From a virus, in IMG/VR virus record IMGVR_UViG_3300005577_000036, positions 1-61,794 of that record: 61,794 nucleotides of DNA; one strand, 5' to 3'. A program made the translations under genes and the position numbers. Within the stretch, counting starts at the first letter, position 1. The number at the start of each line of letters is the position of its first letter. Below are positions 1 to 61,794 of this stretch, in pieces. Below the pieces are notes generated by a model. It made no database searches, had not been told where the DNA came from, and saw nothing but the letters and a program-made list of their open reading frames with translations.

Positions 1-2
1 CT

Positions 3-347
3 AATAGGGTTCAGAATTTACCTGATGCAAGCGGTACAGTTGCCTTAACAAGTGATTTGGCAGATGTAGTAAACACAGCTACAGATGCAAATTATACTAT
101 TACGAGTGCAAACCAATTAGTAAAACTGCCTGTAGTTACAGCTAACAGAACAGTATCAATACCAACAGCAGCAAGTTATACTGGTCGTATATTAAGAATT
201 TGGAATCAGAATACATCTGGGACATTTAGTTGGTCATTTACTGGAGCAACTGTGAAGGATGCAGCAAATAATACATTAACAAACTTAGTCAACACGTCCG
301 TATATGTTTTAGAATCAGACGGAAACAATTGGCTGAAGATAAACTAA
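3..347 (+). CDS. Tail fibre-like protein, C-terminal part (5' end outside window)
   Basis: The frame is open from the first bases of the window with no start, so only the C-terminal ~114 residues are seen. It begins NRVQNLPDASGTVALTSDL, and the stretch SGTVALTSDLAD is typical of the end of phage tail fibre and tip proteins. The rest is a Thr/Asn-rich beta-type sequence ending in WLKIN. It precedes another fibre-like ORF and the membrane-protein cluster, a usual place for fibres before lysis genes. The fibre role is inferred from composition and position. Confidence 0.6.
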   Translation, partial: NRVQNLPDASGTVALTSDLADVVNTATDANYTITSANQLVKLPVVTANRTVSIPTAASYTGRILRIWNQNTSGTFSWSFTGATVKDAANNTLTNLVNTSVYVLESDGNNWLKIN

Positions 348-351
348 CAAC

Positions 352-639
352 ATGATATTAAGACCAGAAGGCCAGCAGGCAATAACAAGCAGTGCAACAG
401 TAAGCACCGGAGTTGGGAAGGTAGTAGTCGGCGTTGGTTCGCTGATTGCTTCTTTAACCATAACATTTCCATCAAGTCCTAATGATAGGGATAATCTATT
501 GATATTCTTTAATGGTGGGGTAACATTGCTTACAATAGTAGGCACAATATTGGGATCATTACCAACAACAGCAGCTACAGGGGTATGTATGTGCTATGAG
601 TATGAAGCAACGACAGCTAAATGGTTTCGTCTTTATTAA
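352..639 (+). CDS. Small fibre/tip-like protein, 95 aa
   Basis: Follows the fibre gene by 4 nt. The protein is Gly/Thr/Val-rich, with alternating hydrophobic stretches suggesting beta strands, and ends YEYEATTAKWFRLY. That ending resembles the C-terminal tip of the upstream ORF (ESDGNNWLKIN), so the two may be related accessory fibre or receptor-binding tip modules. No catalytic motif is visible. The resemblance is by eye. Confidence 0.5.
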   Translation: MILRPEGQQAITSSATVSTGVGKVVVGVGSLIASLTITFPSSPNDRDNLLIFFNGGVTLLTIVGTILGSLPTTAATGVCMCYEYEATTAKWFRLY

Positions 640-660
640 TAAATTAAAACAATTAAATAT

Positions 661-852
661 ATGCAACAAGAACAAAAAGAAAGTTTTATTGGTGGTATCA
701 TAAAACAATTAATAGCCACATTTGGCTTTGAATTACTGGATAAAGTATTTCATAATCATAAAGAGGCTCTGAAGCTAAGTAGCACAGATCCTTGTCCATC
801 AGGTAAGATAAGAAATTCAAATGGGGATTGTGTAGATGATCCTGGTATTTAA
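661..852 (+). CDS. Hypothetical protein, 63 aa
   Basis: Starts at ATG 661 after an AATTAAATAT leader. It has an amphipathic N-terminal helix (about residues 8-35) and a C-terminal part with two cysteines in a DPCPSGKIRNSNGDCVDDP pattern that could form a disulfide or bind metal. It sits between fibre genes and a four-helix membrane protein. Function unknown. Confidence 0.5.
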   Translation: MQQEQKESFIGGIIKQLIATFGFELLDKVFHNHKEALKLSSTDPCPSGKIRNSNGDCVDDPGI

Positions 853-858
853 TTAAAA

Positions 859-1242
859 ATGAATAAAAATGTATTCAGGATATTAATCACTGGATTGGGA
901 CTGGCGGCATACTCAGTATCAAGTTATCTGTGTGTCGCCAGTTTTCATTCTACACCACCATTAGAGATATATAAACTAAGAACATGGTTAAACTTTAATG
1001 CTGGTGTAATTATATTATTTACGCTAATTGATGAGATTTTTGGGTATGTCAACTACATTCATAAACAGTTCAATTGGCTATGTAGAATTGCATTTATTAT
1101 TAATATATTTATTGCAATATTAACATATCAATCAGTGATATATGACCCGCTGTATTTTTTGAAGATTTTAAACGGTTCAATATTTGTGATAACGATAATA
1201 ATCGTCACATCGGGAATTAATCATGGAATATTTAAAGACTGA
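859..1242 (+). CDS. Membrane protein, ~4 TM helices, holin candidate
   Basis: A 127-aa protein with about four hydrophobic segments (roughly residues 7-28, 42-62, 73-92 and 100-122) and short charged loops. A small polytopic protein next to fibre genes and followed by two single-TM/coiled-coil proteins suits a holin or lysis accessory role. No family was recognised and no endolysin is visible in the window, so the lysis role is inference from size and context. Confidence 0.5.
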   Translation: MNKNVFRILITGLGLAAYSVSSYLCVASFHSTPPLEIYKLRTWLNFNAGVIILFTLIDEIFGYVNYIHKQFNWLCRIAFIINIFIAILTYQSVIYDPLYFLKILNGSIFVITIIIVTSGINHGIFKD

Positions 1243-1252
1243 AATAAAAACG

Positions 1253-1528
1253 ATGCCAGAGCAACCCCAAGTAGATTATACCGAATTAGGTAAATTCTTA
1301 ATCGCCGCAGTTAGTATAGTTACCGGCTTTATAGCTTGGGTTCATAAATACTTTAAGGACAAGAAAGAACAAAAGGAAGAATTTATATCCCGGGTGGTTG
1401 AGGCCACTATACGAAGTTCCCTTGCTGAATACAAAAATGAGTTCACGCAGTTCAAAACAAAGATGGAAACTGAAGTTAATCACTTCAATGCCACTGTTAT
1501 TGAAATATACAGAGAGATAAGAAAGTGA
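1253..1528 (+). CDS. Single-TM, coiled-coil protein
   Basis: 91 aa from ATG 1253, or 101 aa from ATG 1223, which would overlap the upstream gene by 20 nt. One TM helix (LGKFLIAAVSIVTGFIAWV) is followed by a highly charged helical tail rich in Lys and Glu. This one-TM plus charged-helix layout is seen in holin-like and spanin-like phage proteins. It overlaps the next gene at GTGA. Function not established. Confidence 0.5.
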   Translation: MPEQPQVDYTELGKFLIAAVSIVTGFIAWVHKYFKDKKEQKEEFISRVVEATIRSSLAEYKNEFTQFKTKMETEVNHFNATVIEIYREIRK

Positions 1529-1734
1529 CCGAACTAACCCAATACGGCATATTAGGTATCATTTGTGCGGCTCTTGGGGGATATGTACTAATGATAGAGA
1601 AACGTCATGCGAAAGAACGCCGTGAGTGGAAAGAAACAATAGAGCGCCAATTTGACGAAGCGAATAAAACAACCAGGGAAAATACATCGGTATTAAGTGC
1701 GCTGAAAACGATTATAGAAACAATGAGAAGATGA
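1525..1734 (+). CDS. Single-TM, coiled-coil protein (holin/spanin-like)
   Basis: 69 aa with a GTG start overlapping the preceding TGA stop. An N-terminal TM helix (about residues 7-24) is followed by a very charged helix (EKRHAKERREWKETIERQF). The design matches small one-TM lysis accessory proteins; the identity is inferred. It ends overlapping the ATG of the next gene. Confidence 0.5.
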   Translation: MTELTQYGILGIICAALGGYVLMIEKRHAKERREWKETIERQFDEANKTTRENTSVLSALKTIIETMRR

Positions 1735-2000
1735 GTTTTGAAGAAATTTTAATACAGATAATGCTATGGAGCATAGCCGGGCTATCCGCATTCATATCAT
1801 GGGAGTTCTACACTTCTAAGAACGGCCGGTTGCGGATCTTGATGATTAGGTTGTTTGCATTTAAAACGTTTGTGTATGGCGGCGCGGCTATAGCGTATCT
1901 GATTACGCCTAACCTATCTGTTTACGTTCGGCTTGTATTGCTCACACCAATGACTATTACCATGTTCCATATTTACAAGTTCATCCGCGTTAAAAAATAA
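1731..2000 (+). CDS. Membrane protein, 89 aa, 2-3 TM
   Basis: ATGA overlap with the gene before. Hydrophobic segments lie near residues 6-24, 43-60 and 64-82, and the C-terminus is basic (YKFIRVKK). It is the last gene of the left plus-strand operon, directly before hairpins at 2000-2058. Probably part of the lysis/membrane cluster; no family recognised. Confidence 0.5.
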   Translation: MSFEEILIQIMLWSIAGLSAFISWEFYTSKNGRLRILMIRLFAFKTFVYGGAAIAYLITPNLSVYVRLVLLTPMTITMFHIYKFIRVKK

Positions 2001-2026
2001 ACCCGGCTCATTGCTGAAACCGGGTT
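2000..2026 (+). terminator. Hairpin at the convergence of two operons
   Basis: AACCCGG and CCGGGTT (7 bp) enclose a 13-nt loop directly at the end of the plus-strand cluster. There is no strong U-tract on either side. A second hairpin follows at 2035-2058. Together they lie where plus and minus transcripts meet and probably end or protect both. Confidence 0.5.
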
Positions 2027-2034
2027 GTCCGAAG

Positions 2035-2058
2035 CCGTAGAGCTTAGCGGAACTACGG
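2035..2058. terminator. Second hairpin, convergent terminator region
   Basis: CCGTAG pairs with CTACGG around a 12-nt loop. It overlaps the last codons of the methyltransferase gene on the minus strand. Weak as an intrinsic terminator because no long T-run follows. Confidence 0.35.
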
Positions 2059-3021
2059 GCGGAGTTCTTTAATTCTCTGTATTATATTAGATATTTGTGT
2101 TTCGTCATTATCAATTAATATTGAACGCCTCTTATTGTTTATAGCTGCAATTCCAGTAGATCCACTTCCTGCGCAATTATCTAAAATTATATCACCTTCA
2201 TTAGAGTACGTTTTAATAAAATATTCGTTTGCGCATACTGGTTTTTGGGTAGGATTAAGTTTAGATTTTTGCTTGTCCCATTTAAATTTTAATACGTCTC
2301 GAGGATATCTATCGGTACTATCGTAACCTGTTGCTTTATATTCCCCGTAATTAGTAGTTTTCTTGCTATTGCGTTTGTGGTTTTCAGTAGATACCTTTCG
2401 CTCATGACCAGAAGTAATTTGAGGGTTATATGTAGGTAATGATTTATAAAATATTAATACAGATTCATGAGCCTTTAAGGGCATCCGTTTAGAGTTTAAA
2501 TGGCCTGTAGCATTTGTTTTTTCAATTACCCACTCATATCTGAAATATTTACGTTGCGAAAAAATCAAATCGGTAGTATAGGGCTGCTGTGACCATAAAG
2601 CAATGCAGCCACCAGGTTCAAGCACACGCCAATATTCAGGCCATAGTTCTTCAAGATTTAGCTTTACGTCCCATTCATTTTTTGTTGTTCCGTACGGGTG
2701 ATCGGTTAAAATTAATTTAACACTACCTGTCTTGATATCTGCGAGTGATTTTATCGCATCGCCATTAATTACTTGAGGTTTTAAAAACCCATACTTTTCT
2801 AAAAGAAATATGTAATTATCAAAATCATCAATTAATGGATACCCTTTGTATTCACCAAATATAACATCATCTGGGTTTTTGCATTTACCAGACATTAATA
2901 CAGGACACCCATCATCGCAACCGCTTACACTACCATAATTATGACAATCAGAGTGACCTACAGAACCGTAGTCACCAAGTGAGTTTAACGCCTCACCAAA
3001 GGCTAATTTTTCAAAGTTCAT
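2053..3021 (-). CDS. DNA N4/N6 methyltransferase (beta-type order), altered motif IV
   Basis: 322 aa. Motif IV (LILTDHPYGTTKNEWD, residues ~103-118) precedes motif I (ILDNCAGSGSTGI, ~279-291), the beta-group order of SAM-dependent DNA amino-methyltransferases. The NPTQKP stretch before motif I is also typical. The catalytic tetrapeptide is normally DPPY, NPPY or SPPW; here it is DHPY, one base from DPPY (CAC for CCC). The N-terminal ~50 residues hold four to five cysteines, an unusual extension. It stands alone on the minus strand and would modify phage DNA against restriction if active. Confidence 0.85.
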   Translation of the reverse strand: MNFEKLAFGEALNSLGDYGSVGHSDCHNYGSVSGCDDGCPVLMSGKCKNPDDVIFGEYKGYPLIDDFDNYIFLLEKYGFLKPQVINGDAIKSLADIKTGSVKLILTDHPYGTTKNEWDVKLNLEELWPEYWRVLEPGGCIALWSQQPYTTDLIFSQRKYFRYEWVIEKTNATGHLNSKRMPLKAHESVLIFYKSLPTYNPQITSGHERKVSTENHKRNSKKTTNYGEYKATGYDSTDRYPRDVLKFKWDKQKSKLNPTQKPVCANEYFIKTYSNEGDIILDNCAGSGSTGIAAINNKRRSILIDNDETQISNIIQRIKELRP

Positions 3022-3270
3022 TTGCTGCTAAGCTTTTCCTCGGCAACATCGCCGAACCCAAATGTAAGGAAAGGAATGATAGGTTGGTTATTCCAAATTG
3101 TTATTTGCAACAGCTATTTACCTATACAAAAAGTGATTATGAAAATTTAAATAGTTTGCTTATAATTGTATTATGAAAATTAATAAATCATTGAGCCTCT
3201 TATTAAGTTATTCATTAATGAATGATAAAGAGGATACTATGCTTTAAATAAAATATTTTAAAAAGTAAAA
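3022..3270. other. Intergenic region with inverted repeats
   Basis: About 280 bp without a convincing gene. It holds a small hairpin (CGGC/GCCG, near 3042-3055), a larger weak hairpin joining CCTCTTAT near 3196 to ATAAAGAGG near 3225, and inside that the perfect palindrome ATTCATTAATGAAT (about 3210-3223). It lies upstream of the tRNA genes and divergent from the methyltransferase, so promoters for both should be here. No clear TAnnTTTG box was found. Confidence 0.4.
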
Positions 3271-3300
3271 GCCTCTCGACAAAATCTTGAGGCTTTTTTT
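3271..3300 (+). terminator. Rho-independent-type terminator before the tRNA cluster
   Basis: GCCTC (3271) pairs with GAGGC (3288-3292), followed by seven or more T. It lies immediately upstream of the first tRNA. What transcript it ends is unclear, because the nearest upstream plus-strand gene is beyond 2000. A similar GCCTC/GAGGC hairpin with a T-run precedes the second tRNA cluster at 51761. Confidence 0.6.
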
Positions 3301-3302
3301 AT

Positions 3303-3375
3303 GCCCTGTTGGTGGAAAGGCAGACACGTACGATTTAGGATCGTGATTTTGAGAGTTCGAATCTCTCACAGGGTA
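3303..3375 (+). tRNA. tRNA-Leu (anticodon TAG)
   Basis: The acceptor stem GCCCTGT/ACAGGGT, anticodon arm ACGA-TTTAGGA-TCGT and T arm GAGAG-TTCGAAT-CTCTC all fold. It is first of four tandem tRNA genes. No CCA is encoded. Confidence 0.9.
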
Positions 3376-3378
3376 CAT

Positions 3379-3459
3379 ACCCCAATGGTGAAAATGGTAG
3401 GACACGTAAGACTTAAAATCTTATGCTTAGGCGTCCCGGTTCGAATCCGGGTTGGGGTA
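3379..3459 (+). tRNA. tRNA-Leu (anticodon TAA)
   Basis: Acceptor ACCCCAA/TTGGGGT, anticodon arm TAAGA-CTTAAAA-TCTTA, a class II variable arm, and a T arm with TTCGAAT closed by CCGG-type pairs. A leucine tRNA for UUA codons fits the AT-rich genome. Confidence 0.9.
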
Positions 3460-3464
3460 CAAAT

Positions 3465-3547
3465 AGTAGATTAGCCAAGTGGTAAGGCAGCGCACTGCTA
3501 ATGCGTAACACTTTCGGGTGTCATTGGTTCGAATCCAATATCTACTG
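3465..3547 (+). tRNA. tRNA-Ser (anticodon GCT)
   Basis: Acceptor AGTAGAT/ATCTACT is perfect. Anticodon arm CGCA-CTGCTAA-TGCG, long serine-type variable arm (ACACTTTCGGGTGT), and T arm ATTGG-TTCGAAT-CCAAT. Confidence 0.9.
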
Positions 3548-3552
3548 CATAA

Positions 3553-3638
3553 GGAAGGTAGCGTTCATTGGTGAACATCCGGTCTTGAAAACCGGCGCGG
3601 CATGCAAGTGCAGGGTTCGATTCCTATATCTTCCGCCA
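3553..3638 (+). tRNA. tRNA-Ser (anticodon TGA), CCA encoded
   Basis: Acceptor GGAAGGT/ATCTTCC (one G-T pair), anticodon arm CCGGT-CTTGAAA-ACCGG, long variable arm. The 3' CCA is encoded at 3636-3638, unlike the three upstream genes. The T stem is weaker than in the neighbours. Confidence 0.85.
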
Positions 3639-3643
3639 ATACA

Positions 3644-3672
3644 AGCCACTTTTCGGAGTGGTTTTGTTTTTT
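3644..3672 (+). terminator. Intrinsic terminator after tRNA cluster 1
   Basis: CCACT/AGTGG hairpin with a TTTCGG loop followed by TTTTGTTTTTT, six nucleotides after the last tRNA. It ends the tRNA transcript ahead of the small membrane genes. Confidence 0.75.
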
Positions 3673-3697
3673 AGAAATGTTTCGGTAACTTAGGGGT

Positions 3698-3772
3698 ATG
3701 TTTTGGCCGATAGTACTATTCATATCATTCATTATAGTTGCTGTTTGGCTGGCCTTTAAGATTAGTAAATAA
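3698..3772 (+). CDS. 24-residue membrane peptide
   Basis: ATG 3698 to TAA 3772, encoding MFWPIVLFISFIIVAVWLAF plus KISK: almost one TM helix with a basic tail. The stop codon abuts the ATG of the next membrane gene at 3773, which suggests translational coupling. Very small, but the frame, the perfect junction and the TM composition support it. Confidence 0.5.
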   Translation: MFWPIVLFISFIIVAVWLAFKISK

Positions 3773-4051
3773 ATGAACGACGAAAATATCCCACACCTCG
3801 ACCCATTAGCAGAACGTACGCGTTCAAATTTGGCCTATATAAGCGTTTTGGGCGCGTTTGTTATGTTGGCCTATATCTTATACCGTTGGGGTGATAGAGT
3901 TGAGATACTGACGCTTATTATAGGCTTAATTGGCGGTACAATACTCGGGGCTGTATATGGTGTTTACTTTGCGGGGAGCTTTACTAAGAAGGGCGAAACT
4001 AACGTAAGCGGCGACCAGTCAAGTGTAACTGTTAATGAGGGAAAGGTTTAA
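3773..4051 (+). CDS. Membrane protein, 92 aa, 2 TM
   Basis: Two hydrophobic segments (about residues 22-40 and 48-70), the second glycine-rich (LIIGLIGGTILGAVYGVYFAG), then a polar tail (KKGETNVSGDQSSVTVNEGKV). It forms a three-gene membrane cassette with the 24-aa peptide and the 57-aa protein. A superinfection-exclusion or holin-like role is possible; function unknown. Confidence 0.55.
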   Translation: MNDENIPHLDPLAERTRSNLAYISVLGAFVMLAYILYRWGDRVEILTLIIGLIGGTILGAVYGVYFAGSFTKKGETNVSGDQSSVTVNEGKV

Positions 4052-4060
4052 ATTGAAAAT

Positions 4061-4234
4061 ATGAAAAATAGATTTTGGTTTTGTATTGCAACTATATCCT
4101 TTGCGATATTGCTTTGCTTTGTATTCGGATGCATTAGTGGTAATCAAAAAATATTCGATGGTATTCTATTCCTTTTCACCATTATGGCCGTAACAAGGTA
4201 TATAAGATTGCGCAATATCAATGAAGGGAAGTAA
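4061..4234 (+). CDS. Small membrane protein, 57 aa, 2 TM
   Basis: ATG 4061 (after GAAAAT) to TAA 4232-4234. Hydrophobic helices lie at about residues 6-25 and 34-46, followed by a basic tail. It overlaps tail-to-tail by 17 nt with the convergent minus-strand gene at 4218. Function unknown. Confidence 0.5.
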   Translation: MKNRFWFCIATISFAILLCFVFGCISGNQKIFDGILFLFTIMAVTRYIRLRNINEGK

Positions 4235-4475
4235 TATCGTTGCTGTTTAGAATGTCGTTTAGTTCAGCAAACGAAGGCAACTCCCGTCCAAACTCAATCA
4301 TTTCCAGTGTTCTTCGCTGATAGGCATCTGACTTTGCCTTTAGTGCCTGGTTATCTTTCTCAATCCGCTTGCAATCCTTCCATGCTTCATAAGATTTGAC
4401 GAACATGTAAATTGCGCCATAGGTCATTCCCATTACGATGAGAGTTGATGCTATGTCTGTGGGTTTCATAATCAA
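4218..4475 (-). CDS. Single-TM coiled-coil protein, 85 aa
   Basis: N-terminal TM helix (about residues 8-25) followed by a charged helix (EAWKDCKRIEKDNQALKAK). It is the last gene of the long minus-strand arm and starts in an ATGA overlap with the upstream gene. Membrane-anchored helical protein of unknown function. Confidence 0.55.
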   Translation of the reverse strand: MIMKPTDIASTLIVMGMTYGAIYMFVKSYEAWKDCKRIEKDNQALKAKSDAYQRRTLEMIEFGRELPSFAELNDILNSNDITSLH

Positions 4476-4672
4476 AAAGGTAATTTACCTAAATCTATTT
4501 GTCTGTTATCATTCGGAGCAAGTCTGTCTATAAGATCCAAAACGTTACATACAGAATTACACTCTGTTTCAACTAAATGGATTGGGATAGTTGAATTTTC
4601 CATATACCAGTTAATTACCTGTCTGCACTCTTTAAGTGCAATTATATAATCTTCTATCATTAGCTTATCCAT
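4472..4672 (-). CDS. Hypothetical protein, 66 aa
   Basis: Mainly helical soluble protein, three cysteines, no known motif. ATGA overlap with the downstream gene, and its start overlaps the end of the gene before. Part of the closely packed early arm. Confidence 0.5.
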   Translation of the reverse strand: MDKLMIEDYIIALKECRQVINWYMENSTIPIHLVETECNSVCNVLDLIDRLAPNDNRQIDLGKLPF

Positions 4673-4824
4673 ATCACAAATATTAAGTAAGTCACCATAG
4701 CAGCAGCCCCGTAATAAGCTGCCGCATTCGTTTTGTTCCTGTATTCGCCTAACATGGAATATTTCAGTTGATTGTTTCGCCCGGCTATGAGCAGGGTTAA
4801 GGGGATTAGGAGGGTGAGGGTCAT
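4660..4824 (-). CDS. Small membrane protein, 54 aa
   Basis: The start is placed at ATG 4824 because it makes an ATGA overlap with the stop of the upstream DUF3850 gene; a longer 68-aa reading from 4866 would overlap that gene by 46 nt. Two hydrophobic segments (MTLTLLIPLTLLIAG and the C-terminal YGAAAMVTYLIFVIW). Function unknown. Confidence 0.5.
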   Translation of the reverse strand: MTLTLLIPLTLLIAGRNNQLKYSMLGEYRNKTNAAAYYGAAAMVTYLIFVIWIS

Positions 4825-5090
4825 GACAGATCGGTGTAGTTGGTTATCCTTAACGACAAAATACAATAGCCAGACATTAGTCCAAATTCAGGAACACCTT
4901 TAAGTACATAGCAAACGACTGCCTCTATTTCTCTGCCAGTATATTCATTAACCCTCCAGTCCCATTCTTTCAGAATAAGTGTGTCATTAAACTTATAATT
5001 ACGGTCGTTTTTTCTTAATTCCCAATCTTTTTTACCTTCCCATATTTGCTCGAAATATTCGGGGTATGTTTTCAGTTCGTGTGTTTTCAT
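4821..5090 (-). CDS. DUF3850 (ASCH/PUA-like) protein
   Basis: 89 aa. HELKTYPEYFEQIWEGKKDWELRKNDR, then LILKEWD, EYTGREI, and a final GYCILSL match the DUF3850 pattern (HELK.wPe.F......K..E.RkNDR...). The family has a PUA/ASCH-like fold thought to bind RNA or nucleotides and is frequent in phage early regions. The biochemical role is unproven. Confidence 0.8.
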   Translation of the reverse strand: MKTHELKTYPEYFEQIWEGKKDWELRKNDRNYKFNDTLILKEWDWRVNEYTGREIEAVVCYVLKGVPEFGLMSGYCILSLRITNYTDLS

Positions 5091-5111
5091 CTTACTATAT
5101 TTTTCATTGCT

Positions 5112-5309
5112 TCATATTTCTTTAACTTCTGTATAATCGAATAAAATTCCATTGGGAGAACTATCTTGATGACACAGGTAGTATTTTATTTCTGACGGAT
5201 ACTTACGTGTAACTTGGCGTATCTCTACGCGTTTAACACTATATATCTGCCATAATGAAACATTCAATAGTTTCATATCATTAAAGCATCTTTTTACCTG
5301 TACTCTCAT
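5112..5309 (-). CDS. Hypothetical protein, 65 aa
   Basis: Basic, two cysteines, alternating beta/helix-like sequence (VKRVEIRQVTRKYPSEIKYYLC). No family recognised. Its ATG overlaps the TGA of a possible 30-codon membrane ORF just upstream. Confidence 0.4.
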   Translation of the reverse strand: MRVQVKRCFNDMKLLNVSLWQIYSVKRVEIRQVTRKYPSEIKYYLCHQDSSPNGILFDYTEVKEI

Positions 5310-5405
5310 TTTTTACAACCTAAATAACACAACCATGCTACAAACGCCATCAACAATAGCGTTAATGCGTTGGTTAGGATGGTGCGGAGAGAGAGGGGTG
5401 GTTCA
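5307..5405 (-). CDS. Possible tiny membrane ORF (start unclear)
   Basis: A frame reading NEPPLSLRTILTNALTLLL then MAFVAWLCYLGCKK ends in a TGA overlapping the ATG of the 65-aa gene (ATGA). It encodes one TM helix. No in-frame ATG exists before the internal Met; an out-of-frame ATG lies just upstream. It may use a non-standard start, be shorter, or be broken. Confidence 0.3.
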
Positions 5406-5409
5406 TTAT

Positions 5410-5823
5410 TTAAAAAATAACTAACACAACAGGGAATGGTGCCGGGGATTTACTTTCATTGAAATTCAACCTCCCCCTAACGTATCTAATCTCCTTGGCA
5501 TTAGGTAGTATTAAATCATGCCAATATGCTGTGTCGCTTCTTACAGGTATTAAATAAACCACAGTTTTAGCATTCCCCTTTCTAATTTCTAAAATCCCTT
5601 TTTCAATAAAAGGTTTTATATTACTATATGGCGGGTTGCAGTAAATGTTGCCAACCCAATCAATTGATAGACCGTCAAATTCAGACCTTAAAGGACATGG
5701 ATCTAATGAAAAATTAAATTCGGAATTTAGCGTATTGTAAAATTTAACTGGAGTTGCATAATTATCGCTATCCCGAGTGCCTTGTATTTCTTTATTGAAG
5801 CGAACTTTAGCATTGTTTTTCAT
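5410..5823 (-). CDS. Phage DNA N6-adenine methyltransferase (Dam type)
   Basis: 137 aa. The N-terminal DNYATPVKFYNTLNSEFNFSLDPCP and the catalytic NPPYS (about residue 77) are diagnostic of the phage DNA N-6-adenine-methyltransferase family, usually 130-180 aa. It uses SAM to methylate adenine in DNA and commonly protects phage DNA from restriction. Unlike the methyltransferase at 2053, its catalytic motif is intact. Confidence 0.9.
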   Translation of the reverse strand: MKNNAKVRFNKEIQGTRDSDNYATPVKFYNTLNSEFNFSLDPCPLRSEFDGLSIDWVGNIYCNPPYSNIKPFIEKGILEIRKGNAKTVVYLIPVRSDTAYWHDLILPNAKEIRYVRGRLNFNESKSPAPFPVVLVIF

Positions 5824-5851
5824 TATTTATTTTCTCCTTTATGTTGGTTAA

Positions 5852-6076
5852 TTATCTTACCCATTTTTTAAACGTTTTCTGTTCGATATCGCCCTTAACC
5901 ATAATAGTGGCGTAATCTACTTTAGGTCTATCTGCTATAAACTTAGCTATCTTGATTGCATCATCATAGCTAAAATAAACACTATCATTACCTTCGGCAA
6001 GTACAAATCCGTGATCGTTATGGTGTTCTAAAAACTTGCCTACACCGTCAATTTCGAGTACTTCTATTTTAGTCAT
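5852..6076 (-). CDS. Hypothetical protein, 74 aa
   Basis: Small alpha/beta protein (VGKFLEHHNDHGFVLAEGND, then DDAIKIAKFIADRP). The start ATGA overlaps the stop of the upstream 219-aa gene. Function unknown. Confidence 0.5.
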   Translation of the reverse strand: MTKIEVLEIDGVGKFLEHHNDHGFVLAEGNDSVYFSYDDAIKIAKFIADRPKVDYATIMVKGDIEQKTFKKWVR

Positions 6077-6732
6077 GATTTTTTCTTTAGTTTGGTTAAA
6101 ATCTTGTTAAGTGTATTAATGATGCCATACTGAACATTTTCATGTGCCTTTGACTTAGCGCCTCGGTTCATGTGATAGTTCAATTCTTCCTCAATAACGC
6201 TTATCGCGTTTTGTTGAGGTTGGTAGGATTGGCGAAGCTGCCAGTTAGCCCCGAATTTAGCGCCTAAAACATATATAGTTTTGCTTGGCTCATCGTTGCG
6301 TAACGACGATCTACCTAACAATGACTTTGCATCGTTTTCAAGCTGTTCAGATGCCGCCTGTTCAACACTTTCACTAACCATATTCCCCTGTTGGGTAAAT
6401 TGGTTGTGATAGGCGTGGCAAGTCTGAATAGCGATACCATATGCAACAAGATTTATACCTTCCATTTCAATTGATGGGTATTCATTAAGTATTTGTTCAG
6501 GTGTTTTAATTCCCTTGTTTTCCGTGGTTTTAGAATCGGGTGAGCTAACCTCGCTTGTGCCTATGGCAGTGGGTTGATGTTTTTGCGACGCAACCCAACC
6601 AGCCATAAATGATATATACTTTTCGTAAGACTTGTTAGACATATCATAAAGATTGAAGCCGCTGTGTTCGCTGGCTTTTTGTTTCATTTCCTTCTCCCCC
6701 TCATTTAAGGGGGCGTTATTTTCTTTACTCAT
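6073..6732 (-). CDS. Hypothetical protein, 219 aa
   Basis: Starts at ATG 6732, inside the last codons of the broken upstream gene. N-terminal part has the pattern MKQKASEHSGFNLYDMSNKSYEKYISFMAGWVASQ; the rest is polar and helical with a Lys-rich end. No family recognised; soluble early protein. Confidence 0.5.
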   Translation of the reverse strand: MSKENNAPLNEGEKEMKQKASEHSGFNLYDMSNKSYEKYISFMAGWVASQKHQPTAIGTSEVSSPDSKTTENKGIKTPEQILNEYPSIEMEGINLVAYGIAIQTCHAYHNQFTQQGNMVSESVEQAASEQLENDAKSLLGRSSLRNDEPSKTIYVLGAKFGANWQLRQSYQPQQNAISVIEEELNYHMNRGAKSKAHENVQYGIINTLNKILTKLKKKS

Positions 6733-6994
6733 GTGATCGATTATTTAATTTTTTAATACACTTTTCACAATTAGCAGGCCGAATGGAAGATGCCCATCCG
6801 TTGCCGCGTCTGCCTGGCTCAACACCACATAACGCCTTTATCCAATCACCGGCACCACCGTGGGTTTAAATCTGATGGCACTAAGTGAACTATTGTACCC
6901 TCTCACGATGAGCACCGTTAAAAGCTCTGCCACTTTTAATAGCAGGCGTTAATACGCAATCTCCATGAGGGGCGTTGTTTTGTGGGTTACTCAT
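6725..6994 (-). pseudogene. Frameshifted small zinc-finger-like protein
   Basis: Three frames in series give one coherent protein: an N-part ending KSGRAFNGAHRE, a middle GTIVHLVPSDLNP, and a C-part GGAGDWIKALCG followed by EPGRRGNGWASS and NCEKCIKKL. ALCG...PGRRS.GW...CpKC.KKL is a small phage protein pattern I have seen elsewhere, so the frame appears interrupted twice (about 6895-6905 and 6855-6865). The final TAA overlaps the ATG of the next gene as intact neighbours do. Real decay, programmed frameshifting or sequencing error are all possible. Confidence 0.6.
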
Positions 6995-6996
6995 AA

Positions 6997-7179
6997 CTAA
7001 TCTTCAATGTCTATAACTACGGTATGGGTTCCATAGCAGTTATTATCATAAAACTGTTCACCCTTGTCCTTCTCAATGGTGTCTTTTTTTATCGACTTGA
7101 TCATATCTTTCCTGATCTTATCTAAATGCTGACAAATCTCATTATATTCGTCGCATTCAATTTCAATTGTTACTTTCAT
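6997..7179 (-). CDS. Hypothetical protein, 60 aa
   Basis: Acidic/charged: begins MKVTIEIECDEYNEICQHLDKI and ends HTVVIDIED, a beta-helix-beta type. Follows a small zinc-ribbon gene. Unknown function. Confidence 0.45.
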   Translation of the reverse strand: MKVTIEIECDEYNEICQHLDKIRKDMIKSIKKDTIEKDKGEQFYDNNCYGTHTVVIDIED

Positions 7180-7206
7180 AATATGTTGTTTTGTGGGTTC
7201 ATGGGG

Positions 7207-7308
7207 TTAAAGTTTTATGTATCCTTTGCCTTTACAAAAAGGACATTTACTGCCAAAAGACATTTTAGATCCGTGGCACCACATACATTTATAGGTTATT
7301 TTTTTCAT
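7207..7308 (-). CDS. 33-aa zinc-ribbon peptide
   Basis: ATG 7308 to TAA 7207. CMWCHGSK and CPFCKGKGY give two CxxC pairs spaced as in a DnaJ-type zinc ribbon (CxxCxGxG). Small, but the metal-binding pattern and its fit between genes support it. Role unknown. Confidence 0.6.
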   Translation of the reverse strand: MKKITYKCMWCHGSKMSFGSKCPFCKGKGYIKL

Positions 7309-7338
7309 CTTACTTATTTTTTATTGGTGGTTTGGGGG

Positions 7339-7530
7339 TTAAAAATTCTCTGGGTTAAACCAATTATCAAACGACATTATAGTGTCATTGCTTGTAACAT
7401 CGTTCATTAAGCGTGATTGCCTTGCAAATCTGGTAGCTATTAATTTTACCTGATCAAACGTGTATTTTTTCTCCTCCCCTTTAACTTCCTGCTCTTTCTC
7501 TACAGGTTGTTTGTTATTTTCTATTTTCAT
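7339..7530 (-). CDS. Hypothetical protein, 63 aa
   Basis: Lys/Glu-rich N-terminus (KQPVEKEQEVKGEEKKYTFDQVKLIATRFA). The ATG at 7530 overlaps the TGA of the 41-aa ORF upstream (ATGA). Unknown function. Confidence 0.45.
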   Translation of the reverse strand: MKIENNKQPVEKEQEVKGEEKKYTFDQVKLIATRFARQSRLMNDVTSNDTIMSFDNWFNPENF

Positions 7531-7652
7531 TTTGGCTTTATTTTAACGTTACAAATTTGAAGTAGCTTAACAAGTAGTGCATGATCCACAACCTGGCCGT
7601 CTTTTGTTTTGATGACCTCAACTACTGGCGACTTCCCGGTTCTCCTTTTCAA
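7527..7652 (-). CDS. Small ORF, 41 aa, TTG start
   Basis: Reads KRRTGKSPVVEVIKTKDG then QVVDHALLVKLLQICNVK and stops in an ATGA overlap with the next gene, so the frame looks translated. No ATG is available after the upstream in-frame stop, so TTG 7652 is the likely start. It overlaps the 59-aa ORF by 35 nt. It could be the C-terminus of that protein after a frameshift. Confidence 0.4.
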   Translation of the reverse strand: MKRRTGKSPVVEVIKTKDGQVVDHALLVKLLQICNVKIKPK

Positions 7653-7797
7653 GTTGCTTTCTCAGTTTGCGATAATTCTGTTCACTCTTATATTTTGACA
7701 GGACAATCTTTGTCGGGTTGTTGAGCCTTTCGATCCGGTTCATTTCCTGGCAGAAGAAACACAGGGGCTTCTCGCAGAAATATGTGTGGGAGCTCAT
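7618..7797 (-). CDS. Hypothetical protein with CxxC, 59 aa
   Basis: ATG 7797. CEKPLCFFC near the N-terminus gives a CX4CX2C cluster, followed by a Lys/Glu-rich helix (KYKSEQNYRKLRKQLEKE). It starts just upstream of the stop of the 69-aa gene. Unknown function. Confidence 0.5.
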   Translation of the reverse strand: MSSHTYFCEKPLCFFCQEMNRIERLNNPTKIVLSKYKSEQNYRKLRKQLEKENREVASS

Positions 7798-7799
7798 GA

Positions 7800-8009
7800 C
7801 TAATCAACGTAACCACGGACTGTTAGATCTGACAAGTTCTTGATCAGGATTGCTTGCCGGCCGTTGTGCTCCGACAGCACTGGTTTCATGTCCTTGTCCA
7901 CCTGTTTGAGCAGCCTGCAGTCTTCTTTGACCGCTGCTTGATCACAATTGTAAGCGATAGCCATCCGGCCATCAGCTAATTCGTAAAGTACTCCGCCGCG
8001 TTTTTTCAT
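7800..8009 (-). CDS. Hypothetical protein, 69 aa
   Basis: MKKRGGVLYELADGRMAIAYN followed by a helix and a C-terminal beta strand. Five nucleotides from the ASCH gene upstream. Unknown function. Confidence 0.5.
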   Translation of the reverse strand: MKKRGGVLYELADGRMAIAYNCDQAAVKEDCRLLKQVDKDMKPVLSEHNGRQAILIKNLSDLTVRGYVD

Positions 8010-8014
8010 GATGA

Positions 8015-8743
8015 TTATGCTTTATAGTTTTTTAAATACTCGAACGAATAAACCCACACCCATGGATTGGGCATTGCGTCAGAATCTTTTATCTTGTTGG
8101 CGAACGTAAATAGCGTGAAGAAAGATCTTCTCGGTGATGGTGTGCCATTGCAATTGTCATGTATTTTTTTGTAATACTTCCACAAGTCGGTCCCTTCAAG
8201 CTTTTCAATCCCCTCTGAAACGGCATCGTCATCGGATATGTCAAGCAGGCGTTCACATTTAATCCCAGTGATTTTAACATATTCACGGGCAAGACTGGCT
8301 GGCATAAACATTTTATTACCCCACTTTAATATTTTGCCTAAATACTCTGACTGATCATCGTATTTGTAAAGGGTAACCTCGCCATTGCCTTTTACCACTT
8401 CGCCTGTCCAGGTTGGCTCTTTAATGAAAAGAACTTCACCTACTTTATATCGGGGCTTGCAAACTGGTGGCCAGTTAAGGTGGGTGTTCTTTTTTCTGAA
8501 AGTAACTGAAATAATTGGCTTGGGATCACCGGTGTTTTCGCCGTTAAAACTCACCCATGGTATGGCAGCGCCAGTATCAACCTCATCAATAAGCCATTCA
8601 TCAGGATCAGTTTCAATTGCAGGCTTAGTTTTGCTTGCCCCCCGGCCATTAACTTCATCTAAGCCGCCATCGCGCCTCGTTTGAGTTTTTAAACCTGCCA
8701 CAGTTTGGTGGTATAGTGGCTCTACCATTAATAGACCTCTCAT
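8015..8743 (-). CDS. ASCH-domain protein, 242 aa
   Basis: Phage-type ASCH pattern: an N-terminal MRGLLMVEPLYHQTVAGLKTQTRR (substrate-loop start), then CKPRYKVGEVLFIKEPT (~96-112), YVKITGIKCERLLDISDDDAVSEGI (~155-179) and a final NPWVWVYSFE. The ASCH fold resembles PUA and is thought to bind RNA or nucleotides. It belongs to the early arm with a second PUA-like gene at 4821. Confidence 0.75.
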   Translation of the reverse strand: MRGLLMVEPLYHQTVAGLKTQTRRDGGLDEVNGRGASKTKPAIETDPDEWLIDEVDTGAAIPWVSFNGENTGDPKPIISVTFRKKNTHLNWPPVCKPRYKVGEVLFIKEPTWTGEVVKGNGEVTLYKYDDQSEYLGKILKWGNKMFMPASLAREYVKITGIKCERLLDISDDDAVSEGIEKLEGTDLWKYYKKIHDNCNGTPSPRRSFFTLFTFANKIKDSDAMPNPWVWVYSFEYLKNYKA

Positions 8744-8745
8744 AT

Positions 8746-8925
8746 TTACAAGTTTATAGCCTTCTTAAGGCGTTGTGTTGATTTTGTTGACATTGGTTCC
8801 AACCAGTCTATTTTAGCGCGGCAGAGAGCGTATTTGATGCGCCTGTCTGCCTTATTGGTGTCGTGGTGAACCAGCACCGGATAGGTTGTTGACGGAAGGA
8901 ACGTTTCCTTGATTATTGTTGCCAT
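8746..8925 (-). CDS. Hypothetical protein, 59 aa
   Basis: ATG 8925 to TAA 8746. Basic protein (HHDTNKADRRIKYALCRAKIDW) ending in a Lys/Arg-rich helix. It fills the gap between the ASCH gene and the 89-aa gene with 2-nt spacing. Possibly nucleic-acid binding from charge only. Confidence 0.5.
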   Translation of the reverse strand: MATIIKETFLPSTTYPVLVHHDTNKADRRIKYALCRAKIDWLEPMSTKSTQRLKKAINL

Positions 8926-8927
8926 GA

Positions 8928-9197
8928 TTATAATTCGTAATGTTCTAAATACCCAATTTTTTCACCCTGAGCATCGCCTGGTTCATCTTTATCCAAATGG
9001 ATGTTAATAACACCGATGGTTGACATCCCTTCAAAATACCAATCGTTACGTCGAAGGAATTTAACTTGGCATCCCTGTTGTCTTAACTGACTTACCAAAT
9101 CCAAAATGAAGTCAATGTTTTCTGAAAAGGAATAGAAGTGGTAGTTTTCTATCCTACCATCTACCTTAAATACCTTGAAGTATAAGTTTGCTCCCAT
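8928..9197 (-). CDS. Hypothetical protein, 89 aa
   Basis: Soluble alpha/beta protein beginning MGANLYFKVFKVDGRIENYHFY. Two nucleotides separate it from both neighbours. Unknown. Confidence 0.5.
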   Translation of the reverse strand: MGANLYFKVFKVDGRIENYHFYSFSENIDFILDLVSQLRQQGCQVKFLRRNDWYFEGMSTIGVINIHLDKDEPGDAQGEKIGYLEHYEL

Positions 9198-9199
9198 GG

Positions 9200-9610
9200 T
9201 TATTTACTTAAACGATTTTCACTAAAACCTAATTCCTTTGCTCTTTCTACGTTTTCTTCGATCCACCGATGACAGTTGCGACACGTAGCAAGAAAAGTGC
9301 TATCATCAAGAAAATATTGACCCCGGCCTTTCTTGTGGTGAATATCAGAAGTTGGTAGCCCATCACAAATTACCATGGCCTCACAGAATGGATGCTGTTT
9401 GATGTAAACTTTCCGCAGTGCTGTGTAAGCCTTGTTTAACTGTGCTCTTTTATCGCTCACTGGCTTAATAGCTGCCCGTGGCACTGTTGTTTCCTTCGGC
9501 TTATCCTTGGCATCAGCTTTCATAGCACATGGCTTACAGAGCTTAGGAGTGCTGCGCCAGAGTTTACTGGGCACTCCGCAGACTGAACATATTTTAAGCT
9601 TCTGTTCCAT
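9200..9610 (-). CDS. HNH/NinG-like nuclease-type protein
   Basis: 136 aa. Two zinc pairs at the N-terminus (CSVCG, CKPC), then a C-terminal HNH-type core: DIHHKKGRGQYFLDDSTFLA followed by CRNCHRWIEENVERAKELGF. The HH...G..L.D..n....C..CH pattern matches phage HNH/NinG-like proteins of recombination regions. Probably a DNA-processing nuclease alongside RusA in the same arm. Confidence 0.7.
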   Translation of the reverse strand: MEQKLKICSVCGVPSKLWRSTPKLCKPCAMKADAKDKPKETTVPRAAIKPVSDKRAQLNKAYTALRKVYIKQHPFCEAMVICDGLPTSDIHHKKGRGQYFLDDSTFLATCRNCHRWIEENVERAKELGFSENRLSK

Positions 9611-9962
9611 TACTTAACTTGTAAAATGTCCTATAATGTGTTTTCGTGGCAATCAAGTGACCTATTGACACCAATTTATTTAATCTATTAACTATAGAGT
9701 ATTGTGCCGTTTTAGGGTATATTTCCCTAACACTTTTTGTAATTTGTTGCCTTGTGATTTCGTTGTTTTTACCAGCAAAAGCCTGTATTATTAAATTATT
9801 CAAGCCTTCTCTTGATGGGCGAGTATGATTGTCTTTTTTAGGAATAGTAAGATTTTCGCCCTTGTTTAAGGCCACCAAACTATCAATATGTTCGATAAGA
9901 GTTTGAAGCCTTTCTTTTTCAGAAAGTAAACTTTCAATGATAGAATCGCTTAAATATTTCAT
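9594..9962 (-). CDS. Probable winged-helix DNA-binding protein, 122 aa
   Basis: N-terminal coiled coil (IIESLLSEKERLQTLIEHIDSL) and a C-terminal helix-turn-helix-like region: EITRQQITKSVREIYPKTAQ then IVNRLNKLVSIGHLIATKT, ending in a strand as in winged helices. Overlaps the downstream HNH gene by 17 nt. Possibly a regulator; inferred. Confidence 0.5.
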   Translation of the reverse strand: MKYLSDSIIESLLSEKERLQTLIEHIDSLVALNKGENLTIPKKDNHTRPSREGLNNLIIQAFAGKNNEITRQQITKSVREIYPKTAQYSIVNRLNKLVSIGHLIATKTHYRTFYKLSNGTEA

Positions 9963-10150
9963 TATTCCTCTTTTAAAAGTTTATCCAGCATTATTTGGTA
10001 TTCCTCAACCTTGCTCATGTTGTAGTCGTAAATCAAGTAAAAGTCAGATAGGAGTGGATATTTATTATCCCAACATCTATCAGCAGCTTCCTGATAGTGT
10101 TTTATCATCCACTCCAATGCGGTTTTCTTTTCCTGGAAGCTGGCTGCCAT
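9962..10150 (-). CDS. Hypothetical protein, 62 aa
   Basis: Short helical protein (ALEWMIKHYQEAADRCWDNK...). Its stop overlaps the start of the next gene. Unknown. Confidence 0.5.
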   Translation of the reverse strand: MAASFQEKKTALEWMIKHYQEAADRCWDNKYPLLSDFYLIYDYNMSKVEEYQIMLDKLLKEE

Positions 10151-10154
10151 TGTC

Positions 10155-10505
10155 TTACTCTTTATTTAGTTTCTCAATTAAGTTCCACACTCTACGTTGT
10201 TTATCCGGGCCCAAGCTGAACATCTTATAAACCGTCTCAGAATGAGATTCAATCGCCTGTTCAAACACACCCACTTGATCGGGTGGCATATTCTTTGTAA
10301 AGTGGTGCCATATAGTCCCTTTAAGAGACTTTAATGTTTCTTCGGCTGATAATACCTTTGATAAAGCGTTACGGCCTCCTGCGGCCTGTAGCATAGGTTT
10401 TATGCCATCCATATATTCAATGCTCATTGACATTGAGAATATGAAACCATATAGGAGTTGGAATGATGCTTCTTCCGTTTCGGTTAGGTTTTGTTCTGTG
10501 GTCAT
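10155..10505 (-). CDS. Hypothetical helical protein, 116 aa
   Basis: All-helical prediction by eye, no cysteine motif or known catalytic signature. ATGA-type overlap with the paralogous protein gene upstream. Unknown. Confidence 0.5.
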   Translation of the reverse strand: MTTEQNLTETEEASFQLLYGFIFSMSMSIEYMDGIKPMLQAAGGRNALSKVLSAEETLKSLKGTIWHHFTKNMPPDQVGVFEQAIESHSETVYKMFSLGPDKQRRVWNLIEKLNKE

Positions 10506-10858
10506 ACAAAATCAACGTTGTCCTCAATCCAATCAGCGATGTCAAAAAAAGATTGACCACTATCATTCATTGATGTTAGTTTATCAACCAATCCGTTTTC
10601 TTGGCCTCCTTGTAACTGAACAGGAATTAAATCTAAAATAGGTGTTAACTCTTCTTTAAACCCATATGTTACATTGAGGCCACCAATATATTGTGCATCT
10701 CCGAAATCTTGAGCAAAACCAACAATGTCACAGGCAACTCCTAAACAACAGTATTGATTTTCACACTTAAGCTTGTAATTTCCTTGTTCATATTTGTTGC
10801 TTCGTAAGGCAGCCACCCATTTAGTGGCAAATTCTTTTGGTAATTGATAATCTTTCAT
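10502..10858 (-). CDS. Paralogue A of a two-copy phage family, 118 aa
   Basis: Shares YQLPKEF..KWVA.LR.N at the N-terminus, a central cysteine-containing segment (CENQYCCLGVACDIVGFA) and FFDIADWIEDNVDFV at the C-terminus with the protein at 19544. The CCLGVAC...G pattern after F..KWv.ALRS is a widespread phage hypothetical family. Function unknown; duplication in one genome is notable. Confidence 0.6.
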   Translation of the reverse strand: MKDYQLPKEFATKWVAALRSNKYEQGNYKLKCENQYCCLGVACDIVGFAQDFGDAQYIGGLNVTYGFKEELTPILDLIPVQLQGGQENGLVDKLTSMNDSGQSFFDIADWIEDNVDFV

Positions 10859-10901
10859 ATTGAACTATTTAAGTTGAGTGTTTACTGTTGATGGGATGTG
10901 T

Positions 10902-11210
10902 TTATATCTTGCCACTTTCTGCAAACCCTGTTAAGACTGGGAGTAATTGTTTTACCATATCCCGTGTAAGGTGCATCCTTGAAGATACCATGAAACATTC
11001 AGGCATTGGGGTTACAACGTATTTGCCCTTATTTTTTTCAAAAACAGTTAAATCAGGTTCTGAAATTCCAATCCAAATCATATCTTCCATTGCTGAAGAT
11101 GATTTTTGAATAGAGCATTTTTCCCTATTTGCATCTTCAAAATTATAAATGCCAAAACCTCTTAGTGTTTGTTCCTTTTCCATTTTTATGTGATGATTAG
11201 TTTTATGCAA
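10902..11210 (-). CDS. Hypothetical protein, 102 aa
   Basis: Soluble alpha/beta protein. MISSED alternatives: a start at the Met of MEKEQTL (nine residues in) is also possible. Its start overlaps the end of the 181-aa gene. Unknown. Confidence 0.5.
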   Translation of the reverse strand: MHKTNHHIKMEKEQTLRGFGIYNFEDANREKCSIQKSSSAMEDMIWIGISEPDLTVFEKNKGKYVVTPMPECFMVSSRMHLTRDMVKQLLPVLTGFAESGKI

Positions 11211-11748
11211 AACATTTTATGCCTTTATTACGCAAGCATTCAAGCGTCCACGCCTTGTAATCGTTCTTGTGCAGAGGTTTACCTTTCCTGCGCTCTTTGC
11301 GTAGCCTGGAAGCGATATATTCGCTTATAACAGGCATATAACCCTCTAACTGATCCTGTGTTAATGGCGCAAAGAAGTCAAACTGGAAATCCTCAATGGT
11401 TAGTTGGCATAAAGGCAAATCTTCAACCAATCCCATCTTTGCCGCTTTTTTTTCTTGCCTCCTTAGCTCATTTTTATGCTGGTTAATTTCATTCCTTAAT
11501 GCCAGTAATTCTTTTCGCAGAGCCTCAACTGTAAACATGCTATCATCAAAATTTAAATCCAGCAATAGAAGTTTATGCCTTAGCCTCCGGTTCTCCACAT
11601 GCAGGTTAATATGCTCATACTTTTCTAAGCCAAGTTTAAGCATGTAAACAGCATCCTGAAATCCCCTGTTATAATCAATACTTTCCCCTTTGATGTTGTC
11701 AGAGTATTTGTAAAGTGTTTCGTAAACGTCAAGTATGTTTTTACTCAT
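11203..11748 (-). CDS. Coiled-coil protein, 181 aa
   Basis: A long central coiled coil (HVENRRLRHKLLLLDLNF and LRKELLALRNEINQHKNELR) and a basic C-terminus (RLRKERRKGKPLHKNDYKAW). Possibly DNA-binding or scaffolding; no family recognised. Confidence 0.5.
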   Translation of the reverse strand: MSKNILDVYETLYKYSDNIKGESIDYNRGFQDAVYMLKLGLEKYEHINLHVENRRLRHKLLLLDLNFDDSMFTVEALRKELLALRNEINQHKNELRRQEKKAAKMGLVEDLPLCQLTIEDFQFDFFAPLTQDQLEGYMPVISEYIASRLRKERRKGKPLHKNDYKAWTLECLRNKGIKCFA

Positions 11749-11934
11749 TGTATGTTGAACTATTTATTATAAATGCCAGCCGGAATGAGTGAAGCTGAAA
11801 GAGTGAGGAAGTGAAGCTATCCCCCTTACCCCCTTTCAGGAATAAGAGAAGATAGTCTCAATTTCACCTATGCGAGCCGTCATTCGTTTGCAGTTTTCGT
11901 TTCGGTTGTGGTCAGAAGCTTATAACATAACCAT
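11749..11934. other. Non-coding gap, 186 bp
   Basis: No ORF with a credible start. It contains a direct repeat of GTGAAGCT (near 11788 and 11812) and a C-rich run. No promoter box or hairpin worth naming was seen. Confidence 0.3.
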
Positions 11935-12186
11935 TTAATTTCTGTGGTAGCAATACTTGCCCGAACCAACCCATGTATAAGAATATAGGAAGTGTGTTTT
12001 TGGTGATGGTTTAAACAAAAATCCCCGGTAAGATATAAATTGCACATACCATAAAGCGACCAAGCCTATGTACAATTTAACCCTACCGGGGATTTCAATC
12101 TCTTTAAGAACGTTTAAATCATATTGAGAGGCTTGGTCGGCCACAACATGTTTAATTCTAAACGTCTCAAAGATAAAAACCTTCAT
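11935..12186 (-). CDS. Hypothetical protein, 83 aa
   Basis: Tyr/Phe-rich with one hydrophobic stretch (VKLYIGLVALWYVQFI). It is preceded, 10 nt before ATG 12186, by one copy of the CAAATTT...GATGCC...TTATTT element. Coding status moderate. Confidence 0.4.
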   Translation of the reverse strand: MKVFIFETFRIKHVVADQASQYDLNVLKEIEIPGRVKLYIGLVALWYVQFISYRGFLFKPSPKTHFLYSYTWVGSGKYCYHRN

Positions 12187-12196
12187 ATCACATTTC

Positions 12197-12221
12197 CAAA
12201 TTTTGATGCCACTTTATTTTT
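12197..12221 (-). promoter_or_regulatory. Single copy of the early control element
   Basis: Plus-strand reading CAAATTTTGATGCC followed by ACTTTATTTT. On the minus strand this is a GGCATC core followed by AAAATTTG, close to a TAnnTTTG -7 box, ending 10 nt before the ATG of the 83-aa gene. Related to the paired copies at 19495/19523 and 26096/26124. Confidence 0.45.
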
Positions 12222-12426
12222 AAACCAGTTCAAATGGCGGTAAATTGATGTTTTTTTCGTAAATATCAGATGGGAATTTGTTCGGGTCATATTTGATTGA
12301 TTTAAGATGAACGTTATAAACCAAATCGTCAGGAACAATGGCGTGTTTTTTAAGCCCTACTATCACCATATAAGCATTGTCATTGATTAATATGGTATCT
12401 CCCTTGTATAGCTTTGGTGTTGTCAT
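12220..12426 (-). CDS. Hypothetical protein, 68 aa
   Basis: Small beta-rich protein starting MTTPKLYKGDTILINDNAYMV, an SH3-like or KOW-like pattern by eye only. Sits 4 nt from the next gene upstream. Unknown. Confidence 0.45.
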   Translation of the reverse strand: MTTPKLYKGDTILINDNAYMVIVGLKKHAIVPDDLVYNVHLKSIKYDPNKFPSDIYEKNINLPPFELV

Positions 12427-12430
12427 GGTT

Positions 12431-12622
12431 TTAAAAATAAACTTCCCCTTTTAATTGCTTGATAAGCATATCAACAAATGCTTGCGCACGACCAACCTTA
12501 ACACACTCCTGAAAGTTATAAATATCGGATGGGTCATTTTCTTTGTAAAGATGTTCTTTAAGCCCCTCAGCCAACTTAAGCAGTCGCTCTGATTGCTCTT
12601 TGTTTAGTGGTTTTACTTTCAT
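12431..12622 (-). CDS. Hypothetical protein, 63 aa
   Basis: Helical, Lys/Glu-rich, starts MKVKPLNKEQSERLLKLAEG. ATGA overlap with the RusA gene. Unknown. Confidence 0.5.
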   Translation of the reverse strand: MKVKPLNKEQSERLLKLAEGLKEHLYKENDPSDIYNFQECVKVGRAQAFVDMLIKQLKGEVYF

Positions 12623-13419
12623 AACGTTTGTATTGTAATTTCTATCCTTGGCTGATCGCTATACTGCTTTTGAACTGTAACATCACATATCAAACTGTCA
12701 TCCCGCCAAAACACCTTGTTAAGCGCATCAGTAACGAACTTGAAGCAGTTATCAGTATCTGGTTTGCTTGTGTGCCAATGCGGAATGTTGTCTTTCAATA
12801 TGTGGGCATTTTTACCTGTCTTATAATGGCTTTTAGGCCTTGTAAAGTAAAAGTTGATACATAGCCTCACAGGCACATCAATCGGTTTCTCAGGGGCTTG
12901 TTTTTGTACTACAGAGAGGAAATCACCTTTGTCATTGGCAGATGGATCGTACTGTCTGGTAAACTTACCCATGTTGACGTGTCGATGACGCTTTTGGCTT
13001 TTAGGTTCGCCGAGAACAACAAGTTTTATAGGCTGAACTTTAGGCATCCACTTTCCCCATTCAGTTTTAACGTTTTTTATCATACCCCCATAAAAAGATT
13101 CTTCTGTTGGCTCTTTAAACGGAACGTTAGCTACCATTGGAATCCCCTGATAGTCTGGGTGTATGGTATTGGTATCTTCCGGTTCAACCTCTGGCACCTG
13201 TGAGTGCATGAACAGGTTGTGTTCTTTGCCATATTTCATTTCTTGAAGTTCCACTTGTGTTAATGGCGTAATGCCAGTTTCATCAGCTTTATATCCGGCT
13301 TGACCAAACAAAACCAAATCATCAAAAAGCTGTTTTTTAACAGCAGTGTTTTTAGGCGTGTTGAGTACCTTGTTTAACTCCTGATCGAGGTCGTTTAATG
13401 CTTTATTGTCTTTTTTCAT
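12619..13419 (-). CDS. RusA-type Holliday junction resolvase with long N-terminal extension
   Basis: 266 aa; the last ~135 residues are RusA: LGEPKSQKRHRHVNM, then INFYFTRPKSHY, HTSKPDTDNCFKFVTDALN and FWRDDSLICDV with the metal-binding aspartates of KPD.DN...D.....DD. RusA cuts four-way DNA junctions as a dimer. Family members are ~120 aa, so the first ~130 acidic, Pro-containing residues are an extra domain with no recognised homologue. Role: resolving recombination or packaging intermediates, alongside NinB and HNH genes. Confidence 0.85.
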   Translation of the reverse strand: MKKDNKALNDLDQELNKVLNTPKNTAVKKQLFDDLVLFGQAGYKADETGITPLTQVELQEMKYGKEHNLFMHSQVPEVEPEDTNTIHPDYQGIPMVANVPFKEPTEESFYGGMIKNVKTEWGKWMPKVQPIKLVVLGEPKSQKRHRHVNMGKFTRQYDPSANDKGDFLSVVQKQAPEKPIDVPVRLCINFYFTRPKSHYKTGKNAHILKDNIPHWHTSKPDTDNCFKFVTDALNKVFWRDDSLICDVTVQKQYSDQPRIEITIQTL

Positions 13420-13597
13420 GCTTTTCTTTTATTTCGTGAGTAACACAATATTCATCCCCACTAACATAATCATGATAGTGGCTTTTAACAGGACAGGAAC
13501 AGAACCCATCTCCTGTTTCATCTGGAGCAAAGTGTTTACAGTTACAACACCGCTGTTCCTCGTGGTTAACTGGTTTGTCCTCCATGTTCAAATCCAT
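13403..13597 (-). CDS. Cysteine-rich zinc-binding-type protein, 64 aa
   Basis: RCCNCKHFAPDETGDGFCSC and a later EYC give six cysteines, a small zinc-finger-like layout seen in phage early proteins. It overlaps RusA by 17 nt and the RHH-like gene by 32 nt. Start uncertain: M at residue 5 (MEDKP) is an alternative. Confidence 0.5.
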   Translation of the reverse strand: MDLNMEDKPVNHEEQRCCNCKHFAPDETGDGFCSCPVKSHYHDYVSGDEYCVTHEIKEKHEKRQ

Positions 13598-13787
13598 TAT
13601 CTGTTAATCCCTGTTCAATAAACTCTCTGATTAATTGTCCCCTGCTCCAAACGTGTCCATCTTCATTATACCTTTCCTCTGCTAACAGGTCAAGGCGTGT
13701 AGCCTGGTCAACATATAAATCAGTAGGGTAACGTTTCTTTGGTCGCTCAGGTGGTTTTTTGTTGTATTTTCTTTTTATTTTTTCCAT
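13566..13787 (-). CDS. Basic, ribbon-helix-helix-like protein, 73 aa
   Basis: A Lys/Arg/Pro-rich N-terminus (KIKRKYNKKPPERPKKRY), then TDLYVDQATRLDLLAEE and WSRGQLIREFIEQGL. The strand-helix-helix order and the SRGQLIREFIEQGL second helix resemble RHH regulators (MetJ/Arc class). A DNA-binding regulator is likely but inferred. Confidence 0.55.
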   Translation of the reverse strand: MEKIKRKYNKKPPERPKKRYPTDLYVDQATRLDLLAEERYNEDGHVWSRGQLIREFIEQGLTDNGFEHGGQTS

Positions 13788-13803
13788 GTGTTATAAGTTT
13801 TGT

Positions 13804-13907
13804 GATGGAGGCAGGATTCGAACCTGCACGAGTGCTACACCAGTTTATGATCGGAATTGAACCGTCCTCAGGATGCCTCCCTGTGTCTACCATTTCACCA
13901 CTCCATC
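13804..13907 (-). tRNA. tRNA-like gene with an oversized central region
   Basis: On the minus strand a 7-bp acceptor stem GATGGAG/CTCCATC, a D-arm-like TGGTGAAATGGTAGACA and a perfect T arm GCAGG-TTCGAAT-CCTGC are present. At ~104 nt it is too long, with about 40 extra bases before the T arm, including a second T-arm-like CGG-TTCAATT-CCG. The best anticodon arm (CAGG-GAGGCAT-CCTG) lacks U33, so no anticodon is assigned. It may be a fusion of two tRNA remnants, an interrupted tRNA, or a tRNA mimic. Confidence 0.55.
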
Positions 13908-13980
13908 TTGTTTTAATTAAGCGGGGCTGACCTCGCGTCAATCACCAGCTATCACTCGTCAAAAAATTATTGTATGCTGT

Positions 13981-14508
13981 TCACTTTATTGATATTTCAT
14001 ACCCATCTGTAGATGTTTTTACAGGAGGGTAAATGGTGTACACCTCTCCTGTATCTTCATCTGTTTCTTCGACTGGCTTTAAAACTGCCTTTAAATAAGC
14101 TTCACGGTCTTTCAATTGTTGTTTTAATCGGTTATAAACCACGTCCCCACAGTTATCATAGTTCCACTTAACACCCAATTCTTTCCGCTGAACCTCTGTA
14201 CCAAATATTTTTAATATTTCGCCCTTAGATGCGTATGGTTTAGAATAAACATAACCCTTAAGATTTTCCTCAATCTCTTCAAAGAACTTCTTTGCTTTTT
14301 TAGTGGCTATTAAGACCTCTAAGCCATCTTGATTCCCATCCATGACTTCTGATATTATGGATTGAGATAAACTCTTTATAGAGGCTTTATTAAGCCCTAA
14401 AAGGGTGCTTTGCTGGAACGCAGCAACACCTGTTTCTTTTGGTGGTGTGTATTGGTCAATGGATTCAAACTCTCTTGCCTCCATGAAATCTTTTTTTGAT
14501 TGTCCCAT
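13981..14508 (-). CDS. Hypothetical protein, 175 aa
   Basis: Soluble; IATKKAKKFFEEIEENLKGYVYSK in the middle and an acidic linker EETDEDTGEVY near the end. It heads the 14-17.7 kb group with the SSB-like gene, so a DNA metabolism role is plausible but unproven. Upstream is the structured element at 14526-14639. Confidence 0.5.
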   Translation of the reverse strand: MGQSKKDFMEAREFESIDQYTPPKETGVAAFQQSTLLGLNKASIKSLSQSIISEVMDGNQDGLEVLIATKKAKKFFEEIEENLKGYVYSKPYASKGEILKIFGTEVQRKELGVKWNYDNCGDVVYNRLKQQLKDREAYLKAVLKPVEETDEDTGEVYTIYPPVKTSTDGYEISIK

Positions 14509-14525
14509 TATTTAGTTTTGTTTAA

Positions 14526-14639
14526 ATCATTCGCCCTGTACTGTGGGTGTAGTGCCCGATTGCTACACTCTCCTTAAGCCTTACCTTTATCTGCGTATTC
14601 CCAGAGTCAGAGCGGTACACATTGTACAGGGCGAATGAT
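14526..14639 (-). ncRNA. Candidate structured RNA element closed by a 16-bp stem
   Basis: ATCATTCGCCCTGTAC at 14526-14541 is perfectly complementary to GTACAGGGCGAATGAT at 14624-14639. Inside, on the minus strand, GTGTAG/CTACAC forms a 6-bp hairpin. It fills nearly the whole gap between the 68-aa and 175-aa genes and carries no ORF. A cis-regulatory leader of the downstream gene, an RNA processing signal or a small ribozyme are possible; I could not match it to a named class. Confidence 0.6.
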
Positions 14640-14644
14640 CGCTT

Positions 14645-14851
14645 TTATATTTTTGATTCTTGTATTAACTCTACCTTTCTAACATTGACCCAATAGTCAC
14701 TGCGTCCTGTTGCGGTAATCCAGTTAGCAGGGTGTAACCATACATTACGATCTTTATCCCTTCCTACTGCTGCTACAGATGTTGAACCCCCCGTAGCCCA
14801 CCATATTTTGTAGACACCGCTTTTAAGTTTTTTTGCTTCTTCAAATGTCAT
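14645..14851 (-). CDS. Hypothetical protein, 68 aa
   Basis: Beta-rich small protein (SGVYKIWWATGGSTSVAAVG, ending WVNVRKVELIQES). Downstream lies the long hairpin at 14526-14639. Unknown. Confidence 0.5.
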   Translation of the reverse strand: MTFEEAKKLKSGVYKIWWATGGSTSVAAVGRDKDRNVWLHPANWITATGRSDYWVNVRKVELIQESKI

Positions 14852-14860
14852 AGGAGAGGT

Positions 14861-15271
14861 TTATTTGTGCTTTAAATAAGCTTCTTGTATTTTACCCAAG
14901 GTTTCAAAGCTAAATGAATTAATAATTGGGACTTCATTATTGGCTTGATCGCCCTTGAATAAGATTCTTTCTTTATTATAATCTAATTCAACCCTTAATC
15001 CATTGGATAAGTTGACAATGAATTTGTCATTACTTTCGCAACCTGAAATTGCAGAAAACGCCTCAAAACTTACAAAATCATAACATGAACTGCCACTATC
15101 CAGTTGTGTTACGAGCCTGAATTGATCTTCAATGCTTACTCCGTATAATCCTGATCCATAAGTAGGCCTGTCATGTGAGGCGTATTGATAACCTTTAACT
15201 TCAATAAGAAACTCATATATAGCCTCAAATTGGCGTTGGTTGTTAATTATAACAGCTGTAGTTTTTTTCAT
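14861..15271 (-). CDS. Hypothetical protein, 136 aa
   Basis: Starts in an ATGA-type overlap with the 98-aa gene. Soluble alpha/beta composition without recognisable motif. Confidence 0.5.
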   Translation of the reverse strand: MKKTTAVIINNQRQFEAIYEFLIEVKGYQYASHDRPTYGSGLYGVSIEDQFRLVTQLDSGSSCYDFVSFEAFSAISGCESNDKFIVNLSNGLRVELDYNKERILFKGDQANNEVPIINSFSFETLGKIQEAYLKHK

Positions 15272-15564
15272 AATCTGATTTCCAAAATGTTTTTCTCTTT
15301 ATTACTTTCAAAATACTGTTTAACGAATGCCTGTGGTATGGATGGTAAACCTAAAGAAGGATTTGTTGAACATTCTATCACTGGAAACTTGTATTCAGTT
15401 TGGGTTGGATGCCCTGCTTTTTGTAAGCAAGCAAACTTTCCTAATTCACGCTGATAATACCAGTCACCTAATTCAATAGGTTTTGTTTCATTTAACCCAT
15501 ACAGGTATTCTATAGGGTCATCGTCTCGCTTGAAACTGATGACCCTAAGGGTAACCTTTCTCAT
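15268..15564 (-). CDS. Hypothetical protein, 98 aa
   Basis: The segment GDWYYQRELGKFACLQ and the end LGLPSIPQAFVKQYFESN resemble a small protein family of Bacteroidetes phages and plasmids. Three nucleotides separate it from the SSB-like gene. Function unknown. Confidence 0.5.
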   Translation of the reverse strand: MRKVTLRVISFKRDDDPIEYLYGLNETKPIELGDWYYQRELGKFACLQKAGHPTQTEYKFPVIECSTNPSLGLPSIPQAFVKQYFESNKEKNILEIRL

Positions 15565-15567
15565 AGG

Positions 15568-16224
15568 TTAAAATGGCATGTCATTATCTTCGTCCGAGTT
15601 TGGATCCACACCATCTAATGGCTGACCATCGCTACCGATGAATTCATTTAGATGTGGGTTGCGCATGCTTTTATATTCTTCAGAAGTTTTCATTTTATCT
15701 TTAATGAAATCAGGCAAAGAATTAAATTTTTCCTCATCCCATTCATCATAAGATAAAACAAATGGCTTGTTAATTGCCGGAGGGCATGTCATGCCTTTAG
15801 GTATCTTAGTGATACTGGAAATCTTTTCGTAAACCTTTGTTGGATCTGCCTTTGATGGATTATGAACCACATTTAACATACAAGGAGCGCCAATAAGCTT
15901 TGTAATATCAAAAGACTTGGCTTCCTCTTCTGTAAATGCCTGGCCTCTCCATGAGGTTAATAAAGCCCTTAATGTAGCTTTATCTGCCATTGATAGTGTG
16001 TACTCAGCTTCTATAACCAATGGTTGAGGTCCGTTTTCTTCTTTGAACACTTTTAGTTCATTTGGCATTTCCCAACCAATACGAACCTTTTGCATTGTTT
16101 TGGGTTGACCTTGAAAATTCTCTACCACTGTGCCAATCTGAACCATCTTGTAACATCTGGCGATATAATTATCTGCCGGGATCAATTCACGTGGTGTACT
16201 GTTTTGTTTTGCTAAAATTGCCAT
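15568..16224 (-). CDS. Putative single-stranded DNA-binding protein
   Basis: 218 aa. The central part is beta-rich (VRIGWEMPNELKVF, VIEAEYTLSMADKATLRALL) as in phage OB-fold SSB-like proteins, and an acidic disordered tail ends NSDEDNDMPF, the SSB C-terminal tip that recruits partners in bacterial SSB (consensus DDDIPF). The tail is the strongest evidence; the OB fold is inferred. It would coat ssDNA during replication or recombination. Confidence 0.65.
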   Translation of the reverse strand: MAILAKQNSTPRELIPADNYIARCYKMVQIGTVVENFQGQPKTMQKVRIGWEMPNELKVFKEENGPQPLVIEAEYTLSMADKATLRALLTSWRGQAFTEEEAKSFDITKLIGAPCMLNVVHNPSKADPTKVYEKISSITKIPKGMTCPPAINKPFVLSYDEWDEEKFNSLPDFIKDKMKTSEEYKSMRNPHLNEFIGSDGQPLDGVDPNSDEDNDMPF

Positions 16225-16281
16225 CTTTTTACTTTTTTTAGTTTACTGATGTATGATTAATTTATTTGTTGTTTACTGTAT

Positions 16282-16569
16282 TTATAATTTCAAGCGTTCA
16301 AATTGTTGCTTCAGTTCATTGGTTAGTTGCTCATACCGTGTAATGAACTCATTGAGGGATACCTTATCTTCACTGTTTGCTATTTCTTCACGTATAAGCT
16401 TTATAGCAGCGTCTTGAAGTTTGGTGCAGTAAGCTATTTCTTTTTTAGTTTGTTCACCAAATTTAGAACTGGTTTCGTTTGTGTTAATCCCATATTTAAT
16501 TGGAATAAACTGATTTGAATCTATCTCTATACCATAGAGAGATTTGTTTAGTGTGAGTTGGATTGTCAT
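16282..16569 (-). CDS. Hypothetical protein, 95 aa
   Basis: C-terminal coiled coil (FITRYEQLTNELKQQFERLK). It directly follows the 229-aa gene with no gap. Possibly works with the SSB-like protein by position only. Confidence 0.5.
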   Translation of the reverse strand: MTIQLTLNKSLYGIEIDSNQFIPIKYGINTNETSSKFGEQTKKEIAYCTKLQDAAIKLIREEIANSEDKVSLNEFITRYEQLTNELKQQFERLKL

Positions 16570-17259
16570 TTAATCTAATGTTATGTTGATTTCAACTGGC
16601 GCTTCTTCTCCTTTAACAAAGTACTCCGCTTCATAGGATACGTTATAAGCGTTTTTAAGGAACTTCATTGCAGTTTTTTCGTTGCCATCGGCTAATTGTA
16701 AGTATTGCTCGTATTTGGCTTTTAAACGCTCCATTTCTCTGAATTTATCAACTACTTCTCTGAACTTGCCATAAATAACAACCTCAATTTCTTTACGCCT
16801 TTCGTAAGCCTCATTGTACTCATTAAGTTCAACTTGGTACGCTTGCTCAATTTCTTTGTTGGCCTTTTTATCATCGGCTATTTGACGTGCTGTTTCGGCT
16901 GAATAAAAGTCTTCTTTAGCAAGGCTTCCGACTTTTTCAAAAAGATAGTCATCTGCGGGTTTAAGAAACTTAACAGAATAATCATTTGGGCTGTATTCGG
17001 TATTAGAAAAATACTCCCTGTTTTTTGAAATAACAGCAGATATTTCTTCAGCTGCACGTTTGTTAGTTATCGGGTATGTTAAACCACCTATAGTAAAAGC
17101 CGATTCGTCCTTTTGTGGGATTTTGTTAAATTCAGGCTTTTGTGGATATTCAAGGATTTTAATTCCTTCCTCAGCCATTTTATACTGAACCATGTTCTCT
17201 AACTGCTCATCAGTAAGAGCAAGGATTTCTTTTTCTGTTAATTCTGTGATCTGTTTCAT
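16570..17259 (-). CDS. Helical coiled-coil protein, 229 aa
   Basis: Long charged helices (EVVDKFREMERLKAKYEQYL) and an acidic end. The position between SSB-like and other replication-type genes suggests a DNA metabolism helper; no catalytic motif seen. Confidence 0.5.
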   Translation of the reverse strand: MKQITELTEKEILALTDEQLENMVQYKMAEEGIKILEYPQKPEFNKIPQKDESAFTIGGLTYPITNKRAAEEISAVISKNREYFSNTEYSPNDYSVKFLKPADDYLFEKVGSLAKEDFYSAETARQIADDKKANKEIEQAYQVELNEYNEAYERRKEIEVVIYGKFREVVDKFREMERLKAKYEQYLQLADGNEKTAMKFLKNAYNVSYEAEYFVKGEEAPVEINITLD

Positions 17260-17272
17260 GTTTGTGTTGTGT

Positions 17273-17692
17273 TTATAGTTGTGATATTAACCTTTGTAAC
17301 CTGTTTTTAAGTTCTTCCCTGTCAAAATCTTTTAATTCCTGTTCTCGCCACGATGTACTGTTGATAAAATATCCAGTCATTGTGCCAAATGTTTTCAAGA
17401 AATAAACTATGTCTATATTTAAATCCTGTTCGGTGAGTTTGCTATCATAAGATTTTTTGGTCAATGAAATGTTTTGCGTTGTTAATTCAGTAAGTACTGT
17501 AAATACAGCCTCCAACCATACACGCCTGTTGCCTTTTTGATTTAGCATTAAAACCTGTTGGGCATCAGATATAAATTCATCTTTGCTATTTGTATCCCAC
17601 ACGTCAAGTGTTTTCATGTCGTTGCCTTCAAAGATTGGTTGAGCTTTGATGCAATTAAGTTTACCAAATTTGGTTATGGTTTCTGTTTCCAT
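17273..17692 (-). CDS. Hypothetical protein, 139 aa
   Basis: Soluble helical protein starting METETITKFGKLNCIKAQPI. Four nucleotides after the stop of the 56-aa gene. Unknown. Confidence 0.5.
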   Translation of the reverse strand: METETITKFGKLNCIKAQPIFEGNDMKTLDVWDTNSKDEFISDAQQVLMLNQKGNRRVWLEAVFTVLTELTTQNISLTKKSYDSKLTEQDLNIDIVYFLKTFGTMTGYFINSTSWREQELKDFDREELKNRLQRLISQL

Positions 17693-17696
17693 GTTG

Positions 17697-17867
17697 TTAA
17701 TGTTTTGCCTTTGGCGTTGTTTTTAAATTGTGAGTACGTATGTAATACATGGCTAAACCGTAATCTTTGCTTTCATAATAAACCTGACTACCAATCTTTA
17801 CCCTCCATCCTTTAATAGGTTTCTTTACATGTGCCTGTTTGTTGGCTAAGTATGTGTTTCTGTCCAT
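17697..17867 (-). CDS. Hypothetical basic protein, 56 aa
   Basis: ATG 17867 to TAA 17697. Lys-rich with GWRVKIGSQVYYESKDYGLA. It closes a 180-bp gap with 4-nt spacing on both sides, which supports it. Unknown. Confidence 0.55.
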   Translation of the reverse strand: MDRNTYLANKQAHVKKPIKGWRVKIGSQVYYESKDYGLAMYYIRTHNLKTTPKAKH

Positions 17868-17871
17868 GATG

Positions 17872-18120
17872 TTAATCCCTCCTTATACCATGTTTAAATT
17901 CAATAAACTCTTGCTCTCTTGCTATCTCTTCAGGTGTATGAACGATAGGCTCGAATACAGGCTCTGTAACGTCTTCAATTGTGTTGACTGATATTGTGTG
18001 CTGCAATACATTTATCTCGTCCTGTAAGGCTTCTAATCGCTTACTCAGGCCAAATAGTGTGGTGTCTGTATGTTTACATTCCACATTTGCCATGATATAG
18101 GTTGTTATGTAGGTTTTCAT
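17872..18120 (-). CDS. Hypothetical protein, 82 aa
   Basis: Coiled-coil middle (GLSKRLEALQDEINVLQHTI) and an acidic end. ATGA overlap with the 71-aa gene. Unknown. Confidence 0.5.
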   Translation of the reverse strand: MKTYITTYIMANVECKHTDTTLFGLSKRLEALQDEINVLQHTISVNTIEDVTEPVFEPIVHTPEEIAREQEFIEFKHGIRRD

Positions 18121-18332
18121 GGCTTTTTCAGATGAAATGATTTTTCAGAGAAAACTACAGTGGGGATAGGAACGTATTCAACACTGATAAAACTTGAATA
18201 CTCTTTTAAGCCGCAGTTGCTGCAAGATATACTCCAACGTGGTAATACTTTGCCATCCACGTGTTCGCAATCAAACTTTAAATTTTCCATCTTGTGATTG
18301 CCACAATCAATAAGTTTTACATTCTTATCCAT
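18117..18332 (-). CDS. Zinc-binding-type protein, 71 aa
   Basis: CGNHKMENLKFDCEH and CSNCG give CxxC-type sites spaced as in small zinc fingers. It overlaps the 45-aa ORF upstream by 16 nt. Unknown. Confidence 0.5.
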   Translation of the reverse strand: MDKNVKLIDCGNHKMENLKFDCEHVDGKVLPRWSISCSNCGLKEYSSFISVEYVPIPTVVFSEKSFHLKKP

Positions 18333-18454
18333 TCTTGTTTAATTAAGCCTTTAGTGAGTTCAGGTGAATAGTATTTTACTATCTCCCTAAACCCAAATTT
18401 GTTAACCCTTGTGATTAATATAAAGTCTCCTTCGTTAAATTCTATTGGTTCCAT
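18317..18454 (-). CDS. Hypothetical protein, 45 aa
   Basis: ATG 18454 to TAA 18317. EPIEFNEGDFILITRVNK then FGFREIVKYYSPE: a compact beta-type start. It fills the space between two annotated genes and overlaps the next start. Moderate support. Confidence 0.45.
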   Translation of the reverse strand: MEPIEFNEGDFILITRVNKFGFREIVKYYSPELTKGLIKQEWIRM

Positions 18455-18459
18455 ACTGA

Positions 18460-18723
18460 TTATGAATTTTTTAAAAAGCGTTTTAATATAGAGTTGCTAC
18501 TTAAAATCTGTTCAGTTGTGATTTGATTGTGTTCTTCTTGGATTTGATTATAGTAATCTCGCTGAATTGTTTCGTAATGCTCCCATTCAGCCTTAGCCTG
18601 TTGTTCCCTTATATAATCATCAACAGCATACTGTGCATTCATTTGTTGGGTAATCCAACCACACTCTATCGGATTAAAGCAATCTCTACCTATAATTCCA
18701 CCGCAATTAGGACATCTTGCCAT
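18460..18723 (-). CDS. Zinc-ribbon protein, 87 aa
   Basis: MARCPNCGGIIGRDCFNPIEC gives four cysteines in a zinc-ribbon arrangement at the N-terminus, followed by long charged helices. Possibly nucleic-acid binding. Unknown family. Confidence 0.55.
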   Translation of the reverse strand: MARCPNCGGIIGRDCFNPIECGWITQQMNAQYAVDDYIREQQAKAEWEHYETIQRDYYNQIQEEHNQITTEQILSSNSILKRFLKNS

Positions 18724-18725
18724 AA

Positions 18726-18806
18726 TTATGAGTTTTTATTTGATGACCAACGACCGAGCATCACCATCACATTGGCAAATGCTAAAAATATGATTAACTC
18801 TCCCAT
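18726..18806 (-). CDS. 26-aa membrane peptide
   Basis: ATG 18806 to TAA 18726. One TM helix (LIIFLAFANVMVMLG) and a polar tail. It fits exactly between two genes (2-3 nt gaps), the main support. Confidence 0.4.
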   Translation of the reverse strand: MGELIIFLAFANVMVMLGRWSSNKNS

Positions 18807-18809
18807 GGC

Positions 18810-18995
18810 TTAATCTCTCATTACATCTTTGTAAGCGGCTATCCAAGCTTGATTCTTTGTTTTACCCTTCCCAAGCCTGAATATGCCATCTTTAACCTCG
18901 TAATAATCGCCAGTACTGCACCCAACATTTATGATTTCAGCGTTTGGGTGGTACTTTAGCACAATGGATCGTTTGTTTTGCTTCTTCATAACCAT
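18810..18995 (-). CDS. Hypothetical basic protein, 61 aa
   Basis: Lys-rich; ends LGKGKTKNQAWIAAYKDVMRD, a helix common in small DNA-associated proteins (consistent with KTKN.AW..A). The start overlaps the end of the C..GH-W protein. Alternative start at Met 3. Unknown. Confidence 0.5.
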   Translation of the reverse strand: MVMKKQNKRSIVLKYHPNAEIINVGCSTGDYYEVKDGIFRLGKGKTKNQAWIAAYKDVMRD

Positions 18996-19153
18996 TTACT
19001 GTTTTCGTCCAACCATTTGTTCCAGTCCCAGCGAGCGCGTATCTGGCGTTTGTAGCAACGTTCGCAACGGCGGGTACAATTTGTCACTGACCTCCAATCG
19101 TGCCCTATAAGGAAGCATACAGCCACCTTGAGCTTATACTTTAGAGTTGCCAT
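18986..19153 (-). CDS. Small CxxGHxW...CxRC zinc-binding-type protein, 55 aa
   Basis: ATG 19153 lies inside the end of the upstream gene (20-nt overlap). CFLIGHDWRSVTNC then CERCYKRQIRARW matches the phage pattern C..GH.W......C.RCg seen in small zinc-binding phage proteins such as the DUF1660 type. Two nearby Cys pairs plus His suit one zinc site. Function unknown. Confidence 0.6.
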   Translation of the reverse strand: MATLKYKLKVAVCFLIGHDWRSVTNCTRRCERCYKRQIRARWDWNKWLDENSKWL

Positions 19154-19424
19154 ACAATTCAACTGGTTTATAACGTGACAATAAATTAATCCTGTAATTA
19201 ATGAGCCTCATGCCAATGATGTGATACTTCCAGAACATTACCTCATCTATGGCACTGATAGCATACTCACACATGGTTTCAGCGTGGGCTATTAGCCTGT
19301 TAGCATGAGTATCTTTTATTTTGTAGGCAATGGCATTGTAAGCCATTTTCTTTTCGTACAGCCAGCCATCATGGGTATGATAGGCAGGTGCTGATTCAGG
19401 CCAGCTTGGTGGTTGAGTATTCAT
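19134..19424 (-). CDS. Hypothetical protein, 96 aa
   Basis: Begins MNTQPPSWPESAPAYHTHDG, then helical. Downstream of the paired control element 19495/19523, which would be its promoter/operator. Unknown. Confidence 0.5.
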   Translation of the reverse strand: MNTQPPSWPESAPAYHTHDGWLYEKKMAYNAIAYKIKDTHANRLIAHAETMCEYAISAIDEVMFWKYHIIGMRLINYRINLLSRYKPVELYGNSKV

Positions 19425-19494
19425 GTTGTTTTGGTTTTGTGTTGCTAATTTAACTAATCAGTGGCTATGTGATGGTTGCTTACTGATTGTTTAT

Positions 19495-19544
19495 CAAATT
19501 TAGGCATCGTTATTTACAATTCCAAATTTTGATGCCATTATTTT
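19495..19544 (-). promoter_or_regulatory. Paired control element, 28-bp spacing (copy pair 1)
   Basis: Two sites start at 19495 and 19523, exactly 28 bp apart. Both read CAAATTT, a 6-bp core (GGCATC in the first, GATGCC in the second), then TTATTT. On the minus strand the first site contains TAAATTTG, a match to the Bacteroidetes -7 box TAnnTTTG, facing the gene at 19424. The same spacing occurs at 26096/26124. GGCATC and GATGCC can also pair as a hairpin. Confidence 0.55.
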
Positions 19545-19885
19545 CAAATAAATTCAACGTTGGCTTCCAGCCAGTCAGCAATCTCCGGAAATGATAAATC
19601 TTTTGCGTCATTAAGCTCAACTATCTTGTCAATTAAATTAATGCTTATAAAAGAATTAGTCCATGCCGAAAAAGTTCCACCATTTCCATTAAATACTTTA
19701 CTTAAATGGTTTGGAACAAACTTGAACCCATTAGCGTGAAAAGCTAATCCATTTGCACAAAAACAATCTTCTCCCTCAATCACTTGATGAAACTCACCTT
19801 TTATTTGTTTGATTTCATTTTTTCTTAGTTCAGCAACCCATTTTTCACCAAATTCTTTTGGTAGTTGATATTGTTTCTTTTCCAT
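19544..19885 (-). CDS. Paralogue B of a two-copy phage family, 113 aa
   Basis: Similar to the 118-aa protein at 10502: KQYQLPKEFGEKWVAELRKN at the start and FPEIADWLEANVEFI at the end match closely, while the middle diverges (CFCANGLAFHANGF in place of CCLGVACDIVGF). Gene duplication within the early arm. Function unknown. Confidence 0.6.
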   Translation of the reverse strand: MEKKQYQLPKEFGEKWVAELRKNEIKQIKGEFHQVIEGEDCFCANGLAFHANGFKFVPNHLSKVFNGNGGTFSAWTNSFISINLIDKIVELNDAKDLSFPEIADWLEANVEFI

Positions 19886-19890
19886 TTTGT

Positions 19891-20109
19891 TTAGTGTGTT
19901 GATATTGTTAATAATTTACCACATAGCCCATAATAAAGAGCCTCCAGCCTTTTTTGAGTTATTTCACCAACGTATAATCCCGGTAATTCGCAGTAGCACT
20001 TACCGCTGTAAATACGTAAAACGATACGGGCAGCACCTACAGCTAAAACCATAGCTTCACCATTTGGTACGCAGCCTAACTTTTCGAGGTATTCTTTTGT
20101 GATTGCCAT
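19891..20109 (-). CDS. Hypothetical protein, 72 aa
   Basis: Small alpha/beta protein with two cysteines near CYCELPG. Five nucleotides from the paralogue gene. Unknown. Confidence 0.5.
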   Translation of the reverse strand: MAITKEYLEKLGCVPNGEAMVLAVGAARIVLRIYSGKCYCELPGLYVGEITQKRLEALYYGLCGKLLTISTH

Positions 20110-20151
20110 GATTTGATATGTATTTAAACTTCTTTTTGTTAGTTTTTTAGG

Positions 20152-20658
20152 TTAAAATTTAAGACGGAAACAAATGTATGCCCAAAATGAACCACGTAAT
20201 CTTTCTATTAGATTTACACAACCTTGATGTTTATCCTGCCACCATTTTAAGTCTGATTTTAGTTCTTTTATTTCTTCTTTTAGAAAGTGTGGTTCATATC
20301 CAGTGTTATACTGGTATTGTTCTTCTTCCTTAGCCAGTACCCAAATACCTAAACAATATCCATCGTCCAATATAAATCTAACCGGGAATAGCGATTGCAA
20401 TTCTTTTATTGGAATATCATAAAAAAATCCTTGAAGCGCCTTATAAAACCAATATTGGGTGAATTTTTCATAGTATTGGATAGTTTGTGGCGACCCCTCA
20501 TGTTCAACTATAAGACAACATCCTGAGGAAAGTAATTCATTTATAGCCTTTGCTATAATTAATTTGCTTCTACCACTACGCCTACCATTATTTGCATAGC
20601 GTTGAATATTTTCCCAGCCAATGTGGGTTTCAATTTCTCTATAACTAATTGTTTTCAT
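20152..20658 (-). CDS. Hypothetical protein, 168 aa
   Basis: NNGRRSGRSKLIIAKAINELL near the N-terminus is basic and Ser/Gly-rich; the C-terminus is aromatic (SFWAYICFRLKF). No family recognised. It is the first gene after the non-coding RNA region, transcribed in the same direction. Confidence 0.5.
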   Translation of the reverse strand: MKTISYREIETHIGWENIQRYANNGRRSGRSKLIIAKAINELLSSGCCLIVEHEGSPQTIQYYEKFTQYWFYKALQGFFYDIPIKELQSLFPVRFILDDGYCLGIWVLAKEEEQYQYNTGYEPHFLKEEIKELKSDLKWWQDKHQGCVNLIERLRGSFWAYICFRLKF

Positions 20659-20719
20659 ATCTTAAACTATTTATTAATTGACCTATTCAGAGGGAGTGCA
20701 ATTTCAGGAGTAGAGGGAG

Positions 20720-21134
20720 CAAAACAAACAAGTCACTCCCCTCCCCTCCAATTGTATTTAATACGGGAGTGACCTATTCATTTTGTTTTAACCTATTCGT
20801 CGGTCGTTTATCCTATCGTGTCGGTCACAGAGAAAACAAGTCAGCCCAATAACTCTGTTTATTATTCACCACACCACCAAGTGATGCTGTCTTACTAAAC
20901 CTTTGTCAGGGAGCGTTCATTTTAAAGTGTTACCGAACAATACACTGCTTATGTGTAGAGTTGGCTAATCGATACCTTTAGAAATAACAAATCCTTTCAT
21001 TCATCAACTGATTAGGCCACCGTAGGAAGTGAAAGTTTTTTAGTCTTAGCCTAATACAGTATCCGAAGAAAGGATTACTGGTATCTATGTGGGTTTGGTG
21101 TATGAACTGCTGGCACTTCCTACGGTGAGCAATT
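20720..21134 (-). ncRNA. Candidate large structured RNA with pseudoknot, own promoter and terminator
   Basis: 500 bp without an ORF between two minus-strand genes. Stem H1: the 14-bp CACCGTAGGAAGTG at 21018-21031 and its exact complement at 21114-21127. Stem H2, in three nested parts: 21080-21085 with 20971-20976 (6 bp), 21068-21076 with 20990-20998 (9 bp), 21049-21055 with 21011-21017 (7 bp). The 5' arms of H2 lie inside the H1 loop and its 3' arms outside, so H1 and H2 cross. H2's last arm abuts H1, allowing coaxial stacking. A second domain (20780-20965) has further small hairpins. Not matched to tmRNA, RNase P RNA, 6S or group I introns. Confidence 0.7.
20732..20773 (-). terminator. Terminator of the structured RNA
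   Basis: GTCACTCCC (20732-20740) and GGGAGTGAC (20765-20773) form a 9-bp stem. Read on the minus strand it is followed by TTGTTTGTTTTG, an interrupted U-tract. It marks the likely 3' end of the RNA started at about 21134. Confidence 0.6.
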
Positions 21135-21140
21135 ATACCA

Positions 21141-21171
21141 CAAAGATAATATTTTAGTTTTAACTAATCAA
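21141..21171 (-). promoter_or_regulatory. Bacteroidetes-type promoter of the structured RNA
   Basis: On the minus strand TTG (21171-21169), a 20-nt spacer, then TATCTTTG (21148-21141), matching the -33 TTG / -7 TAnnTTTG consensus with correct spacing. Transcription should start near 21134, just before the first pseudoknot arm. It overlaps the last codons of the upstream gene. Confidence 0.7.
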
Positions 21172-21951
21172 GTCAAGTATTTTTCTGATTACTTCACCAT
21201 TGTATTCATTTTTGGTTATTGTCAGAAATTGTAGTGTTGTCATTGATGAATCCAAATCTATTCCATTTGACTTGACGAACATTTCACGGCCACTCTTACA
21301 ACTTCCAGTTAACAGATGATGCCATTCAAAAAACAGGTGATTGCTGTAAAATTCATTCTTTTTGAACTTTTTAATAAATTCATCTCTTTTTTCTTCAAAA
21401 GATAGTGACGAGTAAAATTTATCATTGACAGCCTCAATTGCATTTTCTTTGGTATCCCCGTGAGCAAAAAGGTTTCCTGACTTGGCAATGTACATTTTTT
21501 GTGTACTCATGTCATCCTTGATGACCAGCACCTTTGCAACGTTATTTACGATTGAAAGGAATACACAGGGGATATCATCAATGTAGTATACTGGCTGCTT
21601 ATTGAATGTTTTGAAAGAGTGTATTTGCTTGGTCAAAAATCCTTTTTTGTAATCAGAATATACGATTGGTTTAACATCGCCATCGCCATAGCCAGAGCCA
21701 GAGCCAGAGCCATCGCCATCGCCATAGCCATAGCCATAGCCAGAGCCAGAGCCAGAGCCATCGCCAGAGCCAGAGCCAGAGCCATCGCCATCGCCATCGC
21801 CATAGCCATAGCCATAGCCAGAGCCAGAGCCATCGCCATAGCCAGAGCCAGAGCCATCGCCATCGCCATCGCCATAGCCATAGCCATAGCCAGAGCCATC
21901 GCCATTAGTTACTGGCTCAATACTCATGAATGCTTTGATTAAATCTTCCAT
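21160..21951 (-). CDS. Gly-rich low-complexity repeat protein, 263 aa
   Basis: N-terminus MEDLIKAFMSIEPVTN, then ~75 residues of alternating Gly with Ser, Asp or Tyr (GSGYGYGDGDGDG type), then an alpha/beta domain of ~160 residues with ITKNEYNGEVIRKILDL at the end. Every second residue is Gly, so the repeat may be flexible or form Gly-rich sheets. It ends beside the DUF6948 gene, with 13-nt overlap. I recall similar Gly-repeat proteins near DUF6948 in other phages, but the function is unknown. Confidence 0.65.
   Translation of the reverse strand: MEDLIKAFMSIEPVTNGDGSGYGYGYGDGDGDGSGSGYGDGSGSGYGYGYGDGDGDGSGSGSGDGSGSGSGYGYGYGDGDGSGSGSGYGDGDVKPIVYSDYKKGFLTKQIHSFKTFNKQPVYYIDDIPCVFLSIVNNVAKVLVIKDDMSTQKMYIAKSGNLFAHGDTKENAIEAVNDKFYSSLSFEEKRDEFIKKFKKNEFYSNHLFFEWHHLLTGSCKSGREMFVKSNGIDLDSSMTTLQFLTITKNEYNGEVIRKILDLIS
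21675..21905. repeat. Hexanucleotide-type tandem repeat inside the Gly-rich gene
   Basis: About 230 bp built of the units GCCAGA, GCCATC and GCCATA in irregular order. All six frames stay open through it (Gly-X, Ala-Met/Leu and Ala-Ile/Arg readings), so the extra ORFs there are artefacts. Such arrays expand and contract by slippage in multiples of 6 bp without breaking the frame. Confidence 0.85.
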
Positions 21952-22238
21952 ACTTTCACGGCGTTAATGTTTTCAACTGCTTCTTTTGTGCATGGCAATA
22001 CCTCAATTACCTGAGGTAGGTATACCCCATCTTCATCGGTGATGGTTACTGTGAATTTACAATCTGAAGGTCGCTTTGTTCCTTCAACCGCCAATTGGCT
22101 TAATGAAGCTGCACCCGACCAATACCACAATCTACGGGCGTTAGTGATGATAGCAACATCTTTCTCTAAACTTTTTACATTTCCCATCCAAACGCCTGCT
22201 GAATGAGTTCTTACGATTACTGTTTTGTTTTTGTACAT
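21939..22238 (-). CDS. DUF6948-type protein, 99 aa
   Basis: VIVRTHSAGVWMGNVKSLE, then NARRLWYWSGAASLSQLAVEG, and a final VIEVLPCTKEAVENI match the DUF6948 pattern (R..saGV..G, aRRLWyWsGA.SlsqlA..G, CkF, viE...ct..a). The family is common in phages; its function is not known. It overlaps the Gly-rich repeat gene. Confidence 0.75.
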   Translation of the reverse strand: MYKNKTVIVRTHSAGVWMGNVKSLEKDVAIITNARRLWYWSGAASLSQLAVEGTKRPSDCKFTVTITDEDGVYLPQVIEVLPCTKEAVENINAVKVWKI

Positions 22239-22267
22239 GATTTTGTTGTTTTAAATGTGTGATGGAT

Positions 22268-22429
22268 TTATTTAGAATAGTAATAAGCCTGATAAGGATG
22301 CCCAAAAACCAGGCAAAAGGTAACAAATGGCACAAACAGAATAAGAAAAGCAATAATGAGTTCATGTTCTGTTGCTGTGTTATCTACCACCCTTCTAAAG
22401 AGTGATGGAATGTAAAGTAGTTTTTTCAT
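22268..22429 (-). CDS. Small membrane protein, 53 aa
   Basis: ATG 22429 to TAA 22268. One strong TM helix (LIIAFLILFVPFVTFCLVFG). Overlaps the stop of the upstream 129-aa gene (ATGA). Unknown. Confidence 0.55.
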   Translation of the reverse strand: MKKLLYIPSLFRRVVDNTATEHELIIAFLILFVPFVTFCLVFGHPYQAYYYSK

Positions 22430-22815
22430 GATTTGTTGTTTGCGGTTTTTTGTAAATACTCAATATCGTGAGGATGGTAATAGCTTAGTTTATTTTTGTA
22501 ATACGCTATTGGGCGCTTAGGCTCAACCTCACCATTGACAACAGATTGCCAGTGACTAATGGATTTAAGCAGCACACGGGCTTGATATGGCTTTCTATTG
22601 TGGTGCATGTGGCTAACCATCTCGATATCCATAATCCCCTCAAATTCATCACAGGTAAATTCTGAAACACCAGTGTATATTCTACCTAATTCATCATACC
22701 CTGTGCAGGTATAAAAAACAGTGTGCTCTATTCTATCAACTTCTTGGACTTGCAAGTCATCAAATGTAACTTGCCATTGTTTACCCAATAGTGATTTGTA
22801 ATATGCTGTTTTCAT
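22426..22815 (-). CDS. Hypothetical protein, 129 aa
   Basis: Beta-rich (KQWQVTFDDLQVQEVDRIEH, VFYTCTGYDELGRIYTG). ATGA overlaps on both sides. Unknown. Confidence 0.5.
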   Translation of the reverse strand: MKTAYYKSLLGKQWQVTFDDLQVQEVDRIEHTVFYTCTGYDELGRIYTGVSEFTCDEFEGIMDIEMVSHMHHNRKPYQARVLLKSISHWQSVVNGEVEPKRPIAYYKNKLSYYHPHDIEYLQKTANNKS

Positions 22816-23057
22816 TTTCCATAAAATTTAACGTTAATAAAATTTGTTAATGTAATACCATGTAATTTACCCCTGCAATCCTTAATTCTAAATCCCCGGA
22901 TTAACATAGGGTTATGACCATCGTAAACCGGATTTATTACCCAGTGTGCCGGGATATCATACTCCTGAATGAGTTTAATTGCCTCCACAATAGATTTTGG
23001 CTTAACCTCATTCAGGGCAAACCCAATGGTTTTTATTTTACTGGTGGCGATGGTCAT
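22812..23057 (-). CDS. Hypothetical protein, 81 aa
   Basis: Small alpha/beta protein starting MTIATSKIKTIGFALNEVKP. ATGA overlap downstream. Unknown. Confidence 0.5.
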   Translation of the reverse strand: MTIATSKIKTIGFALNEVKPKSIVEAIKLIQEYDIPAHWVINPVYDGHNPMLIRGFRIKDCRGKLHGITLTNFINVKFYGK

Positions 23058-23125
23058 TGGTTTAGGGAAATTGTTTTTAAGCCTCCGTTTAGGGCAGAAT
23101 GTGTTTTGGTGAAAGTTGCTTAGCC

Positions 23126-23308
23126 CTATGGTTTGACTTCTTTTAGTGGCGAAAGGTCATTTAATAAACCTTCGATTACGATTTCAGCCTCTTTATTGAT
23201 TAATTCAATTGGCGTTTGTTTATTGTCCTTACTAAATAATATACCTCTTAAAAAGCGTCTTTTTAACGCCAGTTTTAAATTGTCTTCATCTAATTTGTAT
23301 TGTGACAT
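23126..23308 (-). CDS. Hypothetical protein, 60 aa
   Basis: Helical, charged (EDNLKLALKRRFLRGILFSK). Unknown. Confidence 0.45.
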   Translation of the reverse strand: MSQYKLDEDNLKLALKRRFLRGILFSKDNKQTPIELINKEAEIVIEGLLNDLSPLKEVKP

Positions 23309-23316
23309 AACTCTAA

Positions 23317-23511
23317 TTATTTAGCAGGTGTTAATTTACGTTCATCTATTGCGCCTACACTTCGGCCATTGTGCAGCAATTGAACCGAAATAAGCCCCGA
23401 TACGCGATTAATTGAACCAACATGATAAGTTATCCCGGCCGAGGCCTGAAATTGGTTGTGGTCAGCTATAACCCGTACAGGCTGGCCGTTGAAGAAGTTT
23501 GTTGTTGACAT
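23317..23511 (-). CDS. Hypothetical beta-rich protein, 64 aa
   Basis: FFNGQPVRVIADHNQFQASA and GLISVQLLHNGRSVGAIDER suggest an SH3/KOW-like small barrel; a guess from pattern only. Confidence 0.45.
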   Translation of the reverse strand: MSTTNFFNGQPVRVIADHNQFQASAGITYHVGSINRVSGLISVQLLHNGRSVGAIDERKLTPAK

Positions 23512-23535
23512 TGTGTGATGATTTTAAAATTGTGA

Positions 23536-23751
23536 TTATTGAGTTATTAACATGCCCTTTAAGAAACCTATAAACTCACTATCATTGGTTATAATACTAC
23601 CAATACATTTATATTCTTTTTCCTCTGTTTTTAGCCAATGTCCTAATCCAGTCCATTGACGGCTAACTAAAACTTTCCCTGCTTTTGCCCTTTGTTCGTT
23701 CAGGGCTATTATCAAATCTTTAATTTGATCCGATTTGCTATATCTTTTCAT
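23536..23751 (-). CDS. Hypothetical protein, 71 aa
   Basis: Basic N-terminus (MKRYSKSDQIKDLIIALNEQ). ATGA overlap with the 50-aa ORF upstream. Unknown. Confidence 0.45.
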   Translation of the reverse strand: MKRYSKSDQIKDLIIALNEQRAKAGKVLVSRQWTGLGHWLKTEEKEYKCIGSIITNDSEFIGFLKGMLITQ

Positions 23752-23900
23752 TTTATTACTCTTAAATGGTTAATACAAGTTGGTTGACTGATTTGTGACT
23801 GAGCGTAAATTTTAGCACGCTCTTTTGTTAATCCTGTTGCTAAAGCTACATTATAGTGGTAAGCTAATACTGGGTAATCGCTTTGTTCCTGTGCGCTCAT
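23748..23900 (-). CDS. Hypothetical protein, 50 aa
   Basis: ATG 23900 to TGA 23748, with ATGA overlaps at both ends, which is strong support for so short a frame. YHYNVALATGLTKERAKIYA, then QSQISQPTC. Unknown. Confidence 0.55.
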   Translation of the reverse strand: MSAQEQSDYPVLAYHYNVALATGLTKERAKIYAQSQISQPTCINHLRVIK

Positions 23901-24334
23901 GCTGTTTTTAATTTAGTATAAGCCTTTGAAACATATTGTAAATTGTTATGGATAAAAGTTTTTGCCATTAATTCATCTTTGGCCGTCTTTTGTAGGATAT
24001 TTAATAGCCTGGATTGCTCATCTAAATGGCGTTCCATTGCACACTGCCAATATTTTTTACCGTTTAATTTATAGCCTAAACACATAACGCCGTGTTTGTT
24101 TAAGTGCAGCGTAAATGTATCTACTTTTCCAGTGTGGCTGTAAGTATGTTCAAATTCATATTCGCCCTTAGTGTACATTTTAACCACCGTAGCGACTTCT
24201 TTATCAAATCCGGCTAATGTACCACCAGCGCTAAATAAAGAGGCTGTAATGACCTTATTTACGGTTAGTTTTTGATTTGTTGCCAATAATCCATCTATAA
24301 CAGATTGAATACGGTTAAATAATTCTGTAGTCAT
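23897..24334 (-). CDS. Hypothetical protein, 145 aa
   Basis: Start set at ATG 24334 rather than the longer frame from 24391, because it is preceded by AAAACCTCTCAA exactly as two genes upstream (25263, 25513), and the upstream extension overlaps a structured leader. Soluble protein with YTKGEYEFEHTYSHTGKVDT and KAYTKLKTA. Unknown function. Confidence 0.55.
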   Translation of the reverse strand: MTTELFNRIQSVIDGLLATNQKLTVNKVITASLFSAGGTLAGFDKEVATVVKMYTKGEYEFEHTYSHTGKVDTFTLHLNKHGVMCLGYKLNGKKYWQCAMERHLDEQSRLLNILQKTAKDELMAKTFIHNNLQYVSKAYTKLKTA

Positions 24335-24431
24335 TTTTTGAGAGGTTTTTAAATAGGAAACATTTCCTACCAGTTCAGCCTCCACAACCAATTAAGGCAG
24401 GGAGGCGAACGGCCATTGAGAAACCTCTCAA
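24335..24431 (-). promoter_or_regulatory. Leader with mutually exclusive RNA folds
   Basis: Minus-strand RNA holds TTGAGAGGTTT (24431-24421) and, just before the ATG at 24334, its exact complement AAACCTCTCAA (24348-24338), an 11-bp pairing that would cover the start region. TTGAGA-GGTT-TCTCAA (24431-24416) is a competing local hairpin using the same bases. GCCTCC/GGAGGC and TAGGAAA/TTTCCTA hairpins lie between. Such a choice is typical of riboswitches or protein-sensing leaders; the ligand is unknown. Confidence 0.5.
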
Positions 24432-24447
24432 CGAAACTCAAAGGATC

Positions 24448-25263
24448 TTATTTAAATTCTATATCGTATTTAGCTGTAAAGCCTATTTCAGTAAGTTTAA
24501 CATTTAGTTTTGTTTGTTCGGGCTTAGTAATTGGCTCCCTCCATCCAAAGCAAAACTTTTTAGTATGTGTGTAATAAATTACATTATTAAAATCTATATC
24601 ATTATCTATTAACAGGCTGTAAGCATCATACTCAATTTGTGCAGATTCTATTTTATTCTTAATATCTTTCAATTTGCTGTTTTGAGCCTTTTTAAGGCGC
24701 TCTAAGCGCGATATTTGTTGTGCTGTATTGTAATCATTAACCAAATAATCAGGGACGCTCTTAGAGGCTTTAAATGTGTGATCATTAACACTGATCGGGC
24801 GCAATTGTAACAATCTTAAGTCGTCTAATTTTAGGTATTCACTACCCAAACATTTGGTACAATATTTCAAATCTGTATTTAGATATTGAGCCCCGCAATA
24901 ACCGCAAGCACATGTATTTTGACGTATTGCTATCATTTCAGGCGTTTGTGTTAACCACATGCCCTGTTTTATCTTATTATTTGGATAAATAGCTTCTTCC
25001 CAATCAAAAACCCTTAACCCGTTATCACTTGTGATAGTTGGGGCGGTATTCCACTGATTGTTAAACAAATATTTTGTTTCCAGTTCAATAGAGAGGCCAT
25101 TTAATGGCGATATAAGGTTGTTATAATAGTTGCTATTGCCTGAACTAATGTTATCAAATAAAGTTAAACCTTGGGATTTTAAAGAGGTTTTTAACTTGTC
25201 ATAGGCGATAAATTCAGCCTCATTTGAAATGTCGAATTTGTAGTAGTTTACTGTAGTTGTCAT
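24448..25263 (-). CDS. Zinc-ribbon containing hypothetical protein, 271 aa
   Basis: CACGYCGAQYLNTDLKYCTKC (residues ~118-138) is a treble-clef/zinc-ribbon type site. C-terminal coiled coil (ISRLERLKKAQNSKLKDIKN). The ATG at 25263 follows the shared AAAACCTCTCAA motif. Probably one of the first expressed genes of the left arm. Function unknown. Confidence 0.55.
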   Translation of the reverse strand: MTTTVNYYKFDISNEAEFIAYDKLKTSLKSQGLTLFDNISSGNSNYYNNLISPLNGLSIELETKYLFNNQWNTAPTITSDNGLRVFDWEEAIYPNNKIKQGMWLTQTPEMIAIRQNTCACGYCGAQYLNTDLKYCTKCLGSEYLKLDDLRLLQLRPISVNDHTFKASKSVPDYLVNDYNTAQQISRLERLKKAQNSKLKDIKNKIESAQIEYDAYSLLIDNDIDFNNVIYYTHTKKFCFGWREPITKPEQTKLNVKLTEIGFTAKYDIEFK

Positions 25264-25264
25264 G

Positions 25265-25276
25265 TTGAGAGGTTTT
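25265..25276 (-). promoter_or_regulatory. Shared start-site motif AAAACCTCTCAA (copy 2)
   Basis: On the minus strand the motif ends one base before ATG 25263. Copies precede three early genes (24338-24349, 25265-25276, 25516-25527), all with ATGAC just after. It does not resemble a Shine-Dalgarno sequence, being closer to its complement. A common translational control site is likely. Confidence 0.5.
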
Positions 25277-25288
25277 AAAGAAAGTGAT

Positions 25289-25513
25289 TTAATTGATATA
25301 TGATAAAAATTGTTCAGTAGTTAGTCCAAATGTATTTTTAATAGTCCCCGGCATAAATGAGTGTTGTGAGCGGCACACTTCCTCACCGTTCGTTGCGGTT
25401 AAGACATAATACATACCCTCATCCAGAATATCGGCCTCAATCTCTAAAAGGATAGTATTATCAGGCAAATTAATTGCTGAATTTGTATTGGTGTATAAAA
25501 ATTTACTTGTCAT
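25289..25513 (-). CDS. Hypothetical protein, 74 aa
   Basis: Beta-rich, ends FGLTTEQFLSYIN. The ATG follows the shared AAAACCTCTCAA motif at 25516-25527. Unknown. Confidence 0.5.
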   Translation of the reverse strand: MTSKFLYTNTNSAINLPDNTILLEIEADILDEGMYYVLTATNGEEVCRSQHSFMPGTIKNTFGLTTEQFLSYIN

Positions 25514-25515
25514 GA

Positions 25516-25527
25516 TTGAGAGGTTTT
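25516..25527 (-). promoter_or_regulatory. Shared start-site motif AAAACCTCTCAA (copy 3)
   Basis: Same 12-base element two bases before ATG 25513; see the copies before 24334 and 25263. Confidence 0.5.
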
Positions 25528-25554
25528 AATTTGTTAATGTTGTGTTGCTAATTT

Positions 25555-25640
25555 ATTACAAAGCATCGTTGTGATGGTAACGCCCTGTACCGCCAAATCC
25601 CCAACCTGATCAGGGTACGGGGTGCGCTGCAAAACTTAGC
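25555..25640 (-). other. GC-rich structured intergenic element
   Basis: In the gap between the 74-aa and 130-aa genes, minus strand CCCCGTACC pairs with GGTACAGGG (one mismatch) around a loop containing the palindrome CCTGATCAGG. The arm GTACAGGGCG is shared with the long hairpin at 14526-14639. No ORF. Confidence 0.4.
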
Positions 25641-25654
25641 AGGTAAAACAGGTC

Positions 25655-26047
25655 TTAATGTATTATGATTTTTCTGATCATTTGCGCCTGAACACGTTTG
25701 GCATAAACTTTAGGATTAACACCGTTGTTATATGCTTTTAGCAATTCTTTTGTGCCTTTTTTAACCCTTACCAAATATACATAAGGGCAAAGAGTTACCT
25801 CTTTTGTTTCAGGGTTTGTTTGTGGCATTAAATCAACCTCGACTATTTTATATTCTAACCCAGTATTGTCGTAAGTAACAGTGCTGTCTACTCTTATTTG
25901 AATACTTACAACTTCTAAAAATGCCCTATACATTCTTTCGTATAAGATCTTTTCTTTTACTTGAAGATCGCTTTTTATTTCTTGCACCTCATCGTGCATA
26001 GCTAAAAATAAATGACCTGAATTAACTAATTGATTGTTGGTTTTCAT
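25655..26047 (-). CDS. First gene of the minus-strand early arm, 130 aa
   Basis: Starts at ATG 26047, about 50 nt downstream of the paired element 26096/26124. N-terminal helix (HLFLAMHDEVQEIKSDLQVK), then beta strands (VTYDNTGLEYKIVEVDLMPQ) and a Lys-rich helical end. As first gene of the arm it should be made very early. Function unknown. Confidence 0.55.
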   Translation of the reverse strand: MKTNNQLVNSGHLFLAMHDEVQEIKSDLQVKEKILYERMYRAFLEVVSIQIRVDSTVTYDNTGLEYKIVEVDLMPQTNPETKEVTLCPYVYLVRVKKGTKELLKAYNNGVNPKVYAKRVQAQMIRKIIIH

Positions 26048-26095
26048 AACTGCTAAGTTTTAATGTTGTGATAAGCTTAATTGCTAACCATGATT

Positions 26096-26145
26096 CAAAT
26101 ATCGGCATCATTATTTAATTACACAAATATCGGCATCATTATTTA
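26096..26145 (-). promoter_or_regulatory. Paired control element, 28-bp spacing (copy pair 2)
   Basis: Two identical 22-bp sites start at 26096 and 26124 (CAAATATC, GGCATC, ATTATTTA in order) with a 6-bp spacer. On the minus strand each ends GATATTTG, one base off a TAnnTTTG box, facing the gene at 26047. The 28-bp period equals that at 19495/19523. Probably tandem operators or promoter boxes for the left arm. Confidence 0.6.
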
Positions 26146-26149
26146 CACC

Positions 26150-27100
26150 GTTATAACTAAATAGAATATCGCACCCTTTAAACACCACATTTAAACACTT
26201 CAACATAACGTACAGTTATAACCAAACATCATTATATCATTACATAACCAGTAACACCCATAACCCACATATCCCATTATCTATTTTATACCCATATATA
26301 ACGCCATTGCCTGCCATATAAACAAACATTACATTTATAACATCCTAAACACCAATAACCTTTTATAGCCCCCTATATCCCTCCTAACACCCCTTAATAC
26401 AGTATATCAGGTATTTAAACATATTCATTGATGTGCTTTTTAACAAATCAAACTAATTTTATCAGTTTTAACTTGTTTATATGGGGTTATTATCCCTCAA
26501 TTTTACCTTTGTTCCCATTGTAAAAACAAAAGTGTTTCACCGGTGGATAAAGTGTATTCACGTATGTTTAAATGGGGTTTTTGGTAATGACTTGTAGCAA
26601 CTGGAATCAAGGTTAAACCATTGTAATGACAGGTATCATTTTAAAGCCTGTAAATAACGTTTCACTTTTACCAATGGTAAACACCCTTAACACAGTTAAC
26701 ACGCCTTAAACAGGTTATAACATGGTAACATGGTCAAAAGGTTTATCGCCATTGATACAGTTTATCTCCCTTAGATCATGTTGCCTATTGCTAAAAGTGT
26801 TTACATGGGTACCCCGGTTCTGGGTTTCCGTTCTCTTTTGGTCATGTGGGTAATGGTTCATGGGGGGATAATCCCACATATCAGAGTGTGTGAAAAAAAA
26901 TAAAAAATTATTTTGGGGAGGATGGGTGTGTTAAACTTATTGGCCAGGATTAAATGGTTAAATAAATACTACTTAGAATACTATAAGAGAAATGTTTTAT
27001 TATTGATTGATTTACAGGTAATTAAGTAAATAAAAATGCTGGTATACTGTGAAAAATGCTGATATGTTAGCAATTAATGTTATCATATCAGCACAATTAC
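26150..27100. other. Divergent control region and probable replication origin
   Basis: About 1 kb with no ORF between the two transcription arms. 26161-26400 is strikingly G-poor on the plus strand (about 72 C to 9 G by my count), while 26800-26950 is G-rich, so skew changes sign inside. It contains a near DnaA box (TTATCCACC on the minus strand, 26542-26550), the palindromes TTTACC-AAT-GGTAAA (26667-26681) and GGGATAATCCC (26865-26875), an outer ATGTGGG/CCCACAT hairpin (26844-26879), and AT-rich stretches. The RepL-like initiator is next to it. Confidence 0.5.
27033..27093 (+). repeat. Repeats and 10-bp inverted repeat before the initiator promoter
   Basis: AAAATGCTGGTATAC and AAAATGCTGATATG are near-direct repeats; the second pairs with CATATCAGCA at 27084-27093 (TGCTGATATG, 27057-27066). 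The site lies just upstream of the -33 element at 27101, a good place for an operator or for iterons bound by the initiator. Confidence 0.5.
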
Positions 27101-27130
27101 TTGTTTTGTATATAATAAACTGTATATTTG
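27101..27130 (+). promoter_or_regulatory. Promoter of the right early operon
   Basis: TTG (27101-27103), 19-nt spacer, TATATTTG (27123-27130): a full match to the Bacteroidetes vegetative promoter. It overlaps the TTG codons that could start the longest RepL frame, so the true start must be downstream (GTG 27158). Confidence 0.7.
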
Positions 27131-27157
27131 TTGTATAATTATTTATACAGTATTAAT

Positions 27158-27655
27158 GTGGGTAATGTTAAAGGATTAAAAAGACCGGCACAGCGAAAGC
27201 AGTTTATAGGTACCCGTGAATATGTTGACATGGATACTGGCGAACTCACAAAAAGTGAGGGGATATATAAAGCAACAGCAAAAAAAATAAACTACATAAT
27301 GATGTTTTTAGACGAGGTAAATATTACAGAGGTTCTTTCCGGGCTTGGTAGTTCGGGAAAGGTATTGGCATTTATACTGAAAGAGTATAATGATAAAGAC
27401 AATATGTTCTATTTCAGTACAAGCAATAAGGAGCGCATGGTTGAACGATTGGGTTTGAGTATAGGCACAGTAAGGTCAAGCGTAAAAGAGTTCTCTGAGA
27501 GTGGTCTATTGTGCCATGTAAGGGGTGCTGAATACATGCTTAACCCGAGTGTGTATTACAAAGGGGATTTAGGGAAACGTGGTGACTTTATTGCTAAATA
27601 CGATGAGTATAGAAAAGAGTTTGAAATAAAGAAACTAAAAAAGGTAAACGTATGA
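27158..27655 (+). CDS. RepL/wHTH-type replication initiator
   Basis: 165 aa from GTG 27158 (VGNVKGLKRPAQRKQ). The helix-turn-helix region runs SSGKVLAFILKEYNDKDNMF then NKERMVERLGLSIGTVRSSV, followed by GLLCHVRGAEYMLNPSVYYKG; the last part (Y.lNP..y.kG) is typical of RepL-type plasmid and phage replication proteins. It would bind the adjacent repeats and recruit host replication factors. It could alternatively act mainly as a repressor of its own promoter. Confidence 0.7.
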   Translation: MGNVKGLKRPAQRKQFIGTREYVDMDTGELTKSEGIYKATAKKINYIMMFLDEVNITEVLSGLGSSGKVLAFILKEYNDKDNMFYFSTSNKERMVERLGLSIGTVRSSVKEFSESGLLCHVRGAEYMLNPSVYYKGDLGKRGDFIAKYDEYRKEFEIKKLKKVNV

Positions 27656-27903
27656 CGATAGTTAAACTGGTTCGTAGTTGCCACGGCAGGAGTGCATGGG
27701 CTATGTATGAAATGAAGGGTTACAGAATGGATGTTTATGTACGCCATAATGTTGCTTGCAAAAAAGATTATGATAGTGGCGTTACTGTTAGTTGTTATGT
27801 AAAGCCTAAAAACGAGGATTTGTCAATGAGGCAAAGAGCTGAGTTTACAGACTATGCAGCGTTTATTGAGTTTAGAAAAATGATTACTTATTCACTTAAT
27901 TAA
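27652..27903 (+). CDS. Hypothetical protein, 83 aa
   Basis: ATGA overlap with repL-like gene, so co-translated. Beta-rich with four cysteines. Unknown. Confidence 0.5.
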   Translation: MTIVKLVRSCHGRSAWAMYEMKGYRMDVYVRHNVACKKDYDSGVTVSCYVKPKNEDLSMRQRAEFTDYAAFIEFRKMITYSLN

Positions 27904-27907
27904 AACC

Positions 27908-28135
27908 ATGACAACAATAGAAACAATACAGGTAACATTTGGCGCAGTGATGGATGGTGCTGCACTGGTGGCTATAGCGTTAATCCCGGTAATGAACCGT
28001 AGGATACGTAAACAGGAACAAATGGAGCGTATATGGCGTAAGATTGAGAAACAGTTAGACTTTGAGCCTATGTACTGGTGGGAAAAGGAAGAGCAAGCCG
28101 ACCAATGGTATGAATGTGATATGGAAAATAAATAA
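27908..28135 (+). CDS. Single-TM hypothetical protein, 75 aa
   Basis: N-terminal hydrophobic stretch (GAVMDGAALVAIALIPVM) then a basic and later acidic soluble tail. Unknown. Confidence 0.5.
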   Translation: MTTIETIQVTFGAVMDGAALVAIALIPVMNRRIRKQEQMERIWRKIEKQLDFEPMYWWEKEEQADQWYECDMENK

Positions 28136-28158
28136 CTAAAACACAAAATAAACACAAC

Positions 28159-28434
28159 ATGGAAAAAACAATTTACGAGCAAGCAATTGAAATGTTTGGC
28201 GTTGAGAAGCAAACAGATATGCTGATTGAGGAAATGGCTGAACTTACTCAAGCGTTATTAAAGAATCGCCGTGATCCGTTAAATGAAGCTAAAGAACAAA
28301 ATATTTATGAAGAGATAGCTGATGTTGAAATAGTGTTGGCACAAATAAAATCTGTTTTACGGTGGCAATATCTGCTTGATGAATATAAGAAACACAAGTT
28401 AAGTAAACTGGAATCACTAATCAATAAACCATGA
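28159..28434 (+). CDS. MazG-like nucleotide pyrophosphohydrolase
   Basis: 91 aa. EEMAELTQALLK (~residues 24-35) and EEIADVEIVLAQIK (~54-67) provide the EE...E and ExxD metal-binding motifs of the all-alpha MazG/NTP-PPase superfamily. It hydrolyses NTPs to NMP and PPi; phage copies may lower alarmone or non-canonical dNTP levels during infection. The ATGA overlap with the next gene puts it in the right early operon. Confidence 0.8.
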   Translation: MEKTIYEQAIEMFGVEKQTDMLIEEMAELTQALLKNRRDPLNEAKEQNIYEEIADVEIVLAQIKSVLRWQYLLDEYKKHKLSKLESLINKP

Positions 28435-28613
28435 GCATCCAAATATACCCCGATGCACTGGCACTCAGTATAACAGGATATGAGGCCGAATGCTGTATAT
28501 TTTGCGGAAATCAGACCTGTTACTGGAACGAGGAAACAAATCGTCCCTGTTGCCCTCAATGCAGTATCCTGCACGAACCTGAAGAAATACCTAACGCACC
28601 ACATAATTATTGA
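28431..28613 (+). CDS. Zinc-finger-like protein, 60 aa
   Basis: CCIFCGNQTC and CCPQCS supply about seven cysteines in CxxC pairs. ATGA overlap with MazG. Unknown role, likely metal binding. Confidence 0.6.
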   Translation: MSIQIYPDALALSITGYEAECCIFCGNQTCYWNEETNRPCCPQCSILHEPEEIPNAPHNY

Positions 28614-28618
28614 ACAAT

Positions 28619-28933
28619 ATGGAATGGATAAACATAAAAGATAAATTGCCTGATAATGAGAACTGGGTTAGAGTATGTTTAAATAATCAACCAAGTGTTA
28701 TACCCTGCTGTTATAGTGGAAGCCGATGGTATGAGTATAGAGGTTCAACTTTACATATACCGGAGGTAACCCACTGGAAAGAATTTAACAATGAACCACC
28801 ACACCAACCAAAGTTAATTTGGCAGTTCATTTCAAAGAAAAACGAAAATACAGACTGGACAGATTTATCAGATGATGAGTACGAACAAGTAAAACATCTG
28901 GCAAGATTTGAATTTAGGCAAGTAGAAAAGTAA
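28619..28933 (+). CDS. DUF551-type protein, 104 aa
   Basis: Start at ATG 28619 (MEWINIKDKLPDNENWVRVC); the three upstream codons would need TTG. W..i.dklP....WV.V and IPEVTHWKEF match the DUF551 pattern frequent in phages. Function unknown. Confidence 0.7.
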   Translation: MEWINIKDKLPDNENWVRVCLNNQPSVIPCCYSGSRWYEYRGSTLHIPEVTHWKEFNNEPPHQPKLIWQFISKKNENTDWTDLSDDEYEQVKHLARFEFRQVEK

Positions 28934-28937
28934 AACG

Positions 28938-29381
28938 ATGGCACAGGAATTACGTTACATATTCCAAATAGAGAATGGAGTTGGCAGGATAATTAACCGT
29001 AATGGCTTCGACAAGGACGTACAAGACATTCAAAATGGTAAATGGATACTTACCCTCAAAAAGTATCAAAAGTCCCGCACAACGGCTCAAAACTCTTATT
29101 ACCACGCCGTAGTAGTGCCAAGTGTAAGGGACGGTTTGATAGATTTAGGTTTCGCCAAACATTCATTAAGCCTTGAAACTGTTCACGAAATGCTTAAGCA
29201 AAAGTTTCTACAGGAAGATATGGCAAATGAAGATGGAGTTTATATCAGTATCACAAAATCAACAACTGAACTTTCGACAACAGATTTCATGAATTATATT
29301 GATGAAATACAAAGATGGGCAAACGAATTTCTTAATATTGTAATTCCAAATCCAGGCGAACAATCACAAATTAATTATTAA
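28938..29381 (+). CDS. NinB-like recombination protein
   Basis: 147 aa. KSRTTAQNSYYHAVVVP, LETVHEMLKQKFL, STTELSTTDFMNYIDEIQRW and IVIPNPGE follow the NinB pattern (QN..Yh, H..lK..fl, sTt.L...eF..yid.i..wa.e.l.i.iP.P). Lambda NinB/Orf is a ssDNA/SSB-interacting recombination mediator. Works logically with RusA and the SSB-like protein on the other arm. Confidence 0.8.
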   Translation: MAQELRYIFQIENGVGRIINRNGFDKDVQDIQNGKWILTLKKYQKSRTTAQNSYYHAVVVPSVRDGLIDLGFAKHSLSLETVHEMLKQKFLQEDMANEDGVYISITKSTTELSTTDFMNYIDEIQRWANEFLNIVIPNPGEQSQINY

Positions 29382-29401
29382 AAATCATAAACAACACAAC
29401 A

Positions 29402-29992
29402 ATGGCACAAAAAATCAAGAGATTAGAATTAAAACCTTCAGGAAAGGTATTCATTGAACTAAACAAAAGCAATTCGAGTAAAAACGCAACTGGTGTAGTA
29501 AACAAAAACTCCAAAGAAACCTCTGACCTAATGCCTCATGGCGATTTGTTAAGGGCTTTAGAAAAGCTAACCCCACATTTACTGATAGCAATGGAACTGG
29601 CAGACCCAACTTACACACTTATCGACAAAGATTATCCAATGGATAAGAAGTATTTTGACAGTTGGGAATGGAAAGAAGATCCAAGGTTTGAAGGCCTAAC
29701 GGTTACAGGTATCCTTGTAGTGGGAAAAGAGGCTGTTGACGGCATTTATTTACTTGGGACGAAAGAAACATCGTTGGGTGGTATAAGTAAGCTTAAAACG
29801 CCTCTAATCAGCTTGGTTAAAGAGGTAGAATCTGAGAACTACCCGCTACAATTGATTATAGATGCCCAGATTGAAACTTTAATTTCAGAGGCATTGGAAT
29901 ATCACAATGAATTAAAGTTTGCTCCTGACCCACAAGGGAAACTTTGGGAAGATGCAACAGCTCAGGGAGGACAGTTAAAAAAAGTTAGTTAA
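29402..29992 (+). CDS. Hypothetical protein, 196 aa
   Basis: Contains a charged N-terminus and an alpha/beta C-terminal region (LEYHNELKFAPDPQGKLWED). Leader CATAAACAACACAACA before ATG is of Bacteroidetes type. No family recognised; last gene of the RepL operon. Confidence 0.55.
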   Translation: MAQKIKRLELKPSGKVFIELNKSNSSKNATGVVNKNSKETSDLMPHGDLLRALEKLTPHLLIAMELADPTYTLIDKDYPMDKKYFDSWEWKEDPRFEGLTVTGILVVGKEAVDGIYLLGTKETSLGGISKLKTPLISLVKEVESENYPLQLIIDAQIETLISEALEYHNELKFAPDPQGKLWEDATAQGGQLKKVS

Positions 29993-30007
29993 ATCATAAA
30001 AACTATT

Positions 30008-30015
30008 TACCTTTG
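30008..30015 (+). promoter_or_regulatory. Possible promoter box TACCTTTG
   Basis: Matches TAnnTTTG; TTAG lies 20 nt upstream as a weak -33. It would start a short RNA ending at the terminator 30123-30148. Confidence 0.4.
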
Positions 30016-30019
30016 TTCT

Positions 30020-30156
30020 GTTCCAACCATTTCTCTTTGTCTCCTGACTAAACGATTGTGTTGCTAACGGAACAACAACCGGATTAAAGCTTTCGTGATG
30101 GTAGGCTCCGGTATAAAAGATTTCCCCCTGTCAACTTTGATTGGGGGATTTTTATT
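30020..30156 (+). ncRNA. Candidate small RNA, ~130 nt
   Basis: Promoter-like box at 30008, hairpin ACCGGA/TCCGGT within about 30080-30116, inverted repeat TGTTCC/GGAACA, and the terminator hairpin at 30123-30148. No ORF. It might instead be the 3' UTR of the preceding operon. Confidence 0.35.
30123..30148 (+). terminator. Intrinsic terminator of the RepL operon
   Basis: TCCCCC/GGGGGA, with an inner TCAA/TTGA, followed by TTTTTATTTTTA. A textbook stem plus U-tract. Confidence 0.85.
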
Positions 30157-30182
30157 TTTATAAATATATTTCATCAAACCTA

Positions 30183-30212
30183 TTGACATTAACAAAAGTA
30201 AAGCTATCTTTG
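30183..30212 (+). promoter_or_regulatory. Promoter of the Cro-like/replication operon
   Basis: TTG (30183-30185), 19-nt spacer, TATCTTTG (30205-30212), full consensus. The ATG at 30217 is 4 nt after the box, so the mRNA is nearly leaderless. Confidence 0.75.
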
Positions 30213-30216
30213 ACCT

Positions 30217-30390
30217 ATGGAATCAAAAGAACTAAAAGAAATCATCGAAAGTCGTGGCATAAAGCAGACTTGGATTGCAAAGAAATTGGGAGTATCTAAG
30301 GCTCTCGTTAACCAATGGGTCAAGAATACCACACCCATTGCAGAAAATCAAAAAATAGAATTAAAAAGTTTACTTAATAGAAATAACTAA
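30217..30390 (+). CDS. Cro/C1-type HTH regulator, 57 aa
   Basis: ATG 30217 to TAA 30388. SRGIKQTWIAKKLGVSKALV followed by NQWVKN is a clear XRE-type helix-turn-helix (Q.wiA..lGvs...v.qW). It has no dimerisation extension, as in Cro-like proteins. First gene behind its own strong promoter; likely controls the switch between gene sets. Confidence 0.8.
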   Translation: MESKELKEIIESRGIKQTWIAKKLGVSKALVNQWVKNTTPIAENQKIELKSLLNRNN

Positions 30391-30429
30391 GGTAAACCCG
30401 TCTCCAAAATTTTAAAAAAAGTAAAGTAA

Positions 30430-31191
30430 ATGAGTACGTACGCAGAAAAATTAAAAGACCCGAGGTGGCAAAAAAAACGTTTAAAAATTCTTGAAAGAGA
30501 TAACTGGAAGTGCAGAGAATGTGGAGCAACGGATAAAACTCTTCATGTTCACCACACTCAATACAAGGGTGATCCATGGGAAATTGAAGATGTAAAATTA
30601 AAAACTCTTTGTTGTGATTGCCACGAAAATGAACATGATGATAATAAGAAAAAATCAAAATACAATGAGTTTCAATTATGTAAAGATGCTATAGAAATTA
30701 CTGGTGATGAGTTAATAAATATACCTCATGAAGATTTAGGTGTTAAAACTTTGGATAATCCACATGCTATTTGGGCGTATGTTCAATATTCTTATAATCA
30801 CTATGCTACATATAAAAACACATCAGTTGAAAAATTTAATTCCCAATTCAAAAATGCAAACTTTACTCTTAAAGAATATATTAAATTATGTCATGATCAC
30901 CTACAAAGAGACTGTGTAAGGCATAATATACTGTTAAAAACAGATTACGGATTATTTGGGTCAAAAAGTCTTGTTTATTATCAAAATGTTTTTTTCCCTT
31001 TATCGGTAGTAAATGTCTTGAAGAAGATGGATGATTTGGAAAATATGACCGAGGGTGAATATCGAAGCTTTTATAATAAATCAAAATTTAATAGACTTGA
31101 GTGCATTGATGATCTTTATCGAGGAATAAACAAATCAATTTTGGTCTTAGAAATTCAATTTACATATAACAATAGAACGTACGGAATATGA
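30430..31191 (+). CDS. HNH endonuclease, 253 aa
   Basis: N-terminal HNH: RWQKKRLKILERDNWKCREC, then LHVHHTQYKG, and CCDCHENEHD. Two CxxC/CxxCH zinc ligands and the HH catalytic pair are present. The C-terminal 170 residues have no recognised domain. It overlaps the next gene (ATGA), so it is part of the replication operon; may be a homing-type or packaging-associated nuclease. Confidence 0.8.
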   Translation: MSTYAEKLKDPRWQKKRLKILERDNWKCRECGATDKTLHVHHTQYKGDPWEIEDVKLKTLCCDCHENEHDDNKKKSKYNEFQLCKDAIEITGDELINIPHEDLGVKTLDNPHAIWAYVQYSYNHYATYKNTSVEKFNSQFKNANFTLKEYIKLCHDHLQRDCVRHNILLKTDYGLFGSKSLVYYQNVFFPLSVVNVLKKMDDLENMTEGEYRSFYNKSKFNRLECIDDLYRGINKSILVLEIQFTYNNRTYGI

Positions 31192-31862
31192 GTAGGGCAT
31201 TTAAAGGGGTTTGGATACCAGCTGATTTATGGCTGAGAAAAGATTTGACAGTAGGAGAAAAGATGTTGTATATAGAAATAGAGAGTTTGGATAATGATTT
31301 TGGCTGTATAGCATCAAATAAGAAATTAGGAGAAGTTATTCAGTTGATACCGACAAGTGTTAGTCGGGCTTTAAAAGTTCTTGAAACAAAAGGATTAATA
31401 AAAATAACCTATGATAATTATGTAACATTTACTGGTAGAAAGATAATTATTACCCCTTGCGAAAATGACAAGGGGGTTTGCGAAAATGACAAACATAGTA
31501 ATACCATTAGTGATATAGTACCTAAAGGTACTAATGTCGAGTTGTCTCCAAAAGACAAGTGCAGTTTATTTATAGACACATTCAATAAAATAAGGAATTC
31601 AAAGTACCAACCCAATGAAAAACTTTGTTCATCACTAAACAGCAGAATAAAAAAATATAAATCATCTCAAATTTTTACCGCATTGAAAAATGCAATGAAA
31701 ACAGAGTATCACATAAACAACAATTTTAAATATTTGACACCGGAATTTATTCTTCGTGAGGAAAAGATAGAACTTTATTTAAATGCTTCTGATATAGAAA
31801 CACAACCTAAACAACAACAAAAATCATATAATTCTTATCAAGGTCAGGAGGTAGGCAACTAA
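31188..31862 (+). CDS. DnaD/O-type replication organiser with HTH
   Basis: 224 aa. FKGVWIPADLWLRKDLTVGE, LGEVIQLIPTSVSRALKVLE and KGLIKITYDN form the N-terminal winged helix typical of phage replication proteins placed before a DnaB-like gene. The C-terminus is a Lys-rich helical part and a Gln-rich tail (KQQQKSYNSYQGQE). Probably binds origin DNA and loads the helicase encoded next (1-nt overlap). Confidence 0.7.
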   Translation: MSRAFKGVWIPADLWLRKDLTVGEKMLYIEIESLDNDFGCIASNKKLGEVIQLIPTSVSRALKVLETKGLIKITYDNYVTFTGRKIIITPCENDKGVCENDKHSNTISDIVPKGTNVELSPKDKCSLFIDTFNKIRNSKYQPNEKLCSSLNSRIKKYKSSQIFTALKNAMKTEYHINNNFKYLTPEFILREEKIELYLNASDIETQPKQQQKSYNSYQGQEVGN

Positions 31863-32872
31863 TGGGATTAAAATCTGTAAGCGAAATGCTTCCTCAAATG
31901 GAAAGAATGAGGACAAGTGGAATAATTAGAGGTGAATCTGTCGGTTTTAAGTGTTTTAGCGATTTATATTCAGTAAAACAAGGAACATATACTTTCATTT
32001 ATTCTGAACCTACCCATGGTAAATCTGAACTGATGTTTGAAATATGTTTGAACCAAGCAGAGGAACATGGAAAACGTTCACTCATATGCTCCCCAGAAAC
32101 AGGAACTGTAGATGAAATAATTGCTGAGCTTATTCACAAGTACACTGGGAGTAAAATCCAAAAAAATGAGTTTACAACTCTTACTGATAAACAATTTCAT
32201 ACGGCTATGGAATGGCTTAATCACCATTTTGTAATTGCAGATACTGATGAACAAACTTATTCTATACCAAAACTATTTGAGTTAGCTAATGAATGGGAAA
32301 AAGCAAACCCAGGACAAAAGATTGATATAATCGTTGGTGAGCCTTACAATGAACTTGATCACTCTGAAATGTCAAAGTTTGGTGCAAGGCAGGATTTATA
32401 CATTGAAGATTTAGTTTCAGTTTTCAGGAGGCTTTGCCGTAAACACAATAGACATTTTATCCTTACAATTCACCCAAGCGGATCATCTGTACCAATTACT
32501 GATAAACATGGATTTGCTTATTATCCCAAACCACTGCCAAGGCAAGCAGCAGGGGGTCAGGCTTTATATCGCAAGGCTATGACTTGGATAACTCTTTGGA
32601 GGCCTCCTAAAGGATATAAAAATGATGATAAAAATCCTGATCCAGTATTTGAAAATGAAGTTCATATCTGCATTGATAAGGCAAAACCTAAAGGCGTGGC
32701 TACAAAAGGGATTTGTAAGCTTTATTTTGATTGGCAGAAGAATAGGTACTTTGAAAAATTTGAAGGAGTTGATTGTTATGCTTGGGATCATAAAAAGGTG
32801 TTTAAGGTTTTAGGCGACAAGTCAATAGAAAGTATAAACAAAAAGCCAGAAATTGAAGAATTACCATTTTAG
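31862..32872 (+). CDS. DnaB/RecA-like ATPase (replicative helicase-type)
   Basis: 336 aa. Walker A-like YSEPTHGKSELMFEI (~residues 46-60), Walker B-like IDIIVGEP (~152-159), and a later HPSGSS/arginine-rich region fit a RecA-fold hexameric ATPase. The first Walker A residue is Ser instead of Gly/Ala. It lacks the N-terminal DnaB domain. Position after the DnaD-like gene supports helicase function. Confidence 0.7.
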   Translation: MGLKSVSEMLPQMERMRTSGIIRGESVGFKCFSDLYSVKQGTYTFIYSEPTHGKSELMFEICLNQAEEHGKRSLICSPETGTVDEIIAELIHKYTGSKIQKNEFTTLTDKQFHTAMEWLNHHFVIADTDEQTYSIPKLFELANEWEKANPGQKIDIIVGEPYNELDHSEMSKFGARQDLYIEDLVSVFRRLCRKHNRHFILTIHPSGSSVPITDKHGFAYYPKPLPRQAAGGQALYRKAMTWITLWRPPKGYKNDDKNPDPVFENEVHICIDKAKPKGVATKGICKLYFDWQKNRYFEKFEGVDCYAWDHKKVFKVLGDKSIESINKKPEIEELPF

Positions 32873-32875
32873 CCT

Positions 32876-33268
32876 ATGCCTACCTACAAAGAACTTGAAC
32901 AGCAGATAAAGGGCTTTAACCAGCAGCAGGAGTTTAAAGAAGCTAAGATAGCTTTGTTGCAAACAATGATTGATGATGGGTTTAAACCATTTGAGTTGTT
33001 GAACAGACAGGCTACTTACTTTTTGGAAATGATTGATGAGTACGATGAGTATTTTAAAAACAGGACACCAACTGAAAAAAATAAGGCCAGTAGGCAACGT
33101 TTGACGAATTTACTTGTGTTAAACACAGAAATTGGATATATACCATCAGAAAACAGGATGCTGAGATTATCAAACAAGAAACTGGCGCTACAAAATGCTA
33201 AACTGATGGATATGATTATCGCACTAAAGGCAGAGCTTAAAAAACACGAAGAATCACTAAACTTTTAG
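32876..33268 (+). CDS. Coiled-coil protein, 130 aa
   Basis: Two long helices (YKELEQQIKGFNQQQEFKEA and NKKLALQNAKLMDMIIALKA). Three nucleotides after the helicase gene. Function unknown. Confidence 0.5.
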   Translation: MPTYKELEQQIKGFNQQQEFKEAKIALLQTMIDDGFKPFELLNRQATYFLEMIDEYDEYFKNRTPTEKNKASRQRLTNLLVLNTEIGYIPSENRMLRLSNKKLALQNAKLMDMIIALKAELKKHEESLNF

Positions 33269-33273
33269 AAATT

Positions 33274-33567
33274 ATGCAAGTAACAGTAACAGACCACAAC
33301 GAGTGGGAAGGAGAATCTTTTAGTTTCGTTTTGGAAATTGATAGCAACTTAGCAGCCAGAATACAGGCGCAAGAGTTTGACTTAATGACTATAGAATATC
33401 CAACAGGATATACCCAGTCAGATATTGATCAAATCAATTCAAATTCAGATAACAGCTATATGGATCGAATTGGGTTTTATGAAATCAAAAAATCAATTAA
33501 CATAAATGATGGTATTGATTTTTATGAAGATGTTTTTTACAAGGGAGCCGGATTAATTAAGATTTAA
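33274..33567 (+). CDS. Hypothetical protein, 97 aa
   Basis: Acidic beta-rich protein starting MQVTVTDHNEWEGESFSFVL. Two nucleotides before the next gene. Unknown. Confidence 0.5.
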   Translation: MQVTVTDHNEWEGESFSFVLEIDSNLAARIQAQEFDLMTIEYPTGYTQSDIDQINSNSDNSYMDRIGFYEIKKSININDGIDFYEDVFYKGAGLIKI

Positions 33568-33569
33568 CC

Positions 33570-33770
33570 ATGACCCTTGACTACGTATCAACAACAATGA
33601 AGAACCTAACCACTAAAGTAAAACCAAGGGTATGGTACACTATTGACAAGGACAGGAAAGACAGGGAAGCCTTGATACGGGTAATCAAATGGGCGATAGA
33701 TAGTGGGCATGAATATGAGTTCTCGCCAGACTACAGTTCATTCAGGTGGCTACCGTTCGATTATACATAG
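33570..33770 (+). CDS. Hypothetical protein, 66 aa
   Basis: Charged (VKPRVWYTIDKDRKDREALI) with an aromatic end (YSSFRWLPFDYT). Unknown. Confidence 0.5.
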   Translation: MTLDYVSTTMKNLTTKVKPRVWYTIDKDRKDREALIRVIKWAIDSGHEYEFSPDYSSFRWLPFDYT

Positions 33771-33855
33771 ATTTTAGCGCGTATAAGGCAACTTTAGAAT
33801 AAAATGGATATATGTATCAACTTAAATAGAACAATTGATTTAAAGACTTAAAAAC

Positions 33856-34065
33856 ATGGATTTAAAGGTTAAAAACTGTAGCAATTGCCCATTTTCGACA
33901 TTTAGTTTGGCTGGGGGACATTCAAATCTAATTTGGACTGGTAGGCGTCGGATTCAACATAGTTGTAATCTACAAGAAATGGCTACACAATATAAATCTG
34001 ATTCAAAATATAAATGCTTTGATACTTGTCCATTAAAAATTAACTCAATAACAGTTTCTATATGA
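33856..34065 (+). CDS. Zinc-binding-type protein, 69 aa
   Basis: CSNCPF, a single central CNL, and CFDTCPL give five cysteines, with a paired layout seen in small Bacteroidetes phage proteins. Overlaps the next start. Unknown. Confidence 0.5.
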   Translation: MDLKVKNCSNCPFSTFSLAGGHSNLIWTGRRRIQHSCNLQEMATQYKSDSKYKCFDTCPLKINSITVSI

Positions 34066-34238
34066 TCTCATCAACAAAATCTTTTATAGATAGAAAGAAA
34101 AAAGAGATACAGTGGGCAGTAGATAACAACAAACCATTTGCTGAAAAGGCATTAAGAAACAGTTTGGCTCAGGTAATAGCCTACGATAAGAAACAACAAC
34201 AGGTAAATAACACTAAACAACAATTAACATTATGGTAA
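34062..34238 (+). CDS. Hypothetical protein, 58 aa
   Basis: ATGA overlap with the gene before and 7-nt overlap with the gene after. Lys/Gln-rich helix (SFIDRKKKEIQWAVDNNKPF). Unknown. Confidence 0.5.
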   Translation: MISSTKSFIDRKKKEIQWAVDNNKPFAEKALRNSLAQVIAYDKKQQQVNNTKQQLTLW

Positions 34239-34585
34239 AAGCAACAGAACTAAGGATTGGAAACTATGTATGGGGGGGTAGTGATAGGCATGAACAAATT
34301 GCGGAAATATTTAGAGAAAGAGTAGTTACTTCTTTCAGAGGAAATTTATTAAACGTGTCTGATTATGAAGATATATCACCAATTGAAATAACACAAGAAA
34401 TTTTAATAAAAAGTGGTTTTACTTATATAAAATCGAACAAATTAGAACATGATGAACTGGGTCAGTTTATTTCACAGGGTAATGGTTTTTATATGACAGA
34501 GGTTTTGCCAGAAATGAAATATGTTCATCAACTACAAAATGCTTTTTATGCTTTTACTGGCAAAGAAATTGAAATTAAATTTTAA
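34232..34585 (+). CDS. Conserved Bacteroidetes phage protein, 117 aa
   Basis: ELRIGNYVWG, SPIEITQEILIKSGFTY and KYVHQLQNAFYAFTGKEIEI match a widespread Bacteroidetes phage/prophage hypothetical (LRIGNwv..., I.PipLTeewL.kfGF, YVHqLQNlyfalTGeEL). Function unknown. Confidence 0.65.
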   Translation: MVKATELRIGNYVWGGSDRHEQIAEIFRERVVTSFRGNLLNVSDYEDISPIEITQEILIKSGFTYIKSNKLEHDELGQFISQGNGFYMTEVLPEMKYVHQLQNAFYAFTGKEIEIKF

Positions 34586-34588
34586 CCC

Positions 34589-34789
34589 ATGGAAACAGAA
34601 GAACGGATTATAATACAAGAACCAGACTATCGCCACACTGCAATAACTGAGGCCGGAAAATTACCTAATCAGTCTATTCAGGAACTCCTTCAAGCAGCAG
34701 ATAAAATCTACAATTGGCTCATGACCGAGAAAAATGAGAAAGCAGAAAAGAGGGCTAAAGCACTTGAACCCAAATGGAAAGCCAAATAA
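34589..34789 (+). CDS. Hypothetical protein, 66 aa
   Basis: Helical, YRHTAITEAGKLPNQSIQEL then a Lys-rich tail. Three nucleotides after the previous gene. Unknown. Confidence 0.5.
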   Translation: METEERIIIQEPDYRHTAITEAGKLPNQSIQELLQAADKIYNWLMTEKNEKAEKRAKALEPKWKAK

Positions 34790-34850
34790 TTTTTGGTGTA
34801 AATTTTGATATATAAAATAAAGTTCTCAATTTTATAAAATCAAAGACAAA

Positions 34851-35264
34851 ATGGCAACCAAAGAAACAACAACCAAAGAAGTTCCGGTAACAGAAGTAAA
34901 CGACAAACCGGAAGTCAACAAAGGTGTATCGGACATTCAGAATGTTCCGACTGTTCAGGCACAAGTAGCACCAGAAGCAAAGATTGATCCTGTACAGCCT
35001 GAGCCACCATCAGCAAGTGATGTAGCAGAGGCACTGAATGTACCACAAGCCGGTGAACCAGTAAGCGGAAAAGAAAACCGTCCTGATTTGCATACTGTAA
35101 GTAAATCAGATTTAGAACAACATCCCGAGTTAAAGGACAAAGGATTGAAAGATGGAGACCAAATACCATTCGGTTCACAGAAAGTTTGGAAATATCCTAC
35201 AGCAGACAGAAGTTCTATTGTAGAGGTAGAATGGCCTCGTGATGTAACAGGAGGAAAGTTGTAA
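34851..35264 (+). CDS. Pro/Val/Glu-rich protein with small C-terminal domain, 137 aa
   Basis: First ~75 residues are disordered (Pro, Thr, Glu, Gln), then DLEQHPELKDKGLKDGDQIPF and YPTADRSSIVEVEWP form a small folded end. It may be a late or structural accessory protein. A terminator follows. Confidence 0.5.
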   Translation: MATKETTTKEVPVTEVNDKPEVNKGVSDIQNVPTVQAQVAPEAKIDPVQPEPPSASDVAEALNVPQAGEPVSGKENRPDLHTVSKSDLEQHPELKDKGLKDGDQIPFGSQKVWKYPTADRSSIVEVEWPRDVTGGKL

Positions 35265-35274
35265 AAATATTCAC

Positions 35275-35302
35275 AAGCCCGTTGCTTAACTGTAACGGGC
35301 TT
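35275..35302 (+). terminator. Hairpin terminator
   Basis: AAGCCCGTT (35275-35283) and AACGGGCTT (35294-35302), a 9-bp perfect stem with a 10-nt loop, followed by TAACAATT (weak T-run). The same AAGCCCGT stem is found at 48194-48221. Confidence 0.7.
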
Positions 35303-35317
35303 TAACAATTAAAGACA

Positions 35318-35488
35318 ATGGCAAAATCACATCCCGGTTTCAAAGCTGTAGCAGCTAAGATTTCAAAGAAAGAAGGAGTATCAAAAGCATCGGCTGACAA
35401 AATATTGGCTTCAGCTTCAAGAAAGGCTTCACCAGCGGCAAAAGCAAAAAATCCGTCATTAAAGAATGTTAAAATGCCTAAAAAATGA
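35318..35488 (+). CDS. Small basic DNA-associated-type protein, 56 aa
   Basis: ATG 35318. MAKSHPGFKAVAAKISKKEG then SKASADKILASASRKASPAA: Lys/Ala/Ser-rich with the conserved F.av...I...eG.s...A.aIlAsasRkAS...k..NP.L pattern of a small phage protein often found near packaging genes. Histone-like character by composition; function unproven. ATGA overlap with the next gene. Confidence 0.65.
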   Translation: MAKSHPGFKAVAAKISKKEGVSKASADKILASASRKASPAAKAKNPSLKNVKMPKK

Positions 35489-35877
35489 CCATCACACAGA
35501 CCTCTGATTACGTATTAAGTCACCCGTTTACCAAACAGGCAGTACAAAGTTACCTCCAAGGCAACAATAAAGACCTTAAGTTCCTGTTTGACCTGTTACA
35601 GATGGATATATACCAGGAAACAGCCAAAGATTGCGCTAAAGCCTTTAAACGCAACAAGAGCCAAAACTATCCACTGATAGAAGAAGCTATAAGGGAGGTA
35701 GAACCACCTGAGAGATTAAACACAAGGCTACCCATCCCACCACCAAAGCCAATATGTATTGTAGTTCCAATGAAGGTAACAAAACCGAAAGTTAAACCAT
35801 TGGTACATGCGATAAAAAACCAGTTAGAATTGGCATTCCCACAAAAAAACCGCCAAGTTTCCAAGGCGGCTGTTTAA
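35485..35877 (+). CDS. Hypothetical protein, 130 aa
   Basis: Helical N-terminal half (DLKFLFDLLQMDIYQETAKD) and a Pro/Lys/Val-rich end. Last gene of this plus-strand operon; its 3' end overlaps the terminator of the convergent gene. Confidence 0.5.
   Translation: MTITQTSDYVLSHPFTKQAVQSYLQGNNKDLKFLFDLLQMDIYQETAKDCAKAFKRNKSQNYPLIEEAIREVEPPERLNTRLPIPPPKPICIVVPMKVTKPKVKPLVHAIKNQLELAFPQKNRQVSKAAV
35843..35870 (-). terminator. Intrinsic terminator of the minus-strand gene
   Basis: On the minus strand CCGCC...GGCGG (35869-35850) followed by TTTTTTT, 24 nt after the stop of the 90-aa gene. It sits inside the last codons of the convergent plus gene. Confidence 0.8.
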
Positions 35878-35893
35878 AACAAGTACGATTTAC

Positions 35894-36166
35894 TTACGCT
35901 TCAATTAATGTTTTGATTTGCGCACCAGTTTGTGTAACGTACAAGGTACGTGATACCCATTGGTTGTTGCTGTGAAACTGAACATACACAAATCCATTGG
36001 CGATAATGCCCGCAGGGTTTTGAGTAGCAGTACCGGCGTAGTCACCATAGTCAACAATAGTTGAACACATGCGGTAACGGGCTAATGAAGGTGATTGTGC
36101 CGTGTACTGAACAGGAGTAGCAGCATCGCTACCTACTTGGGTTAAAAGAATGCTTTGTTGTGCCAT
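35894..36166 (-). CDS. Isolated minus-strand beta-rich protein, 90 aa
   Basis: The only minus-strand gene right of 26 kb, with its own promoter and terminator. The sequence (LLTQVGSDAATPVQYTAQSP, IIANGFVYVQFHSNNQWVSR, LYVTQTGAQIKTLIEA) is Gly/Ala/Thr-rich and lacks charge, like small capsid decoration or virion proteins. A virion role is inference only. Confidence 0.55.
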   Translation of the reverse strand: MAQQSILLTQVGSDAATPVQYTAQSPSLARYRMCSTIVDYGDYAGTATQNPAGIIANGFVYVQFHSNNQWVSRTLYVTQTGAQIKTLIEA

Positions 36167-36207
36167 TTTGCTTTAATTTTGCTTATTAAACATTTTGTTA
36201 ATTGAAC

Positions 36208-36215
36208 CAAAGGTA
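36208..36215 (-). promoter_or_regulatory. Promoter box of the isolated minus gene
   Basis: Minus strand TACCTTTG, 42 nt before ATG 36166; divergent from TATCTTTG at 36240. No clear -33. Confidence 0.55.
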
Positions 36216-36239
36216 GGCGAAAAACATAAACTAATCTCT

Positions 36240-36247
36240 TATCTTTG
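36240..36247 (+). promoter_or_regulatory. Promoter box TATCTTTG of the glycosylation operon
   Basis: Consensus -7 box; start expected near 36253, 5 nt before the leader ORF ATG at 36258. No good -33 was found at the right distance. Confidence 0.6.
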
Positions 36248-36257
36248 AATCAGCGAA

Positions 36258-36335
36258 ATGAACAACAATAGGACACTAAACACAAAATATTCCCACAGCC
36301 ACTTTCCGATTGTTGAAGTTCGTTTCGCAGATTAA
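36258..36335 (+). CDS. 25-codon leader ORF
   Basis: ATG 36258 to TAA 36333-36335, beginning MNNNRTLNTKYSHSHF. It runs through the 5' arm of the terminator hairpin at 36292-36357, as leader peptides do in attenuators. No run of one amino acid is evident. Translation would keep the 5' arm single-stranded. Confidence 0.4.
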   Translation: MNNNRTLNTKYSHSHFPIVEVRFAD

Positions 36336-36367
36336 TTTCTCATCTTGTGGTTGTGGGTCTTTTTTTA
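36292..36367 (+). terminator. Attenuator-type terminator in the glycosylation operon leader
   Basis: CCCACAGCCAC (36292-36302) pairs with GTGGTTGTGGG (36347-36357), 11 bp with one G-T, followed by TCTTTTTTTA directly before ATG 36370. It stands between promoter and first gene with no plus-strand gene upstream to terminate, so attenuation (or a ~115-nt RNA) is the best reading. Confidence 0.6.
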
Positions 36368-36369
36368 CT

Positions 36370-37104
36370 ATGCTGATAGTAATGGCAGTTCATGATACGG
36401 AAGAAAATAGTAGGTCAAAATACACCAAAGAGTGCCTTGGCTCACTATTGGATACAGTTGATTTTGGGAAACATAGAATTATAATTTCAGACAATGGGTC
36501 ATGCCAAGAAACTCATGAGATTTATCGTGGTTTTTTATCAAGGTCAAATTATAATGAAAACATCAAGTTTAACTTTAATATTGATAATTTAGGAACTGCC
36601 AAGGCTGTTAATTTAGGGTTAAGGACACGATTATATAATGAAGTTTGCACCAAGTGTGATAATGATATAGTTGTACATCAATCAGGATGGGTTGAGGAAT
36701 TGGAACAGGTGTTCATTGATAATCCTGAAATAGGAATATGTGGACTTAAACGTGATGATGTATATGGCGACTTTACTAAAAATGGCAAATTGCTAATGTC
36801 TGATGATGTAATGGGAACCTGTACGGCCTTAAACCCACGCTTATTAGACGCTATAGGATACTACAATCAATTTTCGGTGTATGGGTATGACGATGTCATA
36901 TTCTCTGCAAGATCGCTTGCTGCGGGCTTTAAAAACTGCTTCTTGCCACACATCAAAATAACTCATTTAGATGAAGGTGGCACAGAGTACACAGAATGGA
37001 AGAAACAGGAAGCACAGCAGTACTTACAGGAAGTTGGATTGTTGTGTGACGCTTATAGGCAGGGAAAAGCACCAATCTATTATGATGGAGGATTTGGCAA
37101 ATGA
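36370..37104 (+). CDS. Family 2-type glycosyltransferase
   Basis: 244 aa from ATG 36370; the longer frame from 36310 would start inside the leader hairpin. RIIISDNGSCQETHEIYRGF, NLGTAKAVNLGLR and CDNDIVVHQSGWVEEL are GT-A features (DNGS, N.G.a.a.N.g, D.D). The later GYDDVIFSARSLAAG also fits GT2. It transfers a sugar from a nucleotide-sugar donor. ATGA overlap with the next GT; substrate unknown, likely virion or phage-modified host glycans. Confidence 0.85.
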   Translation: MLIVMAVHDTEENSRSKYTKECLGSLLDTVDFGKHRIIISDNGSCQETHEIYRGFLSRSNYNENIKFNFNIDNLGTAKAVNLGLRTRLYNEVCTKCDNDIVVHQSGWVEELEQVFIDNPEIGICGLKRDDVYGDFTKNGKLLMSDDVMGTCTALNPRLLDAIGYYNQFSVYGYDDVIFSARSLAAGFKNCFLPHIKITHLDEGGTEYTEWKKQEAQQYLQEVGLLCDAYRQGKAPIYYDGGFGK

Positions 37105-37736
37105 AAGTAAAACTACTCACAGTATTCACCGACCCTAACGTATATGGGTTGCATCAACTTAAAAAGTCATTGGACAAGTTTGGTTGGTACTATGACTTTA
37201 TCCAGGCACCCCAATGGAAAGGGTTTGGCACCAAACTAATATCAGTATATGATTACCTGCAAACATCTGATATAGATGCTTTTTTCTTTGCTGATGCTTA
37301 TGATGTGGTAGCATTGGGTTCAATGGGTGAAGCATTGTCAAAGCTGGACATAAATAAAATCACATTCAGCTCAGAGAAGAACTGCTGGCCGGATAGTAAC
37401 CTTGAAAAGTACTACGAACCAATTACCCAAGGTGGTTTTAACTATTTGAACAGCGGATTATACTTTGCACCAAAGGAACTGTTCATGAATCTGTTTTACA
37501 TTGATGCTCCAATGTATAGCTCAGATGACCAACTTTGGGCGACCCATATGTACTTATTCAACGAAAAAAGCAACATTGTACTGGATACTAAACAAAGCGT
37601 ATTTAATAGCCATAGCTTTATCGCAGAAGGTGAATATGGATATGAGAATGGAAGAGTACAGATAAATGGTGAGCAGCCTGTACTGTTGCATTTAAATGGT
37701 CGCACTCAAGACCCTAAATTGGAGGAACTACTATGA
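37101..37736 (+). CDS. PLOD/procollagen-type glycosyltransferase
   Basis: 211 aa. DAFFFADAYDVVALG carries the D.YDv motif, and KITFSSEKNCWPD and GGFNYLNSGLYFAPKELFMN match the PLOD1-3-like glycosyltransferase family (FsaE..CWPd..L...Y...g..fLNSG..iG). The eukaryotic relatives glycosylate hydroxylysine of collagen; phage relatives may modify fibre proteins. ATGA overlaps both sides. Confidence 0.8.
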   Translation: MKVKLLTVFTDPNVYGLHQLKKSLDKFGWYYDFIQAPQWKGFGTKLISVYDYLQTSDIDAFFFADAYDVVALGSMGEALSKLDINKITFSSEKNCWPDSNLEKYYEPITQGGFNYLNSGLYFAPKELFMNLFYIDAPMYSSDDQLWATHMYLFNEKSNIVLDTKQSVFNSHSFIAEGEYGYENGRVQINGEQPVLLHLNGRTQDPKLEELL

Positions 37737-38437
37737 CATTAAAAGAACTTACAGAGGGATGGGTTGATACTCCTGAATGGCATGAAAAGGTTAACAACGA
37801 GTTGATTGAACGTGTAAACTCTTGTCAGTATTTGAAAGAACACAGAGATTTTGTTGAGCAAAATGCTTTTGGGTTTGGTGAACGTTCTTTTCATTGGTTT
37901 TGGCACGAATTGATTAAGGAAATGCCTGAATACTTTACATTTTTAGAAATAGGAATTTTTCGTGGTGCTTCGTTGTCATTAATCGAATTGATATCGAACG
38001 AACAAAATAAAACATGCTCAAGAAGCGGTGTAAGCCCTTTAGATAGTACAGATGGTCATTGGGAATCAGATTACGAAAAGGATATACGAACCATTCATTC
38101 AAGGTTTAACATTAATCAATGTTATTGCATTTTTAAAGGATTGAGCACAGATAATAGATTTATGAGATGTGCTTATGATGGGTCACCATACGACATAGTT
38201 TACATTGACGGAGGGCATACCTATGAGGTTATTACAAGCGATTTAAGACACTATCCTAATATGGTTAATGTTGGTGGCTATCTTGTTGTGGATGATGCCT
38301 GCAACGATCTACACATGCCTTGGGGCTTCTTCCAAGGAATAGATGCTGTAACCCAAGCAGTGAAAGAATGGGAGAATCCAAATTTCGAGTTTCAATTTAA
38401 CGTTGTTCATTTAAGAGTATACAAAAGAGTAGCATGA
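37733..38437 (+). CDS. Class I SAM methyltransferase (Methyltransf_24-like)
   Basis: 234 aa. FLEIGIFRGASLSLIELIS (motif I, ~residues 64-82), YDIVYIDGGHTYEVITSDLR (D.iyiDG.H.ye....Dl) and GGYLVVDDA are typical of glycan-tailoring methyltransferases. It lies between two glycosyltransferase genes and probably O-methylates the sugar they attach. Confidence 0.8.
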   Translation: MTLKELTEGWVDTPEWHEKVNNELIERVNSCQYLKEHRDFVEQNAFGFGERSFHWFWHELIKEMPEYFTFLEIGIFRGASLSLIELISNEQNKTCSRSGVSPLDSTDGHWESDYEKDIRTIHSRFNINQCYCIFKGLSTDNRFMRCAYDGSPYDIVYIDGGHTYEVITSDLRHYPNMVNVGGYLVVDDACNDLHMPWGFFQGIDAVTQAVKEWENPNFEFQFNVVHLRVYKRVA

Positions 38438-39405
38438 AGAAAGTATTACACATAACACAATATCCTGATGATGGGACTGCATTTTACAGGAGTACACCAT
38501 TGAAGTACATTGATGGTAAAGACATATCAGTAACATTCCAACCATTGATGGGGCAGATAGCATGGAACACGTTTGTTGGCTATACTCACCTGTTATTAAC
38601 ACGCCCATCAAGTCACAATGATTTAGCCATGATAAGGTTGGCAAAAGATTGCGGTTTAAAGGTCATTTCAGACTACGACGACGACGTTTTGCACGTTGAC
38701 CAGTATAATCCTACATTTCACATTTACGAGAGCGCCAAGGGGCTTATTTTGGACTGCTTGTTATTTAGTGATGAGATATGGGTAACAACTGCAGGACTTA
38801 AGAAATCATTTGGCATGTACAATCAAAACATACATGTAATACCGAATGCTCATAATGACTACCTATTCAAAGCAAAATACAAAAAGCCGTTCAATGCTAA
38901 TACTAAAAAAGCATTTTGGAGAGGCGGTGGAAGCCATCAGGCAGATGTGTACGAGGTTGCGGACTATTTGGTAAAAACAATCAATGATAATCAAGATTGG
39001 GAATTCCAGTTCATTGGCGAAAGGTTTGTGTATTTGGAGCAAAGATGTGGCGCTAACTATCAACCAGTATCACAAATGTCATTGATGCAGTATTTCAAAT
39101 ACCTATACTCACAAAATCCAAATGTGATGTTTGCGCCACTCAGCAACACGAAGTTCAACCAAAGCAAAAGCAACATATCATGGATTGAGGCCACATATGC
39201 AGGTTCTGCTTTTTTCGGGAACTGTGAATTGAATGAGTTTAATCAAGAGGGGACATTGCCATTATCTCTATTATCAGAATATCCATCTAAAGAGGGAAGA
39301 TTGGATATAATGAAAAATGCAAATGAAATATCATGGGCAAATATTCATGATAATTTATTGCTATCAAGAATTAACGAACTAAGAAAAGAAAGGATACTAT
39401 CATGA
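38434..39405 (+). CDS. GT-B (family 4-like) glycosyltransferase
   Basis: 323 aa. An N-terminal HITQYPDDGTAFYRSTP, then VISDYDDDVLHVDQYN, WVTTAGLKKSFG and VIPNAHND, a C-terminal GGGSHQADVYEVADYL (fold-back region) and SWIEATYAGSAFFGN give the order of phage GT4-like enzymes. Nucleotide-sugar donor and acceptor not known. Confidence 0.75.
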   Translation: MKKVLHITQYPDDGTAFYRSTPLKYIDGKDISVTFQPLMGQIAWNTFVGYTHLLLTRPSSHNDLAMIRLAKDCGLKVISDYDDDVLHVDQYNPTFHIYESAKGLILDCLLFSDEIWVTTAGLKKSFGMYNQNIHVIPNAHNDYLFKAKYKKPFNANTKKAFWRGGGSHQADVYEVADYLVKTINDNQDWEFQFIGERFVYLEQRCGANYQPVSQMSLMQYFKYLYSQNPNVMFAPLSNTKFNQSKSNISWIEATYAGSAFFGNCELNEFNQEGTLPLSLLSEYPSKEGRLDIMKNANEISWANIHDNLLLSRINELRKERILS

Positions 39406-39989
39406 AGTTATTGAATGGCAAAATAGGCGTTAAGTTTGATGAAAGTCATAATAAGACACTAACCAAAGGACTAAATGACCTTGATATAGTAAGGGCTGAT
39501 CTGTGGATAAACCGGGAAGATGACGGTGAACAAAGCTCAAAATATAATGAGAACCTTAATTACCTTGAAACAAAGCCCCAAATAGCCTCTGTAACGATTA
39601 CATCTGCATCGTGTGACTATAAGGTTGGAGACAAGATATTTCTTCATTACATGGCCTATGAGACAGCAGAATTGACAGAATATGGGTGGATTGTAGACAC
39701 AGACTTTATTTTATTTCAAATAATGCCTGATAATACATTCAAAATGGTTGATGGCGCTTATTTAGGAGAACAATTGCTAACAGACGAGGTAATCACTGAA
39801 ACCGGCATTTATTTAAGCGGAGGAAAGAAAGAGGGTCTTAAAGTGAAAATAACCCATGTGCCAGATAATAACTTAATTAGTATCGGCGAGACAGTTGTTA
39901 CAGTTGACGACAAACAGTACGAACTTAACTATTGGGGTAAGAAATACATTAAACTGGTTGAAAACGAAATTGTAGGAGTGTTAATATAA
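39402..39989 (+). CDS. GroES-fold-like protein (possible co-chaperonin)
   Basis: 195 aa. CDYKVGDKIFLHYMAYETAE and the end VDDKQYELNYWGKKYIKLVE followed by NEIVGVLI resemble GroES (GD.V.f..y.gte...dgeeY.ilre.diLavi). Phage co-chaperonins such as T4 gp31 work with host GroEL to fold the major capsid protein. The gene is just ahead of packaging and head genes, which suits this. Identification is by pattern, not certain. Confidence 0.5.
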   Translation: MKLLNGKIGVKFDESHNKTLTKGLNDLDIVRADLWINREDDGEQSSKYNENLNYLETKPQIASVTITSASCDYKVGDKIFLHYMAYETAELTEYGWIVDTDFILFQIMPDNTFKMVDGAYLGEQLLTDEVITETGIYLSGGKKEGLKVKITHVPDNNLISIGETVVTVDDKQYELNYWGKKYIKLVENEIVGVLI

Positions 39990-40822
39990 TGCCAAGGAAA
40001 GCTGGATTCTGGATCAAGAAAGACGGTAAGATTGCTGTCGACACAAGTATGGACAAAAAGCTTAAGGAAAAGGAAGAAAGACTTAAGTTCAATGCCATGG
40101 CTACACCAAAAACCAGGCAAACCTATAGTATCCGTGGCAAGGGTCAAAAGTTCTTACGTGAAGTCCATATTCCTACCCTAAACAAGAAAATCAGAAACCT
40201 ATGGGTATACCTGCACCTTTGGAAGAAACATGTGTTGACGGTGGAAGCAAAAGCCAATGAGCAGGTAAAAGAAGTAAAACGGAGGGAAAGGGCTCATAGG
40301 CGAGTAGTTTTTGCCAGAAAAGAACGTACAGTAAGGAAAAAGGCTATTAGATGTGCTTCTGCTATGGAGCGTGGTAAGGTATCAAAGTATGCCTTAAACA
40401 ACAGGGTAAAGTACTATGGGCACTTTTACATGATTATAGTTGATAGATTCTTAGAACAGAAAAACATTAAAAAAGAGTTTTTCAATTTGCTCATGGTTTC
40501 CACCTATCAAAAGATAGTTGAACCACATATTTACTACATGTGGTCAGTGGTTGGGAGCGAGGACACATCAAAGGTGCGAACCAAATATTTATGTAATAAA
40601 GGATGGCTTCAAAGGTTATCAGGTAAAAGAGGTAAATTTGTTTTAACACTAAAAGCATTGAACTTTATACAGGAGTTTGATGATTTCTACGACCAGGAAG
40701 CAAAGAAACAATCAGATATAGTAAAGAATGCAAAGCGAAACAAAAACAGCGATACAAAAACTCTTAAAGTCAGTAGAAGGCGTAATAGAATTGCAGACGA
40801 AAAACCTACTGGACTATGCTGA
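39989..40822 (+). CDS. Basic protein with C-terminal winged-helix-like region, 277 aa
   Basis: Strongly Lys/Arg-rich throughout. The central AKANEQVKEVKRRERAHRRV is a basic coiled coil, and FFNLLMVSTYQKIVEPHIYY to GWLQRLSGKRGKFVLTLKAL resembles a wHTH. It overlaps the next gene by 95 nt in another frame, an unusually long overlap. It may bind DNA during packaging. Confidence 0.5.
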   Translation: MPRKAGFWIKKDGKIAVDTSMDKKLKEKEERLKFNAMATPKTRQTYSIRGKGQKFLREVHIPTLNKKIRNLWVYLHLWKKHVLTVEAKANEQVKEVKRRERAHRRVVFARKERTVRKKAIRCASAMERGKVSKYALNNRVKYYGHFYMIIVDRFLEQKNIKKEFFNLLMVSTYQKIVEPHIYYMWSVVGSEDTSKVRTKYLCNKGWLQRLSGKRGKFVLTLKALNFIQEFDDFYDQEAKKQSDIVKNAKRNKNSDTKTLKVSRRRNRIADEKPTGLC

Positions 40823-41066
40823 GGGAAAAGTACCTGAAGTGCAGGTTGATCCAAAAGCATGGGAAATAACATTAAAAATAGCCAAAGACTTACCTAACTT
40901 GCAGATGCTGGATAAGGTTCTGAATGGTGAGATTATTTTGCCTGAGCCAAAGGAAGAAGAACAGGCACCAACAGAGGCAATAGTAAAACCTATTTCTGAT
41001 GCTAATCCATTTGAATCAAGAAGTGCAGCAATAAAAGAAAAGCTGAATGGCACCACCCATAAGTAG
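40728..41066 (+). CDS. Small-terminase candidate, 112 aa
   Basis: Directly before the large terminase with a 20-nt overlap and after a basic protein. Helical (IQKLLKSVEGVIELQTKNLL and WEITLKIAKDLPNLQMLDKV). Position and size fit TerS, but no HTH is clear; the upstream basic protein is a rival candidate. Confidence 0.45.
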   Translation: MQSETKTAIQKLLKSVEGVIELQTKNLLDYAEGKVPEVQVDPKAWEITLKIAKDLPNLQMLDKVLNGEIILPEPKEEEQAPTEAIVKPISDANPFESRSAAIKEKLNGTTHK

Positions 41067-43143
41067 ACAGAGAAGTTTTGAGATAGAAGTACAGGGGCTA
41101 CTTTACAAAACTGGAATATGCCCACCTCTTGAAGAAATAAGAGGCTATGAGTTACCTGTTAAAGACCAAGTATGGTTCAGGGATTTAACATATGAAAAGT
41201 GGGATTGGAATGATGATCCTAAAAAAGGGCCACTATGGTTTAATGTAGCCAGTCAGGAACAACTTGACTGGTTTGATGCTGAAATAGAGCGACTACACGT
41301 AGGAGCATGGCACATGATAAGAGGTGTGCCGACATACTTCAATAAATATGCTCACTTCTTTCACCAATGGTTCTGTCTTGACATTGGTATTTACCCGATA
41401 TTTAAGGAAACATCATTAGAATACTTCAGGTTCTTTGAACTGTGCGAACAAGATCCATTCTGTTTAGGTGACATTGGTATTAAGGGTAGACGTTTGGGCT
41501 TATCATCAATGTCTGCTTCTATTAAGCTGTTGATTGCTATTCTCGAAAGCAATACCATTCAGGGTATAGTATCAAAGACGGGTACAGATGCTCAGGAAAT
41601 GTACTTCTTTATTAAGAACGCTCTTGAAAAGCTACCACCGTTCTTGATGCCAGACCTGAACAAGGTTACGGAGGGCGAAATACACATCGCCAAGCCATCC
41701 AAAAAAATCAGCACAAACAACACCAAGGCCAGCGGAGATAAGGGCAAGAACAACCGTATTAACTGGCTTGATACGTCAGAGAATGCTTATGATGGTCGTA
41801 GGGTAAGGCATGTTACCATTGACGAGGCTGGAAAGTGGAAGAAATATAATGTACAGAAGTGTTTAACCCGTATCAGTGATACACTTGTAGTAGGTGCTGT
41901 AATAGGTGGACACGTATCTGTGTTTACTACTGTAAATAAAGGTGAAGAAGGTGGCGATAACTTTAAGAACATTTGGGATGGTTCTGATCATATTAATGGC
42001 AAGAAAGACAAATTCGGTCGGACACAAACCAAACTCAAACGGTTCTTTATACCAGCCTATAGAGGCTTTTTAGGCTATGTAGGTAAGTATGGCGAATCTA
42101 TAGTCGAAAACCCAACAAAAGAGCAGACAGAGTTCTTAAAGAAGTTTGTAGACCCTGCTACAGGATTAGGGTGTCCTGATCCATACATCGGCGCTAAACA
42201 ATATCTGGAAGAGAACAGAAAGATGTTGGAGGATGACCCGGAAATGCTATTGGAGGAAATACTTAAAAATCCATTCACATGGAAAGAGGTATTCAAAGGT
42301 GCTAATAACCGCTGCAATTTCAGACTTGACGACTTAAACAACCAAATAGCAAAAGTTGAAGAAGAACTAAGGGCTATGGGCTTGAAAGAAATGGGTCGCC
42401 GAGGGGTATTTAAAAAACATGATAGCGGTGAAAAATACTTTGAAGACCACAAAGAGGGGATGTGGTATATTATGGAGTTCATTGATGAGAACAACAGGTC
42501 AACATACCAAGGAAGCATTAAATGCCCCAATAACGCTATTTATGGCGCTGCGGGCTTAGATACATACGCCAACGCTAAGGCCACTGTTGACCCAGGTTCA
42601 GATGCTTGCTGTATCATCCATAAGAGATATGATGCGCTAAACCCTGACAATTCCAATATGCCTATTGCCATGTTCATTGGCAGGCCACCTAAAAAAGAAG
42701 AGTTCCACGATCAAATATTTTGGGGGTTAGAATACTTTGGGGTTAAGTTACTGGCCGAACGTTCACCTACAGACTGGGAAGACTATGCCACTAAAAGAAT
42801 GCTGGCATCTGACATTGAACAGGAAAAGAAGCATGGGTATTTAATCACCACCAAAAGAGCCAATGGTTCAGAGGTATATGGCATAGCACCACAGGATAAA
42901 GAGGCAAGAGAGCAGCATTTGACAGAAATGAAGGAATATGCCTACAATAACATGCACAAAATTAAGTTCTTGAGGTTGCTGAAGGAAATGGTTAAGTTCG
43001 ATATTGATGAAAGGACTGATTATGATGCTTGTATGGCATGGGGCTATTCATTGATGGGATTGAAGGGCTATCAACCAATAGCCAAAGTAGAACCTAAAGT
43101 TAGGCAATTCATGAAGATCAAGCGAAGTAAGCAATATCATTAA
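41047..43143 (+). CDS. terL: Terminase large subunit
   Basis: 698 aa. Deviant Walker A GIKGRRLGLSSMSA (~residues 144-157), Walker B RHVTIDEAGKW (~253-263), then the C-terminal nuclease with GLDTYANAKA...DPGSD (~500-518) and a final DYDACMAWGYSLMG. GRRLG.S in place of GxxGxGKS is common in Bacteroidetes phage terminases. It is the ATPase/nuclease that pumps DNA into the head. Confidence 0.9.
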   Translation: MAPPISRQRSFEIEVQGLLYKTGICPPLEEIRGYELPVKDQVWFRDLTYEKWDWNDDPKKGPLWFNVASQEQLDWFDAEIERLHVGAWHMIRGVPTYFNKYAHFFHQWFCLDIGIYPIFKETSLEYFRFFELCEQDPFCLGDIGIKGRRLGLSSMSASIKLLIAILESNTIQGIVSKTGTDAQEMYFFIKNALEKLPPFLMPDLNKVTEGEIHIAKPSKKISTNNTKASGDKGKNNRINWLDTSENAYDGRRVRHVTIDEAGKWKKYNVQKCLTRISDTLVVGAVIGGHVSVFTTVNKGEEGGDNFKNIWDGSDHINGKKDKFGRTQTKLKRFFIPAYRGFLGYVGKYGESIVENPTKEQTEFLKKFVDPATGLGCPDPYIGAKQYLEENRKMLEDDPEMLLEEILKNPFTWKEVFKGANNRCNFRLDDLNNQIAKVEEELRAMGLKEMGRRGVFKKHDSGEKYFEDHKEGMWYIMEFIDENNRSTYQGSIKCPNNAIYGAAGLDTYANAKATVDPGSDACCIIHKRYDALNPDNSNMPIAMFIGRPPKKEEFHDQIFWGLEYFGVKLLAERSPTDWEDYATKRMLASDIEQEKKHGYLITTKRANGSEVYGIAPQDKEAREQHLTEMKEYAYNNMHKIKFLRLLKEMVKFDIDERTDYDACMAWGYSLMGLKGYQPIAKVEPKVRQFMKIKRSKQYH

Positions 43144-43162
43144 AAGAATATCAAACTTAAAT

Positions 43163-43170
43163 TAACTTTG
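43163..43170 (+). promoter_or_regulatory. Promoter box TAACTTTG before the portal gene
   Basis: Matches TAnnTTTG, 17 nt before ATG 43188. No -33 TTG at the expected spacing. Confidence 0.5.
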
Positions 43171-43187
43171 TGATTAAATAAAATGCT

Positions 43188-45653
43188 ATGGCTCTGAACG
43201 GTATTACCAATCTCCCCAATATTTTAAGCACTGATACAGACAAAGACAAAGAAAGCTTTGGATTAAAGCTTATGCAGGGGGCTTTTGATAATTGGAATAC
43301 CGGATACAACGGCGAAACAAGATATGGCCGTAAGACCCGATTTGACTACAACAGGGCATTTGCTATGGGCAGACAGCCAATGCAAGAATATAAAGATATC
43401 CTTGATTTAGACGGCGAGAATAGCGTTATTCAGCTTATCTATGAACCACTACCAATAGCAATTCCTTTCTTAAACAGGCTAAAAGACCGTTACAATCAGC
43501 GGGAAGAAAAAATTAGTTGTACCTCAATTGATCCATTCAGTGCTGAAAAGAAGAAAAATGCCAAAGATAACGCCCTATTCAAACTCAACGAAAAAGATAA
43601 AATCCAGGCGCTTCAACAGGAATCAGGAGCAGAAATAGAACAATATTCTGATGATGACCCACAAAGCGAATCAGAGATTGAAATCATGTTCGGCTACAAG
43701 TACCGTATTCCTGAAGAAATCATCATGCAGGAGTTGATTAACATAGTGTTCTATGATAATGACTTCACAGGCGTGATTAAAGACCGCCTGATGGATGATT
43801 TGATTAACTGTGGATATGCAGGCACTAAGGTGTACATCGATGCCACAGGAAGGATTAAAATACGTCCTATACGCCCTGAGAACTTAATAACAAGCTTTAC
43901 AGAATGGAATGACTTTAGAGATTGGCAATACATAGGCGAAGTGTATTACATGAGTATTGCTGAGATAAGACTAAAGTACCCCAATAAGATTGATGAGCAA
44001 AGGCTATGGGAACTGGCACAGACATTTACCGGCAAATACGGAAATCCTAATGACTTCAATTACGGATGGAATAGTTTGTACTATACAGCCCTTGCAAGAC
44101 CTTATGACAGTTTCAGGGTAGAAGTTATCGAATTGGAATTAAAAACGCTCTACAGCCTTAAATATAAGACAGGTACAGATAGATTTGGCAAGGAAACATT
44201 GGATAAGGTAAAAACCATTACTGACCCTAAAAACAGCATAGAAAGCAACCCGTATTACGTTTCATATACCGGTGTAATGATAGCCGATACAGAATATGTG
44301 TTGGAGTGGGGTCTATCAAAGAACATGGTTAAGCCTAAAGACAATTTACAAGAAATAATCAGTTCTTACGCCATATATATGTATAACAACAATCAAATGG
44401 TGAATAAGCCAATGATTGAAACCATGATTCCATCTATCAAGAAAATGCAGTTGATAGACCTTAAACAACAAAACATCATTGCTGCAGCTATGCCCGATGG
44501 TTACGATGTGGATATATCAACCATGAGTGATGTGGACATTGGTTTAGGGGAGGGTGCTTTAAGCCCTTTTGAACTGTACAAAATCAAAAAGCAAACGGGT
44601 ATTGGGTTCTACAAACGTATTGATGATGGAGGCTTAGACCAAAGGAGAGAGCCAATAACGGCTAACAACGTTCCATTCTCAGGAAAGCTTGAACAATTGC
44701 GTAATGAATGGAATGCGGAGTTTGATACATTGATGCGTATAACTGGCTCTAACAACCTTGAATCAGGCGAGATAACCAATCAGGCCGTTAGTCAACAGGT
44801 GGTTAAACAAGCTAAACAAACTGGCGAAAGCTCATCTAACTACCTATACAACTCATTCCTGAACATTATGCAAAGAAGTGCTAAGTTGGCACAATTAAGA
44901 GGATGGGATATATTGGTGTTTGGTAAGAAATTCGGGAAGACATTTTATGATGGGTATAGGAAAGCGTTGGGTGCTGAAAAGATTGAATATATCAAGGTTG
45001 AGGCAACAGATGACTTTGAACGTACGAACTTTGATGTACAGATCAAAACAATAATTGACGATCAGGCACAGCAATTCTTAGAAGCAAATATAGGTCAGGC
45101 ATTGGGTCAGAAAGAGATTACATTGGCAGATGCAATAGATGTAAGGAAACTGGCTACAATAGATGTAGACTATGCCTCCTACATGTTGGCATCACGGATA
45201 GCTAAACGTCAAAGAGAAGCGCAGCAGATGGCGGCACAGAACTCACAGGACAACACTCAAGCAGCCATTGCTGCAGCAAAAGCCAAGTCGCAGGGCGATA
45301 TTGATTTGGAAAATCTGAAAGCCAATAACAAGCTAAAAGAAATAGAACTTCAATCAGAAAAAGACAAGGAGAAAGAGATATTGAAGTCTGTGAACCTGAT
45401 TAAAGCTGAGATAGCTAAGTCAATGTTGGCACAGCCAGGAGCATCATGGCAGCAATTACCAGCGCCTATTCTTGATGGTATGGGCATAGTTGACCAGAGT
45501 GAAAAACAAATTATGGTTAACTCCATTCATCAAAAGCAAGAAGAAATGGCTGCACAGCAACAAGCAGAGCAGATAGCACAACAGCAACAAGAGGCAGCAG
45601 CCCAACAACAAGCTATGCAACAAATGCAGCCGCAAGAACAGCAAGCAGCATAA
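43188..45653 (+). CDS. Portal protein
   Basis: 821 aa, following terL and preceding scaffold and capsid genes. Large portal-type protein with long central helical region (IITSFTEW..., RNEWNAEFDTLMRITGSNNL) and a long Gln/Glu/Ala-rich tail (last ~130 residues; AEQIAQQQQEAAAQQQA). The Q-rich end is probably disordered. It forms the dodecameric DNA channel. Identification rests on size, place and the wing/stem-like sequence. Confidence 0.8.
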   Translation: MALNGITNLPNILSTDTDKDKESFGLKLMQGAFDNWNTGYNGETRYGRKTRFDYNRAFAMGRQPMQEYKDILDLDGENSVIQLIYEPLPIAIPFLNRLKDRYNQREEKISCTSIDPFSAEKKKNAKDNALFKLNEKDKIQALQQESGAEIEQYSDDDPQSESEIEIMFGYKYRIPEEIIMQELINIVFYDNDFTGVIKDRLMDDLINCGYAGTKVYIDATGRIKIRPIRPENLITSFTEWNDFRDWQYIGEVYYMSIAEIRLKYPNKIDEQRLWELAQTFTGKYGNPNDFNYGWNSLYYTALARPYDSFRVEVIELELKTLYSLKYKTGTDRFGKETLDKVKTITDPKNSIESNPYYVSYTGVMIADTEYVLEWGLSKNMVKPKDNLQEIISSYAIYMYNNNQMVNKPMIETMIPSIKKMQLIDLKQQNIIAAAMPDGYDVDISTMSDVDIGLGEGALSPFELYKIKKQTGIGFYKRIDDGGLDQRREPITANNVPFSGKLEQLRNEWNAEFDTLMRITGSNNLESGEITNQAVSQQVVKQAKQTGESSSNYLYNSFLNIMQRSAKLAQLRGWDILVFGKKFGKTFYDGYRKALGAEKIEYIKVEATDDFERTNFDVQIKTIIDDQAQQFLEANIGQALGQKEITLADAIDVRKLATIDVDYASYMLASRIAKRQREAQQMAAQNSQDNTQAAIAAAKAKSQGDIDLENLKANNKLKEIELQSEKDKEKEILKSVNLIKAEIAKSMLAQPGASWQQLPAPILDGMGIVDQSEKQIMVNSIHQKQEEMAAQQQAEQIAQQQQEAAAQQQAMQQMQPQEQQAA

Positions 45654-45710
45654 AAAAGTTAAAAAGGAAGTTTTACTTTTATACCAACATTAAACAAACA
45701 AAAAATTAAT

Positions 45711-46781
45711 ATGGGTACAGGATACATGGGTATGGATGAAACCCCGGTAGTTGAGCATGATACCACTCAAACCGAAACTACTCCACAGGCAGAAGCAACT
45801 GCCCAAAACGAACCAGTAACAACCACTACAACTACTGAACCAGCGGCTACTACAGAGCCTGAAAAGATCGTAGTAACCGAACCAGAGCCAAGGGTTATTG
45901 AGAAAGTAGTTGAGAAGATTGTAGAAAAATATCCTGAGTTCAAGGATGAACGGGCTAAAGACCTTTACGAACGCTATGTAAATGGCGACATTGATAGCAT
46001 TCATGACTACCTATCAGAAATCAAGCGTAACTATGACACCATGAGCGACCTTGATGTGGTAAGGATGTCACTAAAGAAAGACAACCCAACATGGACTGAT
46101 AAAGACATTGAACTTGAAATCAGAACAGCATACGGCAAACAGTTAGAGGTATATGACCTTGACAGTATTGACAAAGACCTTGACCCGGAGGGTTACAAAG
46201 AAGCATTAGCCCACAATGAACGTGCAGAAGAGAACCTATTAAGGTTACAGAGAGGTGCAAGGGACAGCAGGGTTAAACTCAAAGAACAGCAAAAAACCAT
46301 AGAATTACCCAAAATAACAAAAGAAGAACCGGTTGCACAGACTGCAGGAAGAACCCAGGAAGAGATTGACGAATCTAACCGTAAATGGGCAGAAGATGCA
46401 GAAACAAGCGTACCAAACATCACAGACTTTAAATTCCAAATTGGTGACGACAAAAAACCCGAGGAAGCGGTTTTCACAGTTACCCCCGAAGATAAAGCTG
46501 AATTGGTGGAAAGTATGAAAAAGTGGAACGGTGCAGACTTCATGAAAGAGCGTGGCTGGACTAACGAAGATGGTACATTCAATCACTTAAAGATTGCCGA
46601 GGATGTGTATGCTTTAAGGAACTTGAATAAGATTGTAAAATCGGTAAGTACCCGTAGTAAAAACGCCACTATCAAAGAGGTCATTGCTTCAGACATTAAA
46701 AACATCGACCTGTCAAACAACAGGGCAGAGACGGTAGATACGTCATCTAAGCAAGATGTGGGTGATTTGATTTGGTCATAA
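45711..46781 (+). CDS. Scaffold-like protein, 356 aa
   Basis: N-terminal ~50 residues Thr/Glu/Pro-rich, then RVIEKVVEKIVEKYPEFKDE and acidic helices (DNPTWTDKDIELEIRTAYGK). A charged, helical protein directly before the capsid gene is typical of scaffolding proteins. No protease is visible. Confidence 0.65.
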   Translation: MGTGYMGMDETPVVEHDTTQTETTPQAEATAQNEPVTTTTTTEPAATTEPEKIVVTEPEPRVIEKVVEKIVEKYPEFKDERAKDLYERYVNGDIDSIHDYLSEIKRNYDTMSDLDVVRMSLKKDNPTWTDKDIELEIRTAYGKQLEVYDLDSIDKDLDPEGYKEALAHNERAEENLLRLQRGARDSRVKLKEQQKTIELPKITKEEPVAQTAGRTQEEIDESNRKWAEDAETSVPNITDFKFQIGDDKKPEEAVFTVTPEDKAELVESMKKWNGADFMKERGWTNEDGTFNHLKIAEDVYALRNLNKIVKSVSTRSKNATIKEVIASDIKNIDLSNNRAETVDTSSKQDVGDLIWS

Positions 46782-46813
46782 CCAAACATTAACGACTTTA
46801 AAAAACTAAAGAA

Positions 46814-48169
46814 ATGGCAATAACTACACCATTAGCAACACCAGCTAATTACTCCGACCCAAGTATCACCAGATTTGGTCTGATTAGCGGACTTAACATT
46901 GTAACAGTAGCACCTTACAACAAATTCATTGAAACAAGGAACTTTGTGCCTTATGTATTGGTGAATGAATTGGCCGGTAACATTGAGAAAACTGACCACA
47001 AACAGTTCTTATGGTATCAGAACAGGGGTGCATTCATGGGCTTTGTTACATCTGCAGCAGCAGTAACCGTAGCAAACTCTGCATCAGCAACCATTACTGT
47101 GGGTTCAGGAGGTTATACCCAGTCAGGCACCAAATCATTACCTGCTGTAGGTATGATCTTTTATAACTCCCGTACAGGCGTTAACAGCCGTGTAACAGCG
47201 ACAAATACCTCAACCCCTAACGCACACACCTTTTCAATTACCCCGGTTGTAACAGGCCAGAATGCCTCTACATTGGCAGGGGATGAATTGTTAGGTCGTG
47301 GGTTCGTTTATCTTGGTGAGCAGTCGGATAAAACAGCCACTATCATCAGGAACATTGACAAATACAGCAACTATTGCACCGAGATCCGTAAGGACACCAC
47401 TATCGGTGATTTGGCTGCTGCTGAAAAGGTCGATTTCCAAATCAATGGTCAGTATTCATTCACCTATAAACAGAAACAGGATGATGACTTGGCGCTGTTG
47501 TTAGAGCGTGAGTACCTAATCATGGAAGGAACACAAACAAGCAACCTGCCATACACCGAAGAAGGTTCTAATGGTGTTATCAAACAGGTTCAGGCCAACG
47601 GTATTAATGGTACGTACAACACATGGGGTGTAACAACAACATTCGCTCAGTTGGAACGTGCTTTGTCATCAATTGGTGCGCCAAAAGAATACGATATTTT
47701 GGCCGATAACCAATCTTACATTGAAATGCAAAACTCAATCTTCACCGAAATCAACAACGGTGCTATTGTTTATGCTGATAACGCCGGCAAACGTGGAGGT
47801 ATGGATATTTCAAGGGACTTCGATTCATTGAAAATCTACAAACGCAAATACAACTTCACCAACTACCAGTTGTTCGATGAGCAGGCAATGTACAGTTCAA
47901 GTGGCTTAGGTCAGCGTTACCGTTTTATGTTAGGTATTCCTGTAGGTAATACATCAGGTACTACTGAGCGTGGAACTACTGTAACTGTGCCACGTTTGAC
48001 TATCATGTACCAAACACCATTCGGTGGCAACAAATGGCACATGGCTGATACCGGCTTATTCGCTGACACTCCAACCTCAACCAAAGCTGAAAAGGTAATG
48101 ACTACCATAGGCTATTGGGGTAGCAGGTTGGCAGGTGCTCAACAGTACTTCATAATGCAAGGCCAGTAA
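46814..48169 (+). CDS. Major capsid protein
   Basis: 451 aa, after scaffold, followed by a terminator. TRFGLISGLNIVTVAPYNKF, FLWYQNRGAFMGFV and KYNFTNYQLFDEQAMYSSSG; moderately acidic, beta-rich, HK97-like by position. Codons are more regular and GC-richer than in the early arm, as in highly expressed genes. Confidence 0.85.
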   Translation: MAITTPLATPANYSDPSITRFGLISGLNIVTVAPYNKFIETRNFVPYVLVNELAGNIEKTDHKQFLWYQNRGAFMGFVTSAAAVTVANSASATITVGSGGYTQSGTKSLPAVGMIFYNSRTGVNSRVTATNTSTPNAHTFSITPVVTGQNASTLAGDELLGRGFVYLGEQSDKTATIIRNIDKYSNYCTEIRKDTTIGDLAAAEKVDFQINGQYSFTYKQKQDDDLALLLEREYLIMEGTQTSNLPYTEEGSNGVIKQVQANGINGTYNTWGVTTTFAQLERALSSIGAPKEYDILADNQSYIEMQNSIFTEINNGAIVYADNAGKRGGMDISRDFDSLKIYKRKYNFTNYQLFDEQAMYSSSGLGQRYRFMLGIPVGNTSGTTERGTTVTVPRLTIMYQTPFGGNKWHMADTGLFADTPTSTKAEKVMTTIGYWGSRLAGAQQYFIMQGQ

Positions 48170-48193
48170 GCAATAGCTTAAGGCAAACAATAA

Positions 48194-48221
48194 AAGCCCG
48201 TAGCAATTCAGTTACGGGCTT
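48194..48221 (+). terminator. Terminator after the capsid gene
   Basis: AAGCCCGTA (48194-48202) and TACGGGCTT (48213-48221), 9 bp, followed by ATTTCTT. Probably partial, keeping capsid mRNA abundant relative to downstream genes. Confidence 0.7.
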
Positions 48222-48266
48222 ATTTCTTAATCAAGTTGATTAATTCTACAAAATCAATAAACAATA

Positions 48267-49223
48267 ATGGAACAACAAACACGCAGGGGCAACCCTAACT
48301 TCGGCCAAAAAAAGGCAGAAACAAACTCACAAGCATTGGAGCAGGCGTTTCAACCAAAACCAGTCAACAAGCCTAAAAACTACACAGGCAAGTACGATCC
48401 CAAGAAACGCTATCAATTTAAACTGGTAGAAACACACGAAAAGGCTAAACCAAGGGATAAAGACACCAATGAGATATTGGATAACCCTTACCCACCAATC
48501 TACATGATTACCAACAATGGCGTAGGTAGAAACCCTAAAACGGGTGAAGTTGAGAACTGGCGGTACATATTTGGGTTCAATTCTATTTGGGTATCTGATC
48601 AGACAAAACCTGAGCCATCAAAAGCACAACTGGAAAACCCTAAAAACTTCATTGAGTTCAGGAATGGTTCGTTGTTTGTTAGCGGTGTAAATTCAGCATT
48701 GTTAGATGCCTTGATGATTCAGGAAATCTATGATAAATGTGAAAGTCCGTTGGAGGAAAAGAAAAAGGTTTATACCTTGATTAACGAGGATGACCAGCGC
48801 AGGGTTATCAGGGAGAATGCTGATATGGCATACCTTGCAGAGAAAGCGGCTCGTGAGGCAACACTGGCTGAAATGATACCTATTGCATCAGCGTTCGGTA
48901 TTGATGTGGATGATCCGGAGGAAAACGAGGACAGGATCAGGACAGAGTTCATCTTTAAGGCTAAGACAATGCCAGAGCAGTTCAGTAAGCAGTTTGTCAA
49001 CCCTAAGAACAAGTACGTGTACAACTTCACACAGGCTTTGAGAGAGGGTATTATATCTTCTGACATGATACCAGGCAAAGTCGTTTTGGTGGGCACAGGG
49101 AAGGTATATTGCGAAATTAAAGAAGGGGATGTGGCCGAGCAACTGGCACAGATGCTAATATTGCGCAACAGTGAGGTGATAAGCTTATACAGCGCATTGG
49201 AGAATATTGCACAAGGGGATTAA
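48267..49223 (+). CDS. Conserved structural-region protein, 318 aa
   Basis: Basic N-terminus (MEQQTRRGNPNFGQKK), a beta-rich middle (YQFKLVETHEKAKPRDKDTN), and an acidic helical end. It lies between the capsid and the adaptor genes, where Bacteroidetes podoviruses often carry a protein of this size. Role unknown; head-associated likely. Confidence 0.55.
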   Translation: MEQQTRRGNPNFGQKKAETNSQALEQAFQPKPVNKPKNYTGKYDPKKRYQFKLVETHEKAKPRDKDTNEILDNPYPPIYMITNNGVGRNPKTGEVENWRYIFGFNSIWVSDQTKPEPSKAQLENPKNFIEFRNGSLFVSGVNSALLDALMIQEIYDKCESPLEEKKKVYTLINEDDQRRVIRENADMAYLAEKAAREATLAEMIPIASAFGIDVDDPEENEDRIRTEFIFKAKTMPEQFSKQFVNPKNKYVYNFTQALREGIISSDMIPGKVVLVGTGKVYCEIKEGDVAEQLAQMLILRNSEVISLYSALENIAQGD

Positions 49224-49254
49224 TTGATTTGTGTTTTATCCATGTTTAGTGTTG

Positions 49255-49280
49255 ACCGTACATCTTAATTGGTGTGCGGT
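49255..49280 (+). terminator. Terminator overlapping the next promoter
   Basis: ACCGTACATC and GGTGTGCGGT form a 10-bp stem (two G-T plus one T-G) with a 6-nt loop, followed by TTTTTATTTA. The U-tract runs into the TATCTTTG box at 49289, so one operon ends and the next begins within 20 bp. Confidence 0.75.
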
Positions 49281-49288
49281 TTTTTATT

Positions 49289-49296
49289 TATCTTTG
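49289..49296 (+). promoter_or_regulatory. Promoter box TATCTTTG, leaderless start
   Basis: The ATG at 49300 begins 3 nt after the box, so transcription should start at or inside the start codon. TTG (49269-49271) lies 17 nt upstream. Confidence 0.65.
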
Positions 49297-49299
49297 AAT

Positions 49300-49941
49300 A
49301 TGGCTACGATAGATGATGTATATTCTTTAACCAAGTACAGGGCTAACAAAAGCGGGTATAGTGGCACTATTTCGCCAAATGACTTTAATTTATTGTTCCC
49401 AAGGGCATCTATTCGGTATTACAATAAGGAATATGCACGTTATGCCTCTACAAAAATCGTAGGGGATTCCTTATCAAGATTCATTTCATTGCCTACTGCT
49501 ATTACAATTGACAGTAATGGACAGTACACATTCCCGGCAGATATGTTCCATGTTGTAGCGTTAACACACAATTACAATGGCGCTCAGGTTGAGATAACAG
49601 AAGTCTATGGAGATAGGTTGGCAAATAACCTGTCAAGCGACTATGATGCTCCTAACGAAGAGTTTCCTATTTACACCCAATATGAGGCTGCTCTACAGTT
49701 TTATCCAACCAACCTTGGTACAGCTAACCTAATCTATTTAAAACGTCCTGTAAAGGCTGTATGGGGCTATACATTAGTGTCGGGTAGGCCGGTATATAAT
49801 CCAGCAACATCTGTTGATCCAGAATGGAATGATATAGATATCGACAACATCATATTCATGGTCTTGTCGGATATAGGAATTAATATTCGCGATCAGGAAT
49901 TGGAAGCATTTGCCATTACTCAATCTAAATTAAACGTATAA
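49300..49941 (+). CDS. Head-tail adaptor-type protein, 213 aa
   Basis: Start at ATG 49300, not 49231: the longer frame would cover the terminator and promoter. Helical N-terminus (DDVYSLTKYRANKSGYSGTI) and beta-rich centre (YTFPADMFHVVALTHNYNGA). First of three genes between head and nozzle, the position of adaptor/ring proteins. Specific class not determined. Confidence 0.6.
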   Translation: MATIDDVYSLTKYRANKSGYSGTISPNDFNLLFPRASIRYYNKEYARYASTKIVGDSLSRFISLPTAITIDSNGQYTFPADMFHVVALTHNYNGAQVEITEVYGDRLANNLSSDYDAPNEEFPIYTQYEAALQFYPTNLGTANLIYLKRPVKAVWGYTLVSGRPVYNPATSVDPEWNDIDIDNIIFMVLSDIGINIRDQELEAFAITQSKLNV

Positions 49942-49943
49942 AG

Positions 49944-50594
49944 ATGCCAATCACAAGTTATCGAAATATTGCGGAGAAGATACTAACCACATATGCACGT
50001 GGGATTAGGAGCGACGATGAAGATTTCTCCTTACGGCATGTAGCCCAACTTGTGAGCGAGGAAATGGCTGCTATGGCACACCAAAACGCCATAGAGAACA
50101 GCAACTGGGGAGAAACGACATATACGAATGACACTTTCATAACTACATTCAAAAATATTACAATATTAACTGATAGTGACCATAGGAAATACATACCATT
50201 ACCATCATTGCCAACAGCACTACCCAATAACCAGGAAATAGAAAAGGTGTGGCCTGTAGTGGGTAATACATTCACCAAGCCAACTAAGGTTGAGATAGTA
50301 CCCATGAATAGCCGTAGCACCTTTGCACAGGGATTGTTACCAGCAATGAGAGGCTTTTTGTTGTATTATGTTGAGGGCGTCAACCTGTACTTTTACGATC
50401 CTGACAGGGTTAGGTTTGGGGCAGTAAATGTAAATATGGTTGGTGCTATGCCTGATGGAGAGTTGTTAGATGCACCATTGACATTGCCTAAGAACTATGA
50501 AGGGGTACTATCACAAAAAGTAATAGCAAGGTTATTGCAGACAGCCAACAGGCCAAAAGATGTTTTGAATGATTCACAATCAATACCCTCTTAA
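49944..50594 (+). CDS. Head completion/adaptor-type protein, 216 aa
   Basis: Two nucleotides after the previous gene. YRNIAEKILTTYARGIRSDD at the start; the centre carries VWPVVGNTFTKPTKVEIVPM. Likely a connector or head-completion protein by position. Confidence 0.5.
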   Translation: MPITSYRNIAEKILTTYARGIRSDDEDFSLRHVAQLVSEEMAAMAHQNAIENSNWGETTYTNDTFITTFKNITILTDSDHRKYIPLPSLPTALPNNQEIEKVWPVVGNTFTKPTKVEIVPMNSRSTFAQGLLPAMRGFLLYYVEGVNLYFYDPDRVRFGAVNVNMVGAMPDGELLDAPLTLPKNYEGVLSQKVIARLLQTANRPKDVLNDSQSIPS

Positions 50595-50596
50595 TT

Positions 50597-51379
50597 ATGC
50601 AAACGAGTTTAAGAAAGATATGCGCACAATTTTTGGATAGTAGTGATACTTCATCTCATCAGTACCGCCGAGTATACAATCTTGCCGTGAGGGGATATGA
50701 GAACGAATTTAATTTAGATATCTGCGGTTATCTGAAGACCGAACTACTGGATGTAATGCCCAACAAAACAGTGCCACTCCCATGTGGGTATCTGAACTAC
50801 TCCAAAATAGGCATAGTTAATGGCGCAGGAGAGTTTGTAACGCTTAAAAGGAATGACCAGTTGAGCGGCTATCACGCTGCTTACTACAACAATGTAGAAC
50901 GTAACGCAGGTGTACCAACTATCAATTCATTCGGCACACCATTCGGACTAAACAACCAGTCATATAACAACCTTTACTATTTTAACTTTTGGAACTTAGG
51001 TACAAGCTTCAATCTATATGGTTTAGACAGCGGTACAGCCACTGTTGGTACGTATAAAATAGAATTGGGTGAAAACCTTATCATACTTAATCCAGAATTT
51101 AAATACCCTCAAATCCTCTTAGAATACCTCACAGATGGGTATGATGAAAACGAGGATGATTACTACATTGATTCAAGGGCAGCAGAAGCAATGCTTGCTT
51201 GGATAAGATGGCAAAATGCCATTGATCAGCCAAAGAAGTTTAGCATAAGTTGGGTTACTAAATATGAGAGAAGTTTCTATAATGAGAAACGTAAATCAAA
51301 AATGAGGATCAATAACTTTAATCTTGCTGAAATGAATGACATAATCAGACGTGGTACTAAGCTCGTGGCTAAGTCATAA
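50597..51379 (+). CDS. Tail-adaptor/tubular-type protein, 260 aa
   Basis: YRRVYNLAVRGYENEFNLDI at the start and KKFSISWVTKYERSFYNEKR near the end, then a stop before the tRNA cluster. In related phages a protein of this size links portal and nozzle. Role inferred. Confidence 0.5.
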   Translation: MQTSLRKICAQFLDSSDTSSHQYRRVYNLAVRGYENEFNLDICGYLKTELLDVMPNKTVPLPCGYLNYSKIGIVNGAGEFVTLKRNDQLSGYHAAYYNNVERNAGVPTINSFGTPFGLNNQSYNNLYYFNFWNLGTSFNLYGLDSGTATVGTYKIELGENLIILNPEFKYPQILLEYLTDGYDENEDDYYIDSRAAEAMLAWIRWQNAIDQPKKFSISWVTKYERSFYNEKRKSKMRINNFNLAEMNDIIRRGTKLVAKS

Positions 51380-51504
51380 CAAAAAAGAATACCGAAATAT
51401 CAAAAACATTTTCTATAATTGTACCAATCAATGTGTCGTAGATAAAAGTGTTACTTCGTTTGGTGAAAATTACACACTTAGTCGCTTGTTACCATTGATT
51501 AAAC

Positions 51505-51576
51505 GCACTGATAGTTTAACGGTAAAACAGCGGTCTCCAAAACCGAAGTTATGGGTTCGAATCCCTGAGGTGTGCA
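51505..51576 (+). tRNA. tRNA-Trp-like (anticodon CCA), weak acceptor stem
   Basis: Anticodon arm CGGT-CTCCAAA-ACCG, D arm GTTT/AAAC and a T loop TTCGAAT are good, but the acceptor stem pairs only GCAC/GTGC and the T stem only GGG/CCC. It may be decaying or have an unusual acceptor. No CCA end. Confidence 0.6.
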
Positions 51577-51643
51577 ACATCATATATAGACAATCAAACT
51601 GATGATTAGCGCCAGGTACGGGATCGGTATCAAACAAACATTA

Positions 51644-51666
51644 GCCCGGGTGTAAATTGCCCGGGC
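51644..51666 (+). terminator. GC-rich hairpin in tRNA cluster 2
   Basis: GCCCGGG and CCCGGGC form a 7-bp GC stem around TGTAAATTG, followed by ATTATTAAA. It may end the adaptor/tRNA-Trp transcript. The 18-codon ORF just after it (51681-51737) is probably not a gene. Confidence 0.5.
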
Positions 51667-51760
51667 ATTATTAAACGAAAATGAAAAGAATATTAAACAT
51701 AGAGCAACCGCAACCAATCGACATTATAGTCGGGTAGGTTTGCATTGCCAAAAACATTGA

Positions 51761-51794
51761 GCCTCTTGACTAATAATCAAGGGGCTTTTTTTAT
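51761..51794 (+). terminator. Intrinsic terminator before tRNA-Pro
   Basis: GCCTCTTGA (51761-51769) and TCAAGGGGC (51777-51785) with one T-G pair, followed by TTTTTTTAT. Three nucleotides before tRNA-Pro. It mirrors the hairpin before the first tRNA cluster (3271-3300). Confidence 0.75.
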
Positions 51795-51796
51795 TT

Positions 51797-51873
51797 CTTG
51801 TTGCGATCCGTTGGTGTGGTTACCTCACTTGGAATGAGGGTTATCGCAGGTTCAAATCCTGTCAACAAGACCA
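51797..51873 (+). tRNA. tRNA-Pro (anticodon TGG), CCA encoded
   Basis: Perfect acceptor CTTGTTG/CAACAAG, anticodon arm CCTCA-CTTGGAA-TGAGG, T arm GCAGG-TTCAAAT-CCTGT. CCA at 51871-51873. Confidence 0.9.
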
Positions 51874-51880
51874 TTTATAT

Positions 51881-51952
51881 TTTGCCGTGGTGTAAAGGCT
51901 AACATAACTGAATTTGGATCAGTTGATATAGGTTCGATTCCTTTCGGCAAAA
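51881..51952 (+). tRNA. tRNA-Gln (anticodon TTG)
   Basis: Perfect acceptor TTTGCCG/CGGCAAA, anticodon arm ACTGA-ATTTGGA-TCAGT, T loop TTCGATT. Eight nucleotides after tRNA-Pro. Confidence 0.9.
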
Positions 51953-51954
51953 CG

Positions 51955-52025
51955 AGGCGGTTGGCAAGCGGTTAAGCCATCACACTTTCAATGTGGTCAT
52001 CGCGGGTTCGAATCCCGTTCGCCTT
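51955..52025 (+). tRNA. tRNA-Glu (anticodon TTC)
   Basis: Acceptor AGGCGG/TCGCCT (one G-T), anticodon arm TCACA-CTTTCAA-TGTGG, T arm GCGGG-TTCGAAT-CCCGT. Last gene of cluster 2. Confidence 0.85.
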
Positions 52026-52056
52026 ACTTTATTTTAAACCACCTTTGTAAATAAAT

Positions 52057-52064
52057 TATCTTTG
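52057..52064 (+). promoter_or_regulatory. Promoter box TATCTTTG, leaderless start of the nozzle gene
   Basis: The ATG at 52068 is 3 nt after the box, the same arrangement as at 49289/49300. No -33 at normal spacing. Confidence 0.6.
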
Positions 52065-52067
52065 TTC

Positions 52068-55000
52068 ATGCACATAGATGATTTAAAGTATTTCTATGCC
52101 GGAGGTATGGACACCGATTCGGCTCCTGAATTCATAAGCAAGGAAGACTGGGTAACTGCATTTAACGGGAGGGTAATCGGAACTACAGGCTCTGAATTTG
52201 GCTATGTAACCAATCCTGAAAGCAATTCCTTAATAGCAGGTGAACGTGCAACAGGTATCAATAAAGGCATAGGAGGCAGAGCATTTGAAGATATTCGCCA
52301 AATCCTCATGTTCATATATAACTCAGCAGGGTTTCATCAGATAGCAGTATATAATGCTGATACCAAAACACAGCAAATCATCTACACTGACAAAACAGAC
52401 AGTGGTGGCATACAGTTACTCAATTTAGACCCACAATACTATGTGCAGTGTATTCTTATCAACAGTAACTATCCAATATGGGCAGATGGCAAAAATGAGA
52501 TAGGTTATACCAACCTAACGAAACTTGCAAATGGAGATTATGGTACAGTATTGGCAGAAGATCTGTCGTTGATAAAGCCTCAAAACTTAATCCCCATAAC
52601 CGCAAGTTATATCGATGATACCGGCAAAGCATCAAACTTTGTTAAAGGTAAGTTATTCCAGTTCACCTCACAGTACATCAATGATGACTTTAACTACAGC
52701 ACATGGGGAACATGGAGTAAGCGAATCATTCCACCACAGGAAAGTACACCTGCTGTAGGGACAGATGTATCGCAGAACAATTGTATTGTTGTATCAGTCA
52801 ATATAGGCTCTATACGAGCCACACAGCTAAACATTGCTTGCCGGTATGGACTATTCGACTTCAACATCATAAAAACGGTTGACAGGTCTTATATCGTGGC
52901 ATTGCCCAATACTGCAGTCGATATTTCAATGGAGATATATGAGGCGTATGACCCAACTACCAACCTATATTCATTCTGCTTTTATAACGAAAGTTTAACC
53001 ATACCGGTAGTACCAACAGAAACAGACTTATTTGCAGACTATTTATGGCCTGCTACAGCCATTGAAAAGATCAACGGCAACATAGTAGCCATTGGCGATT
53101 TAAAGGTGGGCTATGACCGCCCTACAACGCCTGTGACCATTGCTGCGGTAGGGTATGATCCTAACTTGACAGTGCCTGATGATTCCAATCCTGATCCGCT
53201 AAGAGTAAGTTATACTTTTCCTGGTGCTGTGGGTAGTGGATTAGGTAACCATAGGCGATATATCCAAGTTAACTTTTTGGGATTGCCCAAAGAAAACGAC
53301 ATTATCACCATTACCATGTATGATATTCGCAATGCAGGAAGCACATTAACCTATACATACGTAGTTCCAGCAGCCGATGAAGATCATTTATTGGATACCA
53401 TAGGGCATTTGTCAGCCACCATTCCTGATTCATCATATAGACAAGATACAACAAGCCCACAGGTAGTATTGGGCATTAATGGCCCACCTTACTTTCAATT
53501 ACAAAGTGCAACAATAACTCTATATAACGCGGGGGCATCAGTATCTAAATCGATACATGCTGTACTTGACAATTCGAGTTATCAACTGGCATTAGAGTAT
53601 AGGGATAAATACGGCAGACCATTCCCATTAGAAACAAACAACCAGTTTATTGTAAATACCCCATCATTTGCTCAGTTATTTGGACAGGCAGTTGGTATCT
53701 CATGGACTATAACTGATCCTGTAGCCCCAGTGGGTGCGGTAGATTATCAATGGCTCATGACTAAAAACAGTACGGTTACCAATTTACTTGATGTGTTTGG
53801 CAATCTGATTGATTATAAAGGTGGTTGGAATGCCCACACAAATACTCCATTTTTAGCAGCCAACACAGGAACTGTTGGAGATGCCTATCAAATAACAGCA
53901 CCAAATTCACCTTCAGATACGCCACAGGTTAACTTAGGTAACGGCACACTATCTTTTAATACAGGAGACTATGTGGTATACAATGGGAAATCGTGGGATA
54001 TAGTGCCAAAGACATTTGCTGACTTAGCATCGAGTAATGTGCTGGCAGTGAAGATAAACCCATTGTCACTATTTAATGATAGATATTCTAATAATGGTGT
54101 TGATACTGTATTAACTTATGACTTTGTTCCAGGTGACAGGTGCACATTCCACTATTATGTTGATCCGGTAACACCAACTGCTGAAAACTATCTTAACAAC
54201 CCGTGTATAGATGTTGATGTGTTTGGATATGACCCTACTTCTTTCCTGTTGAAGATTCAAAAAGCATCAGCAATTGATCCTGCCACCTTAAGTGGAAAGA
54301 ATATCTTTTTAAGATTATATAGCCCAAACACACAGCAATCAACCTCTACAGCCACAAGTGATAATACTACAGTATGGTATGAAATAGGAGAACGTTTTAC
54401 CATAACTGATGGCAACCACGACACTTTACAAGGAAGGATCACAGATGGAGACGTATACTTCAAAACAAGGTCATATAGTGGCGCTGTAGACCCGAACGTT
54501 AATTATGACATACTTGCCACTGACTTTAATTTTAGTGACTTCTACGTGTCTAATTTTACGTCCTATGGCAGACCAAGGAGTTACTACGATATACTGGAAA
54601 AGACAGAACAAAAAGCCAGTATAATTTACAGTCAAAACTATGTGTTAGGGAGCAGAAAAAACGGACTAAACAGATTTTATCCTGAAAATCTATATGGTGA
54701 AAGTGATGGACAAACCAGTTCAAGCTATGGTGCTATACAAGTGTTGTGGCAAAGAGGGGATTTGTTGGAAGTGTTTCAGGAAAGGAGAATTGGTTCTATA
54801 CCTGTGAACAGGTCAATCATAGAAGATCAGGCGCAACAACAGCAAGTGGCTATCAGTGAAAAGTTATTAAATAACATACGGTATAGCCAAACAGCAAGTG
54901 TTGGTATAGGACTATCTAAAGAATCTTTTTGTTATAAAGACAACAATGCTTACTTTGTTGATCCGAACAGAAGTGAACCATTTAGGTATGGGTTAGATGG

Positions 55001-55997
55001 GATAGAATCTATCTCACGTAAAATGACTAAGTACTTCAAGGCAACGCTACAGGCGGCATATGGTCAAGGCAAAAAGCTGGTGATGTATTACAACATGTTT
55101 TATGATGAGGTAATGCTTTGTATTCAAACAGAAGGTGCAATTGTTACCTATTTCCCATTTAGTGAAAGTAACTGGAGGTTTGATGATGGATATACACTTA
55201 CACCATCTAATATATTAATTGTTCAAAATGGTGCTCATTGTGTTGCTTCTTGGAATCATGCAACCGGAATGGTTACATATACGCCAACTTCTGGATATGT
55301 AGGGAGTGATACTGCCAACTTTACTATACAAACACCAACTGGGCAGACCACAAAAAAAGTTTGTTTAAACTGGACAGCAGGAGATAGCATTCCTAATGAT
55401 TTTAGTTTTGCTCCATTGTTTGATGTGCCTGTATCTACAGTAGAAGTGAGTAATGCTATTTCTGTTATCGGTATTACAGTGGCTGTTCCAATAAGCATCA
55501 CTGGTGGAGAATATTCAAAGAATGGAGGCGCTTATACATCATCAGCAGGAACTGTTGTCAACGGTGATAGTATACAGGTAAGACAAACAAGTTCTGCAAG
55601 CAATAGCACAACGACTACAGCAACACTAACCATATCAACAAAATCAGCTAATTTTGATGTAACAACGATATCAGGAGATGCGTACAGGGTTAATACAGCA
55701 TATGGTTATACCATAACAAGCATAGTCGATGGCACAGCTACAGGAACACCAGCAGCGTTGAACCCATTGAGTTTACCTCCTAATGGAAGCATATCAGTAG
55801 CTTATACTTCAATAACAGCAGGAACAGTAGATGTGACTATTGCAGGAACGGCAGTATTTCCTAATCAGAAATTAGATTTATATGTGAATGGGGTGAATGT
55901 ACAAAGGGTATCAATTCCAACAGCGGGCACTTATACATTGACATTCCCGGCAGCAACATCGCCAACACCAATATTAATAGGCATAGCACAATCATAA
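52068..55997 (+). CDS. Nozzle/stabilisation-type tail protein with inserted Ig-like C-terminus, 1309 aa
   Basis: Start at ATG 52068 because the promoter box covers an upstream TTG. The N-terminus (YFYAGGMDTDSAPEFISKED, AFNGRVIGTTGSEFGYV) matches large tail stabilisation/nozzle proteins of Bacteroidetes podoviruses. Residues ~870-1020 (FQERRIGSIPVNRSIIED, KTYNMFYDEV-type) are the late core. From ~1040 on come Thr/Ser-rich Ig-like stretches (VTYTPTSGYVGSDTANFTIQ) and a final beta module. The protein ends where relatives continue; the continuation seems to be in the next ORF. Confidence 0.8.
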   Translation: MHIDDLKYFYAGGMDTDSAPEFISKEDWVTAFNGRVIGTTGSEFGYVTNPESNSLIAGERATGINKGIGGRAFEDIRQILMFIYNSAGFHQIAVYNADTKTQQIIYTDKTDSGGIQLLNLDPQYYVQCILINSNYPIWADGKNEIGYTNLTKLANGDYGTVLAEDLSLIKPQNLIPITASYIDDTGKASNFVKGKLFQFTSQYINDDFNYSTWGTWSKRIIPPQESTPAVGTDVSQNNCIVVSVNIGSIRATQLNIACRYGLFDFNIIKTVDRSYIVALPNTAVDISMEIYEAYDPTTNLYSFCFYNESLTIPVVPTETDLFADYLWPATAIEKINGNIVAIGDLKVGYDRPTTPVTIAAVGYDPNLTVPDDSNPDPLRVSYTFPGAVGSGLGNHRRYIQVNFLGLPKENDIITITMYDIRNAGSTLTYTYVVPAADEDHLLDTIGHLSATIPDSSYRQDTTSPQVVLGINGPPYFQLQSATITLYNAGASVSKSIHAVLDNSSYQLALEYRDKYGRPFPLETNNQFIVNTPSFAQLFGQAVGISWTITDPVAPVGAVDYQWLMTKNSTVTNLLDVFGNLIDYKGGWNAHTNTPFLAANTGTVGDAYQITAPNSPSDTPQVNLGNGTLSFNTGDYVVYNGKSWDIVPKTFADLASSNVLAVKINPLSLFNDRYSNNGVDTVLTYDFVPGDRCTFHYYVDPVTPTAENYLNNPCIDVDVFGYDPTSFLLKIQKASAIDPATLSGKNIFLRLYSPNTQQSTSTATSDNTTVWYEIGERFTITDGNHDTLQGRITDGDVYFKTRSYSGAVDPNVNYDILATDFNFSDFYVSNFTSYGRPRSYYDILEKTEQKASIIYSQNYVLGSRKNGLNRFYPENLYGESDGQTSSSYGAIQVLWQRGDLLEVFQERRIGSIPVNRSIIEDQAQQQQVAISEKLLNNIRYSQTASVGIGLSKESFCYKDNNAYFVDPNRSEPFRYGLDGIESISRKMTKYFKATLQAAYGQGKKLVMYYNMFYDEVMLCIQTEGAIVTYFPFSESNWRFDDGYTLTPSNILIVQNGAHCVASWNHATGMVTYTPTSGYVGSDTANFTIQTPTGQTTKKVCLNWTAGDSIPNDFSFAPLFDVPVSTVEVSNAISVIGITVAVPISITGGEYSKNGGAYTSSAGTVVNGDSIQVRQTSSASNSTTTTATLTISTKSANFDVTTISGDAYRVNTAYGYTITSIVDGTATGTPAALNPLSLPPNGSISVAYTSITAGTVDVTIAGTAVFPNQKLDLYVNGVNVQRVSIPTAGTYTLTFPAATSPTPILIGIAQS

Positions 55998-56004
55998 GAA
56001 CAAC

Positions 56005-56940
56005 ATGAGTTTCACAGCAGTACAAGACACGCCAATACAGGTTAATCTATTGGAATATGGCAAAACTACCGGATGGTCAGGTGATGGTGCCATCGCTTAT
56101 CACGAAGCGTGTAATCAGGGATTCGTCACATTAATTAGTTTTCCGGTTGTTGCTGGTCACACTTATAATGTAAGCTTTAGGGTTATTACATTAAGTGGTA
56201 CATCGCCATTCATATTCTTGTATGCAGGAAATACGGTCGGCATGGCAAGAACTGTTCCTGGGTTCTACGTAGAAACTATTGTAGCATCTGGTACTAATCC
56301 ACAAATAAAGTTTTTAGGTAACGGTACAGCATCGATAGAACAGTTTAACATTCAGGAAATAATTACCATTGATAACCAAAAGGCACAGAACACTATCTGC
56401 TATTCAGCCCTGACTAAAAAGTGGAGTGACTTCAGAACGTTTATCCCTGACTTTGGTTTCAGTTTGTTTGTTCATACGTATACCTTATATCAAGGAGACT
56501 TATATGAACATGCCAATAACAGCGATAGCCGTAATAACTTCTACGGTGTGCAGTATGACACGATATTCAAGTTTGTTGACAACAAGCAACCACAAAGTAT
56601 AAAAGCGTACAACTCTATTGCATTGCAGTCTAATGAACTCATGGTTACTACAGACAATGGCATAACAAGTTCATTAGGTCAGATATCGGAGCTGTCAGAT
56701 TTGGACTTTATCAAAGATGTGTTGAATGATGGAGTGACTACAGTCAATGTGAGTTCCGTGGAAGGTATATTTAGTGCTAACTTTTGGAAAGATATTAATT
56801 CGCCGGGAGGATTGATTAATGGCGATAATCTGCGAGGGAATTACTTAACTGTGGAGTTGGTTACACAAACAGGATCAGCAGTACTTCAATTGTTTAGTAT
56901 TGGCGTAAATACCTCACTTTCTAAAATAGGCGTTAGATAG
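56005..56940 (+). CDS. Tail protein carrying the missing C-terminus of the nozzle, 311 aa
   Basis: First ~125 residues are a beta-sandwich, lectin-like module (WSGDGAIAYHEACNQGFVTL, AGHTYNVSFRVITLSG). From ~130 on, TICYSALTKKWSDFRTFIPD, LYQGDLYEHANNSDSRNNFY and KAYNSIALQSNELMVTTDNG have the pattern that ends nozzle-type proteins (fs...k.W.sf.sf.P, G.lY.Hn......fyg, f.ni.l.s). So the nozzle appears divided between two genes, 7 nt apart. Confidence 0.7.
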   Translation: MSFTAVQDTPIQVNLLEYGKTTGWSGDGAIAYHEACNQGFVTLISFPVVAGHTYNVSFRVITLSGTSPFIFLYAGNTVGMARTVPGFYVETIVASGTNPQIKFLGNGTASIEQFNIQEIITIDNQKAQNTICYSALTKKWSDFRTFIPDFGFSLFVHTYTLYQGDLYEHANNSDSRNNFYGVQYDTIFKFVDNKQPQSIKAYNSIALQSNELMVTTDNGITSSLGQISELSDLDFIKDVLNDGVTTVNVSSVEGIFSANFWKDINSPGGLINGDNLRGNYLTVELVTQTGSAVLQLFSIGVNTSLSKIGVR

Positions 56941-56946
56941 AATATC

Positions 56947-56954
56947 TATCTTTG
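56947..56954 (+). promoter_or_regulatory. Promoter box TATCTTTG before the internal-protein operon
   Basis: 19 nt ahead of ATG 56973. Short leader (AAAAACACAAGATAAA). Confidence 0.6.
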
Positions 56955-56972
56955 TTAAAAACACAAGATAAA

Positions 56973-57458
56973 ATGGAGGGAGGATTATCACCAAAAGGGG
57001 CAACTGTTCAAACACAAGTACCACCACAGCTTACACCAGTACAGAAGCAACAATGGAACCAGTTCATTGATTATCTTGACAAGACTGGCTATAAAGGTAA
57101 CACAATGCTTGATGACAGAGATAAAAACTTAGGGCAGTTTCTGTTTGATAAATACCGGCACGAAACACCGGGAGTAACTATTACTTACCAAGACGTGCCG
57201 CGCATTCAGCAGGCTATGATAGACAATAGAAAAGAAGCTGTGAACCTGTACAAAACAGGGAAAGCACAATTTGATGTTAATGACGAAAGCGAAATTATGC
57301 CTAATTTAAGTGCAGTCGATGGGTGGTTAGGAAGCAAAACAAGTTCACATAAGTTCCCGGTAGCTATGGCAACAATTAATAACAAAGGGAAAGTGACCAC
57401 TACCAACTACGGCACTGACATGGATAAGTACAACAAAGAACATGGCAAAACTAAATGA
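56973..57458 (+). CDS. Hypothetical virion-region protein, 161 aa
   Basis: ATG 56973 chosen because the longer frame would begin inside the promoter box. QFLFDKYRHETPGVTITYQD and AVDGWLGSKTSSHKFPVAMA; small soluble protein in the late region. Overlaps the cupin-like gene (ATGA). Unknown. Confidence 0.5.
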   Translation: MEGGLSPKGATVQTQVPPQLTPVQKQQWNQFIDYLDKTGYKGNTMLDDRDKNLGQFLFDKYRHETPGVTITYQDVPRIQQAMIDNRKEAVNLYKTGKAQFDVNDESEIMPNLSAVDGWLGSKTSSHKFPVAMATINNKGKVTTTNYGTDMDKYNKEHGKTK

Positions 57459-57937
57459 TGGAAGCAATAGCCACTAAAATAGAACTTGCAGAGTTAATTG
57501 ATGGATTAACTCCATCAGAAGAGGTTGCTGATAAACTTAACCGGTTAGATGCCATACTCATCAGGGGTGAACAGATTGATTGCCCATTGGAGCATCAGTT
57601 TGTTGATGGCATGTACATGAGGGAAAGATTTGTTCCTGCTGGCACATTGTTCACTACCTACACATGGATTCATGAGCATCCTTTCTTCCACAGCATGGGG
57701 GAACTATTGATATATGACGTTAAATCAGCCTCGTGGAGGCATCATATAGCACCAAGCCATGGTATAACCCAAGCAGGAACAAAACGCATTGTATACGCCC
57801 TTACAGACATTGTATGGACAACATGCCATGTGAACAAGCATAACATACAGGACATTGAAGAGTTAGAAGGTTATTTACTTGAAAAATACGACAATCCATA
57901 CCTATCTTTACCAGAACTAAAAGCGATACAGAAATGA
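57455..57937 (+). CDS. Cupin-like phage protein, 160 aa
   Basis: CPLEHQFVDGMYMRERFVPA, then GTLFTTYTWIHEHPFFHSMG, ELLIYDVKSASWRHHIAPSH and IVWTTCHVN fit a phage cupin-like pattern (H.fvdG.Y.Re...pAGtl...k.H...H......Ge..v.......i..p.g.T..GT.R..yal.d.vWtT.H). Histidine-rich, possibly metal-binding. The virion role is unknown. Confidence 0.65.
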   Translation: MMEAIATKIELAELIDGLTPSEEVADKLNRLDAILIRGEQIDCPLEHQFVDGMYMRERFVPAGTLFTTYTWIHEHPFFHSMGELLIYDVKSASWRHHIAPSHGITQAGTKRIVYALTDIVWTTCHVNKHNIQDIEELEGYLLEKYDNPYLSLPELKAIQK

Positions 57938-58596
57938 GTGCATTAATTGGTGGCATAGCAGTAGGTGCAGCAGCATTGGGTAAAGGAGTGATGGGAGCAG
58001 TCCAGAACCATAAGGCATCTCAAATAGAAAAACAAAACATCAGGCCCACACAATATGTACAGCCTGAATTGTTACAAAATGTTGCCACTGCTAATCAAAT
58101 GGCTCAAACGGGTCTACCACAGACACAGTATAACAATCAACTAAACTCCATCAACCGTAATCAGGCAGCAGGTATTCAGGCATTAGGTGCAAGTCAAAAT
58201 CCAAATGCAAGCATTGCTTCAATTGTAAGGGCAAGTAACGATGCTAACAATAATCTCAATGCGCAGGATGCTATTGCCCGTAACAGGAATACATTGGCAC
58301 TCTTACAACAAAGAGGGATATTGGCTAATGCCAAACAAAATGCATGGAACTACAACTATGCTGATAAATACTCTGAGAACTTAGCCAAATCACAGGCGTT
58401 GCGTGGGGCGGCAGCACAGAACATAGGTGGTGCTATAAACAGCATAGGACAAGCTGGTATAGGATATATGACAGCAGGGTTAGGAAGTGGATTAGGTGCG
58501 GCATCAAACGTGAATGGCGCAGGCGCAGGTGCTCCAATCGGAGCAGGATATATAGGTGATATCAATCCAACAGGGATGTATAATAACATGAGCTAA
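57934..58596 (+). CDS. Internal/ejection-type virion protein, 220 aa
   Basis: Glycine/alanine-rich ends (LIGGIAVGAAALGKGVMGAV, IGQAGIGYMTAGLGSGLGAA) flank a Gln/Asn-rich helical core. Amphipathic Ala/Gly-rich proteins at this place in podoviruses are ejected to form the DNA channel across the envelope. ATGA and 1-nt overlaps with neighbours. Confidence 0.6.
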   Translation: MSALIGGIAVGAAALGKGVMGAVQNHKASQIEKQNIRPTQYVQPELLQNVATANQMAQTGLPQTQYNNQLNSINRNQAAGIQALGASQNPNASIASIVRASNDANNNLNAQDAIARNRNTLALLQQRGILANAKQNAWNYNYADKYSENLAKSQALRGAAAQNIGGAINSIGQAGIGYMTAGLGSGLGAASNVNGAGAGAPIGAGYIGDINPTGMYNNMS

Positions 58597-60257
58597 TGGC
58601 TACCAACAATTCGGCACTTTACGGAATAAATCGTGGCGAGGCACAGGTATTCGACACATCGGGTATTGATAATGCTTTTCAGCAGTTATTAGCTCGTAAG
58701 CAACAGCAGCGCCAACAGGAAATAAAACAACTTACAGATCAGCAGGCACAGCTAAGGCCAGAGGGTTTAAGGAATGATGCTGAACGTCAAAAATACTTCA
58801 ATGGTGTCAACGATTGGCGCAATCTATCCATTCAGGCACAGAATGAAAAGAACCCATATCAAAAGTCATTACTAAAATCAAAGGCTGACCAAGCTTATCT
58901 TGGACTACAATCATTTGTATCGAGTGCAAAACAAGCAGCTAAAAATGAAGATGCCTTTGGTCAAATGCTTTTAAACCCGACAATAAGGGATAGATACACC
59001 CCAGATGTTGTAAATAAGTATCTGGCAAATAGAAACCTTTCTCACGATGACCCTAACTACGTAAAGGACTTTAATACCTACGAACAACAGGTAGACCACT
59101 CTAAAGTGCTGGATAGAATAGACAAGGCCAATAAACTATTGTTAGACCAAGCAAAATGGGGTACACCAGTACTACAAAACACAAAGGTTGGTAACAGAAA
59201 TGCCACGTTCATCAACAATAGTCGTGCGGTTAGTCCGGAAGCCCAAGCAGACAAATATGGTCAGATGTATGAGGCTGACAGGGAGTTTAAGAAAATGTTG
59301 ATGGACATTCACCCTGAGATATATAACGACCCAAATCTAACGCCACAACAGCAAAAGGCAGCAGCTATAGGAGCATTGATTAAAAACCAAGGGCCGATTG
59401 CAGAATATAAAGCACCACAGGAAAAGCAAGACCAACCACCAAACATGACACTGGCAAATCACATTGCCATGAGGAACTATGATATAGCCCATCCATTGCC
59501 TGGTCAATCAACATCACAGTACACGCCTGCACAGATATTGGTAGGGGGCAGTCCAAATGGTGATAGGGGTATGATACAGGGCAATACAGACGCTATGAAG
59601 CATTTGGTTAACTTAGCACCTAAATCACAGTATGGTAAAGGGAATGCTCCTGTAGTGGCTATAGACCCCAACACGGGAAACCATATATTTAGGTTCCCTG
59701 CACAGGTAGTGACAGATAAAAAGGCTGTTAATGATAATAAGAAATTACGTGCTGAATATGAACAAGACCCTGAAACCAAGGGTGGATTTTTAGGAATAGG
59801 TGCCAAGAAAATACCATTTGAACAAAGTGAAAGGGCTAAACAGTTAAAACCTGAAATATCGGTTAAGAAGCCCGAACAAACGTATACTTTAGATCCTAAT
59901 GACCCTAATGGTTATTTCGGACAGGTATCACAGATGGCAAAAGACCAAAACATATCTTTAGGCGAATTAAACAAAATACAAGGAGGTAAAGGCGGTAAGG
60001 GGATTATTCCAACAGCAACTAATAAACAGGTAGCAATCCAACCTCAACAACAAAAAACAATCCTTTACAATGTAGATGGTAAGCAATATAACATACCATC
60101 AGATAAGGTAAAAGACTTTTTAAAAGCTTATCCTCATGCTGAACACAAGGTATCTGATGAAGGGATAACTTTTAGTGTAAATGGTCATGTAGGAACTATA
60201 CCCCTTAATAGAGTTAAAGAATTTCTTAAAGAGCATCCCAATGCAATAAGGCAATAG
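58596..60257 (+). CDS. Large internal/ejection-type protein, 553 aa
   Basis: Very rich in Gln, Lys, Asn and Pro; DNAFQQLLARKQQQRQQEIK near the start. The C-terminus has two repeats of a YNVDGKQYNIPSDKVKDFLK type module (about residues 486-510 and 524-548), the second reading FSVNGHVGTIPLNRVKEFLK. Helical, low hydrophobicity, follows the Ala/Gly-rich gene, as in internal virion protein pairs. Confidence 0.6.
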   Translation: MATNNSALYGINRGEAQVFDTSGIDNAFQQLLARKQQQRQQEIKQLTDQQAQLRPEGLRNDAERQKYFNGVNDWRNLSIQAQNEKNPYQKSLLKSKADQAYLGLQSFVSSAKQAAKNEDAFGQMLLNPTIRDRYTPDVVNKYLANRNLSHDDPNYVKDFNTYEQQVDHSKVLDRIDKANKLLLDQAKWGTPVLQNTKVGNRNATFINNSRAVSPEAQADKYGQMYEADREFKKMLMDIHPEIYNDPNLTPQQQKAAAIGALIKNQGPIAEYKAPQEKQDQPPNMTLANHIAMRNYDIAHPLPGQSTSQYTPAQILVGGSPNGDRGMIQGNTDAMKHLVNLAPKSQYGKGNAPVVAIDPNTGNHIFRFPAQVVTDKKAVNDNKKLRAEYEQDPETKGGFLGIGAKKIPFEQSERAKQLKPEISVKKPEQTYTLDPNDPNGYFGQVSQMAKDQNISLGELNKIQGGKGGKGIIPTATNKQVAIQPQQQKTILYNVDGKQYNIPSDKVKDFLKAYPHAEHKVSDEGITFSVNGHVGTIPLNRVKEFLKEHPNAIRQ

Positions 60258-60262
60258 ATAAT

Positions 60263-61360
60263 ATGAATAGCATATTTGAAAACTTTGGAGGATCTTTGTT
60301 AAGTAGCCCAACGCCAGCAGCCGAAGATCCGGGCGATGATGTGTTTAAAAAGTTTGGAGGTAAAAGGATATCTACCCCAACAGTGCAAGATAACACAATA
60401 GTTGTAAATCCAGTTGTTCCAAAAAACAACACTCCACAAGAAATAAACAGATCAAAACAAGCCAAATCTATTAATCAAGACGCGCAAGAAAAAGACGCTT
60501 ATTATAATCCTCCTGTAAGAAAAAACATAACAAGTGGCGATGCTATGACTGATTTTCTTTATCGAAATCAGTGGTTAATAAATACTCCTGTTGTTGGCAA
60601 TATAATCAAGAATAAAGCTTATGATATTGCCAGAAAGTCAAGTGGGTTTGAGACTTTAGATAAAAAGCAACTTGATGATATTAATAATGGGAAACAAGTT
60701 AAAAGCATGATTGTAAAGTATAAAGACCCTTACTACAGGAAAGGCTTAGACACAACCTATGAAGATGGGATTAAAGATTATAAAGGACAGGACCTTACAA
60801 ATGATGCAAAAAACCACGTTAATCTTTTAGATCAATATTTTGGCAAGATAAGTTTACCAAAATCAAACTATGCCCCGACTTCTGATTATTTAAAGTTTTT
60901 ACCATCGGTTAGTATAAAAGGGAATTTTGAAAAGTCTGGAAAAAAGAATTTATCTGACTGGGTTAATTATATTAAAGAGATGAGTGGTGCTTTTAATGGT
61001 ATTGATCCTAAGTCACTGGATTATATGAAAAAACCTATATATAGCCAAGAGGGGAATGATAGTCCAATTAGTTTGTTTTTGGGAACAAATTTAAATGGCC
61101 ATAAATTAAACATTGCTTACGACAAGGAAAGGAAATTACCATATATTTCTATATCAGATGCTTGGGATTTTGCACCTAAAGACTATGCTCTTAAAAATGG
61201 TCTTTTGCAAGGCGATGGCAGCAGCTCTGGTAGAGCATATATCCAAGCTTCATTAATGCATAAGGCTGGAACTCCTTTTAAGGTTTATGACAGATTTTAC
61301 TTTGATCCGAAAACCAATGATTACATTCCAGATAGCAAAGTTCCTAAACTGAAAAAATAA
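60263..61360 (+). CDS. Virion-region protein, 365 aa
   Basis: N-terminal FGG motifs (NSIFENFGGSLLSSP, DDVFKKFGGKR), a middle with YKDPYYRKGLDTTYEDGIKD and a C-terminal SISDAWDFAPKDYALKNG. In Bacteroidetes such proteins are phage-associated but unassigned. Possibly an internal virion or lysozyme-type protein; no catalytic motif was confirmed. Confidence 0.55.
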   Translation: MNSIFENFGGSLLSSPTPAAEDPGDDVFKKFGGKRISTPTVQDNTIVVNPVVPKNNTPQEINRSKQAKSINQDAQEKDAYYNPPVRKNITSGDAMTDFLYRNQWLINTPVVGNIIKNKAYDIARKSSGFETLDKKQLDDINNGKQVKSMIVKYKDPYYRKGLDTTYEDGIKDYKGQDLTNDAKNHVNLLDQYFGKISLPKSNYAPTSDYLKFLPSVSIKGNFEKSGKKNLSDWVNYIKEMSGAFNGIDPKSLDYMKKPIYSQEGNDSPISLFLGTNLNGHKLNIAYDKERKLPYISISDAWDFAPKDYALKNGLLQGDGSSSGRAYIQASLMHKAGTPFKVYDRFYFDPKTNDYIPDSKVPKLKK

Positions 61361-61383
61361 ATTTTAATTTTAAATTATTTATC

Positions 61384-61391
61384 TACATTTG
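61384..61391 (+). promoter_or_regulatory. Promoter box TACATTTG
   Basis: Consensus TAnnTTTG 43 nt before ATG 61435. AT-rich DNA lies upstream. Confidence 0.5.
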
Positions 61392-61434
61392 TTTAAGCAC
61401 TTACCAATGTCGGAGGTGACTAAAAACAAATATT

Positions 61435-61794
61435 ATGGAATCTACATTAAAGATTGCGACATCAAGTCGTGGAGTACACGGCGTACCAGTAATTAAAATT
61501 GTCCAACCAGTTTATTTAAGTAATCCTATTCCTGGCTATGATTTCGAAGATGTAAAAGATGAACTAATATCATCTTTATTGCATACACCATGTATGCAGT
61601 ACCCAAACCAACTATTCAGAGTTGATAGTCGTTTTCAGTATCCCGCTGATGGGGAATCTAAAGTAGTTATTACCACTATTTCAGCTATTGAGGAAGGGCA
61701 AATGTTTCATGCTTTCAAGCATGCTATATTTGATCGCCTGATATCGTATGAAAACCTTTGCGATTGCATTGAATTTGAAAAGAGACCTTCGGGT
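61435..61794 (+). CDS. Conserved hypothetical protein, 3' end outside window
   Basis: ATG 61435, open to the window end (120 codons). MESTLKIATSSRGVHGVPVI then VQPVYLSNP, LLHTPCMQYPNQLFRVDSRF and VVITTISAIEE form a pattern seen in Bacteroidetes phages after virion genes. Function unknown. Confidence 0.6.
   Translation, partial: MESTLKIATSSRGVHGVPVIKIVQPVYLSNPIPGYDFEDVKDELISSLLHTPCMQYPNQLFRVDSRFQYPADGESKVVITTISAIEEGQMFHAFKHAIFDRLISYENLCDCIEFEKRPSG

What the first reader, a model, noticed from the sequence alone, without database searches (positions are those of the whole stretch)
36370..39989. Three glycosyltransferases, a methyltransferase and a GroES-like gene inserted among head genes
GT2-like, PLOD/procollagen-type and GT4-like enzymes plus a sugar-type methyltransferase are joined by ATGA overlaps and lie directly before terminase. 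Such a set can build a methylated oligosaccharide. The PLOD-type enzyme hints at modification of a protein side chain, possibly a virion protein, with the GroES-like protein assisting capsid folding.
Basis: partly seen in the sequence, partly recalled or inferred. Interest (0 to 1): 0.65.

Follow-up and report, generated by a model that had tools for sequence, protein, structure and literature searches.

The report
Phage sugar-decorating gene cassette beside terminase
A set of sugar-transferring and methyl-transferring enzymes, one of them related to the enzyme that adds glucose to collagen, is carried as a swappable cassette by about a hundred uncultured phages of several unrelated lineages, nearly always at the start of the genes that build the virus particle, so it most likely puts a methylated sugar on the particle.

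Summary
Genes at 36370-39989 encode a GT2-type glycosyltransferase, a PLOD (collagen glucosyltransferase)-type enzyme, a methyltransferase, a GT4-like enzyme and a tandem GroES-fold protein, joined by ATGA overlaps. Two further genes separate them from the terminase.

Tools add four things. (1) All catalytic residues known from human LH3 have counterparts; most are invariant in 87 of 87 phage homologues. (2) The block GT2-PLOD-methyltransferase (GT4 before or after) recurs in 96 contigs with several unrelated terminase families; in 64 of 69 with enough flank the large terminase follows within 8 kb. (3) PLOD and methyltransferase are fused into one protein in six contigs, in two separate branches. 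(4) Relatives exist with an empty site: small gene, GroES-like gene, terminase, no cassette.

So the GroES-like gene is core head machinery and the glycosyl cassette an accessory, laterally exchanged insert. Most likely it glycosylates a virion protein late in infection. No lysyl-hydroxylase-type gene, and in 25 of 26 records no thymidylate-synthase-type gene, was found, which argues against a literal collagen pathway and against DNA glucosylation. The acceptor is not shown. New variant of a known kind (phage virion glycosylation).

The parts
36370..37104 (+). GT2-type glycosyltransferase (244 aa), first gene of the cassette
   Evidence: Pfam PF00535 E 2.3e-10; D97-N98-D99 invariant in alignment of four phages; profile matches PDB 6yv7 'Glycosyl transferase, family 2' E 1e-5
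37101..37736 (+). PLOD/LH3-type glycosyltransferase domain protein (211 aa), no hydroxylase domain
   Evidence: Pfam PF25342 E 2.3e-21; profile vs LH3 GT domain E 1.9e-28 and mimivirus R699 5.8e-27 over the whole domain; catalytic residues conserved in 87 homologues
37733..38437 (+). Class I methyltransferase, Methyltransf_24 / RMNT_CmcI type (234 aa)
   Evidence: Pfam PF13578 3.4e-9, PF04989 5.4e-5; fused to the PLOD-type enzyme in six contigs
38434..39405 (+). GT4/GT-B-like glycosyltransferase (323 aa)
   Evidence: phrog_7162 glycosyltransferase 2.4e-20; homologue L112 hits Glyco_trans_1_4 1.7e-7
39402..39989 (+). Tandem GroES-fold (Cpn20-like) protein (195 aa); core head-module gene, not part of the mobile cassette
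   Evidence: AlphaFold model pLDDT 83, pTM 0.75; Foldseek best PDB hit 7ekq_R 1.3e-5, then GroES/Cpn10 structures; BFVD best hit Chaperonin cpn10 of Cellulophaga phage phi18:3 7e-9; longer homologues hit Pfam Cpn10
39989..40822 (+). 277-aa protein of unknown function between the GroES-like gene and terminase; positional counterpart in L185 has an HU-like N-terminal DNA-binding domain
   Evidence: no significant family hit in Pfam, PHROGs, NCBIfam or PADLOC; L185 counterpart PF00216 7.5e-5
40728..41066 (+). 112-aa protein directly upstream of and overlapping TerL
   Evidence: ORF list; no Pfam family; counterpart in relatives
41047..43143 (+). Large terminase (698 aa)
   Evidence: phrog_6681 4.4e-69
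43188..45653 (+). Portal protein (821 aa)
   Evidence: phrog_6547 4.4e-63
46814..48169 (+). Presumed major capsid protein (451 aa), a candidate acceptor
   Evidence: inferred from gene order against Elemovirus and Maribacter phage Panino, where this position is 'virion structural protein'; not tested by its own profile
35894..36166 (-). Small 90-aa protein gene, divergent, marks the upstream edge of the insertion site
   Evidence: family A8 in podophage relatives with and without the cassette

Best explanation
The four genes 36370-39405 are a mobile phage glycosylation cassette that works with the late (packaging and head) genes. Proposed mechanism: soluble cytoplasmic enzymes build a short methylated glycan step by step on a newly made virion protein before or during assembly. 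The GT2 enzyme probably places or extends an early sugar. The PLOD-type enzyme adds a hexose, by analogy a Mn-dependent alpha-1,2 glucose from UDP-glucose, to that sugar. The Methyltransf_24 enzyme caps the PLOD product by O-methylation. The GT4-like enzyme adds a further residue. The neighbouring tandem GroES-fold protein is a separate, core head-module gene, likely a co-chaperonin-type helper of capsid folding. SHOWN by sequence or structure prediction: enzyme families, catalytic residues, conserved order, fusion, position at terminase, empty site, module swapping, lateral exchange, GroES fold. INFERRED: expression with the late genes, activity, sugars, order of reactions, acceptor protein and benefit (shielding or altering the particle surface).
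For: Enzyme identities. LH3-critical residues map to window D65/D68, E92, W96, N117, D142/D143, Q144, H197, N199. K45, D65, D68, E92, N117, G119, D143, Q144, H197 and N199 are invariant in 87 of 87 homologues (D142 in 77; position 96 is W in 43 and Y in 42) (roles in PMC10342707). Purifying selection: median dN/dS 0.06-0.10. Six PLOD-methyltransferase fusions with both domains full length, in two separate starred branches. TerL within 8 kb downstream on the same strand in 64 of 69 contigs, across podophage, T6, T35 and T61 terminase clusters; two more (L105, L085) show terminase-like ORFs by eye; L101/L109 carry it between portal and the protease/MCP-type genes. Empty site in L165, L167, L181, L186, L189, L197, L199, L217 and others. 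In L185/L214 the PLOD module is replaced by sugar-nucleotide genes: HAD+NTP_transferase, transaldolase. No transmembrane segment in the enzymes. No thymidylate-synthase-type gene in 25 of 26 records. Precedent: glycans on capsid and tail tube of mycobacteriophages (stated in PMC12619734 and PMC11256854).
Against: No acceptor is identified, and no structural protein family shared by all cassette-bearing phage groups was seen. The terminase-proximal position could simply be a tolerated insertion point between early and late genes. No cultured phage in the 50,697-record collection carries the cassette, so no mass-spectrometry data exist. Within the podophages, cassette gene distances do not track portal distances (rho 0.02-0.14 for PLOD and methyltransferase), so the enzyme set is not tuned to one particular capsid.
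Confidence: 0.62

Rival explanations
1. The cassette modifies the host's cell-surface glycan (lipooligosaccharide core or capsule precursor) from the cytoplasmic side, to block re-adsorption or superinfection or to keep progeny from sticking to debris.
For: GT2/GT4 enzymes with no transmembrane segment are typical of LPS-core assembly (established knowledge); module swapping with sugar-nucleotide genes and a pyruvyl transferase next to the set in L105 resemble surface-polysaccharide loci.
Against: No membrane anchor, and no lipid-carrier initiating enzyme, flippase or ligase was noticed in the maps or the window's Pfam scan (not searched for family by family); position with late packaging genes; no relatives found in 84,980 prokaryote genomes, although that scan depends on short patterns.
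Confidence: 0.17
2. The cassette hypermodifies phage DNA: glycosyltransferases act on a hydroxylated base just before packaging, to evade restriction.
For: Phage GTs acting on DNA are known (Pyle 2024, cited in PMC12619734); the genes sit next to terminase; L085 carries 7-deazaguanine-pathway-like genes beside the set (by eye).
Against: No thymidylate-synthase-type (hydroxymethylpyrimidine) gene in 25 of 26 records nor in the window Pfam scan. No Tet/JBP hit, but the control genomes did not ring either, so this is inconclusive. The window carries ordinary DNA methyltransferases instead. A PLOD-type GT acting on DNA is not known to me.
Confidence: 0.1
3. A true collagen-like pathway: a hydroxylated lysine in a collagen-like tail or head fibre is glycosylated, as in animals and mimivirus.
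For: Full-length homology to LH3 and R699; three of 26 cassette-bearing records encode collagen repeats over the family cut-off; cyanophage S-8S56 has a distant PLOD-like gene next to 2OG-Fe(II) oxygenases and a tail-fibre-like feature.
Against: No 2OG oxygenase of PF13640 in 26 records; the window and most relatives have no collagen repeat.
Confidence: 0.06
4. Selfish or neutral moron genes that happen to be tolerated before terminase, with no virion role.
For: Accessory presence and lateral exchange.
Against: Strong purifying selection, kept gene order in unrelated phages, repeated fusion.
Confidence: 0.05

Closest known systems
LH3/PLOD3 glycosyltransferase domain and mimivirus R699 (collagen galactosylhydroxylysyl glucosyltransferases; Pfam GT_PLOD)
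   Same: Whole GT domain, metal DxxD, E141, W145 (W or Y), N165, D190/D191, Q192, H253 and N255 equivalents
   Different: Stand-alone about 210 aa, no accessory or hydroxylase domain; partner is a methyltransferase (sometimes fused); no hydroxylase gene and rarely collagen in the phage
Virion glycosylation in mycobacteriophages (capsid and tail-tube glycans; Freeman et al. 2023, read here only as cited in PMC12619734 and PMC11256854)
   Same: Phage-encoded glycosyltransferases proposed to modify structural proteins
   Different: Different phages; no PLOD-type enzyme known there to me; here a compact four-enzyme cassette at terminase, whereas in Maravista the genes lie near the 3' end of the genome
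Streptomyces phage Zuko gp4-gp5 (UDP-glucose dehydrogenase + glycosyltransferase just before terminase)
   Same: GT4-type homologue (25% identity) at the start of the packaging block
   Different: No PLOD-type gene or methyltransferase in the stretch shown; function untested
Co-chaperonins: GroES/Cpn10, tandem chloroplast Cpn20-type, Cellulophaga phage phi18:3 cpn10; 'co-chaperonin GroES' before TerL in Elemovirus and Maribacter phage Panino
   Same: GroES fold in tandem, directly upstream of TerL in cultured relatives
   Different: Window protein below Pfam threshold by sequence; some relatives carry an extra N-terminal Cpn10 domain (L020, L024)

Membership tests
GT_PLOD / LH3-type glycosyltransferase domain | Sequence membership over the whole domain | tested here: met
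   PF25342 2.3e-21, cut-off exceeded; profile vs LH3 1.9e-28, R699 5.8e-27
GT_PLOD / LH3-type glycosyltransferase domain | Metal and donor/acceptor residues D112, D115, E141, W145, N165, D190, D191, Q192, H253, N255 | tested here: met
   All have counterparts; most are invariant in 87 of 87; W145 position is W, Y or F
GT_PLOD / LH3-type glycosyltransferase domain | Glucosyl transfer to Gal/Glc-hydroxylysine | not testable with these tools
   needs enzyme assay
Procollagen lysyl hydroxylase (PLOD) proper | C-terminal Fe/2OG lysyl hydroxylase domain or gene | tested here: not met
   211-aa protein is the GT domain only; PF13640 in 0 of 26 records while controls rang
GroES/Cpn10 co-chaperonin | GroES beta-barrel fold | tested here: met
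   Model matches 7ekq and many GroES chains
GroES/Cpn10 co-chaperonin | Cpn10 sequence signature | tested here: inconclusive
   window protein no Cpn10 hit; homologues L020/L024 7e-13 and 2e-17
GroES/Cpn10 co-chaperonin | Mobile loop that binds GroEL | tested here: inconclusive
   Low-confidence loop 140-142 after TETGIYLS resembles the GroES GGIVL loop; G135 invariant in 19
Phage virion glycosylation system | Glycan on a structural protein | not testable with these tools
   needs mass spectrometry of virions
Phage DNA glucosylation system | Gene for a hydroxylated pyrimidine (thymidylate-synthase-type) | tested here: not met
   PF00303 absent in window and in 25 of 26 records; nine controls rang

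The most novel reading that the evidence does not exclude
A widespread, laterally exchanged phage 'serotype-like' cassette, based on a collagen-type (PLOD) glucosyltransferase coupled or fused to a methyltransferase, writes methylated glycans on the particles of unrelated, probably Bacteroidota-infecting phages, with interchangeable sugar modules. The glycan would be a fast-evolving outer coat of phage particles, built by a minimal prokaryotic-virus relative of the collagen glycosylation pathway.
Probability: 0.4. Interest if true: 0.8.

Novelty: new variant of a known kind. Interest (0 to 1): 0.62.

Why it matters
Phage particles are usually thought of as bare protein, and only a few glycosylated phages have been documented. 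A compact cassette found next to the packaging genes of unrelated phages, with clean cassette-free relatives and swapped sugar modules, would make virion glycosylation a general and testable phage trait and give it genetic markers. It would also place the collagen-type glucosyltransferase domain, known to me mainly from animals and giant viruses, in bacterial viruses in minimal form and fused to a methyltransferase, which bears on the origin and acceptor range of that enzyme family.

Tried and rejected
DNA match to cultured phages: none. Single-sequence AlphaFold of the 195-aa protein gave a useless model (pLDDT 34) and was replaced by one with 19 homologues. Search of prokaryote genomes with PLOD and methyltransferase profiles: no relatives, though the scan depends on short patterns. 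DNA hypermodification: rejected as first choice. Literal collagen pathway: rejected. Defence-system role: no PADLOC hit. GroES-like gene as part of the glycosyl set: rejected because it persists at empty sites. Bacteroidota TAnnTTTG promoter boxes: 30 on the + strand, about what composition predicts (own estimate about 33), so not used. Searching structural proteins for an acceptor that tracks the cassette: the long form of the 213-aa tail/adaptor-like protein also occurs in a cassette-free relative (L192), so no candidate emerged. Open-access literature for PLOD-type phage enzymes or cassettes before terminase: nothing relevant. The two key papers on mycobacteriophage virion glycans and on DNA glycans are not held.
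Full report
Observation. The window is a whole 61,794-base virus record with no DNA relative among deposited phages. Its terminase is related at about 25-27% identity to Elemovirus, Cellulophaga, Tenacibaculum and Maribacter phages, and its structural genes hit crAss-like muzzle and ring families. So it is a crAss-like podophage, probably of a Bacteroidota host (inferred). Two more genes (277 and 112 aa) stand between them and the large terminase at 41047.

PLOD-type enzyme. The 211-aa protein matches the whole glycosyltransferase domain of human LH3 and mimivirus R699 (profile E 1.9e-28 and 5.8e-27). Reading the alignments with a chain offset of +23 (inferred here; it places D112/D115, W145, N165, D187-D191, Q192 and H253 consistently) gives window D65/D68, E92, W96, N117, D142/D143, Q144, H197 and N199 as counterparts of LH3 D112/D115, E141, W145, N165, D190/D191, Q192, H253 and N255. 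Alanine mutants of E141, W145, N165, D190, D191 and Q192 of LH3 lose detectable transfer, and N255A keeps little (PMC10342707); the metal roles of D112, D115 and H253 are from my own knowledge. In 87 phage homologues K45, D65, D68, E92, N117, G119, D143, Q144, H197 and N199 never vary, D142 is kept in 77, and position 96 is W or Y in 85. An active enzyme is therefore expected. The characterised relatives add glucose to a sugar; R699 makes Glc-alpha-1,2-Glc in vitro (PMC11838735). The likeliest acceptor is thus a sugar already in place rather than a bare lysine.

A conserved cassette. Searches with the PLOD and methyltransferase alignments and own gene maps give 96 non-identical contigs, about 45 PLOD types at 80% identity. 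The order is GT2-PLOD-methyltransferase, with GT4 just before it or just after it, and in some an extra Methyltransf_24 gene after GT2. Terminase clusters: 23 podophage, 45 'T6', 15 'T35', 3 'T61'. T6, T35 and part of T61 share downstream tail genes (c3, c5, c7, c8) and may be one siphophage group; L101/L109 and the 131-kb L105 are further lineages. Of 69 contigs with at least 4 kb of downstream sequence, 64 have TerL within 8 kb downstream on the same strand. L105 and L085 show terminase-like ORFs 4-7 kb downstream by eye. L101/L109 carry the set between portal and the protease and capsid-type genes. Only L043 has it scattered. PHROGs confirm small and large terminases and portal in these neighbours.

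Functional linkage. In six contigs the PLOD-type and methyltransferase domains are one protein, both full length. These lie in two separate starred branches of the PLOD tree, so fusion arose, or was exchanged, more than once. All cassette genes are under purifying selection (median dN/dS 0.06-0.10) and none has a transmembrane segment.

Accessory and modular. A portal-profile search found close relatives without the cassette, in which the small minus-strand gene is followed directly (in L167 after one extra gene) by the GroES-like gene, the terminase and the portal: L165, L167, L181, L186, L189, L197, L199, L217. L217's portal is 71% identical to that of the window's own virus. In the cultured relatives Elemovirus and Maribacter phage Panino the gene before TerL is annotated co-chaperonin GroES and no glycosyltransferase is annotated there. 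In L185 and L214 the PLOD-methyltransferase part is replaced by HAD+NTP_transferase, transaldolase and other methyltransferase fusions: a sugar-module swap inside the same flanks. Within the podophages the cassette proteins are more alike (median identity 41-49%) than terminase (25%) or portal (38%), and PLOD and methyltransferase distances do not follow the portal, which points to lateral exchange.

GroES-like protein. With 19 homologues the model is good (pLDDT 83). Its best PDB match is a chain of the Chlamydomonas ClpP complex, whose co-chaperonins include tandem Cpn10 domains (own knowledge), followed by many GroES chains. Its best viral match is a cpn10 of Cellulophaga phage phi18:3. Longer homologues carry an extra N-terminal domain that hits Pfam Cpn10.

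Function. Best reading: late, cytoplasmic, stepwise building of a methylated short glycan on a virion protein (confidence 0.62). The main rival is host-surface glycan modification (0.17). DNA glucosylation is less likely because the needed hydroxypyrimidine gene is absent in 25 of 26 records and in the window; many of these records are fragments, and the Tet/JBP test is inconclusive because no control rang. A literal collagen-lysine pathway is unlikely: no 2OG oxygenase of PF13640 and collagen repeats over the family cut-off in only 3 of 26. The acceptor, the sugars and the benefit are not shown.

Novelty. Phage virion glycosylation is known from mycobacteriophages (as cited in PMC12619734 and PMC11256854). 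No held paper found here describes a PLOD-type phage enzyme or this cassette, and no deposited phage carries it: best hits are a 33% methyltransferase in a 735-kb uncultured phage record and weak GT hits. The held library lacks most subscription papers, so prior description elsewhere cannot be excluded. Rated a new variant of a known kind.

Noticed in passing
35894-36166 (-): A small (about 75-160 aa) fast-evolving protein gene on the minus strand sits just upstream of the cassette or, where the cassette is missing, of the GroES-like gene in many of these podophages; not detected in Elemovirus, Panino or the siphophages tested. Function unknown.
   Followed up: partly
36292-36369: A strong hairpin followed by a T run ends just before the GT2 start codon (-23.5 kcal/mol, z -2.7); L002 has a hairpin there too, L012 does not. 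Possible terminator or attenuator between early and late genes.
   Followed up: partly
L222 (Synechococcus phage S-8S56) 1787-4829: A 621-aa hypothetical protein with a distant PLOD-type GT stretch lies beside two genes annotated 2OG-Fe(II) oxygenase and a tail-fibre-like feature: a candidate collagen-style hydroxylation/glycosylation of a phage fibre.
   Followed up: no
L185 856-4587; L214 2-4470: Cassette variants with HAD-nucleotidyltransferase fusion, transaldolase and an 807-aa multi-domain protein ending in a methyltransferase.
   Followed up: partly
L085 2428-5630: Genes that read like the 7-deazaguanine (queuosine precursor) pathway (QueC, QueD, QueE-like) lie between cassette and terminase; by eye only.
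   Followed up: no
records of L021, L043 and L105: Collagen-repeat proteins in three cassette-bearing phages.
   Followed up: no
21160-21951 (-): 263-aa ORF with long YGYGDGDGSGSG-type repeats in its N-terminal half.
   Followed up: no
L220 (Streptomyces phage Zuko) 1319-3384: Cultured phage with UDP-glucose dehydrogenase and a GT4-type homologue a short way upstream of terminase: a possible laboratory system for the same idea.
   Followed up: no
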